From an uncultured Stenotrophomonas sp. (GTDB lineage: Bacteria > Pseudomonadota > Gammaproteobacteria > Xanthomonadales > Xanthomonadaceae): a stretch of 64,000 nucleotides of DNA. The notes under the pieces are model-generated. The model did no database searches and was not told the DNA's origin. It worked only from the letters and a program-made list of their open reading frames with translations. Location of the stretch: contig CAJYNG010000006.1 of NCBI GenBank assembly GCA_913775725.1, positions 19,063 through 83,062 of the forward strand. Direction: 5' to 3'. A program made the position numbers and the translations under genes. Positions 1 through 64,000 of this stretch are shown here, piece by piece; position 1 is the stretch's first letter; every line of letters begins with the position of its first letter.

Positions 1-605
1 AGTTCGAGCAGGCCGACATCACCGACCTGGAAGGCCTGCGCGTGGCACTGAACAAGGAAAACGAGAAGGCCGGCATCAAGCTGACCATGCTCGCCTTCCT
101 GATCAAGGCCAGCGCCGCGGCGCTGAAGAAGTTCCCGGAATTCAACGCCTCGCTCGATGCCAGTGGTGAAAACCTGACCCTGAAGAAGTACTTCCACATC
201 GGCTTTGCCGCCGACACGCCGAACGGCCTGGTCGTGCCGGTCATCCGCGACGTGGACAAGAAGGGTGTGGTGCAGATCGCGCAGGAAACCGGCGAACTGG
301 CCAAGAAGGCACGTGACGGCAAGCTGGGCCCGGCTGACATGAGCGGCGGCTGCTTCTCGATCAGCTCGCTGGGTGGCATCGGCGGCACCGCGTTCACCCC
401 GATCGTCAATGCACCGGAAGTGGCCATCCTCGGCGTCTCCAAGTCGTCCATCCAGCCAGTCTGGAACGGCAAGGAGTTCGCGCCGAAGCTGATGCTGCCG
501 CTGTCGCTGAGCTACGACCACCGCGTCATCGACGGCGCTCTGGCTGCACGCTTCACCACGTACCTGTCGCAGGTACTGGCCGACATGCGCCGCGTGCTGC
601 TGTAA
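1..605 (+). CDS. aceF: dihydrolipoyl acetyltransferase (PDH E2), 3' part
   Basis: C-terminal catalytic domain of the E2 subunit of pyruvate dehydrogenase, which transfers acetyl from lipoyl-lysine to CoA. The frame is open to the left edge (first whole codon at 3), so the lipoyl and peripheral-subunit-binding domains lie outside the window. Visible family marks are ADITDLEGLR near the edge and the active-site block SYDHRVIDG around 510-536, with the catalytic His and Asp of the HxxxDG motif. It lies 106 bp before lpd in the same direction, as in pyruvate dehydrogenase operons. The gap contains two GC-rich hairpins, at 627-652 and 672-695. Family assignment is firm. The choice of PDH over another 2-oxoacid complex is inferred from the lipoyl-fused lpd next door. 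Confidence 0.95.
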   Translation, partial: FEQADITDLEGLRVALNKENEKAGIKLTMLAFLIKASAAALKKFPEFNASLDASGENLTLKKYFHIGFAADTPNGLVVPVIRDVDKKGVVQIAQETGELAKKARDGKLGPADMSGGCFSISSLGGIGGTAFTPIVNAPEVAILGVSKSSIQPVWNGKEFAPKLMLPLSLSYDHRVIDGALAARFTTYLSQVLADMRRVLL

Positions 606-711
606 GGACCGCTTCGCCCCCACCGTGCGGCCGCAGCCCCTGGCGCGGCCGCGTGAACAGATGCAGTGACAGCCCGCCGGCCATGCCCGGCGGGCACGAG
701 GAAAACCCACC

Positions 712-2520
712 ATGGCCACGATTGAAGTCAAGGTTCCCGACATCGGCGATTACAGCGATGTGCCGGTGATCGAAGTGTTGGTCGCCGTCGGCGACACGGT
801 GAAGAAGGATCAGGGTCTGGTGACCCTGGAATCGGACAAGGCGACCCTGGAAGTGCCGTCCTCGGCGGCCGGCGTGGTCAAGGAAATCAAGGTCAAGCTG
901 GGCGACACCCTGTCCGAAGGCGCCGTGGTCGTGGTGCTGGACGCTGAAGGCGCCGCCGAAGCTCCGGCCAAGGCCGCTGCGCCGGCTCCGGCAACGGCCG
1001 CTCCGGCCAGCAAGCCGCCGGTGACCCCGTCGCACCGCGCCCCGGCTGAACCGGCTGCACCGAAGCCGGCGTTGTCCAGCGGCAAGCCGGCCGATATCGA
1101 ATGCGAAATGGTCGTGCTGGGCTCTGGCCCGGGCGGCTACACCGCCGCCTTCCGCGCCGCCGACGTCGGCCTGGATACGGTGCTGGTCGAGCGCTACGCC
1201 AGCCTCGGCGGCGTCTGCCTCAACGTGGGCTGCATTCCGTCCAAGGCGCTGCTGCACGCCGCGGCGGTGATCGACGAAGTGGCCCATGCCGGTGATTTCG
1301 GCGTCGAGTTCGGCAAGCCGACCATCACCCTGGACAAGCTGCGCCAGTACAAGGAAAAGGTCGTCAACCAGCTGACCAAGGGCCTGGCCGGCATGGCCAA
1401 GCAGCGCAAGGTCCGCAGCGTGCAGGGCGTGGGCAAGTTCGTTTCCGCCAACGAGCTGGAAATTACTGCCGCTGACGGCAGCACCCAGCTGCTGCGCTTC
1501 CAGAAGTGCATCATCGCGGCCGGGTCGCAGGCGGTGAAGCTGCCGAACTTCCCGTGGGACGACAAGCGCGTGATGGATTCCACCGACGCGCTGGAGCTGG
1601 CCGAAGTGCCGGGCTCGCTGCTGGTCGTCGGCGGCGGCATCATCGGCCTGGAAATGGCCACCGTTTACGGTGCGCTGGGCAGCAAGGTCACCGTGGTCGA
1701 GTTCATGGACCAGCTGATGCCGGGCGCCGACAAGGACCTGGTCAAGCCGCTGGCCGACCGCCTGAAGAAGCAGGGCATCGACGTGCTCCTGAAGACCAAG
1801 GCCTCGGGCGTCACCGCCGATGCCAAGGGCATCACCGTGACCTTCGAAGCTGCCGAGGAAGGCCAGGCGCCTGCGCTGGCGCAGGGCACCTTCGACCGTG
1901 TGCTGGTGGCCGTGGGCCGCTCGCCGAACGGCAAGAAGATCGATGCCGAAAAGGCCGGCGTGCAGGTCACCGACCGTGGTTTCATCCCGGTTGATCGCCA
2001 GATGCGCACCAACGTGCCGCACATCTTTGCCATCGGCGACATCGTCGGCAACCCGATGCTGGCCCACAAGGCCACGCACGAGGGCAAGCTGGCCGCCGAA
2101 GTGGCTGCCGGCCACAAGAAGGAATGGGTCGCCCGCGTGATTCCGTCGGTGGCCTACACCAACCCGGAAATCGCCTGGGTCGGCGTCACCGAGACCGAAG
2201 CCAAGGCCAAGGGCCTGAAGGTCGGCGTGGCCAAGTTCCCGTGGGCCGCCAGTGGCCGCGCGATCGGCATCGGCCGCACCGAGGGCTTCACCAAGCTGAT
2301 CTTCGACGAAGAGACCCACCGCATCATCGGTGGCGCCATCGTTGGCGTGCATGCGGGTGACCTGCTGGCCGAGATCGGCCTGGCGATCGAGATGGGTGCT
2401 GAAGCCGAAGACATCGGCCACACCATCCACGCCCACCCGACGCTGAGCGAGTCGGTGGCGATGGCGTCGGAAATCTACGACGGCACGATCACCGATCTGT
2501 ACATGCCGAAGAAGAAGTAA
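712..2520 (+). CDS. lpdA: dihydrolipoyl dehydrogenase with N-terminal lipoyl domain (E3)
   Basis: E3 component that reoxidises dihydrolipoamide with NAD+. The 602-residue protein starts with a lipoyl domain (about residues 1-80, lipoyl lysine K43 in ESDKAT), then an Ala/Pro-rich swinging linker (about 81-125). The FAD-disulfide oxidoreductase core follows: GSGPGG at 137-142, redox pair C169/C174 in GGVCLNVGCIPSK, an NAD-binding GGGIIGLE segment, and the C-terminal HAHPTLSE block carrying the His-Glu dyad. Classical E3 is about 475 residues, so the extra length is the fused lipoyl arm, as in Neisseria and xanthomonads. The start follows a GAGGA ribosome site. A strong intrinsic terminator at 2543-2571 closes the operon. 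Confidence 0.97.
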   Translation: MATIEVKVPDIGDYSDVPVIEVLVAVGDTVKKDQGLVTLESDKATLEVPSSAAGVVKEIKVKLGDTLSEGAVVVVLDAEGAAEAPAKAAAPAPATAAPASKPPVTPSHRAPAEPAAPKPALSSGKPADIECEMVVLGSGPGGYTAAFRAADVGLDTVLVERYASLGGVCLNVGCIPSKALLHAAAVIDEVAHAGDFGVEFGKPTITLDKLRQYKEKVVNQLTKGLAGMAKQRKVRSVQGVGKFVSANELEITAADGSTQLLRFQKCIIAAGSQAVKLPNFPWDDKRVMDSTDALELAEVPGSLLVVGGGIIGLEMATVYGALGSKVTVVEFMDQLMPGADKDLVKPLADRLKKQGIDVLLKTKASGVTADAKGITVTFEAAEEGQAPALAQGTFDRVLVAVGRSPNGKKIDAEKAGVQVTDRGFIPVDRQMRTNVPHIFAIGDIVGNPMLAHKATHEGKLAAEVAAGHKKEWVARVIPSVAYTNPEIAWVGVTETEAKAKGLKVGVAKFPWAASGRAIGIGRTEGFTKLIFDEETHRIIGGAIVGVHAGDLLAEIGLAIEMGAEAEDIGHTIHAHPTLSESVAMASEIYDGTITDLYMPKKK

Positions 2521-2542
2521 GGCGCCCGCGCCGCTCCGAACG

Positions 2543-2571
2543 AAAAGCCCTGGCATCTGCCGGGGCTTTTT
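2543..2571 (+). terminator. intrinsic terminator after lpd
   Basis: AAAGCCC-TGGCA stem with a 2-3 nt loop, its complement, then TTTTT. It lies 23 bp after the lpd stop and ends the pyruvate dehydrogenase operon. Confidence 0.85.
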
Positions 2572-2606
2572 GTTGAGCTTCGATCACTCTCGTTGCGAGC
2601 GTTCGG

Positions 2607-2712
2607 GCCGCTGCGCGGGTGGCAGGCGTTCGGACAAATGTCCCCCGCCGTCCGCCTGCGGCGGTCGCCTCCTCCTTTACTTTGTCCAAACGCCTGCCAC
2701 CCGCGCAGCGGC
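2607..2712. repeat. long inverted repeat, 32-bp arms
   Basis: Arms 2607-2638 and 2681-2712 are reverse complements with one mismatch, around a 42-bp spacer that itself holds a CCGCCG/CGGCGG dyad. The spacer end GCCTCCTCCTTTACTT (about 2667-2682) recurs in inverse orientation at about 2800-2816. No convincing gene lies in 2572-2913; open frames here give Arg/Pro-rich translations with no recognisable domain. It reads as an extragenic repeat element, function unknown. Confidence 0.7.
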
Positions 2713-2913
2713 TCGGCTTGCGGACGGAGCAGCCACAGCCGGCTGTTCTGCCACGGCCGCCTGGATGCCTGATACGCGGAGGGAGCGGGGGTTGTGTGCG
2801 AAGTAAAGGAGGAGGCGTCGGCCTCAGGCCGGCGCCGGGAGAGATTCGCACCCAGCCCCGCTCTACCTCTGGCGCTCGACCAACCCGCTTCTGCTCTTCT
2901 GACAGGAACCCAC

Positions 2914-2948
2914 AAAAAAGCGCGGCCCCGATGTTCCGGAGGCCGCGC
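2914..2948 (-). terminator. intrinsic terminator of the outer-membrane protein gene
   Basis: On the minus strand: GGCGCGGCCTCCGG, short loop, CCGGGGCCGCGC (one bulge), then TTTTTTG. It lies about 35 bp beyond the stop of the gene at 2982-3800. Confidence 0.85.
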
Positions 2949-2981
2949 CAGGAGAGAGAGTGCCGTGGAAGGGGCGGGGGA

Positions 2982-3800
2982 TCAGAACACGAAGCTGATA
3001 CCGGCCACCGGGCCCTTGAATTCCTGCTTCAGGCCGACAGTACCGTCGCTGCCCTTCTTGTCCACGTCCAGCTTGAACCAGTCGTAGCCGGCGAACACAC
3101 CGAAGTTCTTGGTGAAGCGGTAATCGACGATGGCATTGGCGCGGCTCAGGTCGCCCTTGTAGTCATCGAAGCTGCCCCAGCGCGTGTTCAGGTATTGGCC
3201 CTGCAGCGTGATCATCCAGCGCTCGCCCGGGTTGAATGTCATGCGCGCACCCACCACCGGTGCGATGCCGTCGGCCTTCTCGTTGAGGAACTGGCCCTCG
3301 TACACGGTGCCCAGGTCGGCGTAGCCCTTGGTGCTGACCTTGGCGTACTCACCACCGATCTGCAGGCCAAGATCGAAGGTGTCGGTATCAACGACCGAGT
3401 AGTCGTAGACCAGGCTGGCCACCTGGTACTTCAGTTCACCCTTCACGAAGCTGCCGGCCGGCACGTTCTCACCGCCGAAGGAAATGCCCTGGTCCAGGGT
3501 CTCGCGGCGGTCCTTGTCGTACTTGAAGTAATTGAACAGCAGGCGCTGGCGGTTGCTGATGCGGAACATGCCGTCGATGCGCGGTTCCCATTCCTTGCCA
3601 CCCAGCTTGAAGTCCTGGTTCAGGGAGACATCCTGGCCAGCCACGTTGGTCTTGCCGCGGATCGTGTTGTCCGAGTCGATGTTCATCGCACCCAGGCGGA
3701 TGGCGAAGCGGTCATCGCCTTCGGCGGCGTGGGCGGCAGTGGCGAACGAGGCGCCGGCGGCGAGCAGGGAGAGGGCGAGCAGGGTGGGTACGGAGCGCAT
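2982..3800 (-). CDS. exported outer-membrane beta-barrel protein, function unknown
   Basis: 272-residue protein with a clean Sec signal peptide (MRSVPTLLALSLLAAG..., predicted cut after AHAA near residue 26). The rest alternates hydrophobic and polar residues with aromatic girdles and ends in Phe (GISFVF), the usual mark of an outer-membrane barrel handled by BAM. Runs such as LLFNYFKYDKD, YQVASLVYDYSV and AIVDYRFTKNFGVFAGYDWF fit about eight or more strands. I cannot name the family. The start chosen is the Met preceded by AAGGA and followed by the signal peptide; an upstream in-frame Met (MNHCKDS) would spoil the signal. A small hairpin at 3815-3840 lies just upstream of the ribosome site. 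It is transcribed alone and ends at its own terminator. Confidence 0.8.
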   Translation of the reverse strand: MRSVPTLLALSLLAAGASFATAAHAAEGDDRFAIRLGAMNIDSDNTIRGKTNVAGQDVSLNQDFKLGGKEWEPRIDGMFRISNRQRLLFNYFKYDKDRRETLDQGISFGGENVPAGSFVKGELKYQVASLVYDYSVVDTDTFDLGLQIGGEYAKVSTKGYADLGTVYEGQFLNEKADGIAPVVGARMTFNPGERWMITLQGQYLNTRWGSFDDYKGDLSRANAIVDYRFTKNFGVFAGYDWFKLDVDKKGSDGTVGLKQEFKGPVAGISFVF

Positions 3801-3918
3801 CGAAGAGTCCTTGCAGTGGTTCATCAGAATGAAAACCACTGTGCCGGACAGGCCCGTCCACCATCCGTGAACGTATGGTCCATGGCATGTGTACGGTTCA
3901 GTGCTGTCGCGACGATGC

Positions 3919-3954
3919 AAAAAGATGGCCCCGGAGCCGGGCTTCGGGGCCATC
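3919..3954 (-). terminator. orphan intrinsic terminator on the minus strand
   Basis: Minus-strand hairpin GATGGCCCCG-loop-CCGGGGCCATC followed by TTTTTGC. No protein gene precedes it on this strand, and the plus strand has no T-tract after the hairpin. It therefore suggests an unannotated minus-strand transcript starting between here and the atp promoter. Confidence 0.7.
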
Positions 3955-4100
3955 GTGGGACCTGCGGGGCGGAGCGTCGACGAGGTTGCTGCAGGCAGGT
4001 CGAAAGATCTGACCGGCGCATTCGGCGAAAGTTCCGCAGCCTGCGACCAAAGTTCAATACTGCGGTGCAGCATCACGCGGACGTCATTGTCCCCTGGGTG
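3919..4100 (-). ncRNA. candidate small RNA between OMP gene and atp operon
   Basis: Inferred only from the orphan terminator at 3919-3954 and the lack of any convincing open frame in 3801-4159. Several short dyads lie in the stretch, such as GGTC...GACC near 3998-4014. A weak minus-strand promoter (TTACAT, 19-bp gap, GACAAT) would place the start near 4085; the boundary is approximate. It does not resemble 6S RNA, tmRNA, RNase P RNA or SRP RNA. Confidence 0.25.
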
Positions 4101-4159
4101 GCACGCAAAAATGTAACCGTTACCGCAACTTGCGGCTTCCCGGGATGAACAGGGAGCGG

Positions 4160-4189
4160 TTGTCTCGCAAATTGTCCCATTGCTATAAT
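4160..4189 (+). promoter_or_regulatory. sigma-70 type promoter of the atp operon
   Basis: Perfect -10 box TATAAT at 4184-4189 and a -35-like TTGTCT at 4160-4165 with an 18-bp spacer, about 70 bp before atpI. It is the only strong promoter motif upstream of the operon. Confidence 0.7.
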
Positions 4190-4259
4190 TTGGCGGCTCG
4201 ATGAGGCCCCCCTGCTGTAGCCGCCTCAGCCCTCCACTTGCAACCACGCGGGACGTCCT

Positions 4260-4625
4260 GTGCTGAACTCCGTTGATGCGGGTCGGCGACTGATGCTGCG
4301 CGCCGCGGTCTACCCGCTGGCCGCGGTGGCTGTCCTGGCCCTGGCCTTCCTGCTGGTAGGTCCGAAATATGCCCTCGGCGCGCTGGCGTCCGGTGTGGCC
4401 ATTTCGGCCGGTGGCTGGGTCGCGGCGCGGATGGCACTGGGCGGTGGGGCACTGGCCGCAGGATCGGCGATGGCTCGCCTGATCATTGCGATCGTGGCCA
4501 AGTGGGTCGTGGTTTTCGGCGTCCTGCTGGTGGGGTTCCTGGTCTTCAAGCTGCCTGCGTTGGCGCTGTTGGCCGGTATCGCCGTCGGCTTGATGTTCCA
4601 GGTCCTGGCGATGGCCAGGCGTTGA
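4260..4625 (+). CDS. atpI: ATP synthase subunit I
   Basis: Small hydrophobic accessory protein encoded first in the F1Fo operon. In other bacteria AtpI helps assemble the c-ring and is not part of the final enzyme. The 121 residues form about four membrane spans (near 14-32, 37-58, 70-90 and 95-116). GTG is taken as start; no strong ribosome site precedes it, and an internal ATG 33 bases downstream (MLRAAVYP) is possible. The gene lies 30 bp before atpB. Identity rests mainly on size, hydrophobicity and operon position. Confidence 0.85.
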   Translation: MLNSVDAGRRLMLRAAVYPLAAVAVLALAFLLVGPKYALGALASGVAISAGGWVAARMALGGGALAAGSAMARLIIAIVAKWVVVFGVLLVGFLVFKLPALALLAGIAVGLMFQVLAMARR

Positions 4626-4655
4626 CAGAATTCAATTAACTAAGGTTCCGGACAC

Positions 4656-5456
4656 ATGGCGGGCGAGGCTCTAACCCCTACCAGCTACATCCAGCATCAC
4701 TTGCAGAACCTGACCGCTCCGGTCGGCAAGGGCGAGGGTATGTTCTGGCATATCCACGTCGATACCTTCCTCACCGCGGTCCTGATGGGCCTGGTGATCG
4801 TGGTCGCATTCTGGCTGGGCACCCGCAAGGCCACCGCCGGCGTGCCGGGCAAGTGGCAGGCCTTCGTGGAAATCTGCCTGGAGTTCGTTGACCGCCAGGC
4901 CAAGGACACCTACCACGGCAAGAGCAAGCTGGTCACGCCGATCGCCATCACCATCTTCTTCTGGATTCTGTTGATGAATCTGCTGAAGATGATCCCGGCC
5001 GATTTCATCGCCAAGCCGCTGGAATGGGCGGGCGTGCACTACTGGAAGCCGGTGCCTACCGCTGACGTCAATGCCACTCTGGGCATGGCCATCAGCGTGT
5101 TCTTCCTGATGCTGTTCTTCGCGCTCAAGTCCAAGGGCCTGGGCGGCTTCATCAAGGAATTCCTGACGGCGCCGTTCGGCAAGTGGATGATGCCGTTCAA
5201 CCTGATCCTCAACATCGTCGAGTGGCTGAGCAAGCCGATCTCGCTGGCGATGCGACTGTTCGGCAACATGTTCGGCGGCGAAATCGTGTTCCTGCTGATC
5301 TGGGTGCTGGGTGGTGCCGGTTTCTTCGGTGCCATTGCCGGTGGTGTGTTCGGCCTCGGCTGGATGCTGTTCCACCTGCTGGTGATCCCGCTGCAGGCCT
5401 TCATCTTCATGATGCTGTCGATCGTGTACCTGAGCCTGTCGGAAGACGCTCACTGA
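4656..5456 (+). CDS. atpB: ATP synthase Fo subunit a
   Basis: Stator channel subunit that passes protons to and from the c-ring. It has 266 residues with five to six membrane helices. The diagnostic segment SLAMRLFGNMFGGE contains the essential arginine, and the C-terminal helix is LLVIPLQAFIFMMLSIVYLSL. Length matches the 260-290 residues usual in gammaproteobacteria. It starts at an ATG after AAGG and is followed 73 bp later by atpE. Confidence 0.97.
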   Translation: MAGEALTPTSYIQHHLQNLTAPVGKGEGMFWHIHVDTFLTAVLMGLVIVVAFWLGTRKATAGVPGKWQAFVEICLEFVDRQAKDTYHGKSKLVTPIAITIFFWILLMNLLKMIPADFIAKPLEWAGVHYWKPVPTADVNATLGMAISVFFLMLFFALKSKGLGGFIKEFLTAPFGKWMMPFNLILNIVEWLSKPISLAMRLFGNMFGGEIVFLLIWVLGGAGFFGAIAGGVFGLGWMLFHLLVIPLQAFIFMMLSIVYLSLSEDAH

Positions 5457-5505
5457 GTTTCAAGCTTCAACGCGTTTCAACCTTCATCCGTTTCATCACC
5501 CTTAG

Positions 5506-5835
<330 letters not shown>

Positions 5836-5941
5836 TACAGCGGTTTGAGACGACCGGGTGCTGATGCACCCGGTTTCGGATGAAGGCCGGATGTGCCGCT
5901 TCGGCGGCACGTCCACCCCGAAACCAGCGATCGAGCTAACC

Positions 5942-6412
5942 ATGAATATCAATTTCACCCTTCTTGCGCAGGCGCTCGCCTTCGCTGGTCTGATCTGGAT
6001 CATCGCGACCAAGATCTGGCCGCCGCTGATGAACGCGATCGAAGAGCGCCAGCAGAAGATTGCTGAAGGCCTCGCTGCTGCCGACCGCAGCCAGAAAGAT
6101 CTGGCCCAGGCGCAGGAGAAGGTCAACGAAGCGCTGAAGGAAGCACGCACCAAGGCCAACGAGATCATCGATCAGGCCCACGCACGTGCCAACCAGATCG
6201 TTGATGCTGCCCGTAACGAAGCGATCACCGAAGCCACCCGTCAGAAGGAACTGGCCCAGGCTGAAATCGACGCCGCCGCCAACCGTGCCCGTGAAGATCT
6301 GCGCAAGCAGGTGTCCGCGCTGGCCGTGACCGGTGCCGAAAAGCTGCTCAAGCGCGAAATCGACGCCAACGCCCACAAGGCGCTGCTCGACGAGCTGGCC
6401 TCGGAGATCTAA
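5942..6412 (+). CDS. atpF: ATP synthase Fo subunit b
   Basis: Peripheral-stalk subunit: one N-terminal membrane helix (about residues 5-25, [21 protein letters not shown]) followed by a long charged Ala/Glu/Lys/Arg coiled coil. The start MNINFTLL gives 156 residues, exactly the E. coli length; the frame is open further upstream but adds an atypical leader. Only 2 bp separate its stop from atpH, suggesting translational coupling. Confidence 0.97.
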
Positions 6413-6414
6413 GG

Positions 6415-6942
6415 ATGAGCCAGGCCCTCACGCTTGCCCGCCCGTACGCCCGCGCCGCGTTCGCGACCGCGCGCGACGAAGGCGCGTTCGCGCCGTGGTC
6501 GGACGCCCTGGCGTTCTCCGCCCACGTCGCCGCCGATCCGCGCGTGGCGGCCCTGCTCGCCAACCCGGAGCTGGGTCGTGACGACGCCGTCGCCCTGCTG
6601 GCGCCGGTGTCCCACGGCGAGACCTACTCGCGCTTCCTGGCCATCCTGGCCGAATCGCATCGTCTGCCGCTGCTGCCGGAAATCTCCGGCATGTTCGACG
6701 CGCTGCGCGCCGAAGCCGAGCACGTGGTCAAGGCCACGGTGACCTCGGCTTCCGAGCTTTCGGCCGGAGAGCTGGACGCGATCAAGGTTGCGCTGCGCAA
6801 GCGCTTCAACCGCGAGGTCGAAGTGACCACCGCGGTCGATGCTTCGCTGATCGGCGGCGCCGTGATCGACGCCGGCGACGTGGTCATCGATGGTTCGCTG
6901 AAGGGCAAGCTGGCCCGTCTGCAGACCGCGCTCGCTAACTGA
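6415..6942 (+). CDS. atpH: ATP synthase F1 subunit delta
   Basis: Joins the peripheral stalk to the top of the alpha3beta3 head. The 175-residue protein begins LTLARPYARAAFATA, the standard OSCP/delta opening, and ends with the family block KRFNREVEVTTAVDASLIGGAVIDAGDVVIDGS. Start lies 2 bp after the atpF stop with AAGG overlapping the end of atpF. Confidence 0.97.
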   Translation: MSQALTLARPYARAAFATARDEGAFAPWSDALAFSAHVAADPRVAALLANPELGRDDAVALLAPVSHGETYSRFLAILAESHRLPLLPEISGMFDALRAEAEHVVKATVTSASELSAGELDAIKVALRKRFNREVEVTTAVDASLIGGAVIDAGDVVIDGSLKGKLARLQTALAN

Positions 6943-6986
6943 ATTCATTTAACGTCCGGCCCCGCTGCCGGCACTAGGACTTGACG

Positions 6987-8534
6987 ATGGCAACCACGCT
7001 CAACCCCTCCGAAATCAGCGAACTGATCAAGAACCGCATCGAGAAGGTCAAGCTGGCCGCGGAATCGCGCAACGAAGGCACCGTGACCAGCGTGTCCGAC
7101 GGCATCGTGCGCATCTTCGGTCTGGCCGACGTGATGCAGGGCGAAATGATCGAACTGCCGAACAACACCTTTGCCCTGGCCCTGAACCTGGAGCGCGACT
7201 CGGTCGGCGCCGTGGTCCTGGGTGACTACGAAAACCTGCGCGAAGGCGATGTCGCCAAGACCACCGGCCGCATCCTGGAAGTGCCGGTGGGTCCGGAACT
7301 GCTGGGCCGCGTCGTGAACGCGCTGGGCGAGCCGATCGACGGCAAGGGCCCGCTGGGCACCGACCTGACCGCTCCGGTGGAGCGCGTTGCGCCGGGCGTG
7401 ATCTGGCGCAAGTCGGTCGACCAGCCGGTGCAGACCGGTTACAAGTCGGTCGACTCGATGATCCCGATCGGCCGTGGCCAGCGCGAGCTGATCATCGGTG
7501 ACCGCCAGACCGGCAAGACCGCGATGGCGATCGATGCGGTGATCAACCAGAAGGGCACCGGCATCAAGTGCGTGTACGTTGCGATCGGCCAGAAGGCTTC
7601 GACCATCGCCAACATCGTGCGCAAGCTGGAAGAGAACGGCGCCCTGGCCCACACCATCGTGGTGGCCGCGACCGCTTCCGAATCGGCTGCCATGCAGTAC
7701 ATCAGCGCCTACTCGGGCTGCACCATGGGTGAGTACTTCATGGACCGCGGCGAAGACGCGCTGATCGTGTACGACGATCTGTCCAAGCAGGCCGTCGCCT
7801 ACCGCCAGATCTCGCTGCTGCTGAAGCGCCCGCCGGGCCGTGAAGCCTACCCGGGTGACGTGTTCTACCTGCACTCCCGTCTGCTCGAGCGCGCTGCCCG
7901 CGTGTCCGAGGAGTACGTCGAGAAGTTCACCGAAGGCAAGGTCACCGGCAAGACCGGTTCGCTGACCGCGCTGCCGATCATCGAAACCCAGGCCGGCGAC
8001 GTGTCCGCCTTCGTTCCGACCAACGTGATCTCGATCACCGACGGCCAGATCTTCCTGGAAACCGACCTGTTCAACGCCGGCATCCGCCCGGCCGTGAACG
8101 CCGGTATCTCGGTGTCGCGCGTCGGTGGCTCGGCCCAGACCAAGATCATCAAGAAGCTGTCGGGTGGCATCCGTATCTCGCTGGCCCAGTACCGCGAGCT
8201 GGCTGCGTTCGCGCAGTTCGCCTCGGACCTGGACGAAGCGACCCGCAAGCAGCTGGAGCGTGGCCAGCGCGTCACCGAGCTGATGAAGCAGAAGCAGTAC
8301 GCGCCGATGTCGATCGCCAACCAGGCGCTGTCGATCTACGCCGTCAACGAGGGTTACCTCGACGACGTGCCGGTCAACAAGCTGCTGGCGTTCGAAGAAG
8401 GCCTGCACGCCCACTTCGCCAACACCCAGGGCGAGCTGATCAGCAAGGTCAACGCCACTGGCGGTTGGGACAACGACATCGAAGGTGCCTTCAAGAAGGG
8501 CATCGCCGAGTTCAAGACCACCGGCAGCTGGTAA
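6987..8534 (+). CDS. atpA: ATP synthase F1 subunit alpha
   Basis: Non-catalytic nucleotide-binding subunit of F1. It has 515 residues with P-loop GDRQTGKT at 171-178 and the alpha signature [17 protein letters not shown] near 370. ATG at 6987 is preferred over a TTG two codons upstream because AGGAC lies 6 bp before it. A SMAG palindrome (8545-8570) sits in the 97-bp gap to atpG. Confidence 0.98.
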
Positions 8535-8544
8535 TCGCGGTCCT

Positions 8545-8570
8545 GTAGAGCGGAGCCGCCGGCTCCGCTG
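8545..8570 (+). repeat. SMAG-type palindrome inside the atp operon
   Basis: GTAG followed by the dyad AGCGGAGCC/GGCTCCGCT. A single copy in the atpA-atpG gap, where it would form a hairpin in the operon mRNA. It has no T-tract and so is unlikely to terminate transcription. Confidence 0.75.
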
Positions 8571-8631
8571 GACCAGATGACAAACGGTTGAACAACGCGG
8601 GGCAACAGCCCCGCGCCACGGGAAACAAGAG

Positions 8632-10940
<2,309 letters not shown>

Positions 10941-11053
10941 TCCGGGACGGGCGGGAGCGATCCTGCCCGACCTGACGCCGGCGCCGGGCAACCGCCCGCG
11001 CCGGTGGACCCCCACGGTGGCATTGCGCCGCCGCGAACAGCGAAGAGATTTGC

Positions 11054-11476
11054 ATGAGCACGATCCGTTGCGACATCGTCAGCGCCGAGCAGGAAATCTT
11101 CCGTGGCGAAGCGACCCTGGTCGTGGCCACCGGTGAGCTGGGCGAACTGGGCATCGCGCCCAAGCACGCGCCGCTGATCACCCGCCTGAAGCCGGGCAAG
11201 GTGGTGGTGACCACGCCGAACGGCGAGCAGCTGGATTTCGCCATTTCCGGCGGCATCCTGGAAGTGCAGCCGCAGGTGGTGACCGTGCTGGCCGACACCG
11301 CGATCCGCGCGCAGGACATCGACGAAGCCTCGGTCCGCAAGGCCAAGGAAGAAGCCGAGCGCATCCTGGCCAACCGCGGCGAAGCGATGGAAGTGGCCGA
11401 AGCCCAGCAGAAGCTGGCCGAAGCCGTCGTCCAGCTGCAGGCGCTGGAGCGCCTGCGCAAGAATCTCAAGCACTGA
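11054..11476 (+). CDS. atpC: ATP synthase F1 subunit epsilon
   Basis: Rotor subunit that also inhibits ATP hydrolysis. The 140-residue protein has an N-terminal beta-sandwich ([17 protein letters not shown]..., [14 protein letters not shown]) and a C-terminal helical hairpin rich in Ala, Glu, Gln and Arg. It is the last gene of the operon, followed 22 bp later by a strong terminator. Confidence 0.97.
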
Positions 11477-11498
11477 GGTTCGCGCTGCACCCACGAGA

Positions 11499-11524
11499 AC
11501 GCCGGCCCTGTGCCGGCGTTTTTG
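11499..11524 (+). terminator. intrinsic terminator of the atp operon
   Basis: AACGCCGGC-CCTG-TGCCGGCGTT stem followed by TTTTTG, just after atpC. Confidence 0.9.
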
Positions 11525-11558
11525 TTTGCGCGGGACTTTCACGATCTGATGGAAGAAC

Positions 11559-11582
11559 CGTCGACTGACAGTCGACGCTACC
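11559..11582 (-). repeat. SMAG-type palindrome, minus orientation
   Basis: Reads GTAGCGTCGACTGTCAGTCGAC on the minus strand; one copy between the convergent atpC and GtrA-like genes. Confidence 0.7.
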
Positions 11583-11603
11583 AATCCAGATCCCGACGTC
11601 GTG

Positions 11604-11993
11604 TCAGCGGTACACCACGTAGCGCATCAACAGGAACGACACGCCCGCCAGCCCGCCTTCCACCAGCGGCTTGGCCAGCCACGTGTACTGCAGTCCCAGC
11701 GCGTGGTCGACCAGGCTCACCAGCAGTGTGCTTGCCGCGGTCAGCAGCAGCCACAGCCCGAAGAAGCGTGCAAAGCGCTTCCATCCCAGCTTGCGGGTGC
11801 CGGCCTCGGCAAAGGTGTAGCGGCCGTTGAGCCAGAAGCCCAGCAGCATGCCGGCCAGGCGGCCGGCGATGTTGGCCGGCACCACGGGCATGCCCAGCGC
11901 GGTGGCAACCACGAACACCAGCCAATCGACCAGCAGCTGCACGAGCCCGATCACGAGGTAGGCGCTTCCCTGGCGGACGAGGCTCATCGGCAT
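11604..11993 (-). CDS. GtrA-family membrane protein
   Basis: 129-residue protein with four predicted membrane helices (near 10-30, 38-56, 74-95 and 105-125) and the GtrA-family block AGRLAGMLLGFWLNGRYTFAE. Family members are thought to flip lipid-linked sugars in cell-surface polysaccharide or O-antigen glucosylation. No gtrB-like glycosyltransferase lies beside it, so the substrate cannot be inferred. It converges on the atp operon and is divergent from glmU. No strong ribosome site is seen; a second Met two codons in could be the real start. Confidence 0.85.
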   Translation of the reverse strand: MPMSLVRQGSAYLVIGLVQLLVDWLVFVVATALGMPVVPANIAGRLAGMLLGFWLNGRYTFAEAGTRKLGWKRFARFFGLWLLLTAASTLLVSLVDHALGLQYTWLAKPLVEGGLAGVSFLLMRYVVYR

Positions 11994-12070
11994 GGTGAAG
12001 GAGGAGGGATGCCCATGTTAACGGCCCACGCTCTAGAATCACCGGCAACGAACCACGGACTGCCGCTCCC

Positions 12071-13438
12071 ATGACCCAAGCCCTGCACGTCATCATCCTC
12101 GCCGCCGGCGCTGGCAAGCGCATGAAGTCGGTGCTGCCGAAGGTGCTGCAGCCGATCGCCGGCCAACCGATGCTGGCGCACGTGATCGATGCCGCCCGCG
12201 AGCTGCAGCCGGCCGCGATCCACGTGGTCTACGGCCATGGTGGCGAGGCGGTGCGTCAGTACTTCGCCGACCAGCCCGATCTGCAATGGGCCGAGCAGGC
12301 ACAGCAACTCGGTACCGGGCACGCCGTCGCGCAGGCGATGCCGCAGGTGCCCGACGCCGCGCAGGTGCTGGTGCTGTACGGCGACGTACCGCTGATCCGC
12401 GCGCAGACCCTGCGCGACCTGCTGGCACAGCCGGGACGGCTGGCGGTGCTGGTCGCCGATGTCGATGACCCGACCGGTTACGGCCGCGTGCTGCGGGATG
12501 CCGAAGGCAAGGTCGGTTCGATTGTCGAACAGAAGGACGCTACCGACGACCAGCTGCGCGTGCGCACGATCAACACCGGCATCATTGCCGCCGAGTCGAC
12601 CGCGCTGCGCCGCTGGCTGTCGCAGCTGTCCAACAGCAACGCGCAGGGCGAGTACTACCTGACCGACGTGTTCGCGTTCGCCGCCCATGAGTACACCCCG
12701 GCCGAAATGGCGCTGGTCGCCGATGCACAGGAGGCCGAGGGAGCGAATGATCCGTGGCAGCTGTCGCAGCTGGAGCGCGCCTGGCAGCGGCGTGCGGTGC
12801 GTGCGTTGTGCGCACAGGGCGCGCGCGTGCGTGACCCGGCACGCCTGGACATCCGTGGCACCGTCACCGTGGGCAGCGACGTGCTGATCGATGTCGACGT
12901 CGTTCTGGAAGGCAACATCGTGCTCGGTGACGGCGTCACCGTGGGCCCGTTCAACCGGCTGAAGGACGTCAATCTTGGCCCGGGCACCGAAGTGCGCGCG
13001 CACTGCGATCTGGAAGGCGTGGTCACCGAAGGCGCGGCGCTGGTCGGTCCGTTCGCGCGCCTGCGCCCGGGTACCGTGCTCGCCGATGGCGTGCATGTCG
13101 GCAACTTCGTCGAGACCAAGAAGGTCACCCTCGGTGTCGGCAGCAAGGCCAACCACCTCACCTATCTTGGCGATGCGGTGATCGGCAGCAAGGTGAACAT
13201 CGGTGCCGGCACCATCACCTGCAACTACGACGGCGTGAACAAGTCGACCACCACCATCGGCGACAATGCGTTCATCGGCTCCAACAGCTCTCTGGTGGCG
13301 CCGCTGACGATCGGCGAAGGCGCGACCATCGCCGCCGGCTCGGTCATCACCCGAACCGCACCGGACGGCAAGTTGACACTGGCACGTGCACGACAGGAAA
13401 CCATCGATGGCTGGAAGCGCCCGGTCAAGAAGTCCTGA
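12071..13438 (+). CDS. glmU: bifunctional GlcN-1-P acetyltransferase / GlcNAc-1-P uridyltransferase
   Basis: Makes UDP-GlcNAc, precursor of peptidoglycan and LPS, in two steps. The 455-residue protein has the N-terminal pyrophosphorylase domain ([22 protein letters not shown], nucleotide-binding loop) to about residue 230. A left-handed beta-helix of hexapeptide repeats follows, with the acetyltransferase residues in [11 protein letters not shown] and [19 protein letters not shown]. Length equals the usual 456. Upstream lies the divergent GtrA-like gene; downstream a GNAT gene overlaps its last 32 bp. Confidence 0.98.
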
Positions 13439-13940
13439 GCCCCGTCTCCCGCGCGCCGACGAGCTCGGCGTGCTGCCGGCGATCGAACGGCGTGCCGGTG
13501 AACTGCTGAAGGGCCACGAAGCCTACCCGGTGTTCGCCGGCCATGGCCTGGACCTGCCAACGCTGCAGGACGGCCTTCAGCGTGGCCAGTTGTGGGTGGT
13601 GGATGCGGCTGACGGTGGCATCGCGGGCTACCTGCTGGCAGGCGAGCTGAGCGGCGATTTCCATGTCCTGCAGATGGACGTGGATCCGGCACATGCGCGT
13701 CGCGGCCATGGCCGAGCGCTGCTGCGCCATGCATTGGCGCAGGCGAGGGCGCATGGCCATGCGGCTGCGGTGCTGACCACGTTGTCCGACGTACCGTGGA
13801 ATGCGGCCTTCTACGCCAGCGAAGGGTTCGAGGTAGTGCCCGAGGCGCAGTGGAGCGCTGGCCTGCGCACGGTGATGGCCGAAGAGGCCGCGCTGGGATT
13901 TCCAATGCATCTGCGCGTGGCGATGCGGCAGGTTTGGTAG
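13407..13940 (+). CDS. GNAT-family N-acetyltransferase
   Basis: 177-residue acetyltransferase of the GCN5 fold. The acetyl-CoA-binding motif A is visible as [21 protein letters not shown] (R-x-x-G-x-G), followed by [13 protein letters not shown], a typical motif B. The substrate is unknown. The ATG chosen lies inside the end of glmU (overlap 32 bp, other frame) after AGGAAA; the overlap suggests coupling. It ends three bases inside a SMAG palindrome whose GTAG supplies its TAG stop. Confidence 0.85.
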
Positions 13941-13983
13941 GGGCCGACCTTGGTCGACACATCCACGCATGGCGTGGATCTAT
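13937..13983. repeat. two adjacent SMAG-type palindromes
   Basis: First copy GTAGGGGCCGACCTTGGTC (13937-13960). The second, in inverse orientation (13961-13983), is the ATCCACGCATGGCGTGGAT stem followed by CTAT rather than CTAC. Both lie between convergent genes. Confidence 0.7.
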
Positions 13984-13996
13984 TCGCTGGGCCGGC

Positions 13997-15349
13997 TCAA
14001 CCCACCGGCAACAGAATCGACACGCACAACCCGCCATCACCACGGTTCTGCAACGACACCCGCCCACCGTGCGCTTCCACGATCTCGCGGGTCAGCGCCA
14101 AACCCAATCCAGTGCCATTGCGCTTGGTCGAATAGAACGGCATCAGTGCGTTCTGCAGCACCTGCTCGTTCATGCCCTTGCCGCGGTCAAGCACGTCCAG
14201 GCGCAGCCACTGCGGCAGCCGCGCAAGGTGCACCTGTACGTCATCGTTGGGCGGATCAGCTTCGGCGCAGGCTTCATGCGCGTTCTTCAGAAGATTCAAC
14301 AACGCCTGCCCGAACTGGGCGATGTCGATGCGGCTGCTCAGCTCCTCGTCCGGTTCGCGATCCATGGTGAACGGGATCTGCTGGCGCAGGCTGGACAGGA
14401 AGGGGGCCCAGTGCACGGTCTGCAGCTGCGGCTGCGGCAGCTTGGCAAAGCGTGCGTAGCCCCGGATGAAGCCTTCCAGATGGCGCGCACGGTCTTCGAT
14501 GGTGGTGAAGATCTCCGGCAGCCTGTCGAAGCGCTCGCGCTGCACCAGCACGCCACCGGAATGCGCCAGCGATGCGATCGGTGCCAGCGAATTGTTGAGC
14601 TCGTGGCTGATCACCCGGATCACCTTCTTCCAGGTCTGCACTTCCTGACGGCGCAGTTCGGCGGTCAGCAGGCGCACCAGCAGCAGGTCGTGCGGGCGGC
14701 CATTGAGCTGGAACGCGCGGCGCGACAGGTGGTAGACCTGCTCGTCATCCTCATCGCCGTCTTCGCCTTCCGCATGCACCGCGAACAGGCTGTCACCGCC
14801 ACGGGCGATGGCATCGCGCAGCTCCACCGGCACCTGCTCCAGCACCTCTTCCAGACGCTGGCCTTCCAGCTTCCAGCCGCCATGCAGCAGCTTGCGCGCG
14901 GCCAGGTTGGAGAACACCACGCGGGCGATGCCGTCGCCGCCGGATGCGATCAGCAGCATCGCCACCGGCGTGTTCTGCACCATGGTGTCCAGCAGCAGCT
15001 CGCGCTGCACCAGGCCCTGCCGCTGCGCACGCAGCACGTCACCCAGTTCGCGGTGCGCCTGCACCAGGTCGCCCAGTTCGTCGTTGCCGGGCCAGTGCAC
15101 GCCGAAGTTGTATTCACCGTCGCGGTAGCTGCTGGTGGTCCCCGACAGCGCACGCATCAGTGAACGCACCGGTGCGGTGGCACGGCGCAGGGTCCACCAC
15201 ATCAGCGACAGCAGGATCAACGCCGACACCGTGGTGACTACCCAGCCATGGTCCATCCAGTACGCCAGCAGCCACGGCAACGCCGCAGCCAGCGCCAGCA
15301 CCGGCAGCAGGCGCAGGAACAGGCGGAAGGTGAACGAGCGACGTTTCAT
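13997..15349 (-). CDS. sensor histidine kinase, NtrY-like
   Basis: 450-residue membrane kinase paired with the NtrC-type activator upstream. It has two membrane helices (about 11-30 and 37-53) with almost no periplasmic loop, so the stimulus is probably sensed in or near the membrane. A HAMP-like and a PAS-like region follow (about 55-230). The phospho-acceptor is His249 in VISHELNNSLAPI, and the ATP-binding motifs are LNLLKNAHEA, DRGKGM, FYSTK and GTGLGLAL. Its start overlaps the activator stop by 4 bp (ATGA), showing coupling. The nearby ABC exporter operon is the likely target of the pair. Confidence 0.93.
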   Translation of the reverse strand: MKRRSFTFRLFLRLLPVLALAAALPWLLAYWMDHGWVVTTVSALILLSLMWWTLRRATAPVRSLMRALSGTTSSYRDGEYNFGVHWPGNDELGDLVQAHRELGDVLRAQRQGLVQRELLLDTMVQNTPVAMLLIASGGDGIARVVFSNLAARKLLHGGWKLEGQRLEEVLEQVPVELRDAIARGGDSLFAVHAEGEDGDEDDEQVYHLSRRAFQLNGRPHDLLLVRLLTAELRRQEVQTWKKVIRVISHELNNSLAPIASLAHSGGVLVQRERFDRLPEIFTTIEDRARHLEGFIRGYARFAKLPQPQLQTVHWAPFLSSLRQQIPFTMDREPDEELSSRIDIAQFGQALLNLLKNAHEACAEADPPNDDVQVHLARLPQWLRLDVLDRGKGMNEQVLQNALMPFYSTKRNGTGLGLALTREIVEAHGGRVSLQNRGDGGLCVSILLPVG

Positions 15350-16692
15350 TCGCGTGGGATGCCGTGCCGATCCATGCGCCGGTACAGCGCCTGGCGGCTT
15401 AGACCGAGTTCGGCGGCGGCCTGTGCGATGACGCCGTGGTTGCGCGCCAGCACATCCTCGATGCGCGCTCGGTCGGGATCATTGCCGGCACTGGCCACCG
15501 CGCGTGGTGCGGGGGCAGCACGAGGCAGGTTGAGATCGGTCACTTCGATGCGGTTGCCGGTGGCCAGCAGCTCGGCGCGCTGGATCACGTTGCGCAGCTC
15601 GCGCACGTTGCCTGGCCAGGGGTGCCGCTGCAAGGCCGCGGTGGCCGCAGTGGACAACGGCTTGCCAGCGGTCAGGAAACGCTCGGCCAGTGGCACGATG
15701 TCGCCCGGGCGTTCGGCCAGCGGCGGCAGCACCAGCTCCACGGTGTTGAGCCGGTAATAGAGGTCTTCGCGGAAGGTACCGTCGCGGATCATGGCCGGCA
15801 GGTCAGCGTTGGTGGCGCTGACCACGCGCACCTTCACCTGGCGTTCGCGGTTGGAACCCAGGCGTTCGAAGCGGCCGGTTTCCAGTACGCGCAGCAGTTT
15901 CATCTGGCCGCCCAGCGACAGGTTGCCGATCTCATCCAGGAACAGGGTGCCGCCATCGGCGGCTTCGAACTTGCCTTCGCGTGCCTTGTTGGCACCGGTG
16001 TAGGCGCCGGCATCGGCACCGAACAGTTCGGCTTCGATCAGCTCCGACGGCAGTGCGCCGCAGTTGACCGTGATGAACGGCCCCTTGGCCACCAGCGAGT
16101 TGGCCTGGATGATCTGCGCGATCTTTTCCTTGCCCGCACCATTGGGGCCGGTGATCAATACCGGCAGCTCGGAGCGCGCGACCTGGCAGGCCAGCGCGAT
16201 CACGCGCTCGCTGGCGGGGTCGGCGAAGACCGCGCCGCACAGGTCGTACTTCTCTTCCAGCGCGTTGCGCTGGCGCAGCTCACGGCTGCGGCGCCGGTCC
16301 AGTTCGCGGCGCGCCTCGGACAGTTCCAGCAGGTTGTTGACCGTGGTCATCAGCTTGCGATCGTCCCACGGCTTGGCCAGGTAGTCGGCCGCACCGGCCT
16401 TGACCAGATCCACCGCGCTGCTGAGGTGGGTCCAGGCCGTCAGCAGGATCACCGGCAGATCGGGATGGCGCGCGCGGATCTGCGCGAACAGGGCCTCGCC
16501 CTCTTCGCCGGAGGTGGTGTCTTCGCTGAAGTTCATGTCCTGGATCACCAGGTCGACCGGCTGTGACTCCAGCAGGGCCAGCCCTTCGGACGGGCTCTGC
16601 GCCTGCAGGGTGTCGATGTCGTGCAGGGAGAACAGCACGTCCAGTGCGGTGCCCACACTGGCGTTGTCGTCGATGATCAGGATTGCAGGCAT
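15346..16692 (-). CDS. NtrC-type sigma-54-dependent response regulator
   Basis: 448 residues. The receiver domain has phospho-acceptor D52, T85 and K107. The AAA+ domain has Walker A GPNGAGKE (182-189), a GAYTGA loop (229-234) in place of the usual GAFTGA, Walker B GGTLFLDEIG and FREDLYYRL. A Fis-type helix-turn-helix ends the protein (AAAELGLSRQALYRRMDRHG). It should activate sigma-54 RNA polymerase when phosphorylated by the adjoining kinase. The start MPAILIIDD opens the receiver fold directly; longer upstream frame is not domain-like. The Walker A wording GPNGAGKE differs from the common GESGTGKE. A sigma-54 promoter with palindromic sites lies upstream of the exporter operon at 21477-21570, the presumed target. 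Confidence 0.95.
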   Translation of the reverse strand: MPAILIIDDNASVGTALDVLFSLHDIDTLQAQSPSEGLALLESQPVDLVIQDMNFSEDTTSGEEGEALFAQIRARHPDLPVILLTAWTHLSSAVDLVKAGAADYLAKPWDDRKLMTTVNNLLELSEARRELDRRRSRELRQRNALEEKYDLCGAVFADPASERVIALACQVARSELPVLITGPNGAGKEKIAQIIQANSLVAKGPFITVNCGALPSELIEAELFGADAGAYTGANKAREGKFEAADGGTLFLDEIGNLSLGGQMKLLRVLETGRFERLGSNRERQVKVRVVSATNADLPAMIRDGTFREDLYYRLNTVELVLPPLAERPGDIVPLAERFLTAGKPLSTAATAALQRHPWPGNVRELRNVIQRAELLATGNRIEVTDLNLPRAAPAPRAVASAGNDPDRARIEDVLARNHGVIAQAAAELGLSRQALYRRMDRHGIPRE

Positions 16693-16816
16693 CACATGGT
16701 TCTGCAGAAAGGGATGGGCGGCGCCGATGGAGCCGTTCGTGTCCATGTACCGGGAGAGCCCGGCGCCACCCATCAAGCATAGCCAAACCCGTGGCGCCAC
16801 AGGGGCACCATCGGAG

Positions 16817-16843
16817 GCCGGGCCGTCGACGCAGCCCGGCCCG
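16817..16843. other. GC-rich hairpin between exporter and regulator genes
   Basis: GGCCGGGC-CGTCGACGCA-GCCCGGCC dyad in the 165-bp gap between the second permease and the response regulator. It lacks a T-tract on either strand, so it may lower read-through or set mRNA ends without fully separating the genes. Confidence 0.5.
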
Positions 16844-16857
16844 TGTGGTGCGGGGCC

Positions 16858-18072
16858 TCAGGTACCCCGGGTGGCGACCGCCGGGGGGACAGCTGCAGCG
16901 CGGCGGGCCGGGCCGAACACGGCGATCTGGCCCAGCGCCCACAGCAGCAGTGCACCCAGCGGCAGGTACAGCAGCGGCATGCGTGGCAGCTCGTACATGT
17001 TCATCAGGGCCAGGTTGATCGCATAGGCGGCGAGCATGCCCAGCACGATACCCAGCGTGGCCAGCAGGAAGTTCTCGGTCTGGAAATAGCGCAGGATCTG
17101 CCCACGGGTGGCACCGAGTGCGCGGCGGATGCCGATCTGCTTGCTGCGCTGCTGCACCCAGAAGCTGGCCAGGCCGATGATGCCCAGTGCGGTGACCACC
17201 AGCAACGAGATGCAGACGGTGATCAGCAGGCCAACCATCGCACGATCGTTCTTGAAGTAATCCTTGCGCTGATCCTCGTAGGTCTCCTTCTCGCGCACCA
17301 GCCGATTGGGGTCATTGCGTTCAAGCGCAGCGATCGCGCCCTTGAGCACTTCCTCGCGCCGTTCCGGGGCGGTACGCAGCACATATGGGCCCTGGGTGAA
17401 GTCGGTTCGCACCGGCAGGACCATCGACAGCGTCGTGTTGTTGTTGTAGTCGGTGGGAGTCGCCAGCGCGGCGACGATGCCGACCACGTGCAGCGGCTGC
17501 TTGCCCATGTAGAACGTCTTGCCCAGTGCACTCTCGCCCGGGTACAGCTTGTCGGCGAGGGTGCGGCTGATGATCACCGAGGACGCCGTATTGGATGAGG
17601 CGTTCTTCTGTGCGTCCTCGAAATTGCTGTACTCGCTGGACTGGAAGTCACGGCCGGCGGTCAGCTGCAGCCCGAGCGTGGGCAGCCCGCCTTCGCCGAA
17701 CATGTACATGGTGACGAAGGCGGTTGGCCGCTCCTGTTCCTGTTTAAGCGAAACGCTGGTGTTGGAGGAGTTCGGGCGGAACGGCAGCTGGTTGACCTTG
17801 GCTGCGGCAGTCACGCCGGGCACCGCGCGCAGGGCCGACAGGTCTTCCTGGGTGCGGGACTGACCGTTGGTCTGCTTGCCGATGCCACTGACCCGGACGA
17901 ACACCAGTTCGTTCTCGGCCAGGCCGCTGGTCTGGCTGATCCGTTCCACGCGCTGGGTGACCAGGAACAGGGCATTGCAGACGATGGCGCAGGTCAGGGC
18001 AACTTCCAGCACGATCAGGGCGGCGGCCGTCTTGTGCCGGCGCAGGGTGCTGAGGATGGGGCGGATATCCAT
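16858..18072 (-). CDS. MacB/FtsX-type ABC permease (second)
   Basis: 404-residue permease of the macrolide-exporter/LolC type: an N-terminal membrane helix (about 17-38), a large extracytoplasmic MacB-like domain, then three C-terminal helices (around 283-305, 335-355 and 370-390). The tail motif QQRSKQIGIRRALGATRGQILRYFQTE is the FtsX-family coupling region. It starts 21 bp after the first permease, so the two probably form a heterodimer with the one ATPase. The substrate is unknown: such pumps move peptides, lipids or drugs. Confidence 0.92.
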   Translation of the reverse strand: MDIRPILSTLRRHKTAAALIVLEVALTCAIVCNALFLVTQRVERISQTSGLAENELVFVRVSGIGKQTNGQSRTQEDLSALRAVPGVTAAAKVNQLPFRPNSSNTSVSLKQEQERPTAFVTMYMFGEGGLPTLGLQLTAGRDFQSSEYSNFEDAQKNASSNTASSVIISRTLADKLYPGESALGKTFYMGKQPLHVVGIVAALATPTDYNNNTTLSMVLPVRTDFTQGPYVLRTAPERREEVLKGAIAALERNDPNRLVREKETYEDQRKDYFKNDRAMVGLLITVCISLLVVTALGIIGLASFWVQQRSKQIGIRRALGATRGQILRYFQTENFLLATLGIVLGMLAAYAINLALMNMYELPRMPLLYLPLGALLLWALGQIAVFGPARRAAAVPPAVATRGT

Positions 18073-18093
18073 GGGAGGTCCTCGTACTCGTGC

Positions 18094-19395
18094 TTACTGC
18101 GACTTGAGCTGGATGGCCGGGGTGACCTGCATCGCGCGCCAGGCGGGCAGGAAACCGGCGGCGAGGCTGGCGAACAGGGTCAGGCCGATGGCCAGCAGCA
18201 GCATGCTGCCGTCCAGGTGGGCCAGATCCGCGTAGTCCACGGGTTGCTGGCGTACCGCGTACAGGCCAAGCAGCGCCAGGCCGATGCCAAGCACACCGCC
18301 GGCAACGCCGATTGCACCGGCTTCAACCAGACACTGCAGGAAGATCTGCCCACGGCTGGCACCGAGGGCGCGACGCACGCCGATCTCGCCGCTGCGGCGC
18401 AGGAACTTGGCCAGCAGCAGGCCAACCGTATTGACCAGGCAGACGCCGAGGAAGCCCAGTGCCAGCCACATCTGCAGGCGCACGTCGCTGGGCACGGCGT
18501 TCTTGAAGGTCAACCACTCCATCACCGGGCGCAGCCGCACGTTGGTGGGGCGCTCGAAACGCCCCGCTGCACGCTGCTGGTCCGAGTAGTTGACCAGGTA
18601 GCTGCGGTAGTCCTCAACCTTGGCCGGGTCCAGCTCTACCCAGTACTGGATCCAGCTGCACGGCGCGCTGATCGAGTTGCTGCTGCCATCCGGATTCTCG
18701 CCGAAGCAGTTCATGTTGCCGTTGCTGCCGAACTCCAGGTCCATCGCAGTGGAGAACGGTGCCAGCAGGTCTTCATCCTTGCCGTAGTTGCCGGTGGTCA
18801 GATCGAAGAAGTGGGGTTCGGGGCTCCACTCCTTCATCACGCCGATCACCCGAAGCGAGTGGCCGTTGAGACGGATCTCGCGCCCCGTGCTGTCGGCGCC
18901 CTGGAACAGCTTGTCGTTGATCGCCTTCGACAGTACCACCACGCGGCTGCGGTTGTCATCGTCGCTGCTGCTCCAGGCACGCCCGTACTGCATGGGCACG
19001 TCGAACATCGGGAAGAAATCAGCCGACGTCCAGCGCGTATCCACCGAGAAGGGCTTGAGCGTGCTGAGCTCCGGCTCCACCGTGCCACCGCCCGCACTCA
19101 TCATCGCCTGGCGGACGCCGCGCTTCTCGCGCAGCAGGGTCTCGGCGTCGCGCCGGGTCATCTGCTCTTCGGGCTCCTCGCCGGGGGTATAGCCCCCCCG
19201 CGGGCGTGGATCGACCTGCACATAGAACAGGCGGTCGCTCTTGCCTGGAATCGGGTCACCGGAGAGCACGTGGAACACGGTCAGCGTGGTCATCGAGGCA
19301 CCAATGCCCAGCGCGATGGCGACCACCATCAGCGCGGTCAGTATCTTGTTGCGGTGGAAGCTGCGCACCGCCAGTCGGGCGTAGTAGGCGAACAT
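18094..19395 (-). CDS. MacB/FtsX-type ABC permease (first)
   Basis: 433-residue permease of the same architecture: N-terminal helix about 20-42, a periplasmic MacB-like domain to about 310, then three helices. The family coupling segment is RRSGEIGVRRALGASRGQIFLQCLVEAG. It differs enough from the second permease that they are paralogues, not a recent duplication. It lies 10 bp after the ATPase gene. Confidence 0.92.
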   Translation of the reverse strand: MFAYYARLAVRSFHRNKILTALMVVAIALGIGASMTTLTVFHVLSGDPIPGKSDRLFYVQVDPRPRGGYTPGEEPEEQMTRRDAETLLREKRGVRQAMMSAGGGTVEPELSTLKPFSVDTRWTSADFFPMFDVPMQYGRAWSSSDDDNRSRVVVLSKAINDKLFQGADSTGREIRLNGHSLRVIGVMKEWSPEPHFFDLTTGNYGKDEDLLAPFSTAMDLEFGSNGNMNCFGENPDGSSNSISAPCSWIQYWVELDPAKVEDYRSYLVNYSDQQRAAGRFERPTNVRLRPVMEWLTFKNAVPSDVRLQMWLALGFLGVCLVNTVGLLLAKFLRRSGEIGVRRALGASRGQIFLQCLVEAGAIGVAGGVLGIGLALLGLYAVRQQPVDYADLAHLDGSMLLLAIGLTLFASLAAGFLPAWRAMQVTPAIQLKSQ

Positions 19396-19405
19396 GGTCG
19401 AACCC

Positions 19406-20131
19406 TCACTCGTTGACGGCGACGATGTGGCGCGGCGGAGTGGCCAGCACCGGCTCGCGGACCAGGTCGGTCACCTGACCATCGACGATGTGCACGTTGC
19501 GCTGCGCGCGCGCGGCCAGTTCCGGGTCGTGGGTGACCATCACGATGGTGGTGCCGGCGGCGTTGATCTCCTCCAGCAGCTCCATCACGCCGCGGGCCAT
19601 CTGCGTGTCCAGGTTGCCGGTCGGTTCGTCGGCCAGCAGCAGGCGCGGGCTGCCGGCCAGGGCACGCGCGATGGCCGCGCGCTGCTGCTGGCCACCGGAC
19701 AGTTCATTCGGGTAGTGCTTCATGCGCGAGCCGAGACCGACCTGGCTCAGCGCCTTCTCGATACGCTCGCGGCGCTCGTTGGCGCTCATCTTCCGATAGC
19801 GCAGCGGCACGTCCACGTTGTCGAACAGGTTCAGGTCGGGGATCAGGTTGAAGCCCTGGAAGATGAAGCCGATCTTCTGGTTGCGCAGGCGGCTGCGGGC
19901 GTCGTCACCCAGCGTGCTCACATCCTGGCCGTCCAGCATGTAGGTGCCGCTGGTGAAGGTTTCCAGCAGGCCGGCGATGTTGAGGAAGGTGGTCTTGCCG
20001 GAGCCTGACGGGCCGGTGACGGCGACGAACTCACCTTCCTTGACCTGCAGTTCCAGCGAGCGCAGTGCGTGGGTTTCCACCTGTTCGGTGCGGAAGACCT
20101 TGGCGACCGAACGCATTTCGAGCATGTACAT
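19406..20131 (-). CDS. MacB/LolD-type ABC transporter ATPase
   Basis: 241 residues with Walker A GPSGSGKTT, Q-loop, signature LSGGQQQRAAIARAL, Walker B LLLADEPTGNLD and the switch His in MVTHD. It belongs to the MacB/LolD/FtsE group, whose ATPases act through mechanotransmission with FtsX-fold permeases. The leader MYMLEM offers alternative starts three residues apart. The gene lies between adaptor and permease genes (35 and 10 bp gaps), as a single operon. Confidence 0.95.
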   Translation of the reverse strand: MYMLEMRSVAKVFRTEQVETHALRSLELQVKEGEFVAVTGPSGSGKTTFLNIAGLLETFTSGTYMLDGQDVSTLGDDARSRLRNQKIGFIFQGFNLIPDLNLFDNVDVPLRYRKMSANERRERIEKALSQVGLGSRMKHYPNELSGGQQQRAAIARALAGSPRLLLADEPTGNLDTQMARGVMELLEEINAAGTTIVMVTHDPELAARAQRNVHIVDGQVTDLVREPVLATPPRHIVAVNE

Positions 20132-20166
20132 GGTGTGTCCTCTCTCCAGGATTCAGGTATCAGGTA

Positions 20167-21444
20167 TCAGTTGACGGAGACGCGTTCGGCGTCCTTGAAC
20201 AGGTCGCTGCCGGAGACCACGATGCGGTCGCCCGGCTGCACACCCGACTTGATTTCCACTTCGCCCAGGCTGCTGACGCCCAGTTCCACCGGACGCCGCA
20301 CCGCGGTACGGCCATCCATCACGTAGGCCATGCCGTTGCCCTGTTCGACGAACGGACCACGCTCGACCTTCAGCACGTCCTTGCGGGTGTCGAGCAGCAC
20401 GCGCACCGACATCCGCTGGCTCTGGCGCAGGCCTTCCGGCTGCGCGCTGGCGAAGCGCACGCGGGCATTGACCTCGCCGTTGACCACTTCCGGCGACACC
20501 GCGCTGATCTCGCCCGGGAACGGCTGGCCGTTGCCGCCGGTCAGCTGTGCGGGCATGCCGATTGCCAGGTCACGGGCGAAGCTTTCCGGCACCTTGATCT
20601 CGACCACGAACTTGGACAGGTCGACCACGCCCAGCACCGGCGCATTGGCGGCCAGGTTGGTGGACTGGACGGCCTGCACCTGGCCGACCTGGCCATCGAA
20701 CGGTGCACGCAGGGTGAGCGCATCGACCTGGCGCTGTACTTCAGCCACCACGGCCTTCTGGCGGTCGGCCAGCAGGCGCTTGTTGCGGGCATCCAGATCG
20801 GCGCCCTGGCTCTGCAGGCGGGCATCGGTGGTGGCGTTGGCCAGGGTGATGTCGGCCTTCTTCAGCGAGTCCTTGGCCTTGGCCAGATCGATCTGCGGCA
20901 CCGCACCGCCGTCGTAACCGCGCTGGTAGCGCTGCAGGTCGCGGTCGGCGGCCTGTCGTTCGATGGTGGCCTGGTCGGTTTCCTTGCGCGACTTGGCGCG
21001 GGCCAGGGTGGCGTCCAGCGCGGCGCGGCTGGCCTCGGCTTCCAGACCGGCCAGGGTAGCCTGCTCCTGGGCCAGCTTGCTGCGCAGTTCCGGGCTGTCG
21101 ATGACCGCCAGCTCCTGGTCCTTCTTGACCACGTCGCCGGCGACCACCTTCAGGTCTACGGTGCCGGCCGAGATGGCGTACAGGATCGGGCTGTTGGCGG
21201 CGATCACGCGGCCGTCAGCGGCGATGTCGCGGACCAGGTCGCCGCGCTTCACTTCGGCGATGCGCACGCGGCTGCTGTCGAAAGAGCGGCTGGCATTGGA
21301 CCAGGCGTGCACGGCCCAGCCGATGCCGGCGAGCAGCACGATGGCGCCCAGTGCCGGCCAGCGGTAGCGCTGCCAGTTGGCGCGGGTGGTGCCGGCCGGG
21401 GCGGAGGAAACGATCTGGTCCTGTGCGGAAGTGTCGCGGATCAT
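20167..21444 (-). CDS. HlyD/MacA-type periplasmic adaptor
   Basis: 425 residues with one N-terminal membrane anchor (about 30-50, WPALGAIVLLAGIGWAVHAW), a lipoyl/barrel-sandwich segment, a long Ala/Gln/Arg/Lys coiled-coil hairpin (about 105-235) and a beta-barrel tail with VVSGSDLF. It should bridge the ABC permeases to an outer-membrane channel, probably TolC-like, encoded elsewhere. MIRDTSAQ is chosen as start: it gives a normal short cytoplasmic leader and lies about 22 bp downstream of the expected transcription start of the sigma-54 promoter. It is the first gene of the leftward operon. Confidence 0.92.
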   Translation of the reverse strand: MIRDTSAQDQIVSSAPAGTTRANWQRYRWPALGAIVLLAGIGWAVHAWSNASRSFDSSRVRIAEVKRGDLVRDIAADGRVIAANSPILYAISAGTVDLKVVAGDVVKKDQELAVIDSPELRSKLAQEQATLAGLEAEASRAALDATLARAKSRKETDQATIERQAADRDLQRYQRGYDGGAVPQIDLAKAKDSLKKADITLANATTDARLQSQGADLDARNKRLLADRQKAVVAEVQRQVDALTLRAPFDGQVGQVQAVQSTNLAANAPVLGVVDLSKFVVEIKVPESFARDLAIGMPAQLTGGNGQPFPGEISAVSPEVVNGEVNARVRFASAQPEGLRQSQRMSVRVLLDTRKDVLKVERGPFVEQGNGMAYVMDGRTAVRRPVELGVSSLGEVEIKSGVQPGDRIVVSGSDLFKDAERVSVN

Positions 21445-21476
21445 CGGATGCGTGCCTGACGGTGGTAGCCAATACC

Positions 21477-21494
21477 AAGCACGTAGCGTGCCAA
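21477..21494 (-). promoter_or_regulatory. sigma-54 (RpoN) promoter of the adaptor-ABC operon
   Basis: Minus strand reads TTGGCACGCTACGTGCTT: GG and GC exactly 10 bp apart and only one mismatch to TTGGCACGNNNNTTGCT. Transcription would begin near 21467, about 22 bp before the adaptor start codon. Confidence 0.88.
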
Positions 21495-21536
21495 CTTTAT
21501 TTCCTTTCAGGTCAACAGGTTGGGAGGCGTGCTGAA

Positions 21537-21570
21537 GTGTCCGGGTGTCCGCGGACACCTTTCCGGACAC
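21537..21570. promoter_or_regulatory. nested activator-binding palindromes (UAS)
   Basis: A perfect GTGTCCGCGGACAC (21545-21558) lies inside an outer dyad GTGTCCGG (21537-21544) / CCGGACAC (21563-21570). Its centre is about 85 bp upstream of the predicted start, the distance typical for NtrC-type activators. Further GGACA half-sites occur at 21582-21586 and CCGGACAC at 21598-21605, reaching the glmS promoter. Confidence 0.75.
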
Positions 21571-21647
21571 TTTCATTAAGCGGACAGGAGGGGGAAGCCG
21601 GACACGCAGGCTAGAATGCGCCGATCGTCTTCAAGGAAACGCGTGAC

Positions 21648-23486
<1,839 letters not shown>

Positions 23487-23517
23487 GGCGCCCGGATCCG
23501 TTGGGAGCTGCATGCGA

Positions 23518-23545
23518 AGGGGCCCCACGTGGGCCCCTTTCGTTT
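23518..23545 (+). terminator. intrinsic terminator after glmS
   Basis: AAGGGGCCC-ACGT-GGGCCCCTT stem followed by TCGTTTG. The T-tract is interrupted but the stem is very strong. Confidence 0.75.
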
Positions 23546-23739
23546 GTGTCGGAGTCCGTGCGAAGTGGGACAGCTGCCGGGTGTTCCGTCCGCCGTCGGC
23601 AGCAGGCAATCAATCTTTAATGCGCGATGCCGCCTGTATTCAGCGGCGGTTTCAGCCGCGGTGCCATTCTCTGGATCGTCAGTTGGTTCCCACGACGAAC
23701 TGTCCTATCGATGCCGGTAGTGACCGATGGTCGCAGTCG

Positions 23740-23902
23740 TAGAATCGATTTGACCGAGGTCCGGGTTGAGCGGTTGAGCCCACCTCGTTCGCGTTGCAGC
23801 ACATCGTCTGCCGATCCATTCCAAGCGGCCGCCGGGTGCGCCAGACGTGCGCTGAAAGGTCTGTTCCCGGGGAGGGGGCGTATCGGAAGAGCACACTTTT
23901 TT
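23740..23902 (+). ncRNA. candidate structured leader or small RNA upstream of the CBS gene
   Basis: The 387-bp gap between the glmS terminator and the CBS gene has no convincing ORF. It holds a -10-like TAGAAT (23740-23745), then a strong hairpin at 23755-23787 (CGAGGT...ACCTCG enclosing GGGTT...AGCCC), and a T6 tract at 23897-23902 after a weaker GTGCGCT/AGCACAC stem. It may be a 5' leader with an attenuator or a separate RNA ending at the T-tract. No known riboswitch consensus was recognised. Confidence 0.3.
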
Positions 23903-23932
23903 GACTTCAGTGACCTGCACCAGGAAACAAGA

Positions 23933-24364
23933 ATGAACGTCCGCGAACTCCTGCAATCCAAGAAAGAAGCTGTCATCACCATCGACGCCGAAGACACCAT
24001 CGGTGCCGCCGCCCACAAGATGAGCGCGAACAAGATCGCTGCGCTGGTGGTGATGAAGGACGATGCCCCGGTCGGCATCATTTCCGAGAAGGACATCGTG
24101 CGTACCTTGGCCGACGACGGCCCGCAGGCCGGCCGCCGGGTGATCTCCAGCCTGCCGTCCACCGGTCTGGAAGGCATTGCGCCGGAAGCGACCCTGAAGC
24201 AGGCCATGTCGTTGATGACGTACTCGCGGCGCCGTCATCTGATGGTCACCGAAGGCGCCCGCCTGGTCGGCATCCTCAGCCTGGGCGACATCGTGAAGAA
24301 CCTGCTGGGCGAGCTGGAACTGGAAAAGGCCGTGCTGCAGGACATCTACATGGCCGCCCACTGA
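23933..24364 (+). CDS. tandem CBS-domain protein
   Basis: 143-residue protein made of two CBS motifs (about 8-60 and 75-130), the Bateman module that binds adenine nucleotides or S-adenosyl compounds. Visible blocks are ALVVMKDDAPVGIISEKDIVRTLAD and HLMVTEGARLVGILSLGDIVKN. No enzymatic domain is attached; such stand-alone proteins are regulators of unknown partners. The start follows AGGAAACAAGA and gives the normal short family length. The long, possibly structured leader upstream is unusual for so small a gene. Confidence 0.92.
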   Translation: MNVRELLQSKKEAVITIDAEDTIGAAAHKMSANKIAALVVMKDDAPVGIISEKDIVRTLADDGPQAGRRVISSLPSTGLEGIAPEATLKQAMSLMTYSRRRHLMVTEGARLVGILSLGDIVKNLLGELELEKAVLQDIYMAAH

Positions 24365-24384
24365 GGGCTGGACCATTGGACGCA

Positions 24385-24415
24385 GAGAAGCCGGGCATTG
24401 CCCGGCTTCTTCGTT
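24385..24415 (+). terminator. intrinsic terminator after the CBS gene
   Basis: GAAGCCGGGC-ATT-GCCCGGCTTC stem followed by TTCGTT. It sits between convergent genes. Confidence 0.75.
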
Positions 24416-24431
24416 CACGGCTTCGGTGATA

Positions 24432-24860
24432 TCAGAAAGTGACCTTCACCGAATCGGCGCTGTAGTTCGCCGGGCCGTGGTAGACCACCTCGATGTTGTT
24501 GCCATCCGGATCGAGCACGAAGGCGCCGTAGTAGCCCGGATGGTAGGGGCGTTCGCCCGGTGCACCGTTGTCCGTACCACCGGCGGCGATGGCTGCAGTG
24601 TGGAAGGCATCGACGGTGGCGCTGTCGCGTGCCTGGAAGGCCAGATGGTGGCGGCCGGTCAGCTGGCCGGCGGCGGCCTTGCTGCTGGCGCTGGAAATGA
24701 ACAGCTCGTCGGCCCAGAAGTAGTCATCGCCTTCGCCGGCGATCGGGATGCCGATCGTATCGAACACCGCCTGATAGAAGCGGCGGCTGGCGGCCAGGTC
24801 ACGCACCACCAGCTGCAGGTGGTCGATCAGGCGGCCGCGGTGCAGTTCCATCGTTTCCAT
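24432..24860 (-). CDS. VOC (glyoxalase-fold) family protein
   Basis: 142-residue protein of the vicinal-oxygen-chelate fold. It opens with HLQLVVRDLAASRRFYQAVF and closes with GAFVLDPDGNNIEVVYHG, and metal-ligand candidates are His in DHLQL, His in GRHHLAFQA and Glu in NNIEVV. Members include dioxygenases, glyoxalases and antibiotic-resistance proteins; the substrate cannot be told. The METMELHRG start lies after a GAGG site. It is downstream of gloA in the same direction, with a palindromic repeat between the two genes. Confidence 0.88.
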   Translation of the reverse strand: METMELHRGRLIDHLQLVVRDLAASRRFYQAVFDTIGIPIAGEGDDYFWADELFISSASSKAAAGQLTGRHHLAFQARDSATVDAFHTAAIAAGGTDNGAPGERPYHPGYYGAFVLDPDGNNIEVVYHGPANYSADSVKVTF

Positions 24861-24871
24861 ACGAACCTCGC

Positions 24872-24948
24872 AAAAAAGGGGACGGAGGGGATTAAGTCGC
24901 TTCCAGCTCAATAGTGCCAGAAACGGCTTAATCCCCTCCGTCCCCTTT
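24872..24948. repeat. inverted repeat, GGGGACGGAGGGGATTAAG family
   Basis: Arms AAAGGGGACGGAGGGGATTAAG (about 24875-24896) and its complement (24927-24948) around a 30-bp spacer, in the gap between gloA and the VOC gene. The same core forms the 66-bp palindrome at 29420-29485. Confidence 0.8.
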
Positions 24949-24953
24949 ACGGG

Positions 24954-25472
24954 TCAGACGTTGGAGATGATCTCGACCCAGTAGCCGTCCGGGTCCTTGA
25001 TGAAGGCCAGGTTCTTCATGCGGCCGTCGGTCAGGCGCTTCTGGAAGGTCACGCCCAGATCCTCGAAGCGCTGGCAGGCCGCCTCGATGTCCGGCACCGA
25101 CACGCAGATGTGGCCGAAGCCGCGCGGGTCGCTGTTGCCGTCGTGGTAGACCGCGCCGTCCTGGCTTTCGGTGCCGTGGTTGTGGGTCAGTTCCAGCACG
25201 CCCGGCAGGCCAGCCATCCACACGCGGCGCTGGGAGTCGTCTTCCGGCACCACCGCGCCGGCCGGTACGTAGGCCAGGAAGTACAGGCTGAACTGGGCGT
25301 CCGGGAAGTCGCGCTTGTCGATCAGCTGGTAGCCGAGCACGCGGGTATAGAAGTCCAGCGAGGCGGTGATGTCCTTCACCCGCAGCATGGTGTGGTTGAA
25401 CACGAAGCCGGTGGTTTCGGCCGGGGCCTGGGCGGCGACGCCGGGAACATCGCGCAGGGCGGGAATGGTCAT
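24954..25472 (-). CDS. gloA: lactoylglutathione lyase (glyoxalase I)
   Basis: Isomerises the methylglyoxal-glutathione hemithioacetal to S-lactoylglutathione. The 172 residues contain the glyoxalase I marks NHTMLRVKD, SLDFYTRVLGYQL, ELTHNHGTE, GFGHICVSV and FIKDPDGYWVEII. By alignment the metal ligands are H27, E94, H121 and E167. The length and insertions match the longer, eukaryotic-like proteobacterial form (Pseudomonas GloA3 type), often Zn-dependent. It lies upstream of a second VOC gene. Confidence 0.95.
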   Translation of the reverse strand: MTIPALRDVPGVAAQAPAETTGFVFNHTMLRVKDITASLDFYTRVLGYQLIDKRDFPDAQFSLYFLAYVPAGAVVPEDDSQRRVWMAGLPGVLELTHNHGTESQDGAVYHDGNSDPRGFGHICVSVPDIEAACQRFEDLGVTFQKRLTDGRMKNLAFIKDPDGYWVEIISNV

Positions 25473-25594
25473 GGGGGAGGTCCTTCAGACAGGGCCGTTG
25501 CTGGCCGGATGGGGTCATTCTACCGGCCGTCACCTGACAGCACCGCGACGTACAATGGACGGATCGCACCGTTCCGTTCTGAGCATTGCCCGCC

Positions 25595-26707
25595 ATGTCG
25601 CAGCGTGAATGGGTGGCCGCTGCCATCCGCAAGATCGAAGCCGATTTCAACCGTTCCGCCGATACCCACCTGATCCCGCTTGCACTGCCCGGGTTCGAGG
25701 GCATCGACCTGTACCTGAAGGATGAATCGAGCCATCCCACTGGCAGCCTCAAGCACCGGTTGGCGCGCTCGCTGTTCCTGTACGCGCTGACCAACGGCTG
25801 GTTGCGCGAAGGGCGACCGGTGATCGAGGCGTCCAGTGGCTCGACCGCGGTGTCCGAAGCTTACTTCGCGCGCCTGCTCGGCCTGCCGTTCATTGCGGTG
25901 ATCCCGGCCACGACCTCGCCGGAGAAGATTGCCGCCATCGAGTTCCACGGGGGCCGCTGCCACCTGGTCGAGCGCGCCTGCGAACTCAACGGTGAATCGG
26001 AGAAGCTGGCCCGCGAAACCGGTGGTCACTTCATGGACCAGTTCACCTACGCCGAGCGCGCTACCGACTGGCGGGCCAACAACAACATCGCCGAGTCCAT
26101 CTTCAAGCAGATGGCCGAGGAGCCCAGCCCGGTTCCGGAATGGATCGTGTGCAGCCCCGGTACCGGCGGTACTGCAGCGACGCTGGGCCGCTATGTCAGC
26201 TACCGCCGGCACGACACCCGCATTCTCTGCGCGGACCCGGAAGTGTCGGTGTTCTTCGACGGTTACCAGGCCGCCGTGGCTGGTGAGCCCGACTGGCGTG
26301 GCCTGACCTGCAGCGGCGGTTCGCGCGTGGAAGGCATCGGCCGGCCGCGTGTGGAACCGAGCTTCATCCCGACCAGTGTGGATGCGATGGTGAAGGTGCC
26401 CGACGCGCTGAGCCTGGCCGCCATGCGCCATGTCAGCCGCCAGCTCGGCCGTCGTGTCGGTGGCTCCACCGGCACCAATTTCATCGGCGTGCTGCAGGCC
26501 GCGCAGTGGATGCGTGAGGCCGGCCACCAGGGCAGCATCGTCAGCATCCTGTGCGACAGCGGCGAGCGCTACGCGCAGAGCTATTACGACCCGGCGTGGT
26601 ACGCGCGCCAGGGCATCGATGTCGACGGCGCCGATGCGCAGCTGGTGGCGGCAGTGGCCGGGCAGGGGCTGCCGGAGCTGCCGTGGTGCAGCCTGGAAGC
26701 GCTGTAA
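25595..26707 (+). CDS. PLP-dependent cysteine synthase-fold enzyme (Cds1-like)
   Basis: 370-residue fold-type II PLP enzyme. The PLP lysine is in [13 protein letters not shown], the substrate loop is [12 protein letters not shown] and the phosphate-binding turn [13 protein letters not shown]. The family includes cysteine synthases and L-cysteine desulfhydrases; the TGSLKHR wording and the long C-terminus ([18 protein letters not shown]) fit the Cds1 desulfhydrase subgroup, which releases H2S, pyruvate and ammonia. No serine acetyltransferase is nearby. ATG (MSQREW) is chosen over a TTG three codons earlier. A -10-like TACAAT lies at 25551-25556. Confidence 0.85.
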
Positions 26708-26714
26708 CGCCCTT

Positions 26715-26803
26715 GTAGCGTCGAGCGATGCTCGACTGCTTTCGCTCCGGATGCCTGACCCGGTGGCAAGCGCCAAGAGCCGTCGAGCATGGCTCCACGC
26801 TGC
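26715..26803. repeat. pair of SMAG-type palindromes in opposite orientation
   Basis: Direct copy GTAGCGTCGAGCGATGCTCG (26715-26737) and an inverted copy CGTCGAGCATGGCTCC...GCTGC (26781-26803, GTAG degenerate to GCAG), 43 bp apart between convergent genes. Confidence 0.7.
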
Positions 26804-26807
26804 AGAT

Positions 26808-27212
26808 TCAATACCCCGCTGCGGTGAACGCGTCCAGCACCGCATCGCGCAGCGCATCGGGCAATGCCTCGATATCCATCGCGCGATCATCCAGATGCAG
26901 GCTCGGGTCCAGGATGCTGGCGCGTCCCTGGGCCAGCGCCTGCAGCCACAGCAGCACGCAGATCACGAACTCGCGCTCGTGGCCCAGCTGCAGCTGGCTG
27001 GCGCCGCGTTCGATCACCTCGAACGGGTACCACTCCTGGGCATCGTTGAACGTGCCGCCCTGCTGCAACACTGCCTGCAGCTGATGCAGGTGACGCGGGG
27101 CGTCGTCGCCGGCATCGCACAATGCGGCGATCCAGGTCAGTTCGGCCGGGCTGGCGGACAATGCCAGTGACCGGGCCGGTGAGGTGGATGCAACTGCAGC
27201 CAGACCTTCCAT
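26808..27212 (-). CDS. conserved hypothetical protein, acidic and soluble
   Basis: 134-residue protein with no signal peptide or membrane segment and no family I recognise. It is helical and Ala/Leu-rich, with blocks such as LTWIAALCDAGDDAPRHLHQLQAVLQ, DAQEWYPFEVIERGASQLQLGHEREFVICVLLWLQAL and MDIEALPDALRDAVLDAF. The ATG chosen follows GAGG at a 9-bp distance; the longer frame upstream looks non-coding. It is divergent from the peptidase gene. Confidence 0.7.
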   Translation of the reverse strand: MEGLAAVASTSPARSLALSASPAELTWIAALCDAGDDAPRHLHQLQAVLQQGGTFNDAQEWYPFEVIERGASQLQLGHEREFVICVLLWLQALAQGRASILDPSLHLDDRAMDIEALPDALRDAVLDAFTAAGY

Positions 27213-27382
27213 GTAGGGCCTCGTTCGGTGCGTACCGCTGCGGACTCCCCCGCAGGCAGAGCTTCGAACCGCGACCGTAAGGCCGACGTGAATGCCGGGC
27301 CGCGCCCCCTTGTCAGCCCCGCCTGCCAGCGCCATATCCTGCATGCTGCCCGCCTGTCGGGCCCGTATCCTGGAGATCTGCC

Positions 27383-29413
27383 GTGACCGTTGCCAACCCC
27401 CTGCTCGATTTTTCCGGCCTGCCGCGCTTCGAGGCCATCCGCCCAGAGCACGTGGCGCCGGCGCTGGACGTGCTGCTGGCCGAAGCCGAAGCCGCCGTCA
27501 GCACGGCCGAGCAGGTGCAGCCGGTTCGCTGGGAGACCTTCGTTGCCCCGCTGGACGATGCCACCGAGCGGCTGTGGCGCGCCTGGGGCCTGGTCGGTCA
27601 CCTGCAGGGCGTGGTCAACACCCCGGAACTGCGTGAGGCCTACAACAGCAACCTGCCGCGGGTGACCCGCTTCGCCAGCGCGCTGGGCCAGAACCTGGCG
27701 TTGTACCGGCAGTACCAGACGCTGGCCACCAGCGCCGAGGCGGCACGCTTCGACGAGGCCCAGCGCAAGGTGCTGGACAACACCCTGCGCGATTTCCGCC
27801 TCGGTGGTGCCGAGCTGGCGCCCGAGGCGCAGCAGCGCTTCGCGGCGATCAAGGAGGAGCTGTCGGCGCTGTCAGCGAAGTTCTCGCAGAACGTGCTCGA
27901 CGCCACCGACGCATGGTCGCTGATCATCGAGGACGAAGCGCGACTGAAGGGCGTGCCGGAAGACGTGAAGGCCGCTGCGCATGCCGCAGCACAGAAGGAC
28001 GGCAAGGCCGGCTGGAAACTGACCCTGCAGATGCCGTGCTACCTGCCGGTGCAGACCTGGGGCGAGGAACGCGACCTGCGCGAGATCCTGTATCGCGCCA
28101 GTGCGCAGCGTGCGTCCGAATTCGGCGACGACGCGCTGGACAACAGCGGCAACATCGACCACATCCTGGCCCTGCGCGCGGAACTGGCCGCGCTGCTCGG
28201 CTTCGGTTCGTATGGTGATTACTCGGTAGCAACCAAGATGGCGCAGGACCCGGCCGAGGTGCTCGGTTTCCTGCGTGACCTCGCCACGCGCGCCAAGCCG
28301 TTCGCCGCCAAGGACCGCGCCGAGCTGGAGCAGTTCGCGCGCGATGAGCTCGGCATCGACAGCCTGCAGGCATGGGACCTGGCCTTTGCCGCCGACCGCC
28401 TGAAGCAGGCGCGCTACAGCTATTCCGAGCAGGAAGTGAAGCAGTACTTCACCGAACCGAAGGTGCTGGGCGGCCTGTTCTCGGTCATCGAGCAGCTGTA
28501 CGGCCTGCGCGTGCAGGAGGACCGCGCGCCGGTCTGGCATGAAGACGTGCGCTTCTTCCGTCTGGTCGATGCGCAGGGCGCGCTGGTGGGCCAGTTCTAC
28601 CTGGACCTGTACGCACGCGAAGGCAAGCGTGGTGGCGCGTGGATGGACGATTGCCGCAATCGCCGCGTGCGTGCCGATGGCAGCGTGCAGACGCCGCTGG
28701 TCTACCTGGTGTGCAACTTCGGCCGCGGTGCCAATGGCAAGCCGGCTACGTTCAGCCACAACGAAGTGACCACCCTGTTCCATGAAATGGGCCACGGCCT
28801 GCACCAGCTGCTGACCCGCATCGGTGAGCTGGGCGTGGCTGGCATCAACGGCGTGGAGTGGGATGCGGTGGAGTTGCCCAGCCAGTTCATGGAGAACTTC
28901 TGCTGGGAATGGGACCACCTGCAGGCGATGACCGCACACGTGGACAGTGGCGAGCCGCTGCCACGCGCGCTGTACGAGCGCATGCTGGCTGCACGCAACT
29001 TCCACAGCGGCATGGCGACCGTGCGCCAGCTTGAGTTCGGCCTGTTCGACATGCTGCTGCACAGCCAGTTCGAACCGGCGCAGGACAGCGTGCTGGCGCT
29101 GCTCGATCGCGTGCGTGCGGAAGTGGCGGTGAACCACCCGCCGGTCTGGAACCGCTTCCCGCACCAGTTCAGCCACATCTTCGCCGGCGGGTATGCGGCC
29201 GGTTACTACAGCTACAAGTGGGCTGAAGTGCTCAGTGCCGATGCCTACGCCGCGTTCGAGGAAGCGCCGCAGGCACTGGCTGAAACCGGTGCACGCTTCC
29301 GCGATGAGATCCTGTCGCGCGGTGGCAGCCGACCGGCGGCGGAGAACTTCAAGGCCTTCCGTGGGCGCGCGCCGCAGATCGATGCGCTGCTGCGCCATTC
29401 GGGCATGGCGTAA
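27383..29413 (+). CDS. prlC: oligopeptidase A (M3 metallopeptidase)
   Basis: Cytosolic zinc peptidase that degrades short peptides, including cleaved signal peptides. It has 676 residues with the zinc motif HEMGH (H467, E468, H471) and third ligand Glu near 497 in WDAVELPSQFMENF. Family length is about 680. No signal peptide. It starts with GTG preceded by GGAG. It converges on the SDR gene across a 66-bp perfect palindrome that can end transcription from both sides. Confidence 0.95.
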   Translation: MTVANPLLDFSGLPRFEAIRPEHVAPALDVLLAEAEAAVSTAEQVQPVRWETFVAPLDDATERLWRAWGLVGHLQGVVNTPELREAYNSNLPRVTRFASALGQNLALYRQYQTLATSAEAARFDEAQRKVLDNTLRDFRLGGAELAPEAQQRFAAIKEELSALSAKFSQNVLDATDAWSLIIEDEARLKGVPEDVKAAAHAAAQKDGKAGWKLTLQMPCYLPVQTWGEERDLREILYRASAQRASEFGDDALDNSGNIDHILALRAELAALLGFGSYGDYSVATKMAQDPAEVLGFLRDLATRAKPFAAKDRAELEQFARDELGIDSLQAWDLAFAADRLKQARYSYSEQEVKQYFTEPKVLGGLFSVIEQLYGLRVQEDRAPVWHEDVRFFRLVDAQGALVGQFYLDLYAREGKRGGAWMDDCRNRRVRADGSVQTPLVYLVCNFGRGANGKPATFSHNEVTTLFHEMGHGLHQLLTRIGELGVAGINGVEWDAVELPSQFMENFCWEWDHLQAMTAHVDSGEPLPRALYERMLAARNFHSGMATVRQLEFGLFDMLLHSQFEPAQDSVLALLDRVRAEVAVNHPPVWNRFPHQFSHIFAGGYAAGYYSYKWAEVLSADAYAAFEEAPQALAETGARFRDEILSRGGSRPAAENFKAFRGRAPQIDALLRHSGMA

Positions 29414-29419
29414 ACGCAA

Positions 29420-29485
29420 AAAAAGGGGACGGAGGGGATTAAGTCGTTTGTGCACAAACGACTTAATCCCCTCCGTCCCCTTTTT
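29420..29485. repeat. 66-bp perfect palindrome, GGGGACGGAGGGGATTAAG family
   Basis: Exact palindrome centred on TTTGTGCACAAA (29447-29458), with AAAAA/TTTTT at its ends. It fills the whole gap between convergent prlC and the SDR gene and looks like a bidirectional intrinsic terminator. Its core is shared with the repeat at 24872-24948. Confidence 0.9.
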
Positions 29486-30289
29486 CTATTCGGCGTAGAT
29501 CATCTTCCGGGTCATGCCGCCATCCACGATGAAATCCTGGCCGGTGCTGAAACCGGACAGCGACGACAGCAGGTACACCGCCAGCGCACCGATGTCTTCG
29601 GGGCGACCGACCCGGCCGACCGGGTGTTGCGCCTGGTCGATGGCCGAGTATTCCGGCTCGTGGCGCTTTGAGGGTGCCTGCCACGCAGTGGTGCCGACCC
29701 AGCCGGGACTGATGCTGTTGACCCGCACCGCCGGGCCGGCGCTGATCGCCAGCGCATGGGTGAAGGCCACCAGCCCACCCTTGGCCACCGCATAGGCCTC
29801 GCTGTGCGCTTCGGATTGCCAGGCGCGGGTGGAGGCGATGTTGATGATCGCGCCCGCAGCGCTGGCGGTCAGCGCTGGCAGCACGTGCTTGCTGCACAGG
29901 AACGCACCATGCAGCGACGACAGACGACGCTGCCACTCGTCCCAGTCCATGTCCTGCAGCCGTGTGCCGTGTGGCCCGGCGATGCCGGCATTGTTGACCA
30001 GGCCATCAATGCGCCCGAAGCGCTGCAGGGCCGCGCTGATGCAGTCGCGTACGCTGGCTTCATCGGTGATGTCCAGGCGCTGGAACGCGGCATCCTCACC
30101 GTGCTGCCATTCGTCCAGGCAGGCCTGCCCGGCTTCGACGTCCAGATCGCCGATCAGCACGCGTCCACCAGCGCCGAGCACGGCCTGGGCGATGCCACGA
30201 CCGATGCCGTTGGCGCCGCCGGTGACCAGCACGACCTTGCCCGACAGTGGCGCGGCCGGCCATGCGGCAATCGGCGGCACCGTGCTCAC
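29486..30289 (-). CDS. short-chain dehydrogenase/reductase
   Basis: 267-residue classical SDR. Cofactor motif TGGANGIGRG near 23-32, Asp49 at the end of the second strand favouring NAD(H), NNAG at 99-102, and catalytic S153, Y166 and K170 (YAVAK). The C-terminus SGFSTGQDFIVDGGMTRKM is also typical. The substrate is unknown. Its start overlaps the DUF1415 stop by 4 bp, so the two are coupled. The stop codon abuts the 66-bp palindrome. Confidence 0.92.
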   Translation of the reverse strand: MSTVPPIAAWPAAPLSGKVVLVTGGANGIGRGIAQAVLGAGGRVLIGDLDVEAGQACLDEWQHGEDAAFQRLDITDEASVRDCISAALQRFGRIDGLVNNAGIAGPHGTRLQDMDWDEWQRRLSSLHGAFLCSKHVLPALTASAAGAIINIASTRAWQSEAHSEAYAVAKGGLVAFTHALAISAGPAVRVNSISPGWVGTTAWQAPSKRHEPEYSAIDQAQHPVGRVGRPEDIGALAVYLLSSLSGFSTGQDFIVDGGMTRKMIYAE

Positions 30290-30852
30290 GTCAGGTCTTC
30301 GCCGCGCAGGCGGCGGTGCCAGCCGTCCACACCGATGCGGTCCAGGGTCTGGATGTTGCGCTCGACGATCACGTCCGGGTCCGGATAGACATCCACCGCA
30401 CGCGCCACGCTGTCTTCGCGCAGCAGGTGCAGGGTGGGGAAGGGCGCGCGATTGGTGTAGTTGCTGGCATCGTCTGCGGCCACGCCGTCGAACTGGTAGT
30501 CCGGGTGGAAGCTGGCCACCTGCAGGATGCCCTGCAGGTCCAGCGCTTCGATGGCCGCGTCGGCGTTGTCGAGGAAATCGTTGTAGTCGAGGAAATCGGT
30601 CAGCACCTGCGGATGCACGATCAGCGTGGTGTCGATCTGCTCGGCCGGCGTATCGCGCAGCAGCACCAGCTCCTCGGCCAGCTGTTCAACCAGCGCTTCC
30701 GGCGTGGTCGCATCGCTGAGCACGATGCGGACCTGGTCCTTCACGTACACCGCCTTGGCGAACGGGCACAGGTTCAGGCCGATGACGATGCGCTCCAGCC
30801 ACCGGCGGGTGGCGGCGATCGGGTCATCGGTGGGCAGGTGGGAATCGGTCAT
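30286..30852 (-). CDS. DUF1415 family protein
   Basis: 188-residue soluble protein of a conserved uncharacterised family. Marks are RRWLERIVIGLNLCPFAKAVY near the N-terminus and LQVASFHPDYQFDGVAADDASNYTNRAPFPTLHLLRE in the middle. The invariant Cys in LNLCPFA and the His/Asp pair in FHPDYQF hint at an active or metal site, but no activity is known to me. The MTDSHLP start is chosen because the longer frame upstream overlaps the promoter region of the divergent operon. Confidence 0.85.
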   Translation of the reverse strand: MTDSHLPTDDPIAATRRWLERIVIGLNLCPFAKAVYVKDQVRIVLSDATTPEALVEQLAEELVLLRDTPAEQIDTTLIVHPQVLTDFLDYNDFLDNADAAIEALDLQGILQVASFHPDYQFDGVAADDASNYTNRAPFPTLHLLREDSVARAVDVYPDPDVIVERNIQTLDRIGVDGWHRRLRGEDLT

Positions 30853-30906
30853 GGCGGGCACGTCGGCTGGCGGGGCCGCCATTGTAGGCAGTGTGCCGGT
30901 GCTGCG

Positions 30907-30935
30907 CTGTCCACTGTGCAGGAACTGGACAGTGG
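30907..30935. promoter_or_regulatory. candidate operator upstream of the aldehyde dehydrogenase operon
   Basis: Overlapping dyads CTGTCCA...TGGACAG and CCACTGT...ACAGTGG about 110-140 bp before the aldehyde dehydrogenase start. A possible binding site for the AcoR-like regulator encoded at the other end of the cluster; no direct evidence. Confidence 0.4.
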
Positions 30936-31045
30936 CGAAGCTGGAAATCCCTGACGATTCAATCCGTTGCGCGCTCCCGATGGATGGCCGATTGCCAGCC
31001 AGGGGCGACGGGCGTGGAATGGATGCACGACACAGGAGGACACCC

Positions 31046-32512
31046 ATGACTGCATCTTCCCCGTGGCTGCCGGACGCCCTCTGGGCCGGCGCCTTCTTTG
31101 ATGGCCACTGGCAGGCTGCCCCACAACGGCACCCGGTGATTGAACCGGCCACCGGCCAGCAGCTCGGCGAGATCGGCCTAGCCGACCCGGCGCAGGTCGC
31201 GCGTTCGTCCGCCGCCGCCGCGCAGGCCCAGCAGGCGTGGGCGGCGGCGCCCTATGAACAGCGTGCCGACGTGCTGCGCAAGGCTGCGCGTCTGGCCGAA
31301 GAAAACATCGACACCCTGGTCGAGTGGCTGGTGCGCGAAAGCGGTTCGACCCGCCTCAAGGCCGGCTTCGAAGCCAAGGTGACCATCAAGGCACTGCATG
31401 AAGCTGCGGCGCTGCCGTCGCGCAGCACGGGTGAGATTCTGCCATCCGAACCGGGCAAGCTGAACCTGGCGCGCCGACGCCCGCTGGGCGTGGTCGGGGT
31501 CATCTCGCCGTTCAATTTCCCACTCTACCTGGCGATGCGCGCGGTGGCCCCGGCAATTGCGCTGGGCAACGCCGTGGTCCTCAAGCCGGACCCGCGTACG
31601 GCGGTATGCGGCGGCGCGGTGATCGCACGCTTGTTCGAGCAGGCGGGCCTGCCGGCAGGCGTGCTGCACATGCTGCCCGGCGATGGCGCGGCCGGGGCCG
31701 CACTGACCAGTGACCCGCACGTGGCGATGATCCAGTTCACCGGTTCCACCGCCGCTGGCCGCAAGGTCGGAGAGGCGGCCGGCAGGCATCTGAAGAAGGT
31801 CTCGCTGGAACTGGGCGGCAAGAATTCGTTGATCATCCTTGATGATGCAGACCTGGACCTGGCGGTGGCCAACACCGCGTGGGGCGTCTACCTGCACCAG
31901 GGCCAGATCTGCATGGCGACCGGCCGCGTGCTGGTGCACCGGAAGATCCACGACACGTTCCTGCAGAAACTGGTGGCCAAGGCCAAGGCGCTGAAGGTGG
32001 GCGACCCGGCACGTGAGGACGTGGCGATCGGCCCGCTGATCAATGCCGGCCAGCGCGACCATGCCGCACGCGTGGTCGAGCAGGCCGTGCAGGCAGGTGC
32101 CACGCTGGAAGCGGGAGGCACGCACCGGGACCTGTTCTTCGCACCCACCGTGCTCGGCAATGTTGCGGCCGACAATCCGGCCTTCAGCGAGGAGATCTTT
32201 GCGCCGGTAGCGGTGGTGGTGCCGTTCGATGATGACGACCACGCCGTGCAGCTGGCCAACGACAGCGAGTACGGCCTGTCGATGGCGATCGTGTCCAGCA
32301 ACGTCGGCCGCGCGCTGAAACTGGGCGAGCGCCTGCGCACCGGCCTGCTGCACATCAACGACCAGACCGTGAATGACGAGGTGATCAATCCCTTCGGCGG
32401 CGTCGGTGCGTCCGGCAACGGCACCAGCATCGGCGGCCCGGCCAACTGGGAAGAGTTCACCCAGTGGCAGTGGCTGACCGTCAAGGGCGAAGCGCCCGCC
32501 TACCCAATCTGA
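31046..32512 (+). CDS. benzaldehyde-type aldehyde dehydrogenase
   Basis: 488-residue NAD(P)-dependent aldehyde dehydrogenase. Marks are VISPFNFPLYLAMRAVAPAIALGNAVVLKPDP, the catalytic Glu in LELGGKN and catalytic Cys in QGQICMATGR, plus the EEIFAPVA block. The IDQTVNDE-like segment (HINDQTVNDEVINPFGG) and pairing with an aryl-alcohol-type dehydrogenase point to aromatic aldehydes (XylC type). ATG follows a strong AGGAGGA. The next gene starts 17 bp downstream. Confidence 0.9.
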   Translation: MTASSPWLPDALWAGAFFDGHWQAAPQRHPVIEPATGQQLGEIGLADPAQVARSSAAAAQAQQAWAAAPYEQRADVLRKAARLAEENIDTLVEWLVRESGSTRLKAGFEAKVTIKALHEAAALPSRSTGEILPSEPGKLNLARRRPLGVVGVISPFNFPLYLAMRAVAPAIALGNAVVLKPDPRTAVCGGAVIARLFEQAGLPAGVLHMLPGDGAAGAALTSDPHVAMIQFTGSTAAGRKVGEAAGRHLKKVSLELGGKNSLIILDDADLDLAVANTAWGVYLHQGQICMATGRVLVHRKIHDTFLQKLVAKAKALKVGDPAREDVAIGPLINAGQRDHAARVVEQAVQAGATLEAGGTHRDLFFAPTVLGNVAADNPAFSEEIFAPVAVVVPFDDDDHAVQLANDSEYGLSMAIVSSNVGRALKLGERLRTGLLHINDQTVNDEVINPFGGVGASGNGTSIGGPANWEEFTQWQWLTVKGEAPAYPI

Positions 32513-32529
32513 TCGAAGGAACCATCACG

Positions 32530-33657
32530 ATGAACGACAACACCGCAACGCGTGAGATCACCGCCGCCGTGGTCCGCGGCAAGGAACAGCCCTTCGTCAT
32601 CGAGCAGGCGCGGCTGCGCGGCCCGCAGGACGACGAGGTGCTGGTGAAGGTGGTGGCCACCGGCCTGTGCCATACCGATCTGATCGCGCGCGACCAGTAC
32701 TACCCGGTGCCGCTGCCGGCGGTGCTCGGCCATGAAGGCGCGGGCATCGTTGAAGCGGTGGGCCCGAACGTGCGCGACCTGAAGGTGGGCGACCACGTGG
32801 TGCTGACCTACGGCGCCTGCGGCCACTGCAATCCCTGCCGCGGCGGCCACGGTGCCTACTGCAAGGATTTCTTCGGGCTCAACTTCGGTGGCGATGATGG
32901 CCACGGCCACACCGCCATCACCGATGCACAGGGCCAGCCGCTGCACGATCATTTCTTCGCGCAGTCCTCGTTCGCCACCTTCGCCATCGCGCGCGAGATC
33001 AACGCGATCAAGGTGCCTGATGACGCACCACTGGAATTGCTGGGCCCGCTGGGGTGCGGCATCCAGACCGGTGCCGGTGCGGTGCTCAACTCGCTGCAGG
33101 TGCGGTCCGGCAGCAGCTTTGCAAGCTATGGTGCCGGTGCGGTGGGCCTGAGTGCGGTGATGGCGGCCAAGGTGGCCGGCGCCACCACCATCATCGCCAT
33201 CGACGTGGTGCCTTCGCGCCTGGAGCTTGCGCTGGAGCTGGGGGCCACCCACGTAGTCAACAGCCGGGAGACCGATGTGGTCGAGGCGGTGCGCGCGATC
33301 ACCGGTGGCGGTGCTGACTTCGCGCTGGAATCGACCGGCCGTCCGGACGTGCTGTCCGCCGGCATCGAGGCGCTGGGTGGGCTGGGCATGATGGGCGTGG
33401 TCGGTGCGCCGAAGCTGGGCACCACCGCCAGTTTCGATGTGAACAACCTGCTGCTCGGCGGGCGCAGCATCCGCGGCATCGTCGAGGGTGACAGCGTGCC
33501 GCAGGTGTTCATTCCGCAGCTGGTGACCCTGTTCCAGCAGGGACGCTTTCCGTTCGACAAGCTGGTGAAGTTCTATCCGCTGGAACAGATCAACCAGGCG
33601 GCCGAAGACAGCACGAAGGGAATCACGCTCAAGCCGGTGCTGCGGATCGCGGCGTAA
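32530..33657 (+). CDS. zinc alcohol dehydrogenase, aryl-alcohol type
   Basis: 375-residue medium-chain dehydrogenase. Catalytic zinc ligands are Cys in GLCHTD and His in GHEGAG; structural zinc cysteines are in ACGHCNPCRGGHGAYC; the NAD fold is GAGAVGLSAVMAAKVAGATTIIAIDV. Its similarity is to the XylB/benzyl-alcohol dehydrogenase group, which works with a benzaldehyde dehydrogenase like the gene before it. Together they would oxidise aryl alcohols to aryl acids. It is followed by a 258-bp spacer with two palindromic repeats, then a regulator. Confidence 0.9.
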   Translation: MNDNTATREITAAVVRGKEQPFVIEQARLRGPQDDEVLVKVVATGLCHTDLIARDQYYPVPLPAVLGHEGAGIVEAVGPNVRDLKVGDHVVLTYGACGHCNPCRGGHGAYCKDFFGLNFGGDDGHGHTAITDAQGQPLHDHFFAQSSFATFAIAREINAIKVPDDAPLELLGPLGCGIQTGAGAVLNSLQVRSGSSFASYGAGAVGLSAVMAAKVAGATTIIAIDVVPSRLELALELGATHVVNSRETDVVEAVRAITGGGADFALESTGRPDVLSAGIEALGGLGMMGVVGAPKLGTTASFDVNNLLLGGRSIRGIVEGDSVPQVFIPQLVTLFQQGRFPFDKLVKFYPLEQINQAAEDSTKGITLKPVLRIAA

Positions 33658-33771
33658 GGGTGGGGTGGGTTTGCAGGGCTGCGCCCTGCACCCGCCGAAG
33701 CAATGGCAGCCGCCAGAGCAACAGCAGAAGCTGGATTCCTGAGGTTGGCGGGGTGGGTCCGGTTGCTGTTG

Positions 33772-33838
33772 GTGGGTGCCGACCGTTGGTCGGCACGCGG
33801 TCGGAGCCGTTCTCCAGAGTAAAACGGCTCTGACCCCT
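33772..33838. repeat. SMAG-like palindrome plus GGGGTCAGA-family palindrome
   Basis: GTGGGTGCCGACC/GGTCGGCAC (33772-33796) directly followed by GGTCGGAGCCGTT...AACGGCTCTGACC (33799-33838, one arm mismatch). The second belongs to the same family as 36635-36696, 43212-43249 and 51122-51159. Confidence 0.7.
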
Positions 33839-33861
33839 TGTTTGAACCGCTGGCGGAAACA

Positions 33862-33875
33862 TTCCGTTGTCGGAA
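33862..33875. promoter_or_regulatory. small palindrome before the AcoR-like gene
   Basis: TTCCG-TTGT-CGGAA, 41 bp before the regulator start. A possible autoregulatory operator; suggested by symmetry and position only. Confidence 0.3.
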
Positions 33876-33915
33876 CGTAACGTGGCGTTGCCGCAGACGG
33901 GTGTACGCTGCCTCC

Positions 33916-35013
33916 ATGATGGCCACGACAGTCGGGCAGCAGCAGTTGGTGGCGGCACGTGCCGCTTTCGCCGAGGGCGATGTGCGCTCATTGGGCGTGT
34001 TGCCGCTGCCGCTGCAGCAGTCATGGCTGCGTTCGCGCGCGGCGGGCCTGCAACCGGGGCAGGAGCCGGACTATCGGCCGCTGCTGGGGGGCGGACAGCG
34101 TCTCCCGCATCCCGACGACCGGCGCCTGGCACGTTGCGTGCAGCCGGAGCTGGAGCAGCTCTGGGCGGCCTTCGGTGGGCGTGGCTGGACGATGTTCTGC
34201 GCCAACCGCGACGGCATGGTGATCGCGCAGCAGGCCCACGGCCTGGAAGATGCTCCCTTGCTGCGGCCGATCCAGGTCGGGCGACAGCTGGGCGAGACGG
34301 AGATCGGCACCACCGCGCCAGCGGTCAGTCTGGCCGACGATGTGCCGGCACTGGTGCGAGGCAACGAACATTACCTGCAGCGGTTCGCGCCGGTGTTCTG
34401 CCTGAGCGAGCCACTGCACGATCTCGACGGTCGGGTCTGCGGGGTGATCGACATCACCGGTCTTGGCGAGCGCGATCCCGCCCTGCTGCAGGGCTATTTC
34501 CGGCAGGCTGCGCTGGCCAGCGAAAATCGCTTGTTCCACAGCCTCACCGACGTGCATCTGCTGGCCGTGCAACATGATCCGCGCTGGCTGGCGTCACCGC
34601 TGCAGGGACTGCTGGCGGTGCAGGAGGATGGCCAGCTGCGTGCAGCCAACCGCGTTGCACGGCGCCTGCTGGGCCTGCCACGGCGGGGGCCGTTGCCGCT
34701 GCTGGATCTGGAGGCGCTGTTTGCTGGCGCCAGTGCGGCGCAACGGCGTCGCCTGCTGCAACCGGGCGCAGCGCATCGGGTCCGGTTGGGCGAGGGCAGC
34801 GCGGTCTACCTGCAGCGTCTGCAGGGGCCGCGGGGCGGGGCGCATCGGCCTACTCAGCGGAGCACCCCGGCAGATCCGGTCGCGCCGCTGCTGCGTGACC
34901 AGCGGCGTGAGGCCGCGCGCCGCGCGGCCCAGGCCGCTGACGGCAACCTCAGCCTGGCCGCACGCCAGCTGGGGATCTCGCGCACCACGCTGTACAAGCT
35001 GCTGCGCGATTGA
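33916..35013 (+). CDS. AcoR-like regulator lacking the AAA+ domain
   Basis: 365-residue protein. The N-terminal half matches the GAF sensor region of AcoR-type activators (LQQSWLRSRAAGLQ; GTTAPAVSLADD; CLSEPLHDLDGRVCGVIDITG). A PAS-like stretch follows (about 215-290, LLAVQEDGQLRAANRVARRLLG) and a Fis-type helix-turn-helix ends it (LAARQLGISRTTLYKLL). The central sigma-54 ATPase is absent: no Walker A, no GAFTGA. It therefore cannot activate sigma-54 polymerase in the usual way and may repress or act with sigma-70. It sits just after the aryl-alcohol/aldehyde dehydrogenase genes, its probable targets. Two adjacent Met codons serve as start. Confidence 0.85.
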   Translation: MMATTVGQQQLVAARAAFAEGDVRSLGVLPLPLQQSWLRSRAAGLQPGQEPDYRPLLGGGQRLPHPDDRRLARCVQPELEQLWAAFGGRGWTMFCANRDGMVIAQQAHGLEDAPLLRPIQVGRQLGETEIGTTAPAVSLADDVPALVRGNEHYLQRFAPVFCLSEPLHDLDGRVCGVIDITGLGERDPALLQGYFRQAALASENRLFHSLTDVHLLAVQHDPRWLASPLQGLLAVQEDGQLRAANRVARRLLGLPRRGPLPLLDLEALFAGASAAQRRRLLQPGAAHRVRLGEGSAVYLQRLQGPRGGAHRPTQRSTPADPVAPLLRDQRREAARRAAQAADGNLSLAARQLGISRTTLYKLLRD

Positions 35014-35017
35014 CCGC

Positions 35018-35045
35018 GTAGTCCACCGGGCATGGCCCGGCGGAA
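35018..35045 (+). repeat. SMAG-like hairpin between convergent genes
   Basis: GTAGTCCACCGGGCATGGCCCGG; a short imperfect stem between the regulator and yajQ. It is a weaker match to the SMAG pattern. Confidence 0.4.
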
Positions 35046-35049
35046 TCCA

Positions 35050-35532
35050 TCAGTCGCGGAAGTTGTTGAACTGCAGCGGCAGCTCGAACTTGCCGGCCTT
35101 GAGTACGGCAATGGCGTCCTGCAGGTCGTCGCGCTTCTTGCCCTGCACGCGCAGCTTGTCGCCGTTGATCTGGCTTTCCACCTTCAGCTTGGCGTCCTTC
35201 AGTGCCGCCGCGATCTTCTTGGCGATCTTCTGCTCGATGCCCTGCTTGACGGTGATCTTCTGCCGGGCCTGGGCCAGGTTGGTCTCGATGTCGCCGAACT
35301 CCAGGCTGAGCACGTCGATGCCGCGCGCGGCCAAGCGGGCACGCAGGATGTCGTTCATCTGCTTGAGCTGGAACTCGGTCGGCGCAGTCTGGTTGATGAC
35401 ATCGCCATCTCGCTCGAACTTGGCGTCCACGCCCTTGAAGTCGAAGCGGGTGGCCAGTTCGCGGTTGGCCTGGTCGATGGCGTTGGTCAGCTCGTGGGTG
35501 TCGACTTCGGACACGACGTCGAAGGAAGGCAT
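35050..35532 (-). CDS. yajQ: YajQ-family nucleotide-binding protein
   Basis: 160 residues, the family length, starting MPSFDVVSEVDTHELTNAIDQANRELATRFDFKG, with two ferredoxin-like halves. YajQ proteins bind nucleotides; in Xanthomonas campestris a homologue is a cyclic-di-GMP effector that controls virulence genes, and homologues are reported from Stenotrophomonas. The ATG follows GAAGGAAGG. It is transcribed alone, divergent from the DMT transporter, with a cluster of three SMAG palindromes behind its promoter. Confidence 0.95.
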   Translation of the reverse strand: MPSFDVVSEVDTHELTNAIDQANRELATRFDFKGVDAKFERDGDVINQTAPTEFQLKQMNDILRARLAARGIDVLSLEFGDIETNLAQARQKITVKQGIEQKIAKKIAAALKDAKLKVESQINGDKLRVQGKKRDDLQDAIAVLKAGKFELPLQFNNFRD

Positions 35533-35596
35533 GGGCGGTGCTCCGCAGAATTCAGTGGTGGTCATTCTATCGCGCCGGCCCGCATGCCCGCTTTGT

Positions 35597-35690
35597 GTAG
35601 AGTCGAGCCATGCCCGACTGCCGCCCTTCTGTAGAGCCGAGCCATGCTCGGCTGCTTTGTGAAGAGCAGTCGAGCATGGCTCGACTCTAC
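35597..35690. repeat. cluster of three SMAG palindromes
   Basis: Direct copies at 35597-35619 (GTAGAGTCGAGCCATGCCC) and 35631-35653 (GTAGAGCCGAGCCATGCTCG), and an inverted copy ending CTCTAC at 35668-35690. The first and third share the TCGAG stem and can pair with each other, enclosing the second. Confidence 0.85.
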
Positions 35691-35718
35691 AATCCGGTGC
35701 GGTCGGCGATAATGAGCC

Positions 35719-36615
35719 ATGAACCTGCAACGCTCCCCTTCGCGCGCGGTGGCCTGGATGGTCGCTGCGGTCGCCTGTTTCTCGCTGATGGACGCCGGCA
35801 TGAAGCAGCTGTCGGCCAGCTATCCCACGCTGGAAGTGACTTTCCTGCGTGGTGCGGCCTCGTTGCCGTTCGTGCTGGTCTGGGTGCTGGTCAGCGCTGG
35901 CCCGCGATCGCTGATCCCGCGCCGCTGGGGCCTGCACCTGCTGCGTGGTGGGCTGGGCATGGCGATGATCGGCTGCTTCGTGTTCGCCCTGCGCGATCTG
36001 CCGTTGTCCACCGCCTACACCATCTATTTCGTTGCCCCACTGCTGATCGCCGCGCTGTCGGTGCCGTTGCTGGGCGAGCGGGTTGGGCCGCGGCGCTGGG
36101 TCGCCATCGGCATCGGCCTGGTGGGCGTGCTGGTGGTGCTGCGGCCGGGTGTGGACGGCTTCATTTCGGTGCCCGGCCTGATGGTGCTGGCGGCGGCAAC
36201 GGCCTATGCCGTGGCGGCGATCACGGTCAGCCTGCTGACCCGCACCGATACCTCGCAGTCGATGGTGGTCTGGTTCCTGGTGATCATGGCCATCGGCGCC
36301 GGCCTGCTGGCCATGCCCGGCTGGGTACCGCTGCAGCTGGCACATGCGCCTTTGATTGCCGGCATGGGCCTGGCCGGGGCGCTGGGCCAGATCGCCCTGA
36401 CCAAGGCCTTCCAGCTGGGCGAGGCCTCGATGATCGCGCCGTTGGAGTACAGCGGCCTGGTCTGGGTGATCGGCTGGGATCTGGCCTTCTGGGGCCAGCT
36501 GCCGGATAGCTATACCTGGGTGGGTGCGGCGATCATCGTCGCCTCGGGCCTGTACCTGCTGCATCGCGAGCGCCTGAACCGGGTGCAGCCGCCGAAGCCG
36601 CTGGATCATCCCTGA
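35719..36615 (+). CDS. DMT-superfamily (EamA) transporter
   Basis: 298-residue inner-membrane protein with ten predicted helices in two EamA repeats (about 10-140 and 150-285). Typical marks are FLRGAASLPFVLVW, RDLPLSTAYTIYFVAPLLIAALSVPLLGERVGPRRW and the second-half counterpart LGEASMIAPLEYSGLVWVIGW. Members export metabolites such as amino acids or riboflavin; the substrate is unknown. It ends 20 bp before a 62-bp perfect palindrome. Confidence 0.9.
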   Translation: MNLQRSPSRAVAWMVAAVACFSLMDAGMKQLSASYPTLEVTFLRGAASLPFVLVWVLVSAGPRSLIPRRWGLHLLRGGLGMAMIGCFVFALRDLPLSTAYTIYFVAPLLIAALSVPLLGERVGPRRWVAIGIGLVGVLVVLRPGVDGFISVPGLMVLAAATAYAVAAITVSLLTRTDTSQSMVVWFLVIMAIGAGLLAMPGWVPLQLAHAPLIAGMGLAGALGQIALTKAFQLGEASMIAPLEYSGLVWVIGWDLAFWGQLPDSYTWVGAAIIVASGLYLLHRERLNRVQPPKPLDHP

Positions 36616-36634
36616 GCCGGTTGGGCCAGGGAAT

Positions 36635-36696
36635 GGAGTCAGAGCCCCTGCGGGGATCCGACCCCGGGGTCGGATCCCCGCAGGGGCTCTGACTCC
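36635..36696. repeat. 62-bp perfect palindrome, GGAGTCAGAGCC family
   Basis: Two exact 31-bp arms, starting GGAGTCAGAGCCCCTGCGG, meet without a spacer at CCCC|GGGG. There is no T-tract. It belongs to the same GG(G/A)GTCNGANCC family as the elements at 33799, 43212 and 51122. It lies between the DMT gene and metN. Confidence 0.9.
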
Positions 36697-36825
36697 AGCC
36701 AATGCGCCGGCGCGGGCGGCTTAGAATCAAAAGGAATAACATTCTGGCCCATGGCGCGGGCGCGCGACCGCCTGCGCTGGTAGGCTGCACGCCCCCTTCC
36801 GTCACCCAGCCGGTGAGCCACGCCC

Positions 36826-37833
36826 GTGATCGAGTTCCAGCGCCTGCACAAATCCTATGCCGTTGCCGGCCGCGCAGTCAGCGCGCTGCAACCGCTGGAC
36901 CTGACCATCGAGGCCGGTGAGGTATTCGGCATCATCGGCCATTCCGGCGCCGGCAAATCGACCCTGATCCGCATGATCAACCGCCTGGAAGAGCCCAGCG
37001 GTGGCCGTCTGCTGATCGGTGGCGAGGATGTCACCGCACTGGATGCGGACGGCCTGCGCGTGCTGCGCCGGCGCATCGGCATGATCTTCCAGCACTTCAA
37101 CCTGCTGTCTTCGCGCACGGTGGCCGGCAATGTCGCCTTCCCGCTGGAGCTGGCCGGCACGCCGAAGGCGGAGATCGACGCACGCGTAGCCGAACTGCTG
37201 CAGACCGTGGGCCTGGAGGCACACGCGCAGAAGTACCCGGCACAGCTGTCCGGTGGCCAGAAGCAGCGCGTCGGCATCGCCCGTGCACTGGCGACCCGGC
37301 CGCAGATCCTGCTGTGCGATGAGGCCACCAGTGCGCTCGACCCGCAGACCACCGCCTCGGTGCTGTCGCTGCTGTCGAAGATCAACCGCGAGCTGGGCCT
37401 GACCATCGTGCTGATCACCCACGAGATGGATGTGATCCGCCGCGTCTGCGACCGCGTCGCCGTCCTGGATGCCGGCCAGATGGTCGAGACCGGACCGGTC
37501 ACCCGCGTGTTCCTGCACCCGCAGCACCCGACCACGCGCCGTTTCGTCAGTGAATCGGAGCAGGTGGACGAAGGTGCGCTGCACCGCGATTTCGATGCCG
37601 TCGGTGGCCGCATCGTGCGGCTGACCTTCCTTGGCGGAGACACCTACGAACCCCTGCTCGGCAGCGTCGCGCGGCAGACCGGGGTCGACTACAACATCCT
37701 GTCCGGCCGCATCGACCGGATCAAGGACACCCCGTATGGCCAGCTGGTGGTCGCCCTGGTGGGCGGTGACCAGTCCGCCGCGCAGGCCGCGTTCGTGGCC
37801 GCCGGCGTGCACGTTGAGGAACTGCGTCGATGA
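36826..37833 (+). CDS. metN: methionine ABC importer, ATPase
   Basis: Energises D/L-methionine uptake. The 335 residues have Walker [10 protein letters not shown], signature [15 protein letters not shown], Walker [16 protein letters not shown] and the C-terminal NIL domain (about 260-335) that senses intracellular methionine and shuts the transporter. It starts with GTG. The metI start overlaps its stop by 4 bp. A SAM-type riboswitch was looked for upstream and not recognised. Confidence 0.95.
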
Positions 37834-38519
37834 TCATCGCCACTGCCGGCGGATTCTTCCGCCACCTGGATGCGGGCAAGTGGGCCGATATCGGCCAGGC
37901 CACCATCGATACCCTGCTGATGCTGCTCGGTTCGCTGCCGCTGACCCTGGCCATCGGCCTGCCCCTGGGCGTGCTGCTGTACCTGTTCGGCGCACCACAG
38001 ATGAAGCGCCGGCCGTTCGCCTATGGCGTGCTGGCGCTGGTGGTGAACCTGCTGCGCTCGGTGCCTTTCATCATCCTGATGATCGTGCTGATCCCGGTCA
38101 CGCTGTTCCTGATGGGGACGTCGCTGGGTGTACGCGGTGCGATCGTGCCGTTGGTGATCGGTGCCGCACCGTTCTACGCACGCCTGGTCGAGACCGCGCT
38201 GCGCGAAGTGGACCGTGGCGTGATCGAAGCGACCCAGTCGATGGGTGCCACCACCTGGCAGCTGGTCACCCGCGTGCTGCTGCCGGAGGCGCGTCCGGGC
38301 CTGATCGCTGGCGCAACGGTCACCACCGTGGCGCTGATCGGCTTCACCGCGATGGGCGGTGCGATCGGTTCCGGTGGCCTCGGTGACCTGGCCTTCCGCG
38401 ACGGCTACCAGCGCTCGCACACCGACGTGGCCCTGGTCACCGTGGTCCTGCTGCTGGTCCTTGTGCAACTGCTGCAGATGCTCGGCGACCGCCTGGTCGC
38501 GCATTACAGCCGCAAATAG
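37830..38519 (+). CDS. metI: methionine ABC importer, permease
   Basis: 229-residue permease with about five membrane helices and the EAA coupling loop ([39 protein letters not shown]). It is translationally coupled to metN. The binding-protein gene metQ, which normally follows, is not next to it: the next gene runs the other way and is a lipocalin. Confidence 0.95.
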
Positions 38520-38532
38520 CAGAATGCCGGGC

Positions 38533-38599
38533 GGTAGCCGGCCAGCGGCCGGCTCTACCCCATTGTCTGGAAACGGTAGTGCCGGCCGCTGGCCGGCAA
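38533..38599 (+). repeat. two SMAG-type palindromes
   Basis: GTAGCCGGCCAGCGGCCGGCTCTAC type at 38533-38557 (GTAG at both ends) and GTAGTGCCGGCCGCTGGCC at 38576-38599. They lie in the gap between convergent metI and the lipocalin. Confidence 0.8.
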
Positions 38600-38611
38600 T
38601 TCCACGTGCGG

Positions 38612-39214
38612 TCAGCGAACGTTCGGTACTTCGTAGCCCAGCTTGCCGACCTGCTCAGGGTGCTGCGGCACGCGCTTGAGCTTGTCGGTGTTCACCCCGT
38701 ACTCGTCACGCAGGCGCTCGGCCAGCTCCTTGTACAGGGTTTTGTCCATGTCCGGCGTACGCGAGAAGATCCAGGCCATTTCGCGGCCCGGGTAGCCGAT
38801 CAGCGCCCACGAGTAGTCCGGCGCCACTTCCAGCACCCTCGAATGCGTAGGCACGACGCGGTAGAACCAGGTGCGCCAGCCGTGGTTGCCGCTGTCCGGA
38901 TCGACGCTGGCGCGCGCGCGGACTTCCTGCAGCGGTTCGCCGAAGCCATCGCGATAGCGGTAGGTGATGCCGACCTTGTGCGCGTCGCGGAGTTCATACT
39001 CGTTGACGCTGGCCACATGACCCCGTTCGATGAAGTTCGGTACGCGGCCGATCACATACCAGGTGCCCATGAAGCGCTTCAGGTCGATCGGCGCATCCGG
39101 GTCGGCGGCACGCGGAGCGCTGGCACGGGGCGACGGCGGCTCACTGGCGGCCACGGCGGGGCCCGCCAGGGACAGGGCCAGCAGCACGGCGCAGAGCGGG
39201 CGGATCGAAGTCAT
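38612..39214 (-). CDS. blc: Blc-type bacterial lipocalin
   Basis: 200-residue exported lipocalin. N-terminal signal MTSIRPLCAVLLALSLAGPAVA, with no lipobox Cys, so soluble in the periplasm rather than lipid-anchored as in E. coli Blc. The lipocalin signature is FMGTWYVIGRVPNFIERG, with the later YSWALIGYPGREMAWIFSRTP block. Blc proteins bind fatty acids or lysophospholipids for membrane maintenance. The short Pro/Ala-rich stretch after the signal is not part of the fold. Confidence 0.92.
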   Translation of the reverse strand: MTSIRPLCAVLLALSLAGPAVAASEPPSPRASAPRAADPDAPIDLKRFMGTWYVIGRVPNFIERGHVASVNEYELRDAHKVGITYRYRDGFGEPLQEVRARASVDPDSGNHGWRTWFYRVVPTHSRVLEVAPDYSWALIGYPGREMAWIFSRTPDMDKTLYKELAERLRDEYGVNTDKLKRVPQHPEQVGKLGYEVPNVR

Positions 39215-39341
39215 GCGGGAGCGGGCTCCAGTGGGCTTGCACGCGCATGGTCGACTGTGTGCACGCGATCCGTCAATGGTGTCGCACCCTGTGAGAAGGG
39301 CCTTGCCCAAGCTGTGTTGCATTGTCCACCGGAGAAGCCCC

Positions 39342-39668
39342 ATGAATGCACGTTCCGTCCGACGCCCTGCAACTGAACGCGTCATCATTGAACGCGCCGA
39401 TCCACGCCTGCTGCGCAGCGTGCGACAGGTGGCGCTGGCCGGTGTGGCATTGGTGCTGGTCTGGCCAGCCGCGCGCGGCAGCAACGCCTGGCTGGGCTGG
39501 CTGCCGATGTGGCTGGTCGGCATGCCGCTGATGTCCTGGTGGGCGCTGCTGCGCTTCCCGCTGCCTGGACTGTCGTGGCTGCGGCTGGCCCGGCGTACCG
39601 GTGGACAGGCCCGTCGTCGCGCCGGCGGCACGACCCGTAGCCGGCGCAGCCCCGCGGCCACGGCCTGA
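39342..39668 (+). CDS. small membrane protein, unknown function
   Basis: 108 residues with two hydrophobic segments (about 29-45 and 48-68) and a strongly basic Arg/Gly/Thr tail. No family recognised. The ATG is preceded by GGAGAAG at good distance, and the hydrophobic profile supports a real gene. Its upstream region is divergent from the lipocalin gene. Confidence 0.6.
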   Translation: MNARSVRRPATERVIIERADPRLLRSVRQVALAGVALVLVWPAARGSNAWLGWLPMWLVGMPLMSWWALLRFPLPGLSWLRLARRTGGQARRRAGGTTRSRRSPAATA

Positions 39669-39737
39669 CCTTCGACACGGGGGCGGCCGCGACATTCCGT
39701 GCTAGCGTTCCACGGCTTATGACTGCCTGGAGCTGCA

Positions 39738-41834
39738 ATGTCACGACTCGCTTCCGCCTGCCTGCTGGCTGGCATGATGACCGCTGCCTCGGTGGGGACC
39801 GCCGTGGCCGCTGAAGACACCGACCGTTACGCCTGGCTCGAAGACGTCACCGGCGACAAGCCGCTGACCTGGGTCAAGGAACAGAACGCCAAGTCCGAGG
39901 CGCGCCTGGCGCAGAGCCCGGCCTTCAAGCAGATGGAGGCCAGCATCCGCGAGGTGCTCGACTCCGATGCAAAGATTCCCGCCGTGCAGAAGATCGGCGA
40001 CTACTACTACAACTTCTGGAAGGACCAGCAGCACGAGCGCGGCCTGTGGCGCCGCACCACGCTGGCCGAATACCGCAAGGCCTCACCGCAGTGGGAGACC
40101 GTGCTCGATCTGGATGCGCTGAACAAGGCCGAGGGTGAGAACTGGGTCTGGCACGGTGCCGACTGCCTGCGCCCGGACTACAGCCGCTGCCTGATCGCGC
40201 TGTCGCGTGGCGGTGCGGATGCCGACGTCACCCGCGAATTCGATCTGTCCAACAAGACCTGGATCAAGGACGGCTTCTTCCGTCCCGAGTCGAAGGGTGG
40301 CCTCAACTGGATCGATCGCGACACCGTGTTCGTCTACACCGACTTCGGTGCCGGCACGATGACCACGTCGGGCTATCCGCGCGTGGCCAAGCTGTGGAAG
40401 CGCGGCACGCCGATGGCCTCGGCCACCGTGGTGTATGAAGGCAAGCCGGAAGACATGTACATCGCGGCGATGCACGATGACACCCCGGGCTTCGAGCGCA
40501 ACCTGGTCAGCCGCACGCTGGCGTTCTACAACAACGAGATCTACCTGCGTGGCGACGACGGCACGCTGACCAAGATCGACGCGCCGAACTCGGCCGAGAA
40601 GAGTCTGCACAAGCAGTGGCTGACCCTGGAGTTGCGCGACCCGTGGACTGTGGGTGGCAAGACCTATGCCTCCGGTTCGCTGCTGGCCACCAAGCTGGAT
40701 GACTTCCTGGCCGGCAAGCGCGACTTCGAGGTGCTGTTCACCCCGACCGCGACCACCTCGCTGGCCAGCGCCACCTGGACCAGGAGTCATCTGGTGCTGA
40801 ACGTGCTGGACGACGTCAAGAACCGCCTGTCGGTGCTGACCCCGGGCGCCGATGGCTGGCAGACCAGCCGCTTCGTCGGCGCGCCTGCCTTCGGCACGCT
40901 GGGCGTGGCCGCGGTGGACAGCAACGACAGCGACGCTGTTTGGCTGACCGCCACCGACTACCTGACCCCGACCACGCTGGCACTGGCCGAGATCGGCCAG
41001 GCGCCGGAAACGCTGAAGACCATGCCGGCCTTCTTCGATGCCAAGGGCAAGGTGATCGAGCAGCACTTCGCCACCAGCAAGGACGGCACCCGCGTGCCGT
41101 ACTTCGTGGTGCACGACAAGGCGATGAAGCTGGACGGCTCCAACCCGACCCTGCTGTATGGCTACGGTGGTTTCGAGATCTCGCTGACGCCGAACTACTC
41201 CGGTGGCATGGGCCGCGCCTGGCTGGAGAAGGGCGGTGTGTACGTGGTCGCCAACATCCGTGGTGGCGGCGAGTACGGCCCGCGCTGGCACCAGGCAGCG
41301 CTGAAGCAGAACCGTCACAAGGCCTATGAAGACATGGCCGCAGTGGCACGCGATCTGGTCAAGCGCAAGATCACCACCGCCAAGCACCTGGGCGTGCAGG
41401 GCGGCAGCAACGGTGGCCTGCTGACCGGCAACATGCTGACCCAGTACCCGGAACTGTTCGGTGCAGTGGTCGTGCAGGTGCCGCTGCTGGACATGAAGCG
41501 CTACAGCCACCTGCTGGCCGGCGCTTCGTGGATGGCCGAGTACGGCAACCCGGACACCAGCGACTGGGACTTCATCAAGACCTTCTCGCCGTACCACCTG
41601 TTCGACGCGAAGAAGACCTACCCGCCGGTGCTGTTCACCACCTCCACCCGCGATGACCGCGTGCATCCGGGCCATGCCCGCAAGATGGCGGCGAAGATGA
41701 TCGATGCCGGCAAGGACGTGACCTACTACGAGAACATCGAAGGTGGCCACGGCGGTGCAGCCAACAACGCGCAGGCCGCACACATGTCGGCGCTGGCCTA
41801 CAGCTTCCTGTGGGAGCGGTTGGGCGGTAAATAA
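39738..41834 (+). CDS. exported prolyl oligopeptidase (S9A)
   Basis: 698-residue serine peptidase cutting after proline in short peptides. A signal peptide (MSRLASACLLAGMMTAASVGTAVAA) puts it in the periplasm. A seven-bladed propeller spans about 90-440, and the alpha/beta-hydrolase domain has the nucleophile S557 in GGSNGG, an Asp in STRDDRVHPGH and a His in EGGHGG. Family length is about 700. A terminator follows 11 bp after the stop. Another S9A peptidase gene lies 1.5 kb downstream. Confidence 0.93.
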   Translation: MSRLASACLLAGMMTAASVGTAVAAEDTDRYAWLEDVTGDKPLTWVKEQNAKSEARLAQSPAFKQMEASIREVLDSDAKIPAVQKIGDYYYNFWKDQQHERGLWRRTTLAEYRKASPQWETVLDLDALNKAEGENWVWHGADCLRPDYSRCLIALSRGGADADVTREFDLSNKTWIKDGFFRPESKGGLNWIDRDTVFVYTDFGAGTMTTSGYPRVAKLWKRGTPMASATVVYEGKPEDMYIAAMHDDTPGFERNLVSRTLAFYNNEIYLRGDDGTLTKIDAPNSAEKSLHKQWLTLELRDPWTVGGKTYASGSLLATKLDDFLAGKRDFEVLFTPTATTSLASATWTRSHLVLNVLDDVKNRLSVLTPGADGWQTSRFVGAPAFGTLGVAAVDSNDSDAVWLTATDYLTPTTLALAEIGQAPETLKTMPAFFDAKGKVIEQHFATSKDGTRVPYFVVHDKAMKLDGSNPTLLYGYGGFEISLTPNYSGGMGRAWLEKGGVYVVANIRGGGEYGPRWHQAALKQNRHKAYEDMAAVARDLVKRKITTAKHLGVQGGSNGGLLTGNMLTQYPELFGAVVVQVPLLDMKRYSHLLAGASWMAEYGNPDTSDWDFIKTFSPYHLFDAKKTYPPVLFTTSTRDDRVHPGHARKMAAKMIDAGKDVTYYENIEGGHGGAANNAQAAHMSALAYSFLWERLGGK

Positions 41835-41844
41835 GCAGAACGGA

Positions 41845-41872
41845 AAACGCCGCCCCAGGGCGGCGTTTTTCT
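41845..41872 (+). terminator. intrinsic terminator after the prolyl oligopeptidase
   Basis: AAAACGCCGCC-CCA-GGGCGGCGTTTTT stem with T-tract. Confidence 0.9.
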
Positions 41873-41879
41873 TTACCGG

Positions 41880-41950
41880 TAGTGCCGGCCGCTGGCCCGC
41901 AACTGCATCATTCACGCATTCCCGGGTTACCGGCCAGCGGCCGGCACTAC
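41880..41950. repeat. pair of SMAG-type palindromes, opposite orientation
   Basis: GTAGTGCCGGCCGCTGGCC (41880-41902) and an inverted copy ending GGCACTAC (41927-41950), almost touching the stop of the aminotransferase gene at 41953. Confidence 0.8.
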
Positions 41951-41952
41951 CG

Positions 41953-43146
41953 TCAGCGTGATCCCTGCCAGCGCTTCAATCCCCGCGCGATCCGCTCCAC
42001 TGCCTCCTGCAACCGCGGCACTTCCTGGGTATAGGCCAGGCGCACATGCTGGTTGGCGCGATGGAAGCCGAAATCCAGCCCGGGGGTGAACGCCACGTGC
42101 TCGGTTTCCAGGAAGTGCGCGCAGAACGCCTGCGCGTCGTCGGTGAATGCGCTGACATCGGCGTACAGGTAGAACGCGCCCTGCGGTTCGACTTCGATGC
42201 GGAAACCCAGCTCGCGCAGCGCGGGCAACAGGAAGTCGCGGCGCTGGCGGAACGCGTCGCGGCGCTGCTCGAAGATCGCCATCGACTCCTTGCTGAAGCA
42301 GGCCAGTGCGGCGTGCTGGGCAATGCTCGACGCGCTGATGTACAGGTTCTGTGCCAGCTTCTCCAGGTCCGGCACCGCGGCCGGCGGTGCCACCAGCCAG
42401 CCCAGCCGCCAGCCGGTCATGCCGAAGTACTTGGAAAAACTGTTCAGCACGAACGCGCTGTCATCCACCTGCAGCACGCTGGGTGCATCCAGGCCATAGG
42501 TGAGGCCGTGGTAGATCTCGTCCACCACCAGGTGACCACCGCGCGCGTGCAGGGTCTGCGACAGGGCGGCCAGTTCGTCGGCGGAGAGCACGGTGCCGGT
42601 CGGGTTGGCCGGCGATGCAACCAGTGCGCCCACGCTGTCGGCATTCCAGTGCTGTTCCACCAGCGACGGGGTCAGCTGGTAGGCGGTGTCCGGCCCGACC
42701 GGCACCAGCTGTGCGCCGCCTTCAACGAGGCGCAGGAAATGGCGGTTGCACGGATAACCGGGGTCGGCCAGCAGCCAGTGGCGACCGGGATCGACCAGCA
42801 GGCTGCTGGCCAGCAGCAGCGCACCGGAGCCGCCGGGGGTGACCAAGATGCGTTCGGGATCGATATCCAGCCCGTAATGGCTGCGATAGAAGCCGCTGAT
42901 CGCCTGGCGCAGGGCCGGCAGGCCACGCGCGGCGGTGTAGCGGGTATGGCCGGCGGCCAGTGCGGCCTGGCCGGCACGCACGACCGGTTCGGCCGTGGTG
43001 AAGTCCGGCTCACCGATCTCCAGGTGGATCACATCGTGGCCGGCCTGCTCCAGCGCCTGCGCGCGGGCCAGCAGGGACATCACGTGGAACGGGGCAATTT
43101 CATGGCTGCGCCGGCTGTAGCCCGGCGTGTGGGGCAGGGTGCTCAT
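41953..43146 (-). CDS. class I/II aminotransferase
   Basis: 397-residue PLP aminotransferase of the AspC/AlaA type. Marks are IHLEIGEPDFTT, TPGGSGALLLASSLL, SPANPTGTVLS, DEIYHGLTYG and the PLP lysine in NSFSKYFGMTGWRLGW; the C-terminal Arg that binds the substrate carboxylate is in NQHVRLAYTQ. The exact substrate is not predictable. The gene has no operon partner. Confidence 0.92.
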   Translation of the reverse strand: MSTLPHTPGYSRRSHEIAPFHVMSLLARAQALEQAGHDVIHLEIGEPDFTTAEPVVRAGQAALAAGHTRYTAARGLPALRQAISGFYRSHYGLDIDPERILVTPGGSGALLLASSLLVDPGRHWLLADPGYPCNRHFLRLVEGGAQLVPVGPDTAYQLTPSLVEQHWNADSVGALVASPANPTGTVLSADELAALSQTLHARGGHLVVDEIYHGLTYGLDAPSVLQVDDSAFVLNSFSKYFGMTGWRLGWLVAPPAAVPDLEKLAQNLYISASSIAQHAALACFSKESMAIFEQRRDAFRQRRDFLLPALRELGFRIEVEPQGAFYLYADVSAFTDDAQAFCAHFLETEHVAFTPGLDFGFHRANQHVRLAYTQEVPRLQEAVERIARGLKRWQGSR

Positions 43147-43211
43147 GTGCCCATGGTACGCCGGCCGGTACGACCCATGACGATCCGCAGGGTTGCCGCA
43201 TTGCCGGGATT

Positions 43212-43249
43212 GGGGTCAGATCCCTTTTCGGGAAAAGGGATCTGACCCC
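43212..43249. repeat. 38-bp palindrome, GGGGTCAGATCC family
   Basis: GGGGTCAGATCCCTTTT, spacer CGGG, then its exact complement. It lies between the divergent aminotransferase and oligopeptidase B genes, close to the latter's promoter region. Confidence 0.85.
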
Positions 43250-43289
43250 GCCGAAGACCATTGCATTGATGCGCCTGGAGCCTTATCTC

Positions 43290-45401
43290 ATGAAATCCAC
43301 TCTCTGCCTGTTGCTCGCGAGCCTGATGACCACGACCGCTACCGCCGCCACGCCGCCTGTTCCGCCGGATGCCGCCAAGCACCCGCATGTGGTCAAGGCG
43401 CCGTTCGGCGCGATCCGTAACGATGACTATTACTGGCTGCGCGACGACAAGCGCGAGAACAAGGACATGCTGGCCTACCTGCAGGCCGAGAATGCCTACG
43501 CCGACCAGCTGCTGGCACCGCTGAAGCCGCTGGAAGACACCCTGTACAAGGAGATCGTCGGCCGCATCAAGCAGGACGATTCCAGCGTGCCGGCGCGCGA
43601 GCGCGGCTACTGGTACTACAGCCGTTTCGAGACCGGCCAGGACTACCCGATCCACGCGCGTCGCAAGGGCAGCATGGACGCGGCCGAAGAGATCCTGCTG
43701 GACGTCAACACGATGGCCGCTGGCAAGGGTTACTTCAGCGTCGGCTCGATGGAAGTCAGCCAGGACAACCAGCTGCTGGCCTGGGCCGATGATGATGTGG
43801 GCCGCCGCCAGTACAAGATCCGCTTCAAGGACCTGGCCACCGGCAAGGTGCTGCCCGATGTGATCACCGGCAGCTCCGGCGATCTGGTCTGGGCCGACGA
43901 CAACCGCACCGTGCTGTATGTCGAGAACGATCCGGAAACGCTGCTGACCGTGCGCGTGAAGAAGCACGTGCTGGGCACGCCGGCCAGCGCTGACATCGTC
44001 GTCTACGAAGAGAAGGACGACAGCTTCTACATGGGCATCGGCCGTACCCGCGACGATCGCTTCATCACCATCGGTGTGCACAGCACCGTGTCTTCGGAAG
44101 AGCGCTACGCGCCGGCCAGCGACCCGACGAACTTCACCGTACTGGCCCCGCGCCAGCGCGATGTCGAGTACGACGCCGACCACTACGATGGCCGCTGGGT
44201 GATCCGCACCAACGACGGTGCGAAGAACTTCAAGCTGGTCACCGCACCGACCGATGCCACCTCGCGCGTGCAGTGGAAGGACTGGATCGCACACGACGAT
44301 GCAGTGTTCATCGAAGGCTTCGAACTGTTCGATGGCTACACCGCCATCGCCGAACGTTCCGAAGGCCTGGAGCGCATCCGCCTGCTGTTCAAGGATGGCC
44401 GCAGCGACTACGTGAAGGCCGACGAGCCGGCGTATTCAATGGGCCTGGGTGACAACACCGAGGCCGATACGCCGTGGCTGCGCTACGTCTATACCTCGAT
44501 GACCACCCCGACCACCGTGTTCGAACTGAACACCGCCACCGGTGAGCGCCGCCAGCTGAAGGTGCAGCCGGTGATCGGCTATGATGCGTCGAAGTACGAA
44601 ACCGACCGCGTCTGGATCACCGCGCGCGATGGCGTGAAGGTGCCGGTGTCGCTGGTCTACCGCAAGGGCTACCAGAAGGATGGCAAGGGCGCGCTGTTCC
44701 AGTACGCCTATGGCAGCTATGGCATGTCGATGGATCCGTACTTCAACCAGACCGCGGTGAGCCTGCTCGACCGTGGCGTGGTGTATGCCATCGCCCACAT
44801 CCGCGGTGGCCAGGAAATGGGCCGCGACTGGTATGAAAACGGCAAGCTGCTGCACAAGCAGAACACCTTCAACGACTTCATCGACGTCACCCGTGGCCTG
44901 GTGGCGCAGGGCTGGGCGGCGAAGGATCGCGTCGCCGCCTCCGGTGGCAGCGCTGGTGGCCTGCTGATGGGCGCGGTAGCCAACCAGGCGCCGCAGGATT
45001 ACCGGGTGATGGTGGCGCAGGTGCCGTTCGTCGACGTGGTCACCACCATGCTCGATCCGACCATCCCGCTGACCACCAACGAGTACGACGAGTGGGGCAA
45101 TCCGGAGCAGAAGCCGTACTACGACTACATGCTGTCCTACTCGCCCTACGACAACGTCAGCAAGCAGGCCTACCCGGCGCTGTTCGTGGGCACCGGCCTG
45201 TGGGATTCGCAGGTGCAGTACTGGGAACCTGCCAAGTGGGTGGCCAAGCTGCGTGACGACAACACCGGCCACTACCCGATCCTGTTCCGCACCAACATGG
45301 AAGCCGGCCACGGCGGCAAGTCGGGGCGCTTCCAGCGCTACCGCGAGCTGTCCGAGTCGTACGCGTTCGTGCTGCAGCAGCTGGGCATCGCCCAGCCGTA
45401 A
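43290..45401 (+). CDS. ptrB: exported oligopeptidase B-like peptidase (S9A)
   Basis: 703-residue serine peptidase that should cut short peptides after Arg or Lys. Signal peptide MKSTLCLLLASLMTTTATA places it in the periplasm; E. coli PtrB has none. Propeller about 90-440. The catalytic nucleophile S554 lies in ASGGSAGG, and the late catalytic His in EAGHGGKSGRF. The acidic S1 determinants of oligopeptidase B were not checked, so trypsin-like specificity is inferred from overall similarity. This Met is preferred because GGAG precedes it and the signal peptide starts there. Confidence 0.9.
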   Translation: MKSTLCLLLASLMTTTATAATPPVPPDAAKHPHVVKAPFGAIRNDDYYWLRDDKRENKDMLAYLQAENAYADQLLAPLKPLEDTLYKEIVGRIKQDDSSVPARERGYWYYSRFETGQDYPIHARRKGSMDAAEEILLDVNTMAAGKGYFSVGSMEVSQDNQLLAWADDDVGRRQYKIRFKDLATGKVLPDVITGSSGDLVWADDNRTVLYVENDPETLLTVRVKKHVLGTPASADIVVYEEKDDSFYMGIGRTRDDRFITIGVHSTVSSEERYAPASDPTNFTVLAPRQRDVEYDADHYDGRWVIRTNDGAKNFKLVTAPTDATSRVQWKDWIAHDDAVFIEGFELFDGYTAIAERSEGLERIRLLFKDGRSDYVKADEPAYSMGLGDNTEADTPWLRYVYTSMTTPTTVFELNTATGERRQLKVQPVIGYDASKYETDRVWITARDGVKVPVSLVYRKGYQKDGKGALFQYAYGSYGMSMDPYFNQTAVSLLDRGVVYAIAHIRGGQEMGRDWYENGKLLHKQNTFNDFIDVTRGLVAQGWAAKDRVAASGGSAGGLLMGAVANQAPQDYRVMVAQVPFVDVVTTMLDPTIPLTTNEYDEWGNPEQKPYYDYMLSYSPYDNVSKQAYPALFVGTGLWDSQVQYWEPAKWVAKLRDDNTGHYPILFRTNMEAGHGGKSGRFQRYRELSESYAFVLQQLGIAQP

Positions 45402-45408
45402 TGGCGAA

Positions 45409-45435
45409 GGGGTGCCGGGCTTAGCCTGGCACCCC
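45409..45435 (+). other. hairpin after oligopeptidase B
   Basis: GGGGTGCCGGG-CTTA-GCCTGGCACCCC with one mismatch and no T-tract. It may be a weak terminator or a degenerate repeat. Confidence 0.45.
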
Positions 45436-45455
45436 GAACCGGTATCCTTGCGGCC

Positions 45456-45881
45456 ATGAGCCTGCCCGAACCATCCGCACCGCGCGATAGCGCCACGCCA
45501 CCGCGCGTGGTGCGTTTCCGCTGGGCATGGTGGCTGTTGGCGTATGTCAGCCTCGGCACCGGCATCGTCGGCATCTTCGTGCCGGGCCTGCCGACCACCG
45601 TATTCATCCTGATTTCGGCCTGGGCTGCCTCGCGTGGCTCCGAGCGCCTGCACAACTGGCTGCTGCAGCACCCGCGCTTCGGCCCGGCCATCACCAACTG
45701 GCAGGCGCACGGCGCCGTCAGCCGCTACGGCAAGTGGATGGCCACGATCACGATGGCGGTGTGCGCCGGCATCATGCTGTGGTGCGTGCCGATTGCCTGG
45801 GTGAAGTGGTTCTCGATCGGCAGCATGACGGTGGTGGCAATCTGGCTGTGGACGCGGCCACTGCCGCCACCGGAGCGGTAG
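45456..45881 (+). CDS. ybaN: DUF454 (YbaN-type) membrane protein
   Basis: 141-residue inner-membrane protein with three to four helices. The family marks are GIVGIFVPGLPTTVFILISAWAASRGSERLHNWLLQHPRFGPAITNW. Function unknown; homologues often sit beside haem or iron genes, which is not the case here. Its TAG stop lies inside the GTAG of a SMAG palindrome (45878-45901). Confidence 0.88.
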   Translation: MSLPEPSAPRDSATPPRVVRFRWAWWLLAYVSLGTGIVGIFVPGLPTTVFILISAWAASRGSERLHNWLLQHPRFGPAITNWQAHGAVSRYGKWMATITMAVCAGIMLWCVPIAWVKWFSIGSMTVVAIWLWTRPLPPPER

Positions 45882-45901
45882 TGCCGGCCTCTGGCCGGCA
45901 A
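45878..45901 (+). repeat. SMAG-type palindrome overlapping the ybaN stop
   Basis: GTAGTGCCGGCC-TCT-GGCCGGCA. Its first bases encode the ybaN TAG stop. Confidence 0.8.
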
Positions 45902-45950
45902 CCCGATCCCCTGCACCAACCGCTCAGCCGCCAATGGCTATACTCGGGGC

Positions 45951-46223
45951 ATGAAGATCCCCCATCGAAACGCCATCCTGATTCCGCTGGCAGCGGCCTC
46001 GCTGCTGTTCCTCGCCGCCTGCGGCAACAAGGGCCCGCTGGTGCTGCCACAGAAGCCGGTGCCGGTGGAAGAAACGGTCGAACCGGTTGCCGAGCCCGCT
46101 ACCGAAGCGACCCCGGCGCAGACCCAGGGAACCACTACCCCGGCCACGACCGTGGACCCGGCTGCACCGACCACCCAGCCGGCACCCGCGCCAGCGAAGA
46201 AGGCGGGCAGCGGGAATGAGTAA
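45951..46223 (+). CDS. lptM: LPS translocon maturation lipoprotein LptM
   Basis: 90-residue lipoprotein: signal [20 protein letters not shown] with lipobox LAAC (Cys24) followed by the invariant [10 protein letters not shown] Pro/Ala/Thr/Glu-rich disordered tail follows. LptM (YifL) is reported to help LptD fold with LptE at the outer membrane. The order lptM-dapF-DUF484-xerC matches E. coli yifL-dapF-yigA-xerC. Its end overlaps dapF by 8 bp. Confidence 0.9.
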
Positions 46224-47067
46224 GGCCGGTTCCAAGGCCCTGCGCTTCAGCAAGATGCACGGCGCGGGCAATGATTTCGTAGTGATCGACCTGCGTGACG
46301 GCACTGCGCCGCCCACGCCTGAACTGGCCGCGCGCCTGGCCGACCGCCACACCGGCGTCGGCTGCGATCAGATCCTGACCATCGAGGCGCCGCGTGCGGA
46401 AGGCTCGGTGGCCTCGTACCGCATCTGGAATGCCGACGGTTCCAATTCCGAGCAGTGCGGCAATGGCGCGCGCTGCATCGCGGCCTGGCTGGTGCGCGAG
46501 GGCAGCGCGCAGGGCGATGCATTCGTCATCGACAGCCCGCTGGCCAGCCACGAAGTGAAAGTACTGGGCGAGGGCCAGTTCGCGGTAACCATGGGCGTGC
46601 CTGCGTTCGAGCCGGCCAATGTGCCGCTGATGGGCTTCGCCCACGCGCGCGAGGAATACCTGCTGCCGCTGCAGGGCGAGAGCGTACGCTTCGCCGCGGT
46701 GTCGATGGGCAACCCGCATGCGGTGATCGAAGTAGGCCTGATCGATGCCGCACCGGTCGAACGCGTGGGTTCGCTGCTGCAGCAGCACGCGTCGTTCCCG
46801 CGCTCGGTGAACGTGGGCTTCGCCCAGGTGATGGGCCCGGCGCACGCCCGCCTGCGCGTGTTCGAGCGCGGCGTCGGTGAAACACTGGCCTGCGGCAGTG
46901 GCGCCTGCGCCGCCGCGGTGACCCTGATGCAGCGCGGCCGCCTGCAGCGTGATGCACGCATCAGCCTGCCCGGTGGTGACCTGCGCATCCAGTGGCCGGG
47001 CGATGGCCAGCCGGTGGTGATGGCCGGCCCGACCGCATTCGTCTTCGAAGGGGAGTGGATCGCATGA
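46216..47067 (+). CDS. dapF: diaminopimelate epimerase
   Basis: Converts LL- to meso-diaminopimelate for lysine and peptidoglycan. The 283-residue, cofactor-free racemase has its two catalytic cysteines visible: C81 in [10 protein letters not shown] and C226 in LACGSGAC. The opening [15 protein letters not shown] is diagnostic. It overlaps lptM by 8 bp and DUF484 by 4 bp, so the four genes are tightly coupled. Confidence 0.97.
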
Positions 47068-47738
47068 CCGAAACCGTCGACAAGCTCGGGGCCCATGAAG
47101 TCGCTGCCTGGTTGCGGCGCCATCCCGGCTTCCTCAAGCAGTTCCCGGACCTGGCCCTGACCCTGGTGGTGCCGCGCGATGACGGCCCGACCGCATCGCT
47201 GGCCAGCTACCAGCTGGAAGTGCTGCGCGAAAAGAACCGCGAGCTGGCGCGACGGTTGGCCGATCTGGGCGCCACCGCCCAGGTTAATGAACGCCTGGCA
47301 GTGCGCACGCATCAGCTGACCCTGGCGCTGATGAAGCAGGACAACGCCGCCGATACCCTGCGTGCGATGGCCGCCTCGCTGCAGGAAGATTTCGCCGGCG
47401 ACCTGGTGCGATTGGTGGTGCACACGCCGGTGGCCGGGTTGGAACAGGCCGACTGGCTGCAGGTGATCGCCGCCGATGATCCGCAGCTGGGCCCGTTCCG
47501 CGACTGCCTGAAGGACGGCGAGCCGATCTGCGGCCGCCTGCAGCCGGAAAAGAATGCCGTGCTGTATGGCGTGCGCAGCGAGGAAGTGCAGACCACCGCA
47601 CTGCTGCCGTTGCCGGGCGTGGGCCTGATTGCGGTCGGCAGCCACGACCCGAACCGCTTCTATCCGGGCATGGGGACGCTGTTCCTGCGCATGATGGGCG
47701 ATGCGTTGGTCACCGGCCTGAAGCGCTTCCCGGGCTGA
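47064..47738 (+). CDS. DUF484 family protein
   Basis: 224-residue soluble protein of the DUF484 family (E. coli YigA): helical N-terminus with [25 protein letters not shown], a short coiled coil ([15 protein letters not shown]), and a GAF-like C-terminal half. Function unknown; it is consistently found between dapF and xerC. Start overlaps dapF by 4 bp (ATGA). Confidence 0.92.
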
Positions 47739-47751
47739 GCAGGACACGACG

Positions 47752-48642
47752 ATGAGCGCGGTACAGGCCTTCCTGCAACATCTGCAGGTGGAACGGCGGA
47801 TGTCGGCGCATACGCTCGATGCTTACCGCCGTGACCTGGATGCGTTGTCGGTCTGGGCCGAGCCGCGCGGTGTTGCGGTGGAAGCACTCGATGCCGAGGC
47901 GCTGCGCCAGTTCGTCGCCGATGAGCACCGCCGCGGCCTGTCGGCCAAGAGCCTGCAGCGCCGCTTGTCCGCCTGCCGCAGCTTCTATGCCTGGCTGCTC
48001 AAGCACGGGCGCATCGAGGTCAGTCCGGCGGCGACGCTGAAGGCCCCGCGTGCGCCGCGCCGATTGCCGCAGGTGCTGGACGCCGACGAAGCCGTGCAGC
48101 TGGTCGAGCTGGAACCGGAGGGCGAGCTTGGCCGTCGCGACCGGGCGCTGCTGGAACTGTTCTACTCCTCCGGCCTGCGCCTGAGCGAAGTCTGCGCGCT
48201 GACCTGGCGTGACCTGGATTTTGCCAGCGGCCTGGTCAACGTGCTGGGCAAGGGCAATCGCCAGCGCCGCGTGCCGTTCGGCAGGCCAGCGCGCGAAGCA
48301 CTGCAGGCGTGGCGCGCGGAAAGTGGTGGTGGACCGGCCTCGCCGGTATTTCCCGGCCGCAACGGGCCGATCAGCCAACGCGCGGTGCAGATCCGCATCC
48401 GCCAGCTGGCGCAGCGCCAAGGCCTGTTCAAGCACGTACATCCCCACATGCTGCGGCACAGCTTCGCCAGCCATATCCTGGAATCGTCCGGTGATCTGCG
48501 TGGCGTGCAGGAGCTGCTGGGCCATGCCGACATCGCCACCACCCAGATCTACACCCACCTCGATTTCCAGCATCTGGCCAAGGTCTACGACGCGGCGCAT
48601 CCACGCGCGAAGCGCCGCAGCAGGGACGATAAGGCTGAATAG
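47752..48642 (+). CDS. xerC: site-specific tyrosine recombinase XerC
   Basis: Resolves chromosome dimers at dif with XerD. It has 296 residues: N-terminal SAM-like core-binding domain (about 1-90) and catalytic domain with R143, K167, H232, R235, H258 and nucleophile Y267 (TTQIYTHLD). Its context after dapF and DUF484 confirms XerC rather than XerD or an integrase. It lies 13 bp after DUF484. Confidence 0.96.
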
Positions 48643-48719
48643 CCTGCCCTTGATCTGGATCAGCGCAGGGCGGGCGCCAGCGGCGCATCGTGGCCGCAGG
48701 CCACGAGGAACCCGCCATC

Positions 48720-48920
48720 ATGGCGAAGCCCATTCCGCTGCACCCCAAGCATCCCGAGCGCATCTGCTGGGGCTGTGACCGCTACTGCGCAGCCGACGCG
48801 CTGGCCTGCGGTAATGGTTCTGGTCGCACCCAGCATCCGATCGAGACGCAGGGCGAAGACTGGTATATCGCCTGGGGCATCGAGCCCAATCCGGACCGGC
48901 CGTCGCAGGCAAAACGTTGA
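48720..48920 (+). CDS. DUF3079 family small protein
   Basis: 66-residue protein with conserved cysteines in HPERICWGCDRYC and one more in LACGNG, arranged like a small metal-binding site. It matches the short DUF3079 family of proteobacteria; function unknown. The ATG follows GAGGA, though at a rather long distance. It lies between xerC and hslV. Confidence 0.75.
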   Translation: MAKPIPLHPKHPERICWGCDRYCAADALACGNGSGRTQHPIETQGEDWYIAWGIEPNPDRPSQAKR

Positions 48921-49093
48921 ACGACAGGCGTTCCACGTTCGGGCGGCGGGGGCCACGCGCATTGCGATGCGCTCGTTGAAAAGGCGCCTGCCTGTCCATG
49001 GGGCGCCGCCAAGCGCTGAACGGCAGCCATCCGCACAGGCTTGATCGCACCCGGCGCTGTCCCCATGTCCCGTGAACAGCTATCGGAGGCCGC

Positions 49094-49645
49094 ATGGACC
49101 CCAGTCAGAATCCCAACGTTTTCCACGCCACCACCATCGTCTGCGTCCGTCGCGGCGAGCACGTGGCCATTGCCGGCGACGGCCAGGTCACGCTGGGCCA
49201 CACCGTGATGAAGGGCAATGCGCGCAAGGTGCGCCGCCTCGGTCGTGATGGCCAGGTGCTGGCCGGCTTCGCCGGTGCCGCCGCCGATGCCTTCACCCTG
49301 TTCGAGCTGTTCGAAGCCAAGCTGGAAAAGCACGGCCAGCTGCAGCGCGCTGCGGTCGAACTGGCCAAGGATTGGCGCACCGAGCGCCGCCTGGGCAAGC
49401 TCGAGGCCCTGCTGGCAGTGGCCGACAAGGAAACCTCGCTGATCATCAGCGGCACCGGTGATGTGATCGAACCGGAGGACGGCATCATCGCCATCGGTTC
49501 CGGTGGTTCCTATGCACTGTCGGCCGCCCGTGCGCTGATGGCGCACACCGAGCTGGACGCGCGCACCATCGCCAGCGAAGCGATCGGCATTGCCGGCGAC
49601 ATCTGCATCTACACCAACCGCAACGTGGTGGTCGAGGAGCTGTGA
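49094..49645 (+). CDS. hslV: HslV proteasome-like peptidase subunit
   Basis: Protease chamber of the HslUV (ClpQY) machine. 183 residues. The mature N-terminus should be Thr13 ([25 protein letters not shown]); E. coli has only the initiator Met before this Thr. Here a 12-residue stretch, [12 protein letters not shown], precedes it, and there is no alternative start codon just before the Thr, so a propeptide is implied. Paired with hslU downstream across two SMAG palindromes. Confidence 0.96.
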
Positions 49646-49655
49646 TCGCTCTTCT

Positions 49656-49713
49656 GTAGTGCCGAGCCATGCTCGGCAGGGCTGCCCGTCAGCCGAGCAT
49701 GGCTCGGCTCTAC
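49656..49713. repeat. inverted SMAG pair inside the hslVU operon
   Basis: Direct copy GTAGTGCCGAGCCATGCTCG (49656-49678) and inverted copy ending GGCTCTAC (49691-49713). They can form two hairpins or one long stem in the mRNA, 10 bp after hslV and 26 bp before hslU. Confidence 0.85.
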
Positions 49714-49739
49714 ATGCATCTGAATTCGTGAGCACATCC

Positions 49740-51113
49740 ATGTCGAAGATCGAAGTTTCCTCCGCCACCATGACCCCGCGCGAGATCGTGCAGGAACTGG
49801 ACCGGCATATCGTGGGCCAGCACGACGCCAAGCGCGCCGTAGCCATCGCCCTGCGCAACCGCTGGCGCCGCATGCAGCTGGTGCCGGAGCTGCGCAATGA
49901 AGTGATGCCGAAGAACATCCTGATGATCGGCCCGACCGGCGTCGGCAAGACCGAGATCGCGCGCCGCCTGGCCACGTTGGCCAACGCACCGTTCGTGAAG
50001 GTTGAAGCCACCCGCTTCACCGAAGTCGGCTACGTCGGCAAGGACGTCGAGCAGATCATCCGCGACCTGGCCGATACCGCCGTCAAGCTCTATCGCGAAC
50101 AGGCCAAGGTGCGCGTGCGTACCCAGGCCGAAGAACGTGCGGAAGACCGCATCCTCGATGCACTGCTGCCGCGCCGCAGCGGTGGCATCGGTTTCGATCC
50201 GGAAGTTGCGCGCAACGAACCGTCGGCGCAGGACAACGAGACCCGCATCAAGTTCCGCAAGATGCTGCGCAACGGTGAGCTGGACGAGCGCGAGATCGAG
50301 CTCGACCTGGCCGCCAACGTCAGCATGGACATCATGACCCCGCCGGGCATGGAGGAAATGGGCCAGCAGCTGAAGTCGATGTTCGCCAACCTCGGCGGCG
50401 GCGCCAAGGCGCACAAGCGCACGCTGACCATCAAGGCCGCGCGTCCGCTGCTGGTGGAAGAAGAGGCTGGCAAGCTGGTCAACGAAGACGACATCCGCAC
50501 GGCGGCAATCGAGGCCTGCGAGCAGCACGGCATCGTCTTCATCGACGAGATCGACAAGGTCGCCAAGCGTGGCGACAACGTGGGCGGCGGCGATGTCTCC
50601 CGCGAAGGCGTGCAGCGCGACCTGCTGCCGCTGGTGGAAGGCTCCAACGTGTCCACCAAGTACGGCACGATCAAGACCGACCACATCCTGTTCATCGCCT
50701 CCGGCGCGTTCCACCTGGCCAAGCCCAGCGACCTGATTCCGGAGCTGCAGGGTCGTTTCCCGATCCGCGTGGAACTGGGGGCGCTGAGCAAGAACGATTT
50801 CGTGCGCATCCTGACCGAGCCGAAGGCCGCGCTGACCAAGCAGTACGAAGCGCTGCTGGCCACCGAGGGCGTCAAGGTCAGCTTCACTGCCGATGCCATT
50901 GATCGTCTGGCCGAGATCGCCTTCCAGGTGAACGAGCGGCAGGAGAACATCGGTGCCCGTCGCCTGCATACGGTGCTGGAGCGCCTGCTGGATTCGCTCA
51001 GCTACGAGGCACCGGACCGCGACGGCGAGACCCTGGCCATCGACAGTGCCTATGTCGATGCGCATCTGGGTGAGCTGGTGCAGGATCCAGACCTGAGCCG
51101 CTACATCCTGTAA
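49740..51113 (+). CDS. hslU: HslU unfoldase ATPase
   Basis: AAA+ ring that unfolds proteins into HslV. The 457 residues have Walker [10 protein letters not shown], the pore motif GYVGKDVE, the intermediate I-domain (about 110-230), Walker [12 protein letters not shown] and the C-terminal SRYIL that docks into HslV. The start is [27 protein letters not shown]. It is followed by a repeat and a strong terminator. Confidence 0.97.
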
Positions 51114-51121
51114 TACCCGAT

Positions 51122-51159
51122 GGGGTCGGATCCCTCGCCGTGGCGAGGGCTCTGACCCC
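51122..51159. repeat. 38-bp imperfect palindrome, GGGGTCGGATCC family
   Basis: GGGGTCGGATCCCTCGCC and complement AGGGCTCTGACCCC with mismatches. A further member of the family at 33799, 36635 and 43212. Confidence 0.75.
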
Positions 51160-51169
51160 ACCCGCTGCA

Positions 51170-51204
51170 ACACAAAAGGCCGCCGAAAGGCGGCCTTTTG
51201 TGTT
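51170..51204. terminator. bidirectional terminator between hslU and the oxidoreductase
   Basis: ACACAAAAGGCCGCC-GAAA-GGCGGCCTTTTGTGT; A-tract and T-tract on both sides serve both convergent genes. Confidence 0.9.
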
Positions 51205-51209
51205 GGCGG

Positions 51210-52202
51210 TCAGTGCGGGTGCCGGGCGCGGTAGGCCTGCAGCACCTGGTCGATCACCGCACTGGTGCGGGCGGCGCTGGTGCCGGTGGAAGGCGAACGG
51301 CCGTTGCCGCGCAGTTCGTCCACGAGGGAGCCGATCAGCGGCTGCTGGACCGATGGCGGGTTCGGGATATCGAACGTCTGCATACCGGCTTCGGTTTCCA
51401 GCACCACTGGAACATCCTCGAAGGTGGCAAAGCGCAGCTGCCCGCGGTCGCCGGTGATCTCGATCTCATCCTGGTGGCGGAAAGCGCAGAAACTCCACTG
51501 CGCGATGCCATGCGCGCCCCTTCCGGTGCGGAAGCACATCGAGACGCAGTCCTCGGCGGCATAGGCGCCGGTCAACGAACTGGCCAGGCCACGCACATCG
51601 CTCAGCGGCCCCAATAGATGGTCGAGCAGATCCAGGGTATGCGAGCCCAGATCGACGAACAGCCCGCCGCCGGCGATCGCCGGATTGGTCCGCCAGAAGT
51701 CCGGCGATGCGGCATTCGCCGAATGCGGCCGATGCAGGGTCGCGCGCACGCTGCGCGGCATTCCGATCGCGCCGCTGTCCAGCAGCTGCTTCACCTGTGC
51801 GAAGCGGGGCAGGGCGCGGCGGTAATAGGCCACGAACACGGGCACGCCGCGGCGTGCGCTGGCCTCCAGCACGCGTTCGCATTCCGCGTGATCCATGGCC
51901 ATCGGCTTTTCGATGTAGACCGGCTTGCCCGCGGCTATCGCCTGCAGCGCGTACTGCATGTGTGTGGAGGGCGGCGTTGCGACGTACACCGCGTTCACTT
52001 CCGGATCGGCGATGAGCGCATCGGCGTCCGCGTACCAGCGGGGAATGGCATGGCGCCGTGCGTAATCTTCAGCCAACGCCGCATTGCGGCGCATGACCGC
52101 TGCCACCCGTGAGCCGGGTGTGCTGGCCAGGGCGGGGCCGCTCTTCTTCTCGGTGACGCTGCCGCAGCCGATGAAGCCCCACACCACGTTGTCCAGAATC
52201 AT
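51210..52202 (-). CDS. Gfo/Idh/MocA family oxidoreductase
   Basis: 330-residue NAD(P)-dependent oxidoreductase. Rossmann motif WGFIGCGSVTEKKSGPAL at the N-terminus, the EKP motif in PVYIEKPMAMD, and a C-terminal half with GGGLFVDLGSHTLDLLDHLLGP, whose His is a usual active-site residue. The substrate, probably a sugar or inositol derivative, is unknown. The ATG follows GAGGAC. It lies 45 bp beyond smeT in the same direction but is probably unrelated to efflux. Confidence 0.9.
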   Translation of the reverse strand: MILDNVVWGFIGCGSVTEKKSGPALASTPGSRVAAVMRRNAALAEDYARRHAIPRWYADADALIADPEVNAVYVATPPSTHMQYALQAIAAGKPVYIEKPMAMDHAECERVLEASARRGVPVFVAYYRRALPRFAQVKQLLDSGAIGMPRSVRATLHRPHSANAASPDFWRTNPAIAGGGLFVDLGSHTLDLLDHLLGPLSDVRGLASSLTGAYAAEDCVSMCFRTGRGAHGIAQWSFCAFRHQDEIEITGDRGQLRFATFEDVPVVLETEAGMQTFDIPNPPSVQQPLIGSLVDELRGNGRSPSTGTSAARTSAVIDQVLQAYRARHPH

Positions 52203-52247
52203 GGGTCTGTCCTCACATGTGTGCCGGGGTGGCGGCAGCGACGCCAC

Positions 52248-52907
52248 TCACGCTTCCGGCAACGGCTCGGGCACCGTTCCAGGCACGAACACGCCGTCCT
52301 TCACGTAGGCAGCCAGGGTCATGTCCAGTGCGAGCATGCCGTCGCGCTTGAGGTCCATCAGTTCCGGTTCGACCATCGCCCCGTGCAGCACGCCCAGCAC
52401 GGTGGCGTGCAGCATGCGTGCGGCGATCTTGGGGTCGGCGCCTTCGCGCAGCTGGCCCAGATCGCGGGCGCGGCGCAGGGCGCGCTCCATCCGGTCCAGC
52501 GCATCGCGGAAACCGGCCTGCTGCATTTCGGTCAGCACCTTGGTGTCGGCCGACGCATCGCTGCGCAGCATGATCTCCATGGTCTTGCGCAGGCGCTCGT
52601 CTTCGGACAGCTCGATGAACGAGTGGATCATCACCGCGCGCAGGTCGTGCACCGGGGTGTCGCGCTGGTCGGTGGAGGTGCGCTCCAGTTCCTGCATGAA
52701 GGGCAGGTGCACCCGTTCGACGATCGCGGCCAGCACCTCGCTCTTGTTCTTGAAGTGCCAGTACACCGCGCCACGGGTATAGCCGGCGCGGGCGCCGATC
52801 ATCTCCAGCGTGGTACGGGCCACGCCGTGTTCATGGAAGCAGGCTTCGGCGGCGTCAAGGATGCCTTCCCGGGTTGCCTGGGTGTCCTCTTTGGTCTTGC
52901 GGGCCAT
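52248..52907 (-). CDS. smeT: TetR-family repressor of SmeDEF
   Basis: 219-residue TetR regulator. N-terminal helix-turn-helix (about 30-52, TLEMIGARAGYTRGAVYWHFKNKSEV) and a helical ligand-binding domain with FMQELER and VLGVLHGAMVEPELMDL. Sequence style and position, divergent from smeDEF over a 226-bp region carrying the known 28-bp operator, identify SmeT. In S. maltophilia, loss-of-function smeT mutations give SmeDEF overproduction and multidrug resistance. The reading frame here is intact, with no insertion. Confidence 0.95.
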   Translation of the reverse strand: MARKTKEDTQATREGILDAAEACFHEHGVARTTLEMIGARAGYTRGAVYWHFKNKSEVLAAIVERVHLPFMQELERTSTDQRDTPVHDLRAVMIHSFIELSEDERLRKTMEIMLRSDASADTKVLTEMQQAGFRDALDRMERALRRARDLGQLREGADPKIAARMLHATVLGVLHGAMVEPELMDLKRDGMLALDMTLAAYVKDGVFVPGTVPEPLPEA

Positions 52908-52950
52908 GGGTAGGGTACGAGTGCGGGTGAAACGTGGCTGAATTGTACCG

Positions 52951-52978
52951 GTTTACAAACAAACAAGCATGTATGTAT
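52951..52978. promoter_or_regulatory. SmeT operator
   Basis: Pseudo-palindrome beginning GTTTACAAACAAACAAGCAT and ending GTATGTAT, AT-rich against a GC-rich background. It matches the 28-bp SmeT binding site described for S. maltophilia, where it overlaps the divergent smeT and smeDEF promoters. Confidence 0.85.
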
Positions 52979-53133
52979 ATTTCGCACCCATCATTCCCGT
53001 CGTGTGCGTGGCAGGCCCGTCCGGCTCCCACTACACCCGGGTGGGCGCGATCTGCGGGGCTTTCGCCGGAACACGGGGGAGAGTCGTCGTATCAGTGTCT
53101 TCTGAGATTCCTTCCTCCAAGAGCCTTTCCGTC

Positions 53134-54318
53134 ATGTTGCTGAGCCGAATCCGACCCTTTGCACTGTCGCTGGCAATCGCCGCGACCGTGGCTGCCTGCG
53201 GCGGCCAACCCCAGGCCCCCGAACAGGGCCCGGGTGACGTCACTGTGGTCACGCTGAAGTCCGAGACCGTGGGCCTGACCCGCGAACTGCCGGGCCGTAC
53301 CAATGCCTTCCTGGTTGCCGAAGTGCGCCCGCAGGTCAATGGCATCGTCGCCAAGCGCCTGTTCACTGAAGGTGGCATGGTCAAGGCCGGCGAGCCGCTG
53401 TACCAGCTCGACGACGCCAGCTACCGCGCCCAGGCCAACAACGCCCGCGCCCAGCTGGCCCGCGCCGAAGCCACTGCCAATGCCGCCCGTCTGAGCGCCA
53501 AGCGCATCACCGAGCTGGCCAAGGTGGACGCGGTCAGCCAGCAGGACCTGGAAAACGCCGTGGCTGCGCAGAAGCAGGCCGAGGCTGACGTCGGCGCCGC
53601 CAAGGCCTCGCTGGATGCGGCCAACGTCACCCTCGGCTACGCCCGCATCACCGCGCCGATCAGCGGCCGCATCGGCAAGTCCAGCGTCACCCAGGGTGCG
53701 CTGGTCAACGCCGGCCAGGCCAATGCACTGGCCACCGTGCAGCAGCTGGACCCGATCTATGTCGACCTGACCCAGTCCTCGGCCGAGCTGCTGCAGCTGC
53801 GCCGCGAACTGGCCGCCGGCCGCCTGCAGGACAACCAGACCCTGCCGGTCAGCATCCTGATGGAAGACGGCAGCACCTTCGAGCACAAGGGCACGCTGGA
53901 GTTCTCCGAAGTCAGCGTCGATCCGGCCACCGGCAGCTTTGGTCTGCGCGTGAAGGTGGACAACCCGGACGGTCTGCTGATGCCGGGCATGTACGTGCGC
54001 GCGGTGATCGGCGGCGGCGTGCGCAGCGATGCGGTGCTGGTACCGATGGCCGGCATCGCCCGCGATCCGAAGGGTGACACCTCCGCGATGGTGGTCGACA
54101 AGGACAACAAGGTCGAAGTGCGCCCGGTCAAGGTCAGCCGCACGGTTGGCGACAAGTGGCTGGTCGAGGACGGTCTGAAGGCTGGCGACAAGGTCATCGT
54201 CGAAGGCCTGCAGAAGATCGGCCCCGGCATGCCGGTCAAGGCCACCGAGAAGGGCGCTGCGCCGGCCAAGCCGGCAGCCGCCGCCCAGCCTGCCGCTCCG
54301 GCCGGCGACGCGAAGTAA
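53134..54318 (+). CDS. smeD: RND efflux periplasmic adaptor SmeD
   Basis: 394-residue lipoprotein adaptor of the SmeDEF pump. Signal MLLSRIRPFALSLAIAATV with lipobox VAAC, a lipoyl domain split around a coiled-coil hairpin (about 95-165), a beta-barrel and an MP domain, and an Ala/Pro-rich tail. It links SmeE to SmeF. MLLSRIR is chosen as start because it gives the lipoprotein signal; the frame is open upstream through the operator region. It is 12 bp before smeE. Confidence 0.95.
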   Translation: MLLSRIRPFALSLAIAATVAACGGQPQAPEQGPGDVTVVTLKSETVGLTRELPGRTNAFLVAEVRPQVNGIVAKRLFTEGGMVKAGEPLYQLDDASYRAQANNARAQLARAEATANAARLSAKRITELAKVDAVSQQDLENAVAAQKQAEADVGAAKASLDAANVTLGYARITAPISGRIGKSSVTQGALVNAGQANALATVQQLDPIYVDLTQSSAELLQLRRELAAGRLQDNQTLPVSILMEDGSTFEHKGTLEFSEVSVDPATGSFGLRVKVDNPDGLLMPGMYVRAVIGGGVRSDAVLVPMAGIARDPKGDTSAMVVDKDNKVEVRPVKVSRTVGDKWLVEDGLKAGDKVIVEGLQKIGPGMPVKATEKGAAPAKPAAAAQPAAPAGDAK

Positions 54319-54330
54319 GCGGAGAACCCC

Positions 54331-57300
54331 ATGGCACGCTTTTTCATCGATCGACCCATCTTTGCATGGGTGATCGCCATCATCATCATGCTCGCCGGCG
54401 GCCTGGCCCTGTTCAAGCTGCCGGTCTCGATGTACCCCAACGTCGCACCGCCGGCGGTGGAAATCAGCGCCACCTATCCGGGTGCATCGGCCAAGGTGGT
54501 CGAGGACTCGGTGACGCAGATCATCGAGCAGAACATGAAGGGCCTTGATGGCCTGATCTACTTCTCCTCCAACAGCTCGTCCAACGGCCAGGCCACCATC
54601 ACCCTGACCTTCGAGAGCGGCACCAACCCGGACATCGCCCAGGTGCAGGTGCAGAACAAGCTGCAGCTGGCCATGCCGCTGCTGCCGCAGGAAGTGCAGC
54701 GGCAGGGCATCAACGTGGCCAAGTCCAGCTCGGGCTTCCTGAACGTCATCGCGTTCGTGTCCGAGAACGGCAGCATGGACGCCAACGACATCGCCGACTA
54801 CGTCGGTTCCAATGTCGTCGACCGTCTGAGCCGCGTGCCGGGCGTGGGCAACATCCAGGTGTTCGGTGGCAAGTACGCCATGCGTATCTGGCTGGACCCG
54901 AACAAGCTGCATACCTATGGCCTGTCGGTTGCGGAAGTGACTGCAGCGATCAAGGCACAGAACGCCCAGGTGGCCATCGGCCAGCTCGGCGGTGCGCCGT
55001 CGATCAAGGGCCAGCAGCTCAACGCCACCATCAACGCGCAGTCGCGCCTGCAGACCCCGGAACAGTTCCGCAACATCATCGTGCGCGGTGCGCAGGACGG
55101 TGCCGAGCTGCGCCTGGGTGATGTCGCCCGCGTCGAGCTGGGTGCGGAATCGTACGACTTCGTCACCCGCTACAACGGCCAGCCGGCCAGCGGCCTGGCG
55201 GTCACCCTGGCCACCGGCGCCAACGCGCTGGATACCGCCGCCGGCGTGGATGCCGCGCTGCAGGACATGAAGAGCTTCTTCCCAGCCGGGCTGAAGGCCG
55301 AGATCCCGTACGACACGACCCCGTTCGTGCGCGTGTCGATCAAGGGCGTGGTGCAGACCCTGATCGAAGCGATCGTGCTGGTGTTCGTGGTGATGTACCT
55401 GTTCCTGCAGAACTTCCGCGCCACCCTGATTCCGACCATCGCCGTGCCGGTGGTGCTGCTGGGTACCTTCGGCGTGCTGGCGATGCTGGGCTTCTCGGTG
55501 AACATGCTGACCATGTTCGCGATGGTGCTGGCCATCGGCCTGCTGGTGGACGATGCCATCGTGGTGGTGGAGAACGTCGAACGCATCATGTCAGAAGAGG
55601 GCCTATCGCCGCTGGAAGCCACCCGCAAGTCGATGGGCCAGATCACCGGTGCGCTGGTGGGTATCGGCCTGGTGCTGTCGGCGGTGTTCGTGCCGATGGC
55701 CTTCATGAGCGGCTCAACTGGCGTGATCTACCGCCAGTTCTCGGCCACGATCGTCTCGGCGATGGCATTGTCGGTGCTGGTCGCGATCGTGCTGACCCCG
55801 GCGCTGTGCGCGACCATGCTCAAGCCGCTGAAGAAGGGCGAGCACCATGTTGCCCATCGCGGCCTGGCCGGTCGCTTCTTCAACGGCTTCAACCGAGGTT
55901 TCGACCGCACCAGCGAAAGCTACCAGCGTGGCGTGCGCGGCATCATCCACCGTCCGTGGCGCTTCATGGGCATCGTGGCGGCATTGTTCGTGCTGATGGG
56001 CGTGCTGTTCGTGCGCCTGCCCAGCTCGTTCCTGCCCAACGAAGACCAGGGCGTGCTGATGGCGCTGGTGCAGGCGCCGGTGGGTGCCACCCAGGAACGC
56101 ACGCTGGAATCGATCGCGGCACTGGAAAACCACTTCCTGCAGAACGAAAAGGATGCGGTGGACTCGGTGTTCTCGGTGCAGGGCTTCAGCTTCGCCGGTA
56201 TGGGCCAGAACGCCGGCATGGCGTTCGTCAAGCTGAAGGACTGGAGCGAGCGTGACGCCAACAATGGCGTGATGCCGATCACCGGCCGTGCGATGGCGGC
56301 GCTGGGCCAGATCAAGGATGCCTTCATCTTCGCCTTCCCGCCGCCGGCCATTCCGGAGCTGGGTACCGCCTCGGGTTACACCTTCTTCCTGAAGGACAAC
56401 AGCGGCCAGGGCCACGAGGCACTGGTGGCCGCGCGCAACCAGCTGCTGGGCCTCGCCGCCGGCAGCAAGAAGCTGGCCAACGTGCGCCCGAACGGCCAGG
56501 AAGACACGCCGCAGTTCCGCATCGACATCGACGCGGCCAAGGCGACTTCGCTGGGGCTGTCGATCGACCAGGTCAACGGTACGCTGGCCGCTGCATGGGG
56601 CAGCTCGTACATCGACGACTTCGTCGATCGTGGCCGCGTCAAGCGTGTGTTCGTGCAGGCCGACCAGCCGTTCCGCATGGTGCCGGAGGACTTCGATCTC
56701 TGGTCCGTGAAGAACGACAAGGGCGAGATGGTACCGTTCAGCGCGTTCGCCACCAAGCACTGGGACTACGGTTCGCCGCGTCTGGAACGCTACAACGGTG
56801 TGTCGGCAATGGAAATCCAGGGCGAACCGGCCCCGGGTGTTGCCTCCGGTGACGCCATGGCCGAGATCGAACAGTTGGCCAAGCAGCTGCCGGCGGGTTT
56901 CGGCATCGAATGGACGGCGATGTCCTACCAGGAACGTCAGGCCGGCTCGCAGACGCCGCTGCTGTACACGCTGTCGCTGATGATCGTGTTCCTGTGCCTG
57001 GCCGCGATGTATGAAAGCTGGAGCGTGCCGACGGCGGTGCTGCTGGCGGCCCCGCTGGGCATCCTCGGCGCGGTGCTGGCCAACACCTTCAAGGGCCTGG
57101 AGCGCGACATCTACTTCCAGGTGGCGATGCTGACCACGGTGGGCCTGACCAGCAAGAACGCGATCCTGATTGTCGAGTTCGCCAAGGAGAACCTGGAGAA
57201 GGGCGCCAGCCTGATCGAGTCGATCATGCATGCCGTGCGCGACCGCCTGCGTCCGATCGTGATGACCTCGCTGGCCTTCGGCATGGGCGTGGTACCGCTG

Positions 57301-57453
57301 GCGATCTCCACCGGTGCCGGCTCCGGCGCCAAGCAGGCGATCGGCACCGGCGTGCTCGGTGGCATGATCGTCGGCACCGTGCTCGGCGTGTTCTTCGTAC
57401 CGCTGTTCTTCGTGGTGGTGCAGCGCGTGTTCAAGCGCAAATCCGCGACGTAA
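54331..57453 (+). CDS. smeE: RND multidrug efflux pump SmeE
   Basis: 1040-residue inner-membrane proton/drug antiporter of the HAE1 family, length like AcrB (1049). It begins [20 protein letters not shown] and has twelve membrane helices. The proton-relay aspartates are in helix 4, [20 protein letters not shown], and the relay Lys in [19 protein letters not shown]; two large periplasmic loops form the drug pockets. Known SmeDEF substrates include quinolones, tetracyclines, chloramphenicol and macrolides. A SMAG palindrome separates it from smeF. Confidence 0.97.
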
Positions 57454-57461
57454 GCGAAACG

Positions 57462-57485
57462 GTAGTGCCGGCCGCTGGCCGGCAT
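57462..57485 (+). repeat. SMAG-type palindrome between smeE and smeF
   Basis: GTAGTGCCGGCCGCTGGCCG, 8 bp after the smeE stop and inside the operon. It could form a hairpin that changes smeF levels relative to smeDE. Confidence 0.85.
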
Positions 57486-57525
57486 TACCTCCTGCCATCC
57501 GGCAGTACCGATGGAAGTCATTCCC

Positions 57526-58911
57526 ATGAAAAGTGCATCCCTGTTCCTTTCCATTGCCGCCGCGCTCGCGCTCGCCGGCTGCTCCACCCTGGTGCCGAAG
57601 AACACCGCTGTCGCTCCGGCGATTCCGGCACAGTGGCCGGCCGAGGCCGCGCAGGGCGAGGAGGCCGATGTCGCCGCCGTCGGCTGGCGCGATTTCTTCA
57701 CCGATGCGCGCCTGCAGCAGGTGATCGACCAGTCGCTGCAGAACAACCGCGACCTGCGTGTGGCCGTTCTCAATGTTGAACGCGCGCGCGGCCAGTATCG
57801 CGTGCAGCGCGCCGATCGCGTACCCGGCGTGGCTGTCACCGGCCAGATGGACCGCCGTGGTACCGACGCCGGTGTCACCGAGCAGTTCACCGCGGGCGTG
57901 GGTGTGGCAGAGTTCGAGCTGGACCTGTTCGGTCGCGTGCGCAACCTCAGTGAGGCGGCGCTGCAGCAGTACTTCGCCGTGGCTGCCAACCGCCGCAACG
58001 CGCAGCTGAGCCTGGTGGCCGAGACCGCGACGGCGTGGCTGACCTACGGTGCCGACGCGCAGCGGCTGAAGATCGCCGATGCCACGCTGAAGACCTACGA
58101 GGATTCGTTGCGCCTGGCCGAGGCCCGCCATGAACGTGGTGGCAGTTCGGCGCTGGAACTGACCCAGACCCGTACGCTGGTGGAAACCGCGCGCACGGAT
58201 GCCGCACGCCTGCGTGGCCAGTTGGCCCAGGACCGCAACGCGCTGGCGCTGCTGGCTGGTGGCCAGCTGGATCCGGCACTGCTGCCGGACAGCATCGAAC
58301 CGCAGCTGCTGGCGCTGGCACCGCCGCCGGCTGGCCTGCCTAGCGACGTGCTGCTGCAGCGCCCGGACATCATGGCCGCCGAACACCAGCTGCTGGCCGC
58401 AAACGCCAACATCGGTGCGGCACGCGCAGCGTTCTTCCCGAGTATCTCGCTGACTGGCAGCATCGGCAGTGGTTCGAACGAACTGTCCAACCTGTTCGAC
58501 AGTGGCACCCGCGTATGGAGTTTCCTGCCGAAGATCACCCTGCCGATCTTCCAGGGCGGCAAGCTGCGCGCCAACCTGGCCATCGCCAACGCGGATCGTG
58601 ATATCGCACTGGCGCAGTACGAGAAGTCGATCCAGGTGGGCTTCCGCGAAACCGCCGATGCGCTGGCGTTGAATGTCAGCCTGGACGAGCAGGTGAGTTC
58701 ACAGCAGCGCCTGGTGGAAGCGGCCGAACAGGCCAACCGCCTGTCGCAGGCACGCTACGACGCGGGGCTGGACAGCTTCGTCACCCTGCTCGATGCGCGG
58801 CGTACCGCCTACAACGCGCAGCAGACCCAGCTGCAGGCCCAGCTGGCGCAGCAGGCCAACCGCATCACCCTGTACAAGGTGCTGGGTGGCGGCTGGCACG
58901 AGCGCGGGTAA
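57526..58911 (+). CDS. smeF: outer-membrane efflux channel SmeF
   Basis: 461-residue TolC/OprM-type lipoprotein. Signal MKSASLFLSIAAALAL with lipobox LAGC, then two OEP repeats rich in coiled coil (VAVLNVERARGQYRVQRAD; ETADALALNVSLDEQVSSQQRLVEAAEQANRLSQARYDAGL). It completes the SmeDEF tripartite pump. This Met is preferred over one five codons earlier because GGAAG lies before it and it begins the signal peptide. Confidence 0.96.
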   Translation: MKSASLFLSIAAALALAGCSTLVPKNTAVAPAIPAQWPAEAAQGEEADVAAVGWRDFFTDARLQQVIDQSLQNNRDLRVAVLNVERARGQYRVQRADRVPGVAVTGQMDRRGTDAGVTEQFTAGVGVAEFELDLFGRVRNLSEAALQQYFAVAANRRNAQLSLVAETATAWLTYGADAQRLKIADATLKTYEDSLRLAEARHERGGSSALELTQTRTLVETARTDAARLRGQLAQDRNALALLAGGQLDPALLPDSIEPQLLALAPPPAGLPSDVLLQRPDIMAAEHQLLAANANIGAARAAFFPSISLTGSIGSGSNELSNLFDSGTRVWSFLPKITLPIFQGGKLRANLAIANADRDIALAQYEKSIQVGFRETADALALNVSLDEQVSSQQRLVEAAEQANRLSQARYDAGLDSFVTLLDARRTAYNAQQTQLQAQLAQQANRITLYKVLGGGWHERG

Positions 58912-58923
58912 GCAGCGCTTCTG

Positions 58924-59037
58924 GTAGGTGCCAACCTTGGTTGGCACAGGGCCAGCCGCCTGCGCTGACGCATCCGTGCCAACCAAGGTTGGCACCTACC
59001 CTGATGATCCAAGGTAGTGCCGGCCGCTGGCCGGCAT
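58924..59037. repeat. three SMAG-type palindromes after smeF
   Basis: GTAGGTGCCAACCTTGGTTG (58924-58946), an inverted copy ending GGCACCTAC (58976-58999), and a third of the GCCGGCC type at 59014-59037. The first two are fully complementary and can form a long stem. Confidence 0.85.
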
Positions 59038-59055
59038 TGTCATTTCAGGGGGCCG

Positions 59056-59478
59056 CTATACCGCTTCATCGTCGCGCCGCGCCACATGACACGCGCGAAC
59101 GCGCGCCAGCGCGTCGCCGGCTTCGCGCGCCATCTGTTCGTACTCGCGCCGGATCTCTTCCAGCCGTTCCTCGTCCAGTTCTTCCAGATCCAACAGTTCG
59201 TTGTTGGCTTCGGCCGTCGCCCGGATCAGCTCGTCCAGCTTGATCTGCATCGCGGCGGTATCCGCGTTCTGCGTGTGCTGGATCAGGAACACCATCAGGA
59301 AGGTGATGATGGTGGTGCCGGTATTTATCACCAGCTGCCAGGTGTCGTTGAAACCGAATACCGGGCCACTGATGCCCCAGATCACCACGATCGCTACTGC
59401 GGCCAGGAAGGTCCACGGCGAGCCGGTGGCGGCCGCGGCCTTCTTGGCGATCGTATTGAACAGGTTGCGTGCTTTCAT
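59056..59478 (-). CDS. low-affinity iron permease family protein
   Basis: 140-residue protein with two membrane helices (about 22-38 and 48-70) in the block TGSPWTFLAAVAIVVIWGISGPVFGFNDTWQLVINTGTTIITFLMVFLIQHTQNAD. This is the signature of the family named after yeast Fet4, followed by an acidic coiled-coil tail (LDLEELDEERLEEIRREYEQM). Bacterial members are much shorter than Fet4; iron transport is unproven. No strong ribosome site is seen. Confidence 0.85.
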   Translation of the reverse strand: MKARNLFNTIAKKAAAATGSPWTFLAAVAIVVIWGISGPVFGFNDTWQLVINTGTTIITFLMVFLIQHTQNADTAAMQIKLDELIRATAEANNELLDLEELDEERLEEIRREYEQMAREAGDALARVRACHVARRDDEAV

Positions 59479-59540
59479 CGTCGTCGTCCCACTCAGGTGA
59501 CGAGGATGATCGGCAGGGGCTCGTGCAGGCGCTGTGCAGC

Positions 59541-59867
59541 TCAGGCGCGCAGGCGTGGCGCGTCCTGCAGGCGCACCGGGCTGGTCTGGTAGACGTGCTG
59601 CCAGCAACGGTCGACGAATTCGCGGGCCTGGGCTTCGCTCAGGCGCGGCATGATCTGCAGGGCGTACTGGGTCTGGAACATCTCGTCGCGTTGTGCGTTG
59701 CTGGCGCGCGGCTGGGTGATCAGTGAATCACAGGCGAACTTGATCCACGGTACGTACGAGCCGAACGAGTTGTGCGCCAATGCACCGTCGGCATGCTGGC
59801 GGCGCCAGTGGTCAAGCTCGGCGTCAACGTTGATGACCGGGGGAATGGTGGGGACTTCGGCGTGCAT
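59541..59867 (-). CDS. conserved hypothetical protein
   Basis: 108-residue soluble protein with blocks VDAELDHWRRQHADGALAHNSFGSYVPWIKFACDSL and FVDRCWQHVYQTSP. The spacing of Trp, Tyr and His suggests a compact helical fold; no family recognised. The ATG was chosen because the extended frame upstream is Arg-rich and non-coding in style. Ribosome site weak. Next to a second small hypothetical gene in the same direction. Confidence 0.65.
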   Translation of the reverse strand: MHAEVPTIPPVINVDAELDHWRRQHADGALAHNSFGSYVPWIKFACDSLITQPRASNAQRDEMFQTQYALQIMPRLSEAQAREFVDRCWQHVYQTSPVRLQDAPRLRA

Positions 59868-59941
59868 GTCGATCCAATCGGTTGAAGTGGATGGGAATGG
59901 GGGTTCATCGCAGTGTGGCGTATGCGCCGGTGCAAGCCGTG

Positions 59942-60202
59942 TCAGCGCGGCGTGGAGCCGGCGTTGCGATTGCCTATCAGTTGCGCATGCTCGACCGCGC
60001 CGAGGTCTTCGGCCATGTCGGCCATCGCATTGCACAGGCGCTCATGGTCAAGCGGACGGTCACGCACCAGTTCCAGCTGCAGGCCCTGGTAGGCGGTCCA
60101 GAACGGCGCGCCACGCTGGTGCAGCGCGTACTGCTGCTGCAGGCGGTTGCGGATGGCGTCGAGAATCGGGTCGGGCGTGGGGCGTACGGCGTGCGCGCGC
60201 AT
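59942..60202 (-). CDS. small hypothetical protein
   Basis: 86-residue soluble protein beginning MRAHAVRPTPDPILDAIRNRLQQQYALHQRGAPFW and containing RPLDHERLCNAMADMAEDLG. GGAG at 7 bp before the ATG supports translation. It is 74 bp upstream of the other hypothetical gene and may share its operon. No known family. Confidence 0.6.
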   Translation of the reverse strand: MRAHAVRPTPDPILDAIRNRLQQQYALHQRGAPFWTAYQGLQLELVRDRPLDHERLCNAMADMAEDLGAVEHAQLIGNRNAGSTPR

Positions 60203-60400
60203 GGCTGGCTCCGCCGGGGAAAGGAGTCCCGGTAACCCCACCCTAGGCGCGGCGGCCGGGCGGGGTGTTACCGCAGCGTGTGCACGCTGCGCAACTGACT
60301 GTGCACGGGTTCACGGCAATGGCCGCAAACGTTGCCGGCACTAGGGCGTGCCGGCACTGAAGCGTTCATTAAGCGGGTTCAACAGGACACTGCGTGGTGT

Positions 60401-60853
60401 TCATTCACCGATGTCTTCGTTCCAGATCTCCGGATGCTGCGCAATGAAGCCGCCCAGCAGGTCCACGCATTCCTGGCTGTCCAGGTCGATCACGTTGACG
60501 CCGTTTTCCCGCAGCCAGTCGATGCCGCCCTGGAAGGTGCGCGATTCGCCCACCACCACGGTGCCGATGTTGAACTGGCGCACCAGCCCCGAGCAGTACC
60601 AGCACGGGGCCAGGGTGGTGACCATGATGGTGTCCTGGTAGCGGCGCTGGCGGCCGGCCTTGCGGAACGCATCGGTTTCGCCGTGCACCGACGGGTCGCC
60701 TTCCTGCACACGGCGGTTATGGCCGCAGCCGAGCAGGCGGCCGTCGTTGTGGTACAGCGCCGCGCCGATCGGCACGCCGCCTTCGGCCAGGCCCTGGCGG
60801 GCTTCGGCGATGGCGGTCTGCAGCAGGGCCTGGTAGTCGGGCGTGGTGATCAT
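60401..60853 (-). CDS. cytosine deaminase, yeast FCY1 type
   Basis: 150-residue zinc hydrolase with ligands H57, C84 and C87 and proton-shuttle E59 (HGET; LAPCWYC). The residues around the motif, GGVPIGAALY, GCGHNRRVQEGD, the strand VVVGE and the C-terminal ending WNEDIGE, closely match Saccharomyces Fcy1 (158 residues), not the 427-residue E. coli CodA amidohydrolase. It should turn cytosine into uracil and act on related pyrimidines. The ATG follows GGAG at 7 bp. Single gene, divergent from ubiE. Confidence 0.88.
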   Translation of the reverse strand: MITTPDYQALLQTAIAEARQGLAEGGVPIGAALYHNDGRLLGCGHNRRVQEGDPSVHGETDAFRKAGRQRRYQDTIMVTTLAPCWYCSGLVRQFNIGTVVVGESRTFQGGIDWLRENGVNVIDLDSQECVDLLGGFIAQHPEIWNEDIGE

Positions 60854-60933
60854 GCGGGGCTCCGGTAAGTCGTGGCCCGCCATGATACGGGCAGGGGGTG
60901 CCGCTGGCCCCCGGCGGTGCGATAATCGGGGCC

Positions 60934-61695
60934 ATGAGCGAATCCCCCTACAAAGCCGGTACCACCCATTTCGGGTTCCGCGACGTCGCCGCCAAGGACA
61001 AGCAGAAGCTGGTCGGCCAGGTGTTCACCTCGGTCGCGCGCAACTACGACCTGATGAACGACCTGATGAGCCTGGGCGTGCACCGGGCGTGGAAGCGCTA
61101 CTACGTGGCCACCGCGCAGGTGAAGCCGGGCGACCGCGTGCTCGACCTGGCGGGCGGCACCGGCGATATCGCCGCCCTGCTGAAGGAGCGCGTTGGCGCC
61201 GAGGGCTCGGTGGTGCTGGGCGACATCAACGCCGGCATGCTGTCGGTCGGCCGTGACCGCCTGACCAACCGTGGCCTGGTGCTCGGCCTGGACTACGTGC
61301 AGTGCAATGCCGAAGCCCTGCCGTTCCCGGACAACAGCTTCGACCTGGTCACCATCGCCTTCGGCCTGCGCAACGTGACCGACAAGGACGCTGGCCTGCG
61401 CGAGATGTACCGCGTGCTGAAGGTGGGCGGCCAGGCCCGCGTGCTGGAGTTCTCCGAAGTCACCGCAGACTGGTTCAAGCCGATCTACGACTTCCACTCG
61501 TTCAAGATCCTGCCCAAGCTGGGCAAGTTGTTCGCCAACGATTCGGACAGCTACCAGTACCTGGCCGAGAGCATCCGCAAGCACCCGCCGCAGGATGAAC
61601 TGAAGGCGATGATGGGGCAGGCCGGTTTCGAGCGCTGCCACTACAAGAACCTGACCGGCGGCATCGTTTCGATCCACTCCGGTTACAAGCTGTAA
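60934..61695 (+). CDS. ubiE: ubiquinone/menaquinone C-methyltransferase
   Basis: SAM-dependent methyltransferase of ubiquinone synthesis, 253 residues. UbiE signatures are YDLMNDLMSLGVHRAWKR and RVLEFSE, with SAM motif I VLDLAGGTGDIA and the block FGLRNVTDKDAGLREMYRVLKVGG. No other ubi gene is adjacent. Start MSESPYKAG gives the usual length. Confidence 0.97.
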   Translation: MSESPYKAGTTHFGFRDVAAKDKQKLVGQVFTSVARNYDLMNDLMSLGVHRAWKRYYVATAQVKPGDRVLDLAGGTGDIAALLKERVGAEGSVVLGDINAGMLSVGRDRLTNRGLVLGLDYVQCNAEALPFPDNSFDLVTIAFGLRNVTDKDAGLREMYRVLKVGGQARVLEFSEVTADWFKPIYDFHSFKILPKLGKLFANDSDSYQYLAESIRKHPPQDELKAMMGQAGFERCHYKNLTGGIVSIHSGYKL

Positions 61696-61729
61696 GCGCT
61701 GGACGGGGGAAACCCCGGTATCTGCCCTG

Positions 61730-61832
61730 GTGGGTGCCAACCTTGGTTGGCGCAGCGCAGGCCGCGAGCGATGTAAAGATCCGTGCCAACCAAGGTTGGC
61801 ACCTACCTGTAGATGCCAACCTTGGTTGGCAT
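61730..61832. repeat. three SMAG-type palindromes between ubiE and the aminopeptidase
   Basis: GTGGGTGCCAACCTTGGTTG (61730-61751), inverted GTGCCAACC...CACCTAC (61783-61806) and direct GTAGATGCCAACCTTGGTTG (61809-61832). All use the same GCCAACC stem as the cluster after smeF. Confidence 0.85.
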
Positions 61833-61942
61833 GCGCCCAAGGCGCAGGATTGGCCCCGCCCGCCATTACCCCGCACCGCGCAACGCCTGCAGGGCCGGAG
61901 GGAGGTACCATTGGGGTTTGATCCCCGTAACGGTCCCGATTC

Positions 61943-63871
61943 ATGCGTAATCCGCTGATGCTCCTTCCGCTGGCCGTGGCCCTGGCCGCCGGCTGCTCCC
62001 AGGAGGCGGCCGCGCCCGCCGCTGCCCCGACTGCCGAAAAGGCCCCCGCCGCCCCCGTGAACGCCGAGAACCGCAGCCACGACGAAAGCTCGTACGCCGA
62101 GCCGGACAAGGTCGTCATCAAGGACATCGCGCTGGATCTGAAGCTGGACTTCGACCAGAAGCAGATCGGCGGCACCGCCACCTACACCCTGGAATGGAAG
62201 CAGAAAGACGCCAGGCAGCTGGTGCTCGACACCCGCGAGCTGACCGTGTCCAAGGTCGAGGCCGTCGCCGCCGATGGCGCGCGCAGTGCGCTGAAGTTTG
62301 AACTGGCCCCGGTCGACAAGGTGTTCGGCAGCAAGCTGACCATCGAGACTCCGGAGCAGCCGGCCAAGGTGGAAGTGACCTACCACACCGCACCGACCGC
62401 CTCGGGCCTGCAGTGGCTGGCACCGTCGATGACCGAGGGCAAGAAGCTGCCCTTCATGTTCAGCCAGTCGCAGGCCATCCACGCCCGTTCGTGGGTGCCG
62501 CTGCAGGACACCCCGAGCGTGCGCTTCACCTACAGCGCGCATGTGGTCTCGCGCCCGGACGTGATGGTGCTGATGAGCGCCGACAACGATCCGAAGGCCG
62601 CGCGTGACGGTGACTACACCTTCAAGATGCCGCAGCCGATTCCGTCCTACCTGCTGGCCATCGCCGCTGGTGACCTGGTGTTCGAGCCGATCTCCGGCCG
62701 CTCCGGCGTCTGGGCCGAGCCGACCATGGTCAACAAGGCCGCCAAGGAATTCGAAGACACCGAGAAGATGATCGGTGCTGCCGAGAAGCTGTACGGCGAA
62801 TACCGCTGGGGCCGCTACGACATGCTGGTGCTGCCGCCGTCGTTCCCGTTCGGTGGCATGGAGAATCCGCGCCTGACCTTCGCCACCCCGACCGTGATCG
62901 TCGGCGACAAGTCGCTGGTCTCGCTGGTGGCCCACGAACTGGCGCACAGCTGGTCGGGCAACCTGGTGACCAACGCCAGCTGGAAGGACATCTGGCTCAA
63001 TGAAGGCTTCACCACCTACGTCCAGGGCCGCATCACCGAAGCCCTGTACGGCAAGGAAATGGCTGAGATGGAGAAGCAGATCGACCAGACCGACCTGCTG
63101 GCCGAAGTGAAGGACATGAGCCCGGCCGACCAGGCGCTGGCGCTGCCGCCGCTGAACGAGCGTGACCCCGATGAAGCCCTCAGCCAGGTCGCCTACGTCA
63201 AGGGTTCGTGGTTCCTGGAATTCCTGGAACAGCGCTTCGGCCGCGAGACCTTCGATCCGTTCCTGCGTGGCTGGTTCGATGACCACGCCTTCCAGAGCGC
63301 GAACACCGACCAGTTCGTCGAGTACCTGAAGAAGAACCTGCTGCCGAAGAATCCGTCGGCAGTGACCGAGGCCGAACTGAAGGCGTGGCTGGATGAGCCA
63401 GGCATCCCGGCGTTCGCGGCCAAGGCGCAGTCGCGCAACTTCAGCAGCGTCGATACCGCGCGCATCGCCTTCGCCAGCGCCGGTACCGTGCCCAGCAGCC
63501 AGGTCATCGCCGACTGGAGCACGCAGGAATGGGTGCGCTTCATCGACGGCCTGGGCGCGACCCAGCCGCTGGACAAGCTGGCCACGCTGGACAAGGCCTT
63601 CCACTTCACCGGCACCCCGAATGGTGAGATCGCCATGCGCTGGTACCCGCTGGCGATCCGCAGCGGCTACGAGCAGGCCAATGAAGGCGCGGCTGCATTC
63701 ATCGAGCGCGTCGGCCGTCGCAAGCTGATCATGCCGATCTACGCCGAACTGGTGAAGACCCCGAAGGGGCTGGAGCTGGCCAAGCAGGCCTTCGAAAAGG
63801 CCAAGCCGGGCTACCACCCGATCACCACCGCCTCGGTCCAGGACATGCTGGCCAAGGCTGAAGCCAAGTAA
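61943..63871 (+). CDS. lipoprotein M1 aminopeptidase
   Basis: 642-residue zinc aminopeptidase related to leukotriene A4 hydrolase and cold-active aminopeptidases. Signal MRNPLMLLPLAVALAAGC with lipobox AAGC puts it in the envelope. Substrate motif GGMENPRL; zinc ligands H331, H335 and E354 with catalytic E332 (HELAHSW...NEGF). The C-terminal helical domain is LTA4H-like. It should trim N-terminal residues from imported peptides. A terminator follows. Confidence 0.94.
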   Translation: MRNPLMLLPLAVALAAGCSQEAAAPAAAPTAEKAPAAPVNAENRSHDESSYAEPDKVVIKDIALDLKLDFDQKQIGGTATYTLEWKQKDARQLVLDTRELTVSKVEAVAADGARSALKFELAPVDKVFGSKLTIETPEQPAKVEVTYHTAPTASGLQWLAPSMTEGKKLPFMFSQSQAIHARSWVPLQDTPSVRFTYSAHVVSRPDVMVLMSADNDPKAARDGDYTFKMPQPIPSYLLAIAAGDLVFEPISGRSGVWAEPTMVNKAAKEFEDTEKMIGAAEKLYGEYRWGRYDMLVLPPSFPFGGMENPRLTFATPTVIVGDKSLVSLVAHELAHSWSGNLVTNASWKDIWLNEGFTTYVQGRITEALYGKEMAEMEKQIDQTDLLAEVKDMSPADQALALPPLNERDPDEALSQVAYVKGSWFLEFLEQRFGRETFDPFLRGWFDDHAFQSANTDQFVEYLKKNLLPKNPSAVTEAELKAWLDEPGIPAFAAKAQSRNFSSVDTARIAFASAGTVPSSQVIADWSTQEWVRFIDGLGATQPLDKLATLDKAFHFTGTPNGEIAMRWYPLAIRSGYEQANEGAAAFIERVGRRKLIMPIYAELVKTPKGLELAKQAFEKAKPGYHPITTASVQDMLAKAEAK

Positions 63872-63876
63872 GAAAA

Positions 63877-63905
63877 CGCGCCGGGCATCCCCCGGCGCTT
63901 TTTTT
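63877..63905 (+). terminator. intrinsic terminator after the aminopeptidase
   Basis: GCGCCGGG-CATCC-CCCGGCGC stem followed by TTTTTTT. Confidence 0.9.
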
Positions 63906-64000
63906 GTAGAGTCGAGCCATGCTCGACTGTTGTTCCAAGGCATTTGTAGAGTCGAGCCATGCTCGACTGGCTCTTCAACAGCAGTCGAGCATGGCTCGAC
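63906..64000. repeat. cluster of three SMAG palindromes, last one cut by the window edge
   Basis: Direct copies GTAGAGTCGAGCCATGCTCG at 63906-63928 and 63946-63968, and an inverted copy from 63983 running off the right edge. All share the TCGAGCATGGCTCGA stem seen at 35597-35690. Confidence 0.85.

What the first reader, a model, noticed from the sequence alone, without database searches (positions are those of the whole stretch)
13997..21605. Two-component, sigma-54-controlled MacAB-like exporter without its own ATPase-permease fusion
Seen: leftward order adaptor, ATPase, permease, permease, NtrC-type activator, histidine kinase, with tight spacing and a 4-bp overlap of the last two. Known: MacB usually fuses ATPase and permease in one chain and is seldom under sigma-54 control. 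Inference: a self-regulated envelope stress or peptide/lipid export module whose kinase senses the membrane, since it has almost no periplasmic domain. Substrate and outer-membrane partner are unknown. This is the best candidate in the window for an undescribed system.
Basis: partly seen in the sequence, partly recalled or inferred. Interest (0 to 1): 0.82.

Follow-up and report, generated by a model that had tools for sequence, protein, structure and literature searches.

The report
Sigma-54-switched exporter with swappable permease pairs
A bacterial membrane pump that is apparently switched on by its own two-protein alarm keeps its motor and adaptor almost unchanged but trades and diversifies the outward-facing half of its paired membrane subunits, as if adapting to changing toxins.

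Summary
The six genes are real, between glmU and glmS in a Stenotrophomonas genome. The separate ATPase is ordinary. Unusual is that promoter, adaptor, ATPase, regulator and kinase frame 1 to at least 5 co-inherited permease pairs. In the S. maltophilia complex the pair comes in allele classes that differ almost only in their periplasmic domains and conflict with the flanking-gene tree (AU p 8e-7 to 4e-4); other genes track one another (r 0.70-0.83), the permeases do not (0.31-0.32). Best reading: an inducible MacAB-like heterodimeric ABC system clearing varied envelope-active compounds, with exchangeable recognition subunits. Function and substrate are inferred; usual outer-membrane docking is doubtful. 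New variant of a known kind; not found described in ten paper searches.

The parts
20167..21444 (-). periplasmic adaptor (MacA-like), 425 aa, N-terminus with conserved I-x-D-T-S-x-Q-D before one hydrophobic segment (about 29-49)
   Evidence: TIGR01730 125.3 bits over cut-off 94.9; MacA in PDB E 6e-17; motif columns; hydrophobicity
19406..20131 (-). ABC ATPase, 241 aa, separate chain
   Evidence: PF00005; best PDB match 5xu1 (unfused pneumococcal MacAB-like), also MacB, LolD
18094..19395 (-). permease 1 (P1), 433 aa, 4 TM, periplasmic domain about 43-303
   Evidence: PF12704 + PF02687; hydrophobicity and conservation
16858..18072 (-). permease 2 (P2), 404 aa, 4 TM, periplasmic domain about 41-278
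15346..16692 (-). NtrC-type response regulator, 448 aa; receiver, AAA+ with GAYTGA loop, Fis-type HTH
   Evidence: PF00072, PF00158, PF02954; motif columns in 75 aligned relatives
13997..15349 (-). histidine kinase, 450 aa, two TM with a loop of a few residues, SHELNN H-box
   Evidence: PF02518
21478..21494 (-). -24/-12 sigma-54-type promoter TTGGCACGCTACGTGCT (one mismatch to the recalled consensus used)
   Evidence: conserved in 23 of 23 genus loci
21535..21572 (-). operator (upstream activating sequence): outer inverted repeat AAGTGTCCGG/CCGGACACTT around palindrome GTGTCCGCGGACAC (21545-21558)
   Evidence: 12-mer core conserved in 23 of 23 genus loci
16693..16857 (-). 165-bp gap between P2 and regulator without the operator; probable separate expression of the two-component pair
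   Evidence: inference

Best explanation
A dedicated two-component pair controls a MacAB-like ABC system whose permease is a heterodimer of two small MacB-type chains. Supported by sequence: the NtrC-type regulator acts through TGTCC-GGACA palindromes above a sigma-54 promoter of the adaptor gene and probably controls only this operon. Inferred: the kinase, which has no periplasmic sensor, reads a signal in the membrane or from the permease itself (as BceS reads BceAB). Shown by comparison: adaptor, ATPase, regulator and kinase are conserved, while the permease pair is a cassette that is multiplied (1 to at least 5 pairs behind one ATPase), exchanged between strains, and diversified almost only in its periplasmic domains. 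Inferred: the pairs share the one ATPase through their well-conserved cytoplasmic loops, and each periplasmic domain pair recognises a different envelope-active compound, probably peptide- or lipopeptide-like, and moves it out of the membrane/periplasm by mechanotransmission. The system is most likely an inducible envelope-defence exporter with an exchangeable recognition part.
For: Regulation: operator core and promoter in 23 of 23 genus loci; exact 14-mer once in 4.56 Mb and none at one mismatch; combined pattern in 66 of 297 family genomes, one site in each, reversed control 0 of 297; 39 of 40 such sites fetched with flanks precede the adaptor gene or its remnant. Regulator orthologue (64-70% id) in 6 of 6 order genomes with sigma-54 elements, including two where it is unlinked; best match 38-44% in 5 of 5 without. 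Half-sites 2-7 in 23 of 23 loci of regulator-bearing order/family/class genomes vs 0 in 5 of 5 lacking it. Operator-promoter distances in 69 loci fall at 54-55 (6), 62-67 (60), 75-76 (3), none between: about one-helical-turn steps. Cassette: 1-5 pairs in 81 loci; P1-P2 identity matrices r 0.944, permutation maximum 0.148; 0 of 81 pairs in multi-pair loci have their nearest relative in the same locus. Alleles: differences concentrated in periplasmic domains; classes rejected as clades on flanking genes, AU p 2.6e-5, 3.9e-4, 8.1e-7; control r 0.70-0.83 for six other genes vs 0.31/0.32 for P1/P2, 0.92 between P1 and P2; amino-acid/third-position difference 0.51/0.74 vs 0.09-0.21. Cytoplasmic loop conservation 0.86 vs periplasmic 0.60/0.50. 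Unfused relatives YknXYZ and the pneumococcal system are reported to protect against peptides (review passages).
Against: No expression, binding or phenotype data. The substrate class is by analogy. The kinase is 92-99% identical to the window's across complex strains with different permease alleles, which does not favour allele-specific sensing. Heterodimer and sharing of one ATPase are inferred from gene pairing. Of 23 order/family/class loci in regulator-bearing genomes the exact 12-mer is in only 9 and a strict -24/-12 match in 16; Luteimonas RC10 (L106) has the genes without the strict pattern (its half-sites were not counted). The base before TGC in the -12 element deviates from consensus in most Stenotrophomonas loci. 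Synonymous divergence is also higher in the periplasmic parts, so age of alleles and selection are not separated. S. maltophilia-complex genes may recombine in general. The family genomes without the pattern (231 of 297) were not searched for the genes.
Confidence: 0.55

Rival explanations
1. Housekeeping trafficking: a LolCDE-like machine that moves an endogenous lipid, lipoprotein or peptide, induced by envelope stress.
Against: NCBIfam lolCE scores 28.3 and 23.5 against a cut-off of 362.45; best PDB sequence match of P2 is MacB; an endogenous substrate does not predict exchange and diversification of the periplasmic domains or 1-5 pairs; the locus can decay (L162).
Confidence: 0.22
2. The permease periplasmic domains are themselves the target or entry aid of bacteriocins, toxins or phage proteins, and diversify to escape recognition; the transport task is unrelated to the diversity.
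For: Discrete, diverged alleles exchanged between strains and restricted to exposed domains resemble receptor escape as much as substrate adaptation.
Against: Does not explain why whole extra pairs are kept in parallel nor the dedicated control; the domains lie in the periplasm, not on the cell surface.
Confidence: 0.13
3. Ordinary MacAB-type efflux operon; permease divergence is relaxed constraint plus general recombination.
For: Fold and domains are of the MacB/LolCE superfamily; recombination among complex strains is plausible (the flanking-gene correlations are 0.70-0.83, not 1).
Against: Within a class the same domains are constrained (w 0 to 0.23 in the periplasmic domain for the within-class comparisons) while between classes w is 0.19-0.51; six neighbouring genes do not behave so; the divergence is step-like.
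Confidence: 0.1

Closest known systems
MacAB-TolC (macrolide/enterotoxin tripartite pump)
   Same: 4-TM FtsX-type permease with MacB periplasmic core; MacA-like adaptor
   Different: ATPase separate; two different permease chains; adaptor tip Leu lost (G/A in 88 of 88); NtrC-type/sigma-54 control; permease arrays
YknXYZ of Bacillus subtilis and Spr0693-0695 of pneumococcus
   Same: unfused adaptor, ATPase, permease; top structural match of the P2 model is 5xu1_M; peptide protection reported (review passages)
   Different: one permease gene each; Gram-positive; no sigma-54 two-component control (recalled)
LolCDE
   Same: two distinct permeases and one separate ATPase
   Different: ours has an adaptor, falls far below the lolCE curated cut-off, and is variable
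BceAB-BceRS flux-sensing modules
   Same: kinase without extracytoplasmic sensor next to an FtsX-type system and a dedicated regulator
   Different: permeases have 4 TM not 10; regulator NtrC-type with sigma-54; adaptor present; relation of kinase and permease untested
SmaCDEF and MacABCsm of S. maltophilia
   Same: ABC efflux systems of the same species
   Different: SmaCDEF is Smlt1651-4 in the tables seen; this locus lies at glmS, so I take it to be another one (inference, K279a coordinates not seen)

Membership tests
MacAB-TolC tripartite pumps | MacB periplasmic core + FtsX permease | tested here: met
   PF12704 and PF02687 in both permeases; P2 profile match to MacB over positions 11-401
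MacAB-TolC tripartite pumps | ATPase fused to permease | tested here: not met
   separate 241-aa ATPase and 433/404-aa permeases
MacAB-TolC tripartite pumps | adaptor hairpin tip motif R-x3-L-x6-S | tested here: not met
   R 88/88, but L-position G 75, A 13; S-position S in 9 of 88; the RND adaptor in the same window has the motif. The spelled-out motif is recalled; its name seen in a legend of PMC8277102
MacAB-TolC tripartite pumps | works with an outer-membrane channel | not testable with these tools
   none of the 26 PF02321 matches in the genome lies in the locus; the only ones on its contig are in an RND operon
LolCDE | two distinct permeases with one separate ATPase | tested here: met
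LolCDE | lolCE curated model score | tested here: not met
   28.3 and 23.5 bits vs 362.45
LolCDE | lipoprotein release as function | not testable with these tools
   no assay
ADOP / darobactin exporter models | curated score cut-offs TIGR03434, NF038007, NF038008, NF038010 | tested here: not met
   199.8 and 179.1 vs 622.3; 258.7 vs 375; 28.3 vs 700; 46.8 vs 450
Bce-type sensory modules | 10-TM permease with OmpR-type regulator | tested here: not met
   4-TM permeases, NtrC-type regulator; 10 TM from PMC5985334 passages, OmpR type recalled
Bce-type sensory modules | kinase lacking an extracytoplasmic sensor | tested here: met
NtrC-type sigma-54 activators | receiver, AAA+ with GAFTGA-type loop, Fis-type HTH | tested here: met
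   GAYTGA in 73, GAFTGA in 1, GAYTSA in 1 of 75
NtrC-type sigma-54 activators | operator above a -24/-12 promoter of the target | tested here: met
   sequence evidence only, binding not tested

The most novel reading that the evidence does not exclude
A new layout of type VII ABC system: one sigma-54-inducible motor-adaptor frame served by an exchangeable repertoire of heterodimeric permeases, whose diversifying periplasmic domains act as recognition parts (and possibly as the sensors for the kinase), comparable in logic to an innate-immune receptor repertoire against envelope toxins.
Probability: 0.35. Interest if true: 0.8.

Novelty: new variant of a known kind. Interest (0 to 1): 0.63.

Why it matters
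Which compounds MacB-type systems recognise, and with which residues, is to my knowledge largely open. Here nature offers the comparison: the same promoter, adaptor and ATPase with many permease pairs, and strains differing almost only in the periplasmic domains. If true, one ATPase serving several permease pairs and a trade in recognition parts would be a new way for bacteria to update envelope defence, in a genus that includes an opportunistic pathogen known for intrinsic resistance. The candidate operator is defined to the base, so the inducer can be sought directly with a reporter.

Tried and rejected
Considered and rejected: (a) a wider regulon: at two mismatches the 14-mer has 14 further sites, in all 15 per strand against 35 for the reversed control. 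(b) Recent tandem duplication as source of arrays: 0 of 81. (c) That the locus is SmaCDEF: tag Smlt1651-4. (d) Anti-phage defence models: only matches of the kind expected for any AAA+ activator or ABC ATPase. (e) The window-wide -24/-12 scan alone says nothing: 106 matches, 113 expected; likewise the 14-mer at up to 2 mismatches in the window, 1 match vs 0.72 expected. (f) A sigma factor gene beside the five regulator-less loci was not searched for beyond listing ORF starts, so that their shared motif is an ECF-type promoter is a recalled resemblance only.

Rows dropped and limits: loci L053, L054, L055 (paralogues) and L111 (same record as L144) were left out; the regulator-less loci, L048 and the paralogues were left out of the conservation count. 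L056 is counted as 2 pairs although its second pair lies beyond glmS. Of 25 genus genomes, G015 had no match and G014 was not fetched in full, so 23 were examined; in L063 the kinase is missing only because the region was cut. Five order genomes with weak P1 matches (G028, G029, G031, G032, G039) were not fetched. Of the six five-pair loci, L157 runs to the end of the fetched stretch without a regulator and may be longer; L144 is followed by regulator and kinase in its other copy L111. L178 (G105) has the pattern without a recognised adaptor on a 3.9-kb contig. For G034 the -24/-12 element was read by eye; the strict pattern missed it. Allele classes were defined by permease identity; L098 and L102 were added before the AU test. 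The 40 regions were chosen by the operator pattern, so they are no independent evidence for it; the genus, order and class loci are. The permease fold was predicted for P2 only; its transmembrane part has low confidence.

Literature: 10 searches (one search was wasted by a word that matched 'adopt'; one search was not run). I saw listings, and passages of PMC11356428, PMC12189255, PMC3162934, PMC8986839, PMC9088363, PMC9769791, PMC8277102, PMC5985334; no whole text was read; none described this locus in what I saw. Most subscription journals are not held.
Full report
What is there. The window lies in a Stenotrophomonas genome: permease 1 (P1) is 97% and 98% identical to that of S. maltophilia D457 and EA1. 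Six genes run leftward between glmS and glmU (with a small acetyltransferase gene beside glmU): adaptor, ATPase, P1, P2, NtrC-type regulator, histidine kinase. Regulator and kinase overlap by 4 bp. Gaps are 35, 10 and 21 bp up to P2 and then 165 bp before the regulator.

Sigma-54 control. Upstream of the adaptor lies a palindrome, GTGTCCGCGGACAC (21545-21558), inside an outer inverted repeat (21535-21572), and 63 bp from the start of its 12-mer core a -24/-12 promoter TTGGCACGCTACGTGCT (21478-21494). The exact 14-mer occurs once in the 4.56-Mb genome, with no one-mismatch copy. In 23 of 23 genus loci examined in full (of 25 genus genomes) the 12-mer core and the promoter are present. A combined pattern occurs in 66 of 297 genomes of the family sample, one site in each, with 0 of 297 for the reversed control; all 17 genomes of the window's genus in that sample are among the 66. 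I fetched 40 of those sites with flanks; 39 precede an adaptor gene or, in L162, its remnant; the exception is L178. Whether the other 231 genomes hold the genes was not tested; Luteimonas RC10 (L106) holds them without the strict pattern.

Natural experiment. Eleven loci from other families of the order (11 of 16 order genomes, those with strong P1 matches) carry adaptor-ATPase-P1-P2. In six genomes with sigma-54 elements the regulator orthologue is present at 64-70% identity, in two of them (G026, G034) away from the operon. In five genomes without such elements the best match is 38-44%. Those five share (T/A)GTAAC-N17-CGTCT upstream, which resembles an ECF-type promoter (recalled). Counting half-sites TGTCCG/CGGACA in 350 bp upstream of the adaptor: 2-7 in 23 of 23 order, family and class loci of regulator-bearing genomes (expected 0.04-0.42), 4-9 in 23 of 23 genus loci, 0 in 5 of 5 loci of genomes lacking the regulator. 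Among the 23 order/family/class loci the exact 12-mer is found in 9 and a strict promoter match in 16; the others are degenerate. In 69 loci with both exact elements the distance is 54-55 (6 loci), 62-67 (60) or 75-76 (3), with none between, although 50-80 was allowed where loci had been chosen by pattern. Steps of about one helical turn fit an activator that must face the polymerase.

Breadth. A regulator match at E 1e-130 or better occurs in 8 of 369 genomes of the class sample and 21 of 398 of the phylum sample (own genome included in both); the genomes with matches all lie in the window's own class. Of 16 loci fetched from other genera of the order and other orders of the class (L216-L231), 15 show adaptor, ATPase, P1, P2 and regulator on one strand (kinase recognised in 14 of these 15); in the sixteenth, L231, which has three pairs, regulator and kinase, the stretch ends before the adaptor would be reached.

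The cassette. Around the frame of promoter, adaptor, ATPase, regulator and kinase, the permease pairs vary in number: of 81 loci 57 have one pair, 9 two, 3 three, 6 four, 6 five (one of the 'two', L056, has its second pair beyond glmS). One ATPase gene stands before the array. P1 and P2 are inherited together (identity matrices r 0.944; largest of 500 permutations 0.148; 143 pairs from 86 loci). None of 81 pairs in multi-pair loci has its nearest relative in its own locus: these are old paralogues gained and lost, not fresh duplicates.

Alleles. In 18 S. maltophilia-complex comparisons with the window (the more distant L033 set aside: frame genes 84-94%, P1 80%, P2 76%), adaptor, ATPase, regulator and kinase are 92-100% identical; P1 is 80-87% and P2 73-82% except in D457 and EA1 (96-98%). 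Three classes of pair are seen, with some further variants. Most differences fall in the periplasmic domains (P1 43-303, P2 41-278); P1 321-360 and P2 301-320 have none in the four comparisons made (P2 321-340 likewise none). Between the three classes periplasmic dN is 0.155-0.198 (P1) and 0.234-0.323 (P2), w 0.19-0.51; against G020 it reaches 0.57; TM2-4 w is 0.04-0.12; within classes periplasmic w is 0-0.23. The classes are single clades with support 100 on the permease tree and are rejected as clades on the joined frame genes and glmS (AU p 2.6e-5, 3.9e-4, 8.1e-7; 25 strains). As control over 24 strains, third-position distances of six other genes correlate with the rest at 0.70-0.83, P1 and P2 at 0.31 and 0.32 but with each other at 0.92; amino-acid to third-position difference is 0.51 and 0.74 for P1 and P2 and 0.09-0.21 for the six. 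So the pair travels as a unit and evolves fast in protein sequence. Positive selection is suggested, not proven, because synonymous divergence is also raised in those domains.

Verdict. I found no description of it in ten searches of open papers, which do not cover most subscription journals.

Noticed in passing
window 52969-58911: RND efflux operon (adaptor, permease with TIGR00915 at 1664 bits, outer-membrane channel), perhaps SmeDEF (inference).
   Followed up: partly
L054 (G000:C11): Paralogous permease pair with its own NtrC-type regulator (35% id) and a kinase-like ORF in the same genome.
   Followed up: no
L053 (G000:C8): P1-P2 pair with no match to this locus's ATPase or adaptor in the 18 kb fetched; it might use an ATPase in trans.
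   Followed up: no
L056 12510-15128: S. maltophilia EA1 carries an extra P1-P2 pair on the far side of glmS.
   Followed up: no
L149-L152, L160, L163, L164, L167, L168, L176, L177: A P2-like permease gene (about 391-409 aa) without a recognised P1 partner, mostly just before the regulator.
   Followed up: no
L042, L043, L069, L071, L072: Regulator-less orthologous operons share (T/A)GTAAC-N17-CGTCT upstream, resembling an ECF-type promoter: a regulatory replacement.
   Followed up: partly
L162: Apparent decayed remnant in one genome: match to an inner part of the adaptor next to the regulator's 3' part, kinase match in two frames, no ATPase or permeases; operator and promoter remain.
   Followed up: partly
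L047, L223, L229 upstream of the adaptor: Short ORF that looks like a small membrane peptide just upstream of the adaptor (read by eye).
   Followed up: no
window 21418-21444 (adaptor N-terminus): Motif I-x-D-T-S-x-Q-D before the TM segment present in nearly all 88 adaptors (first D and T each 86 of 88), also in regulator-less operons; role unknown.
   Followed up: partly
L142: Extra ATPase-like and P2-like genes behind the kinase gene.
   Followed up: no
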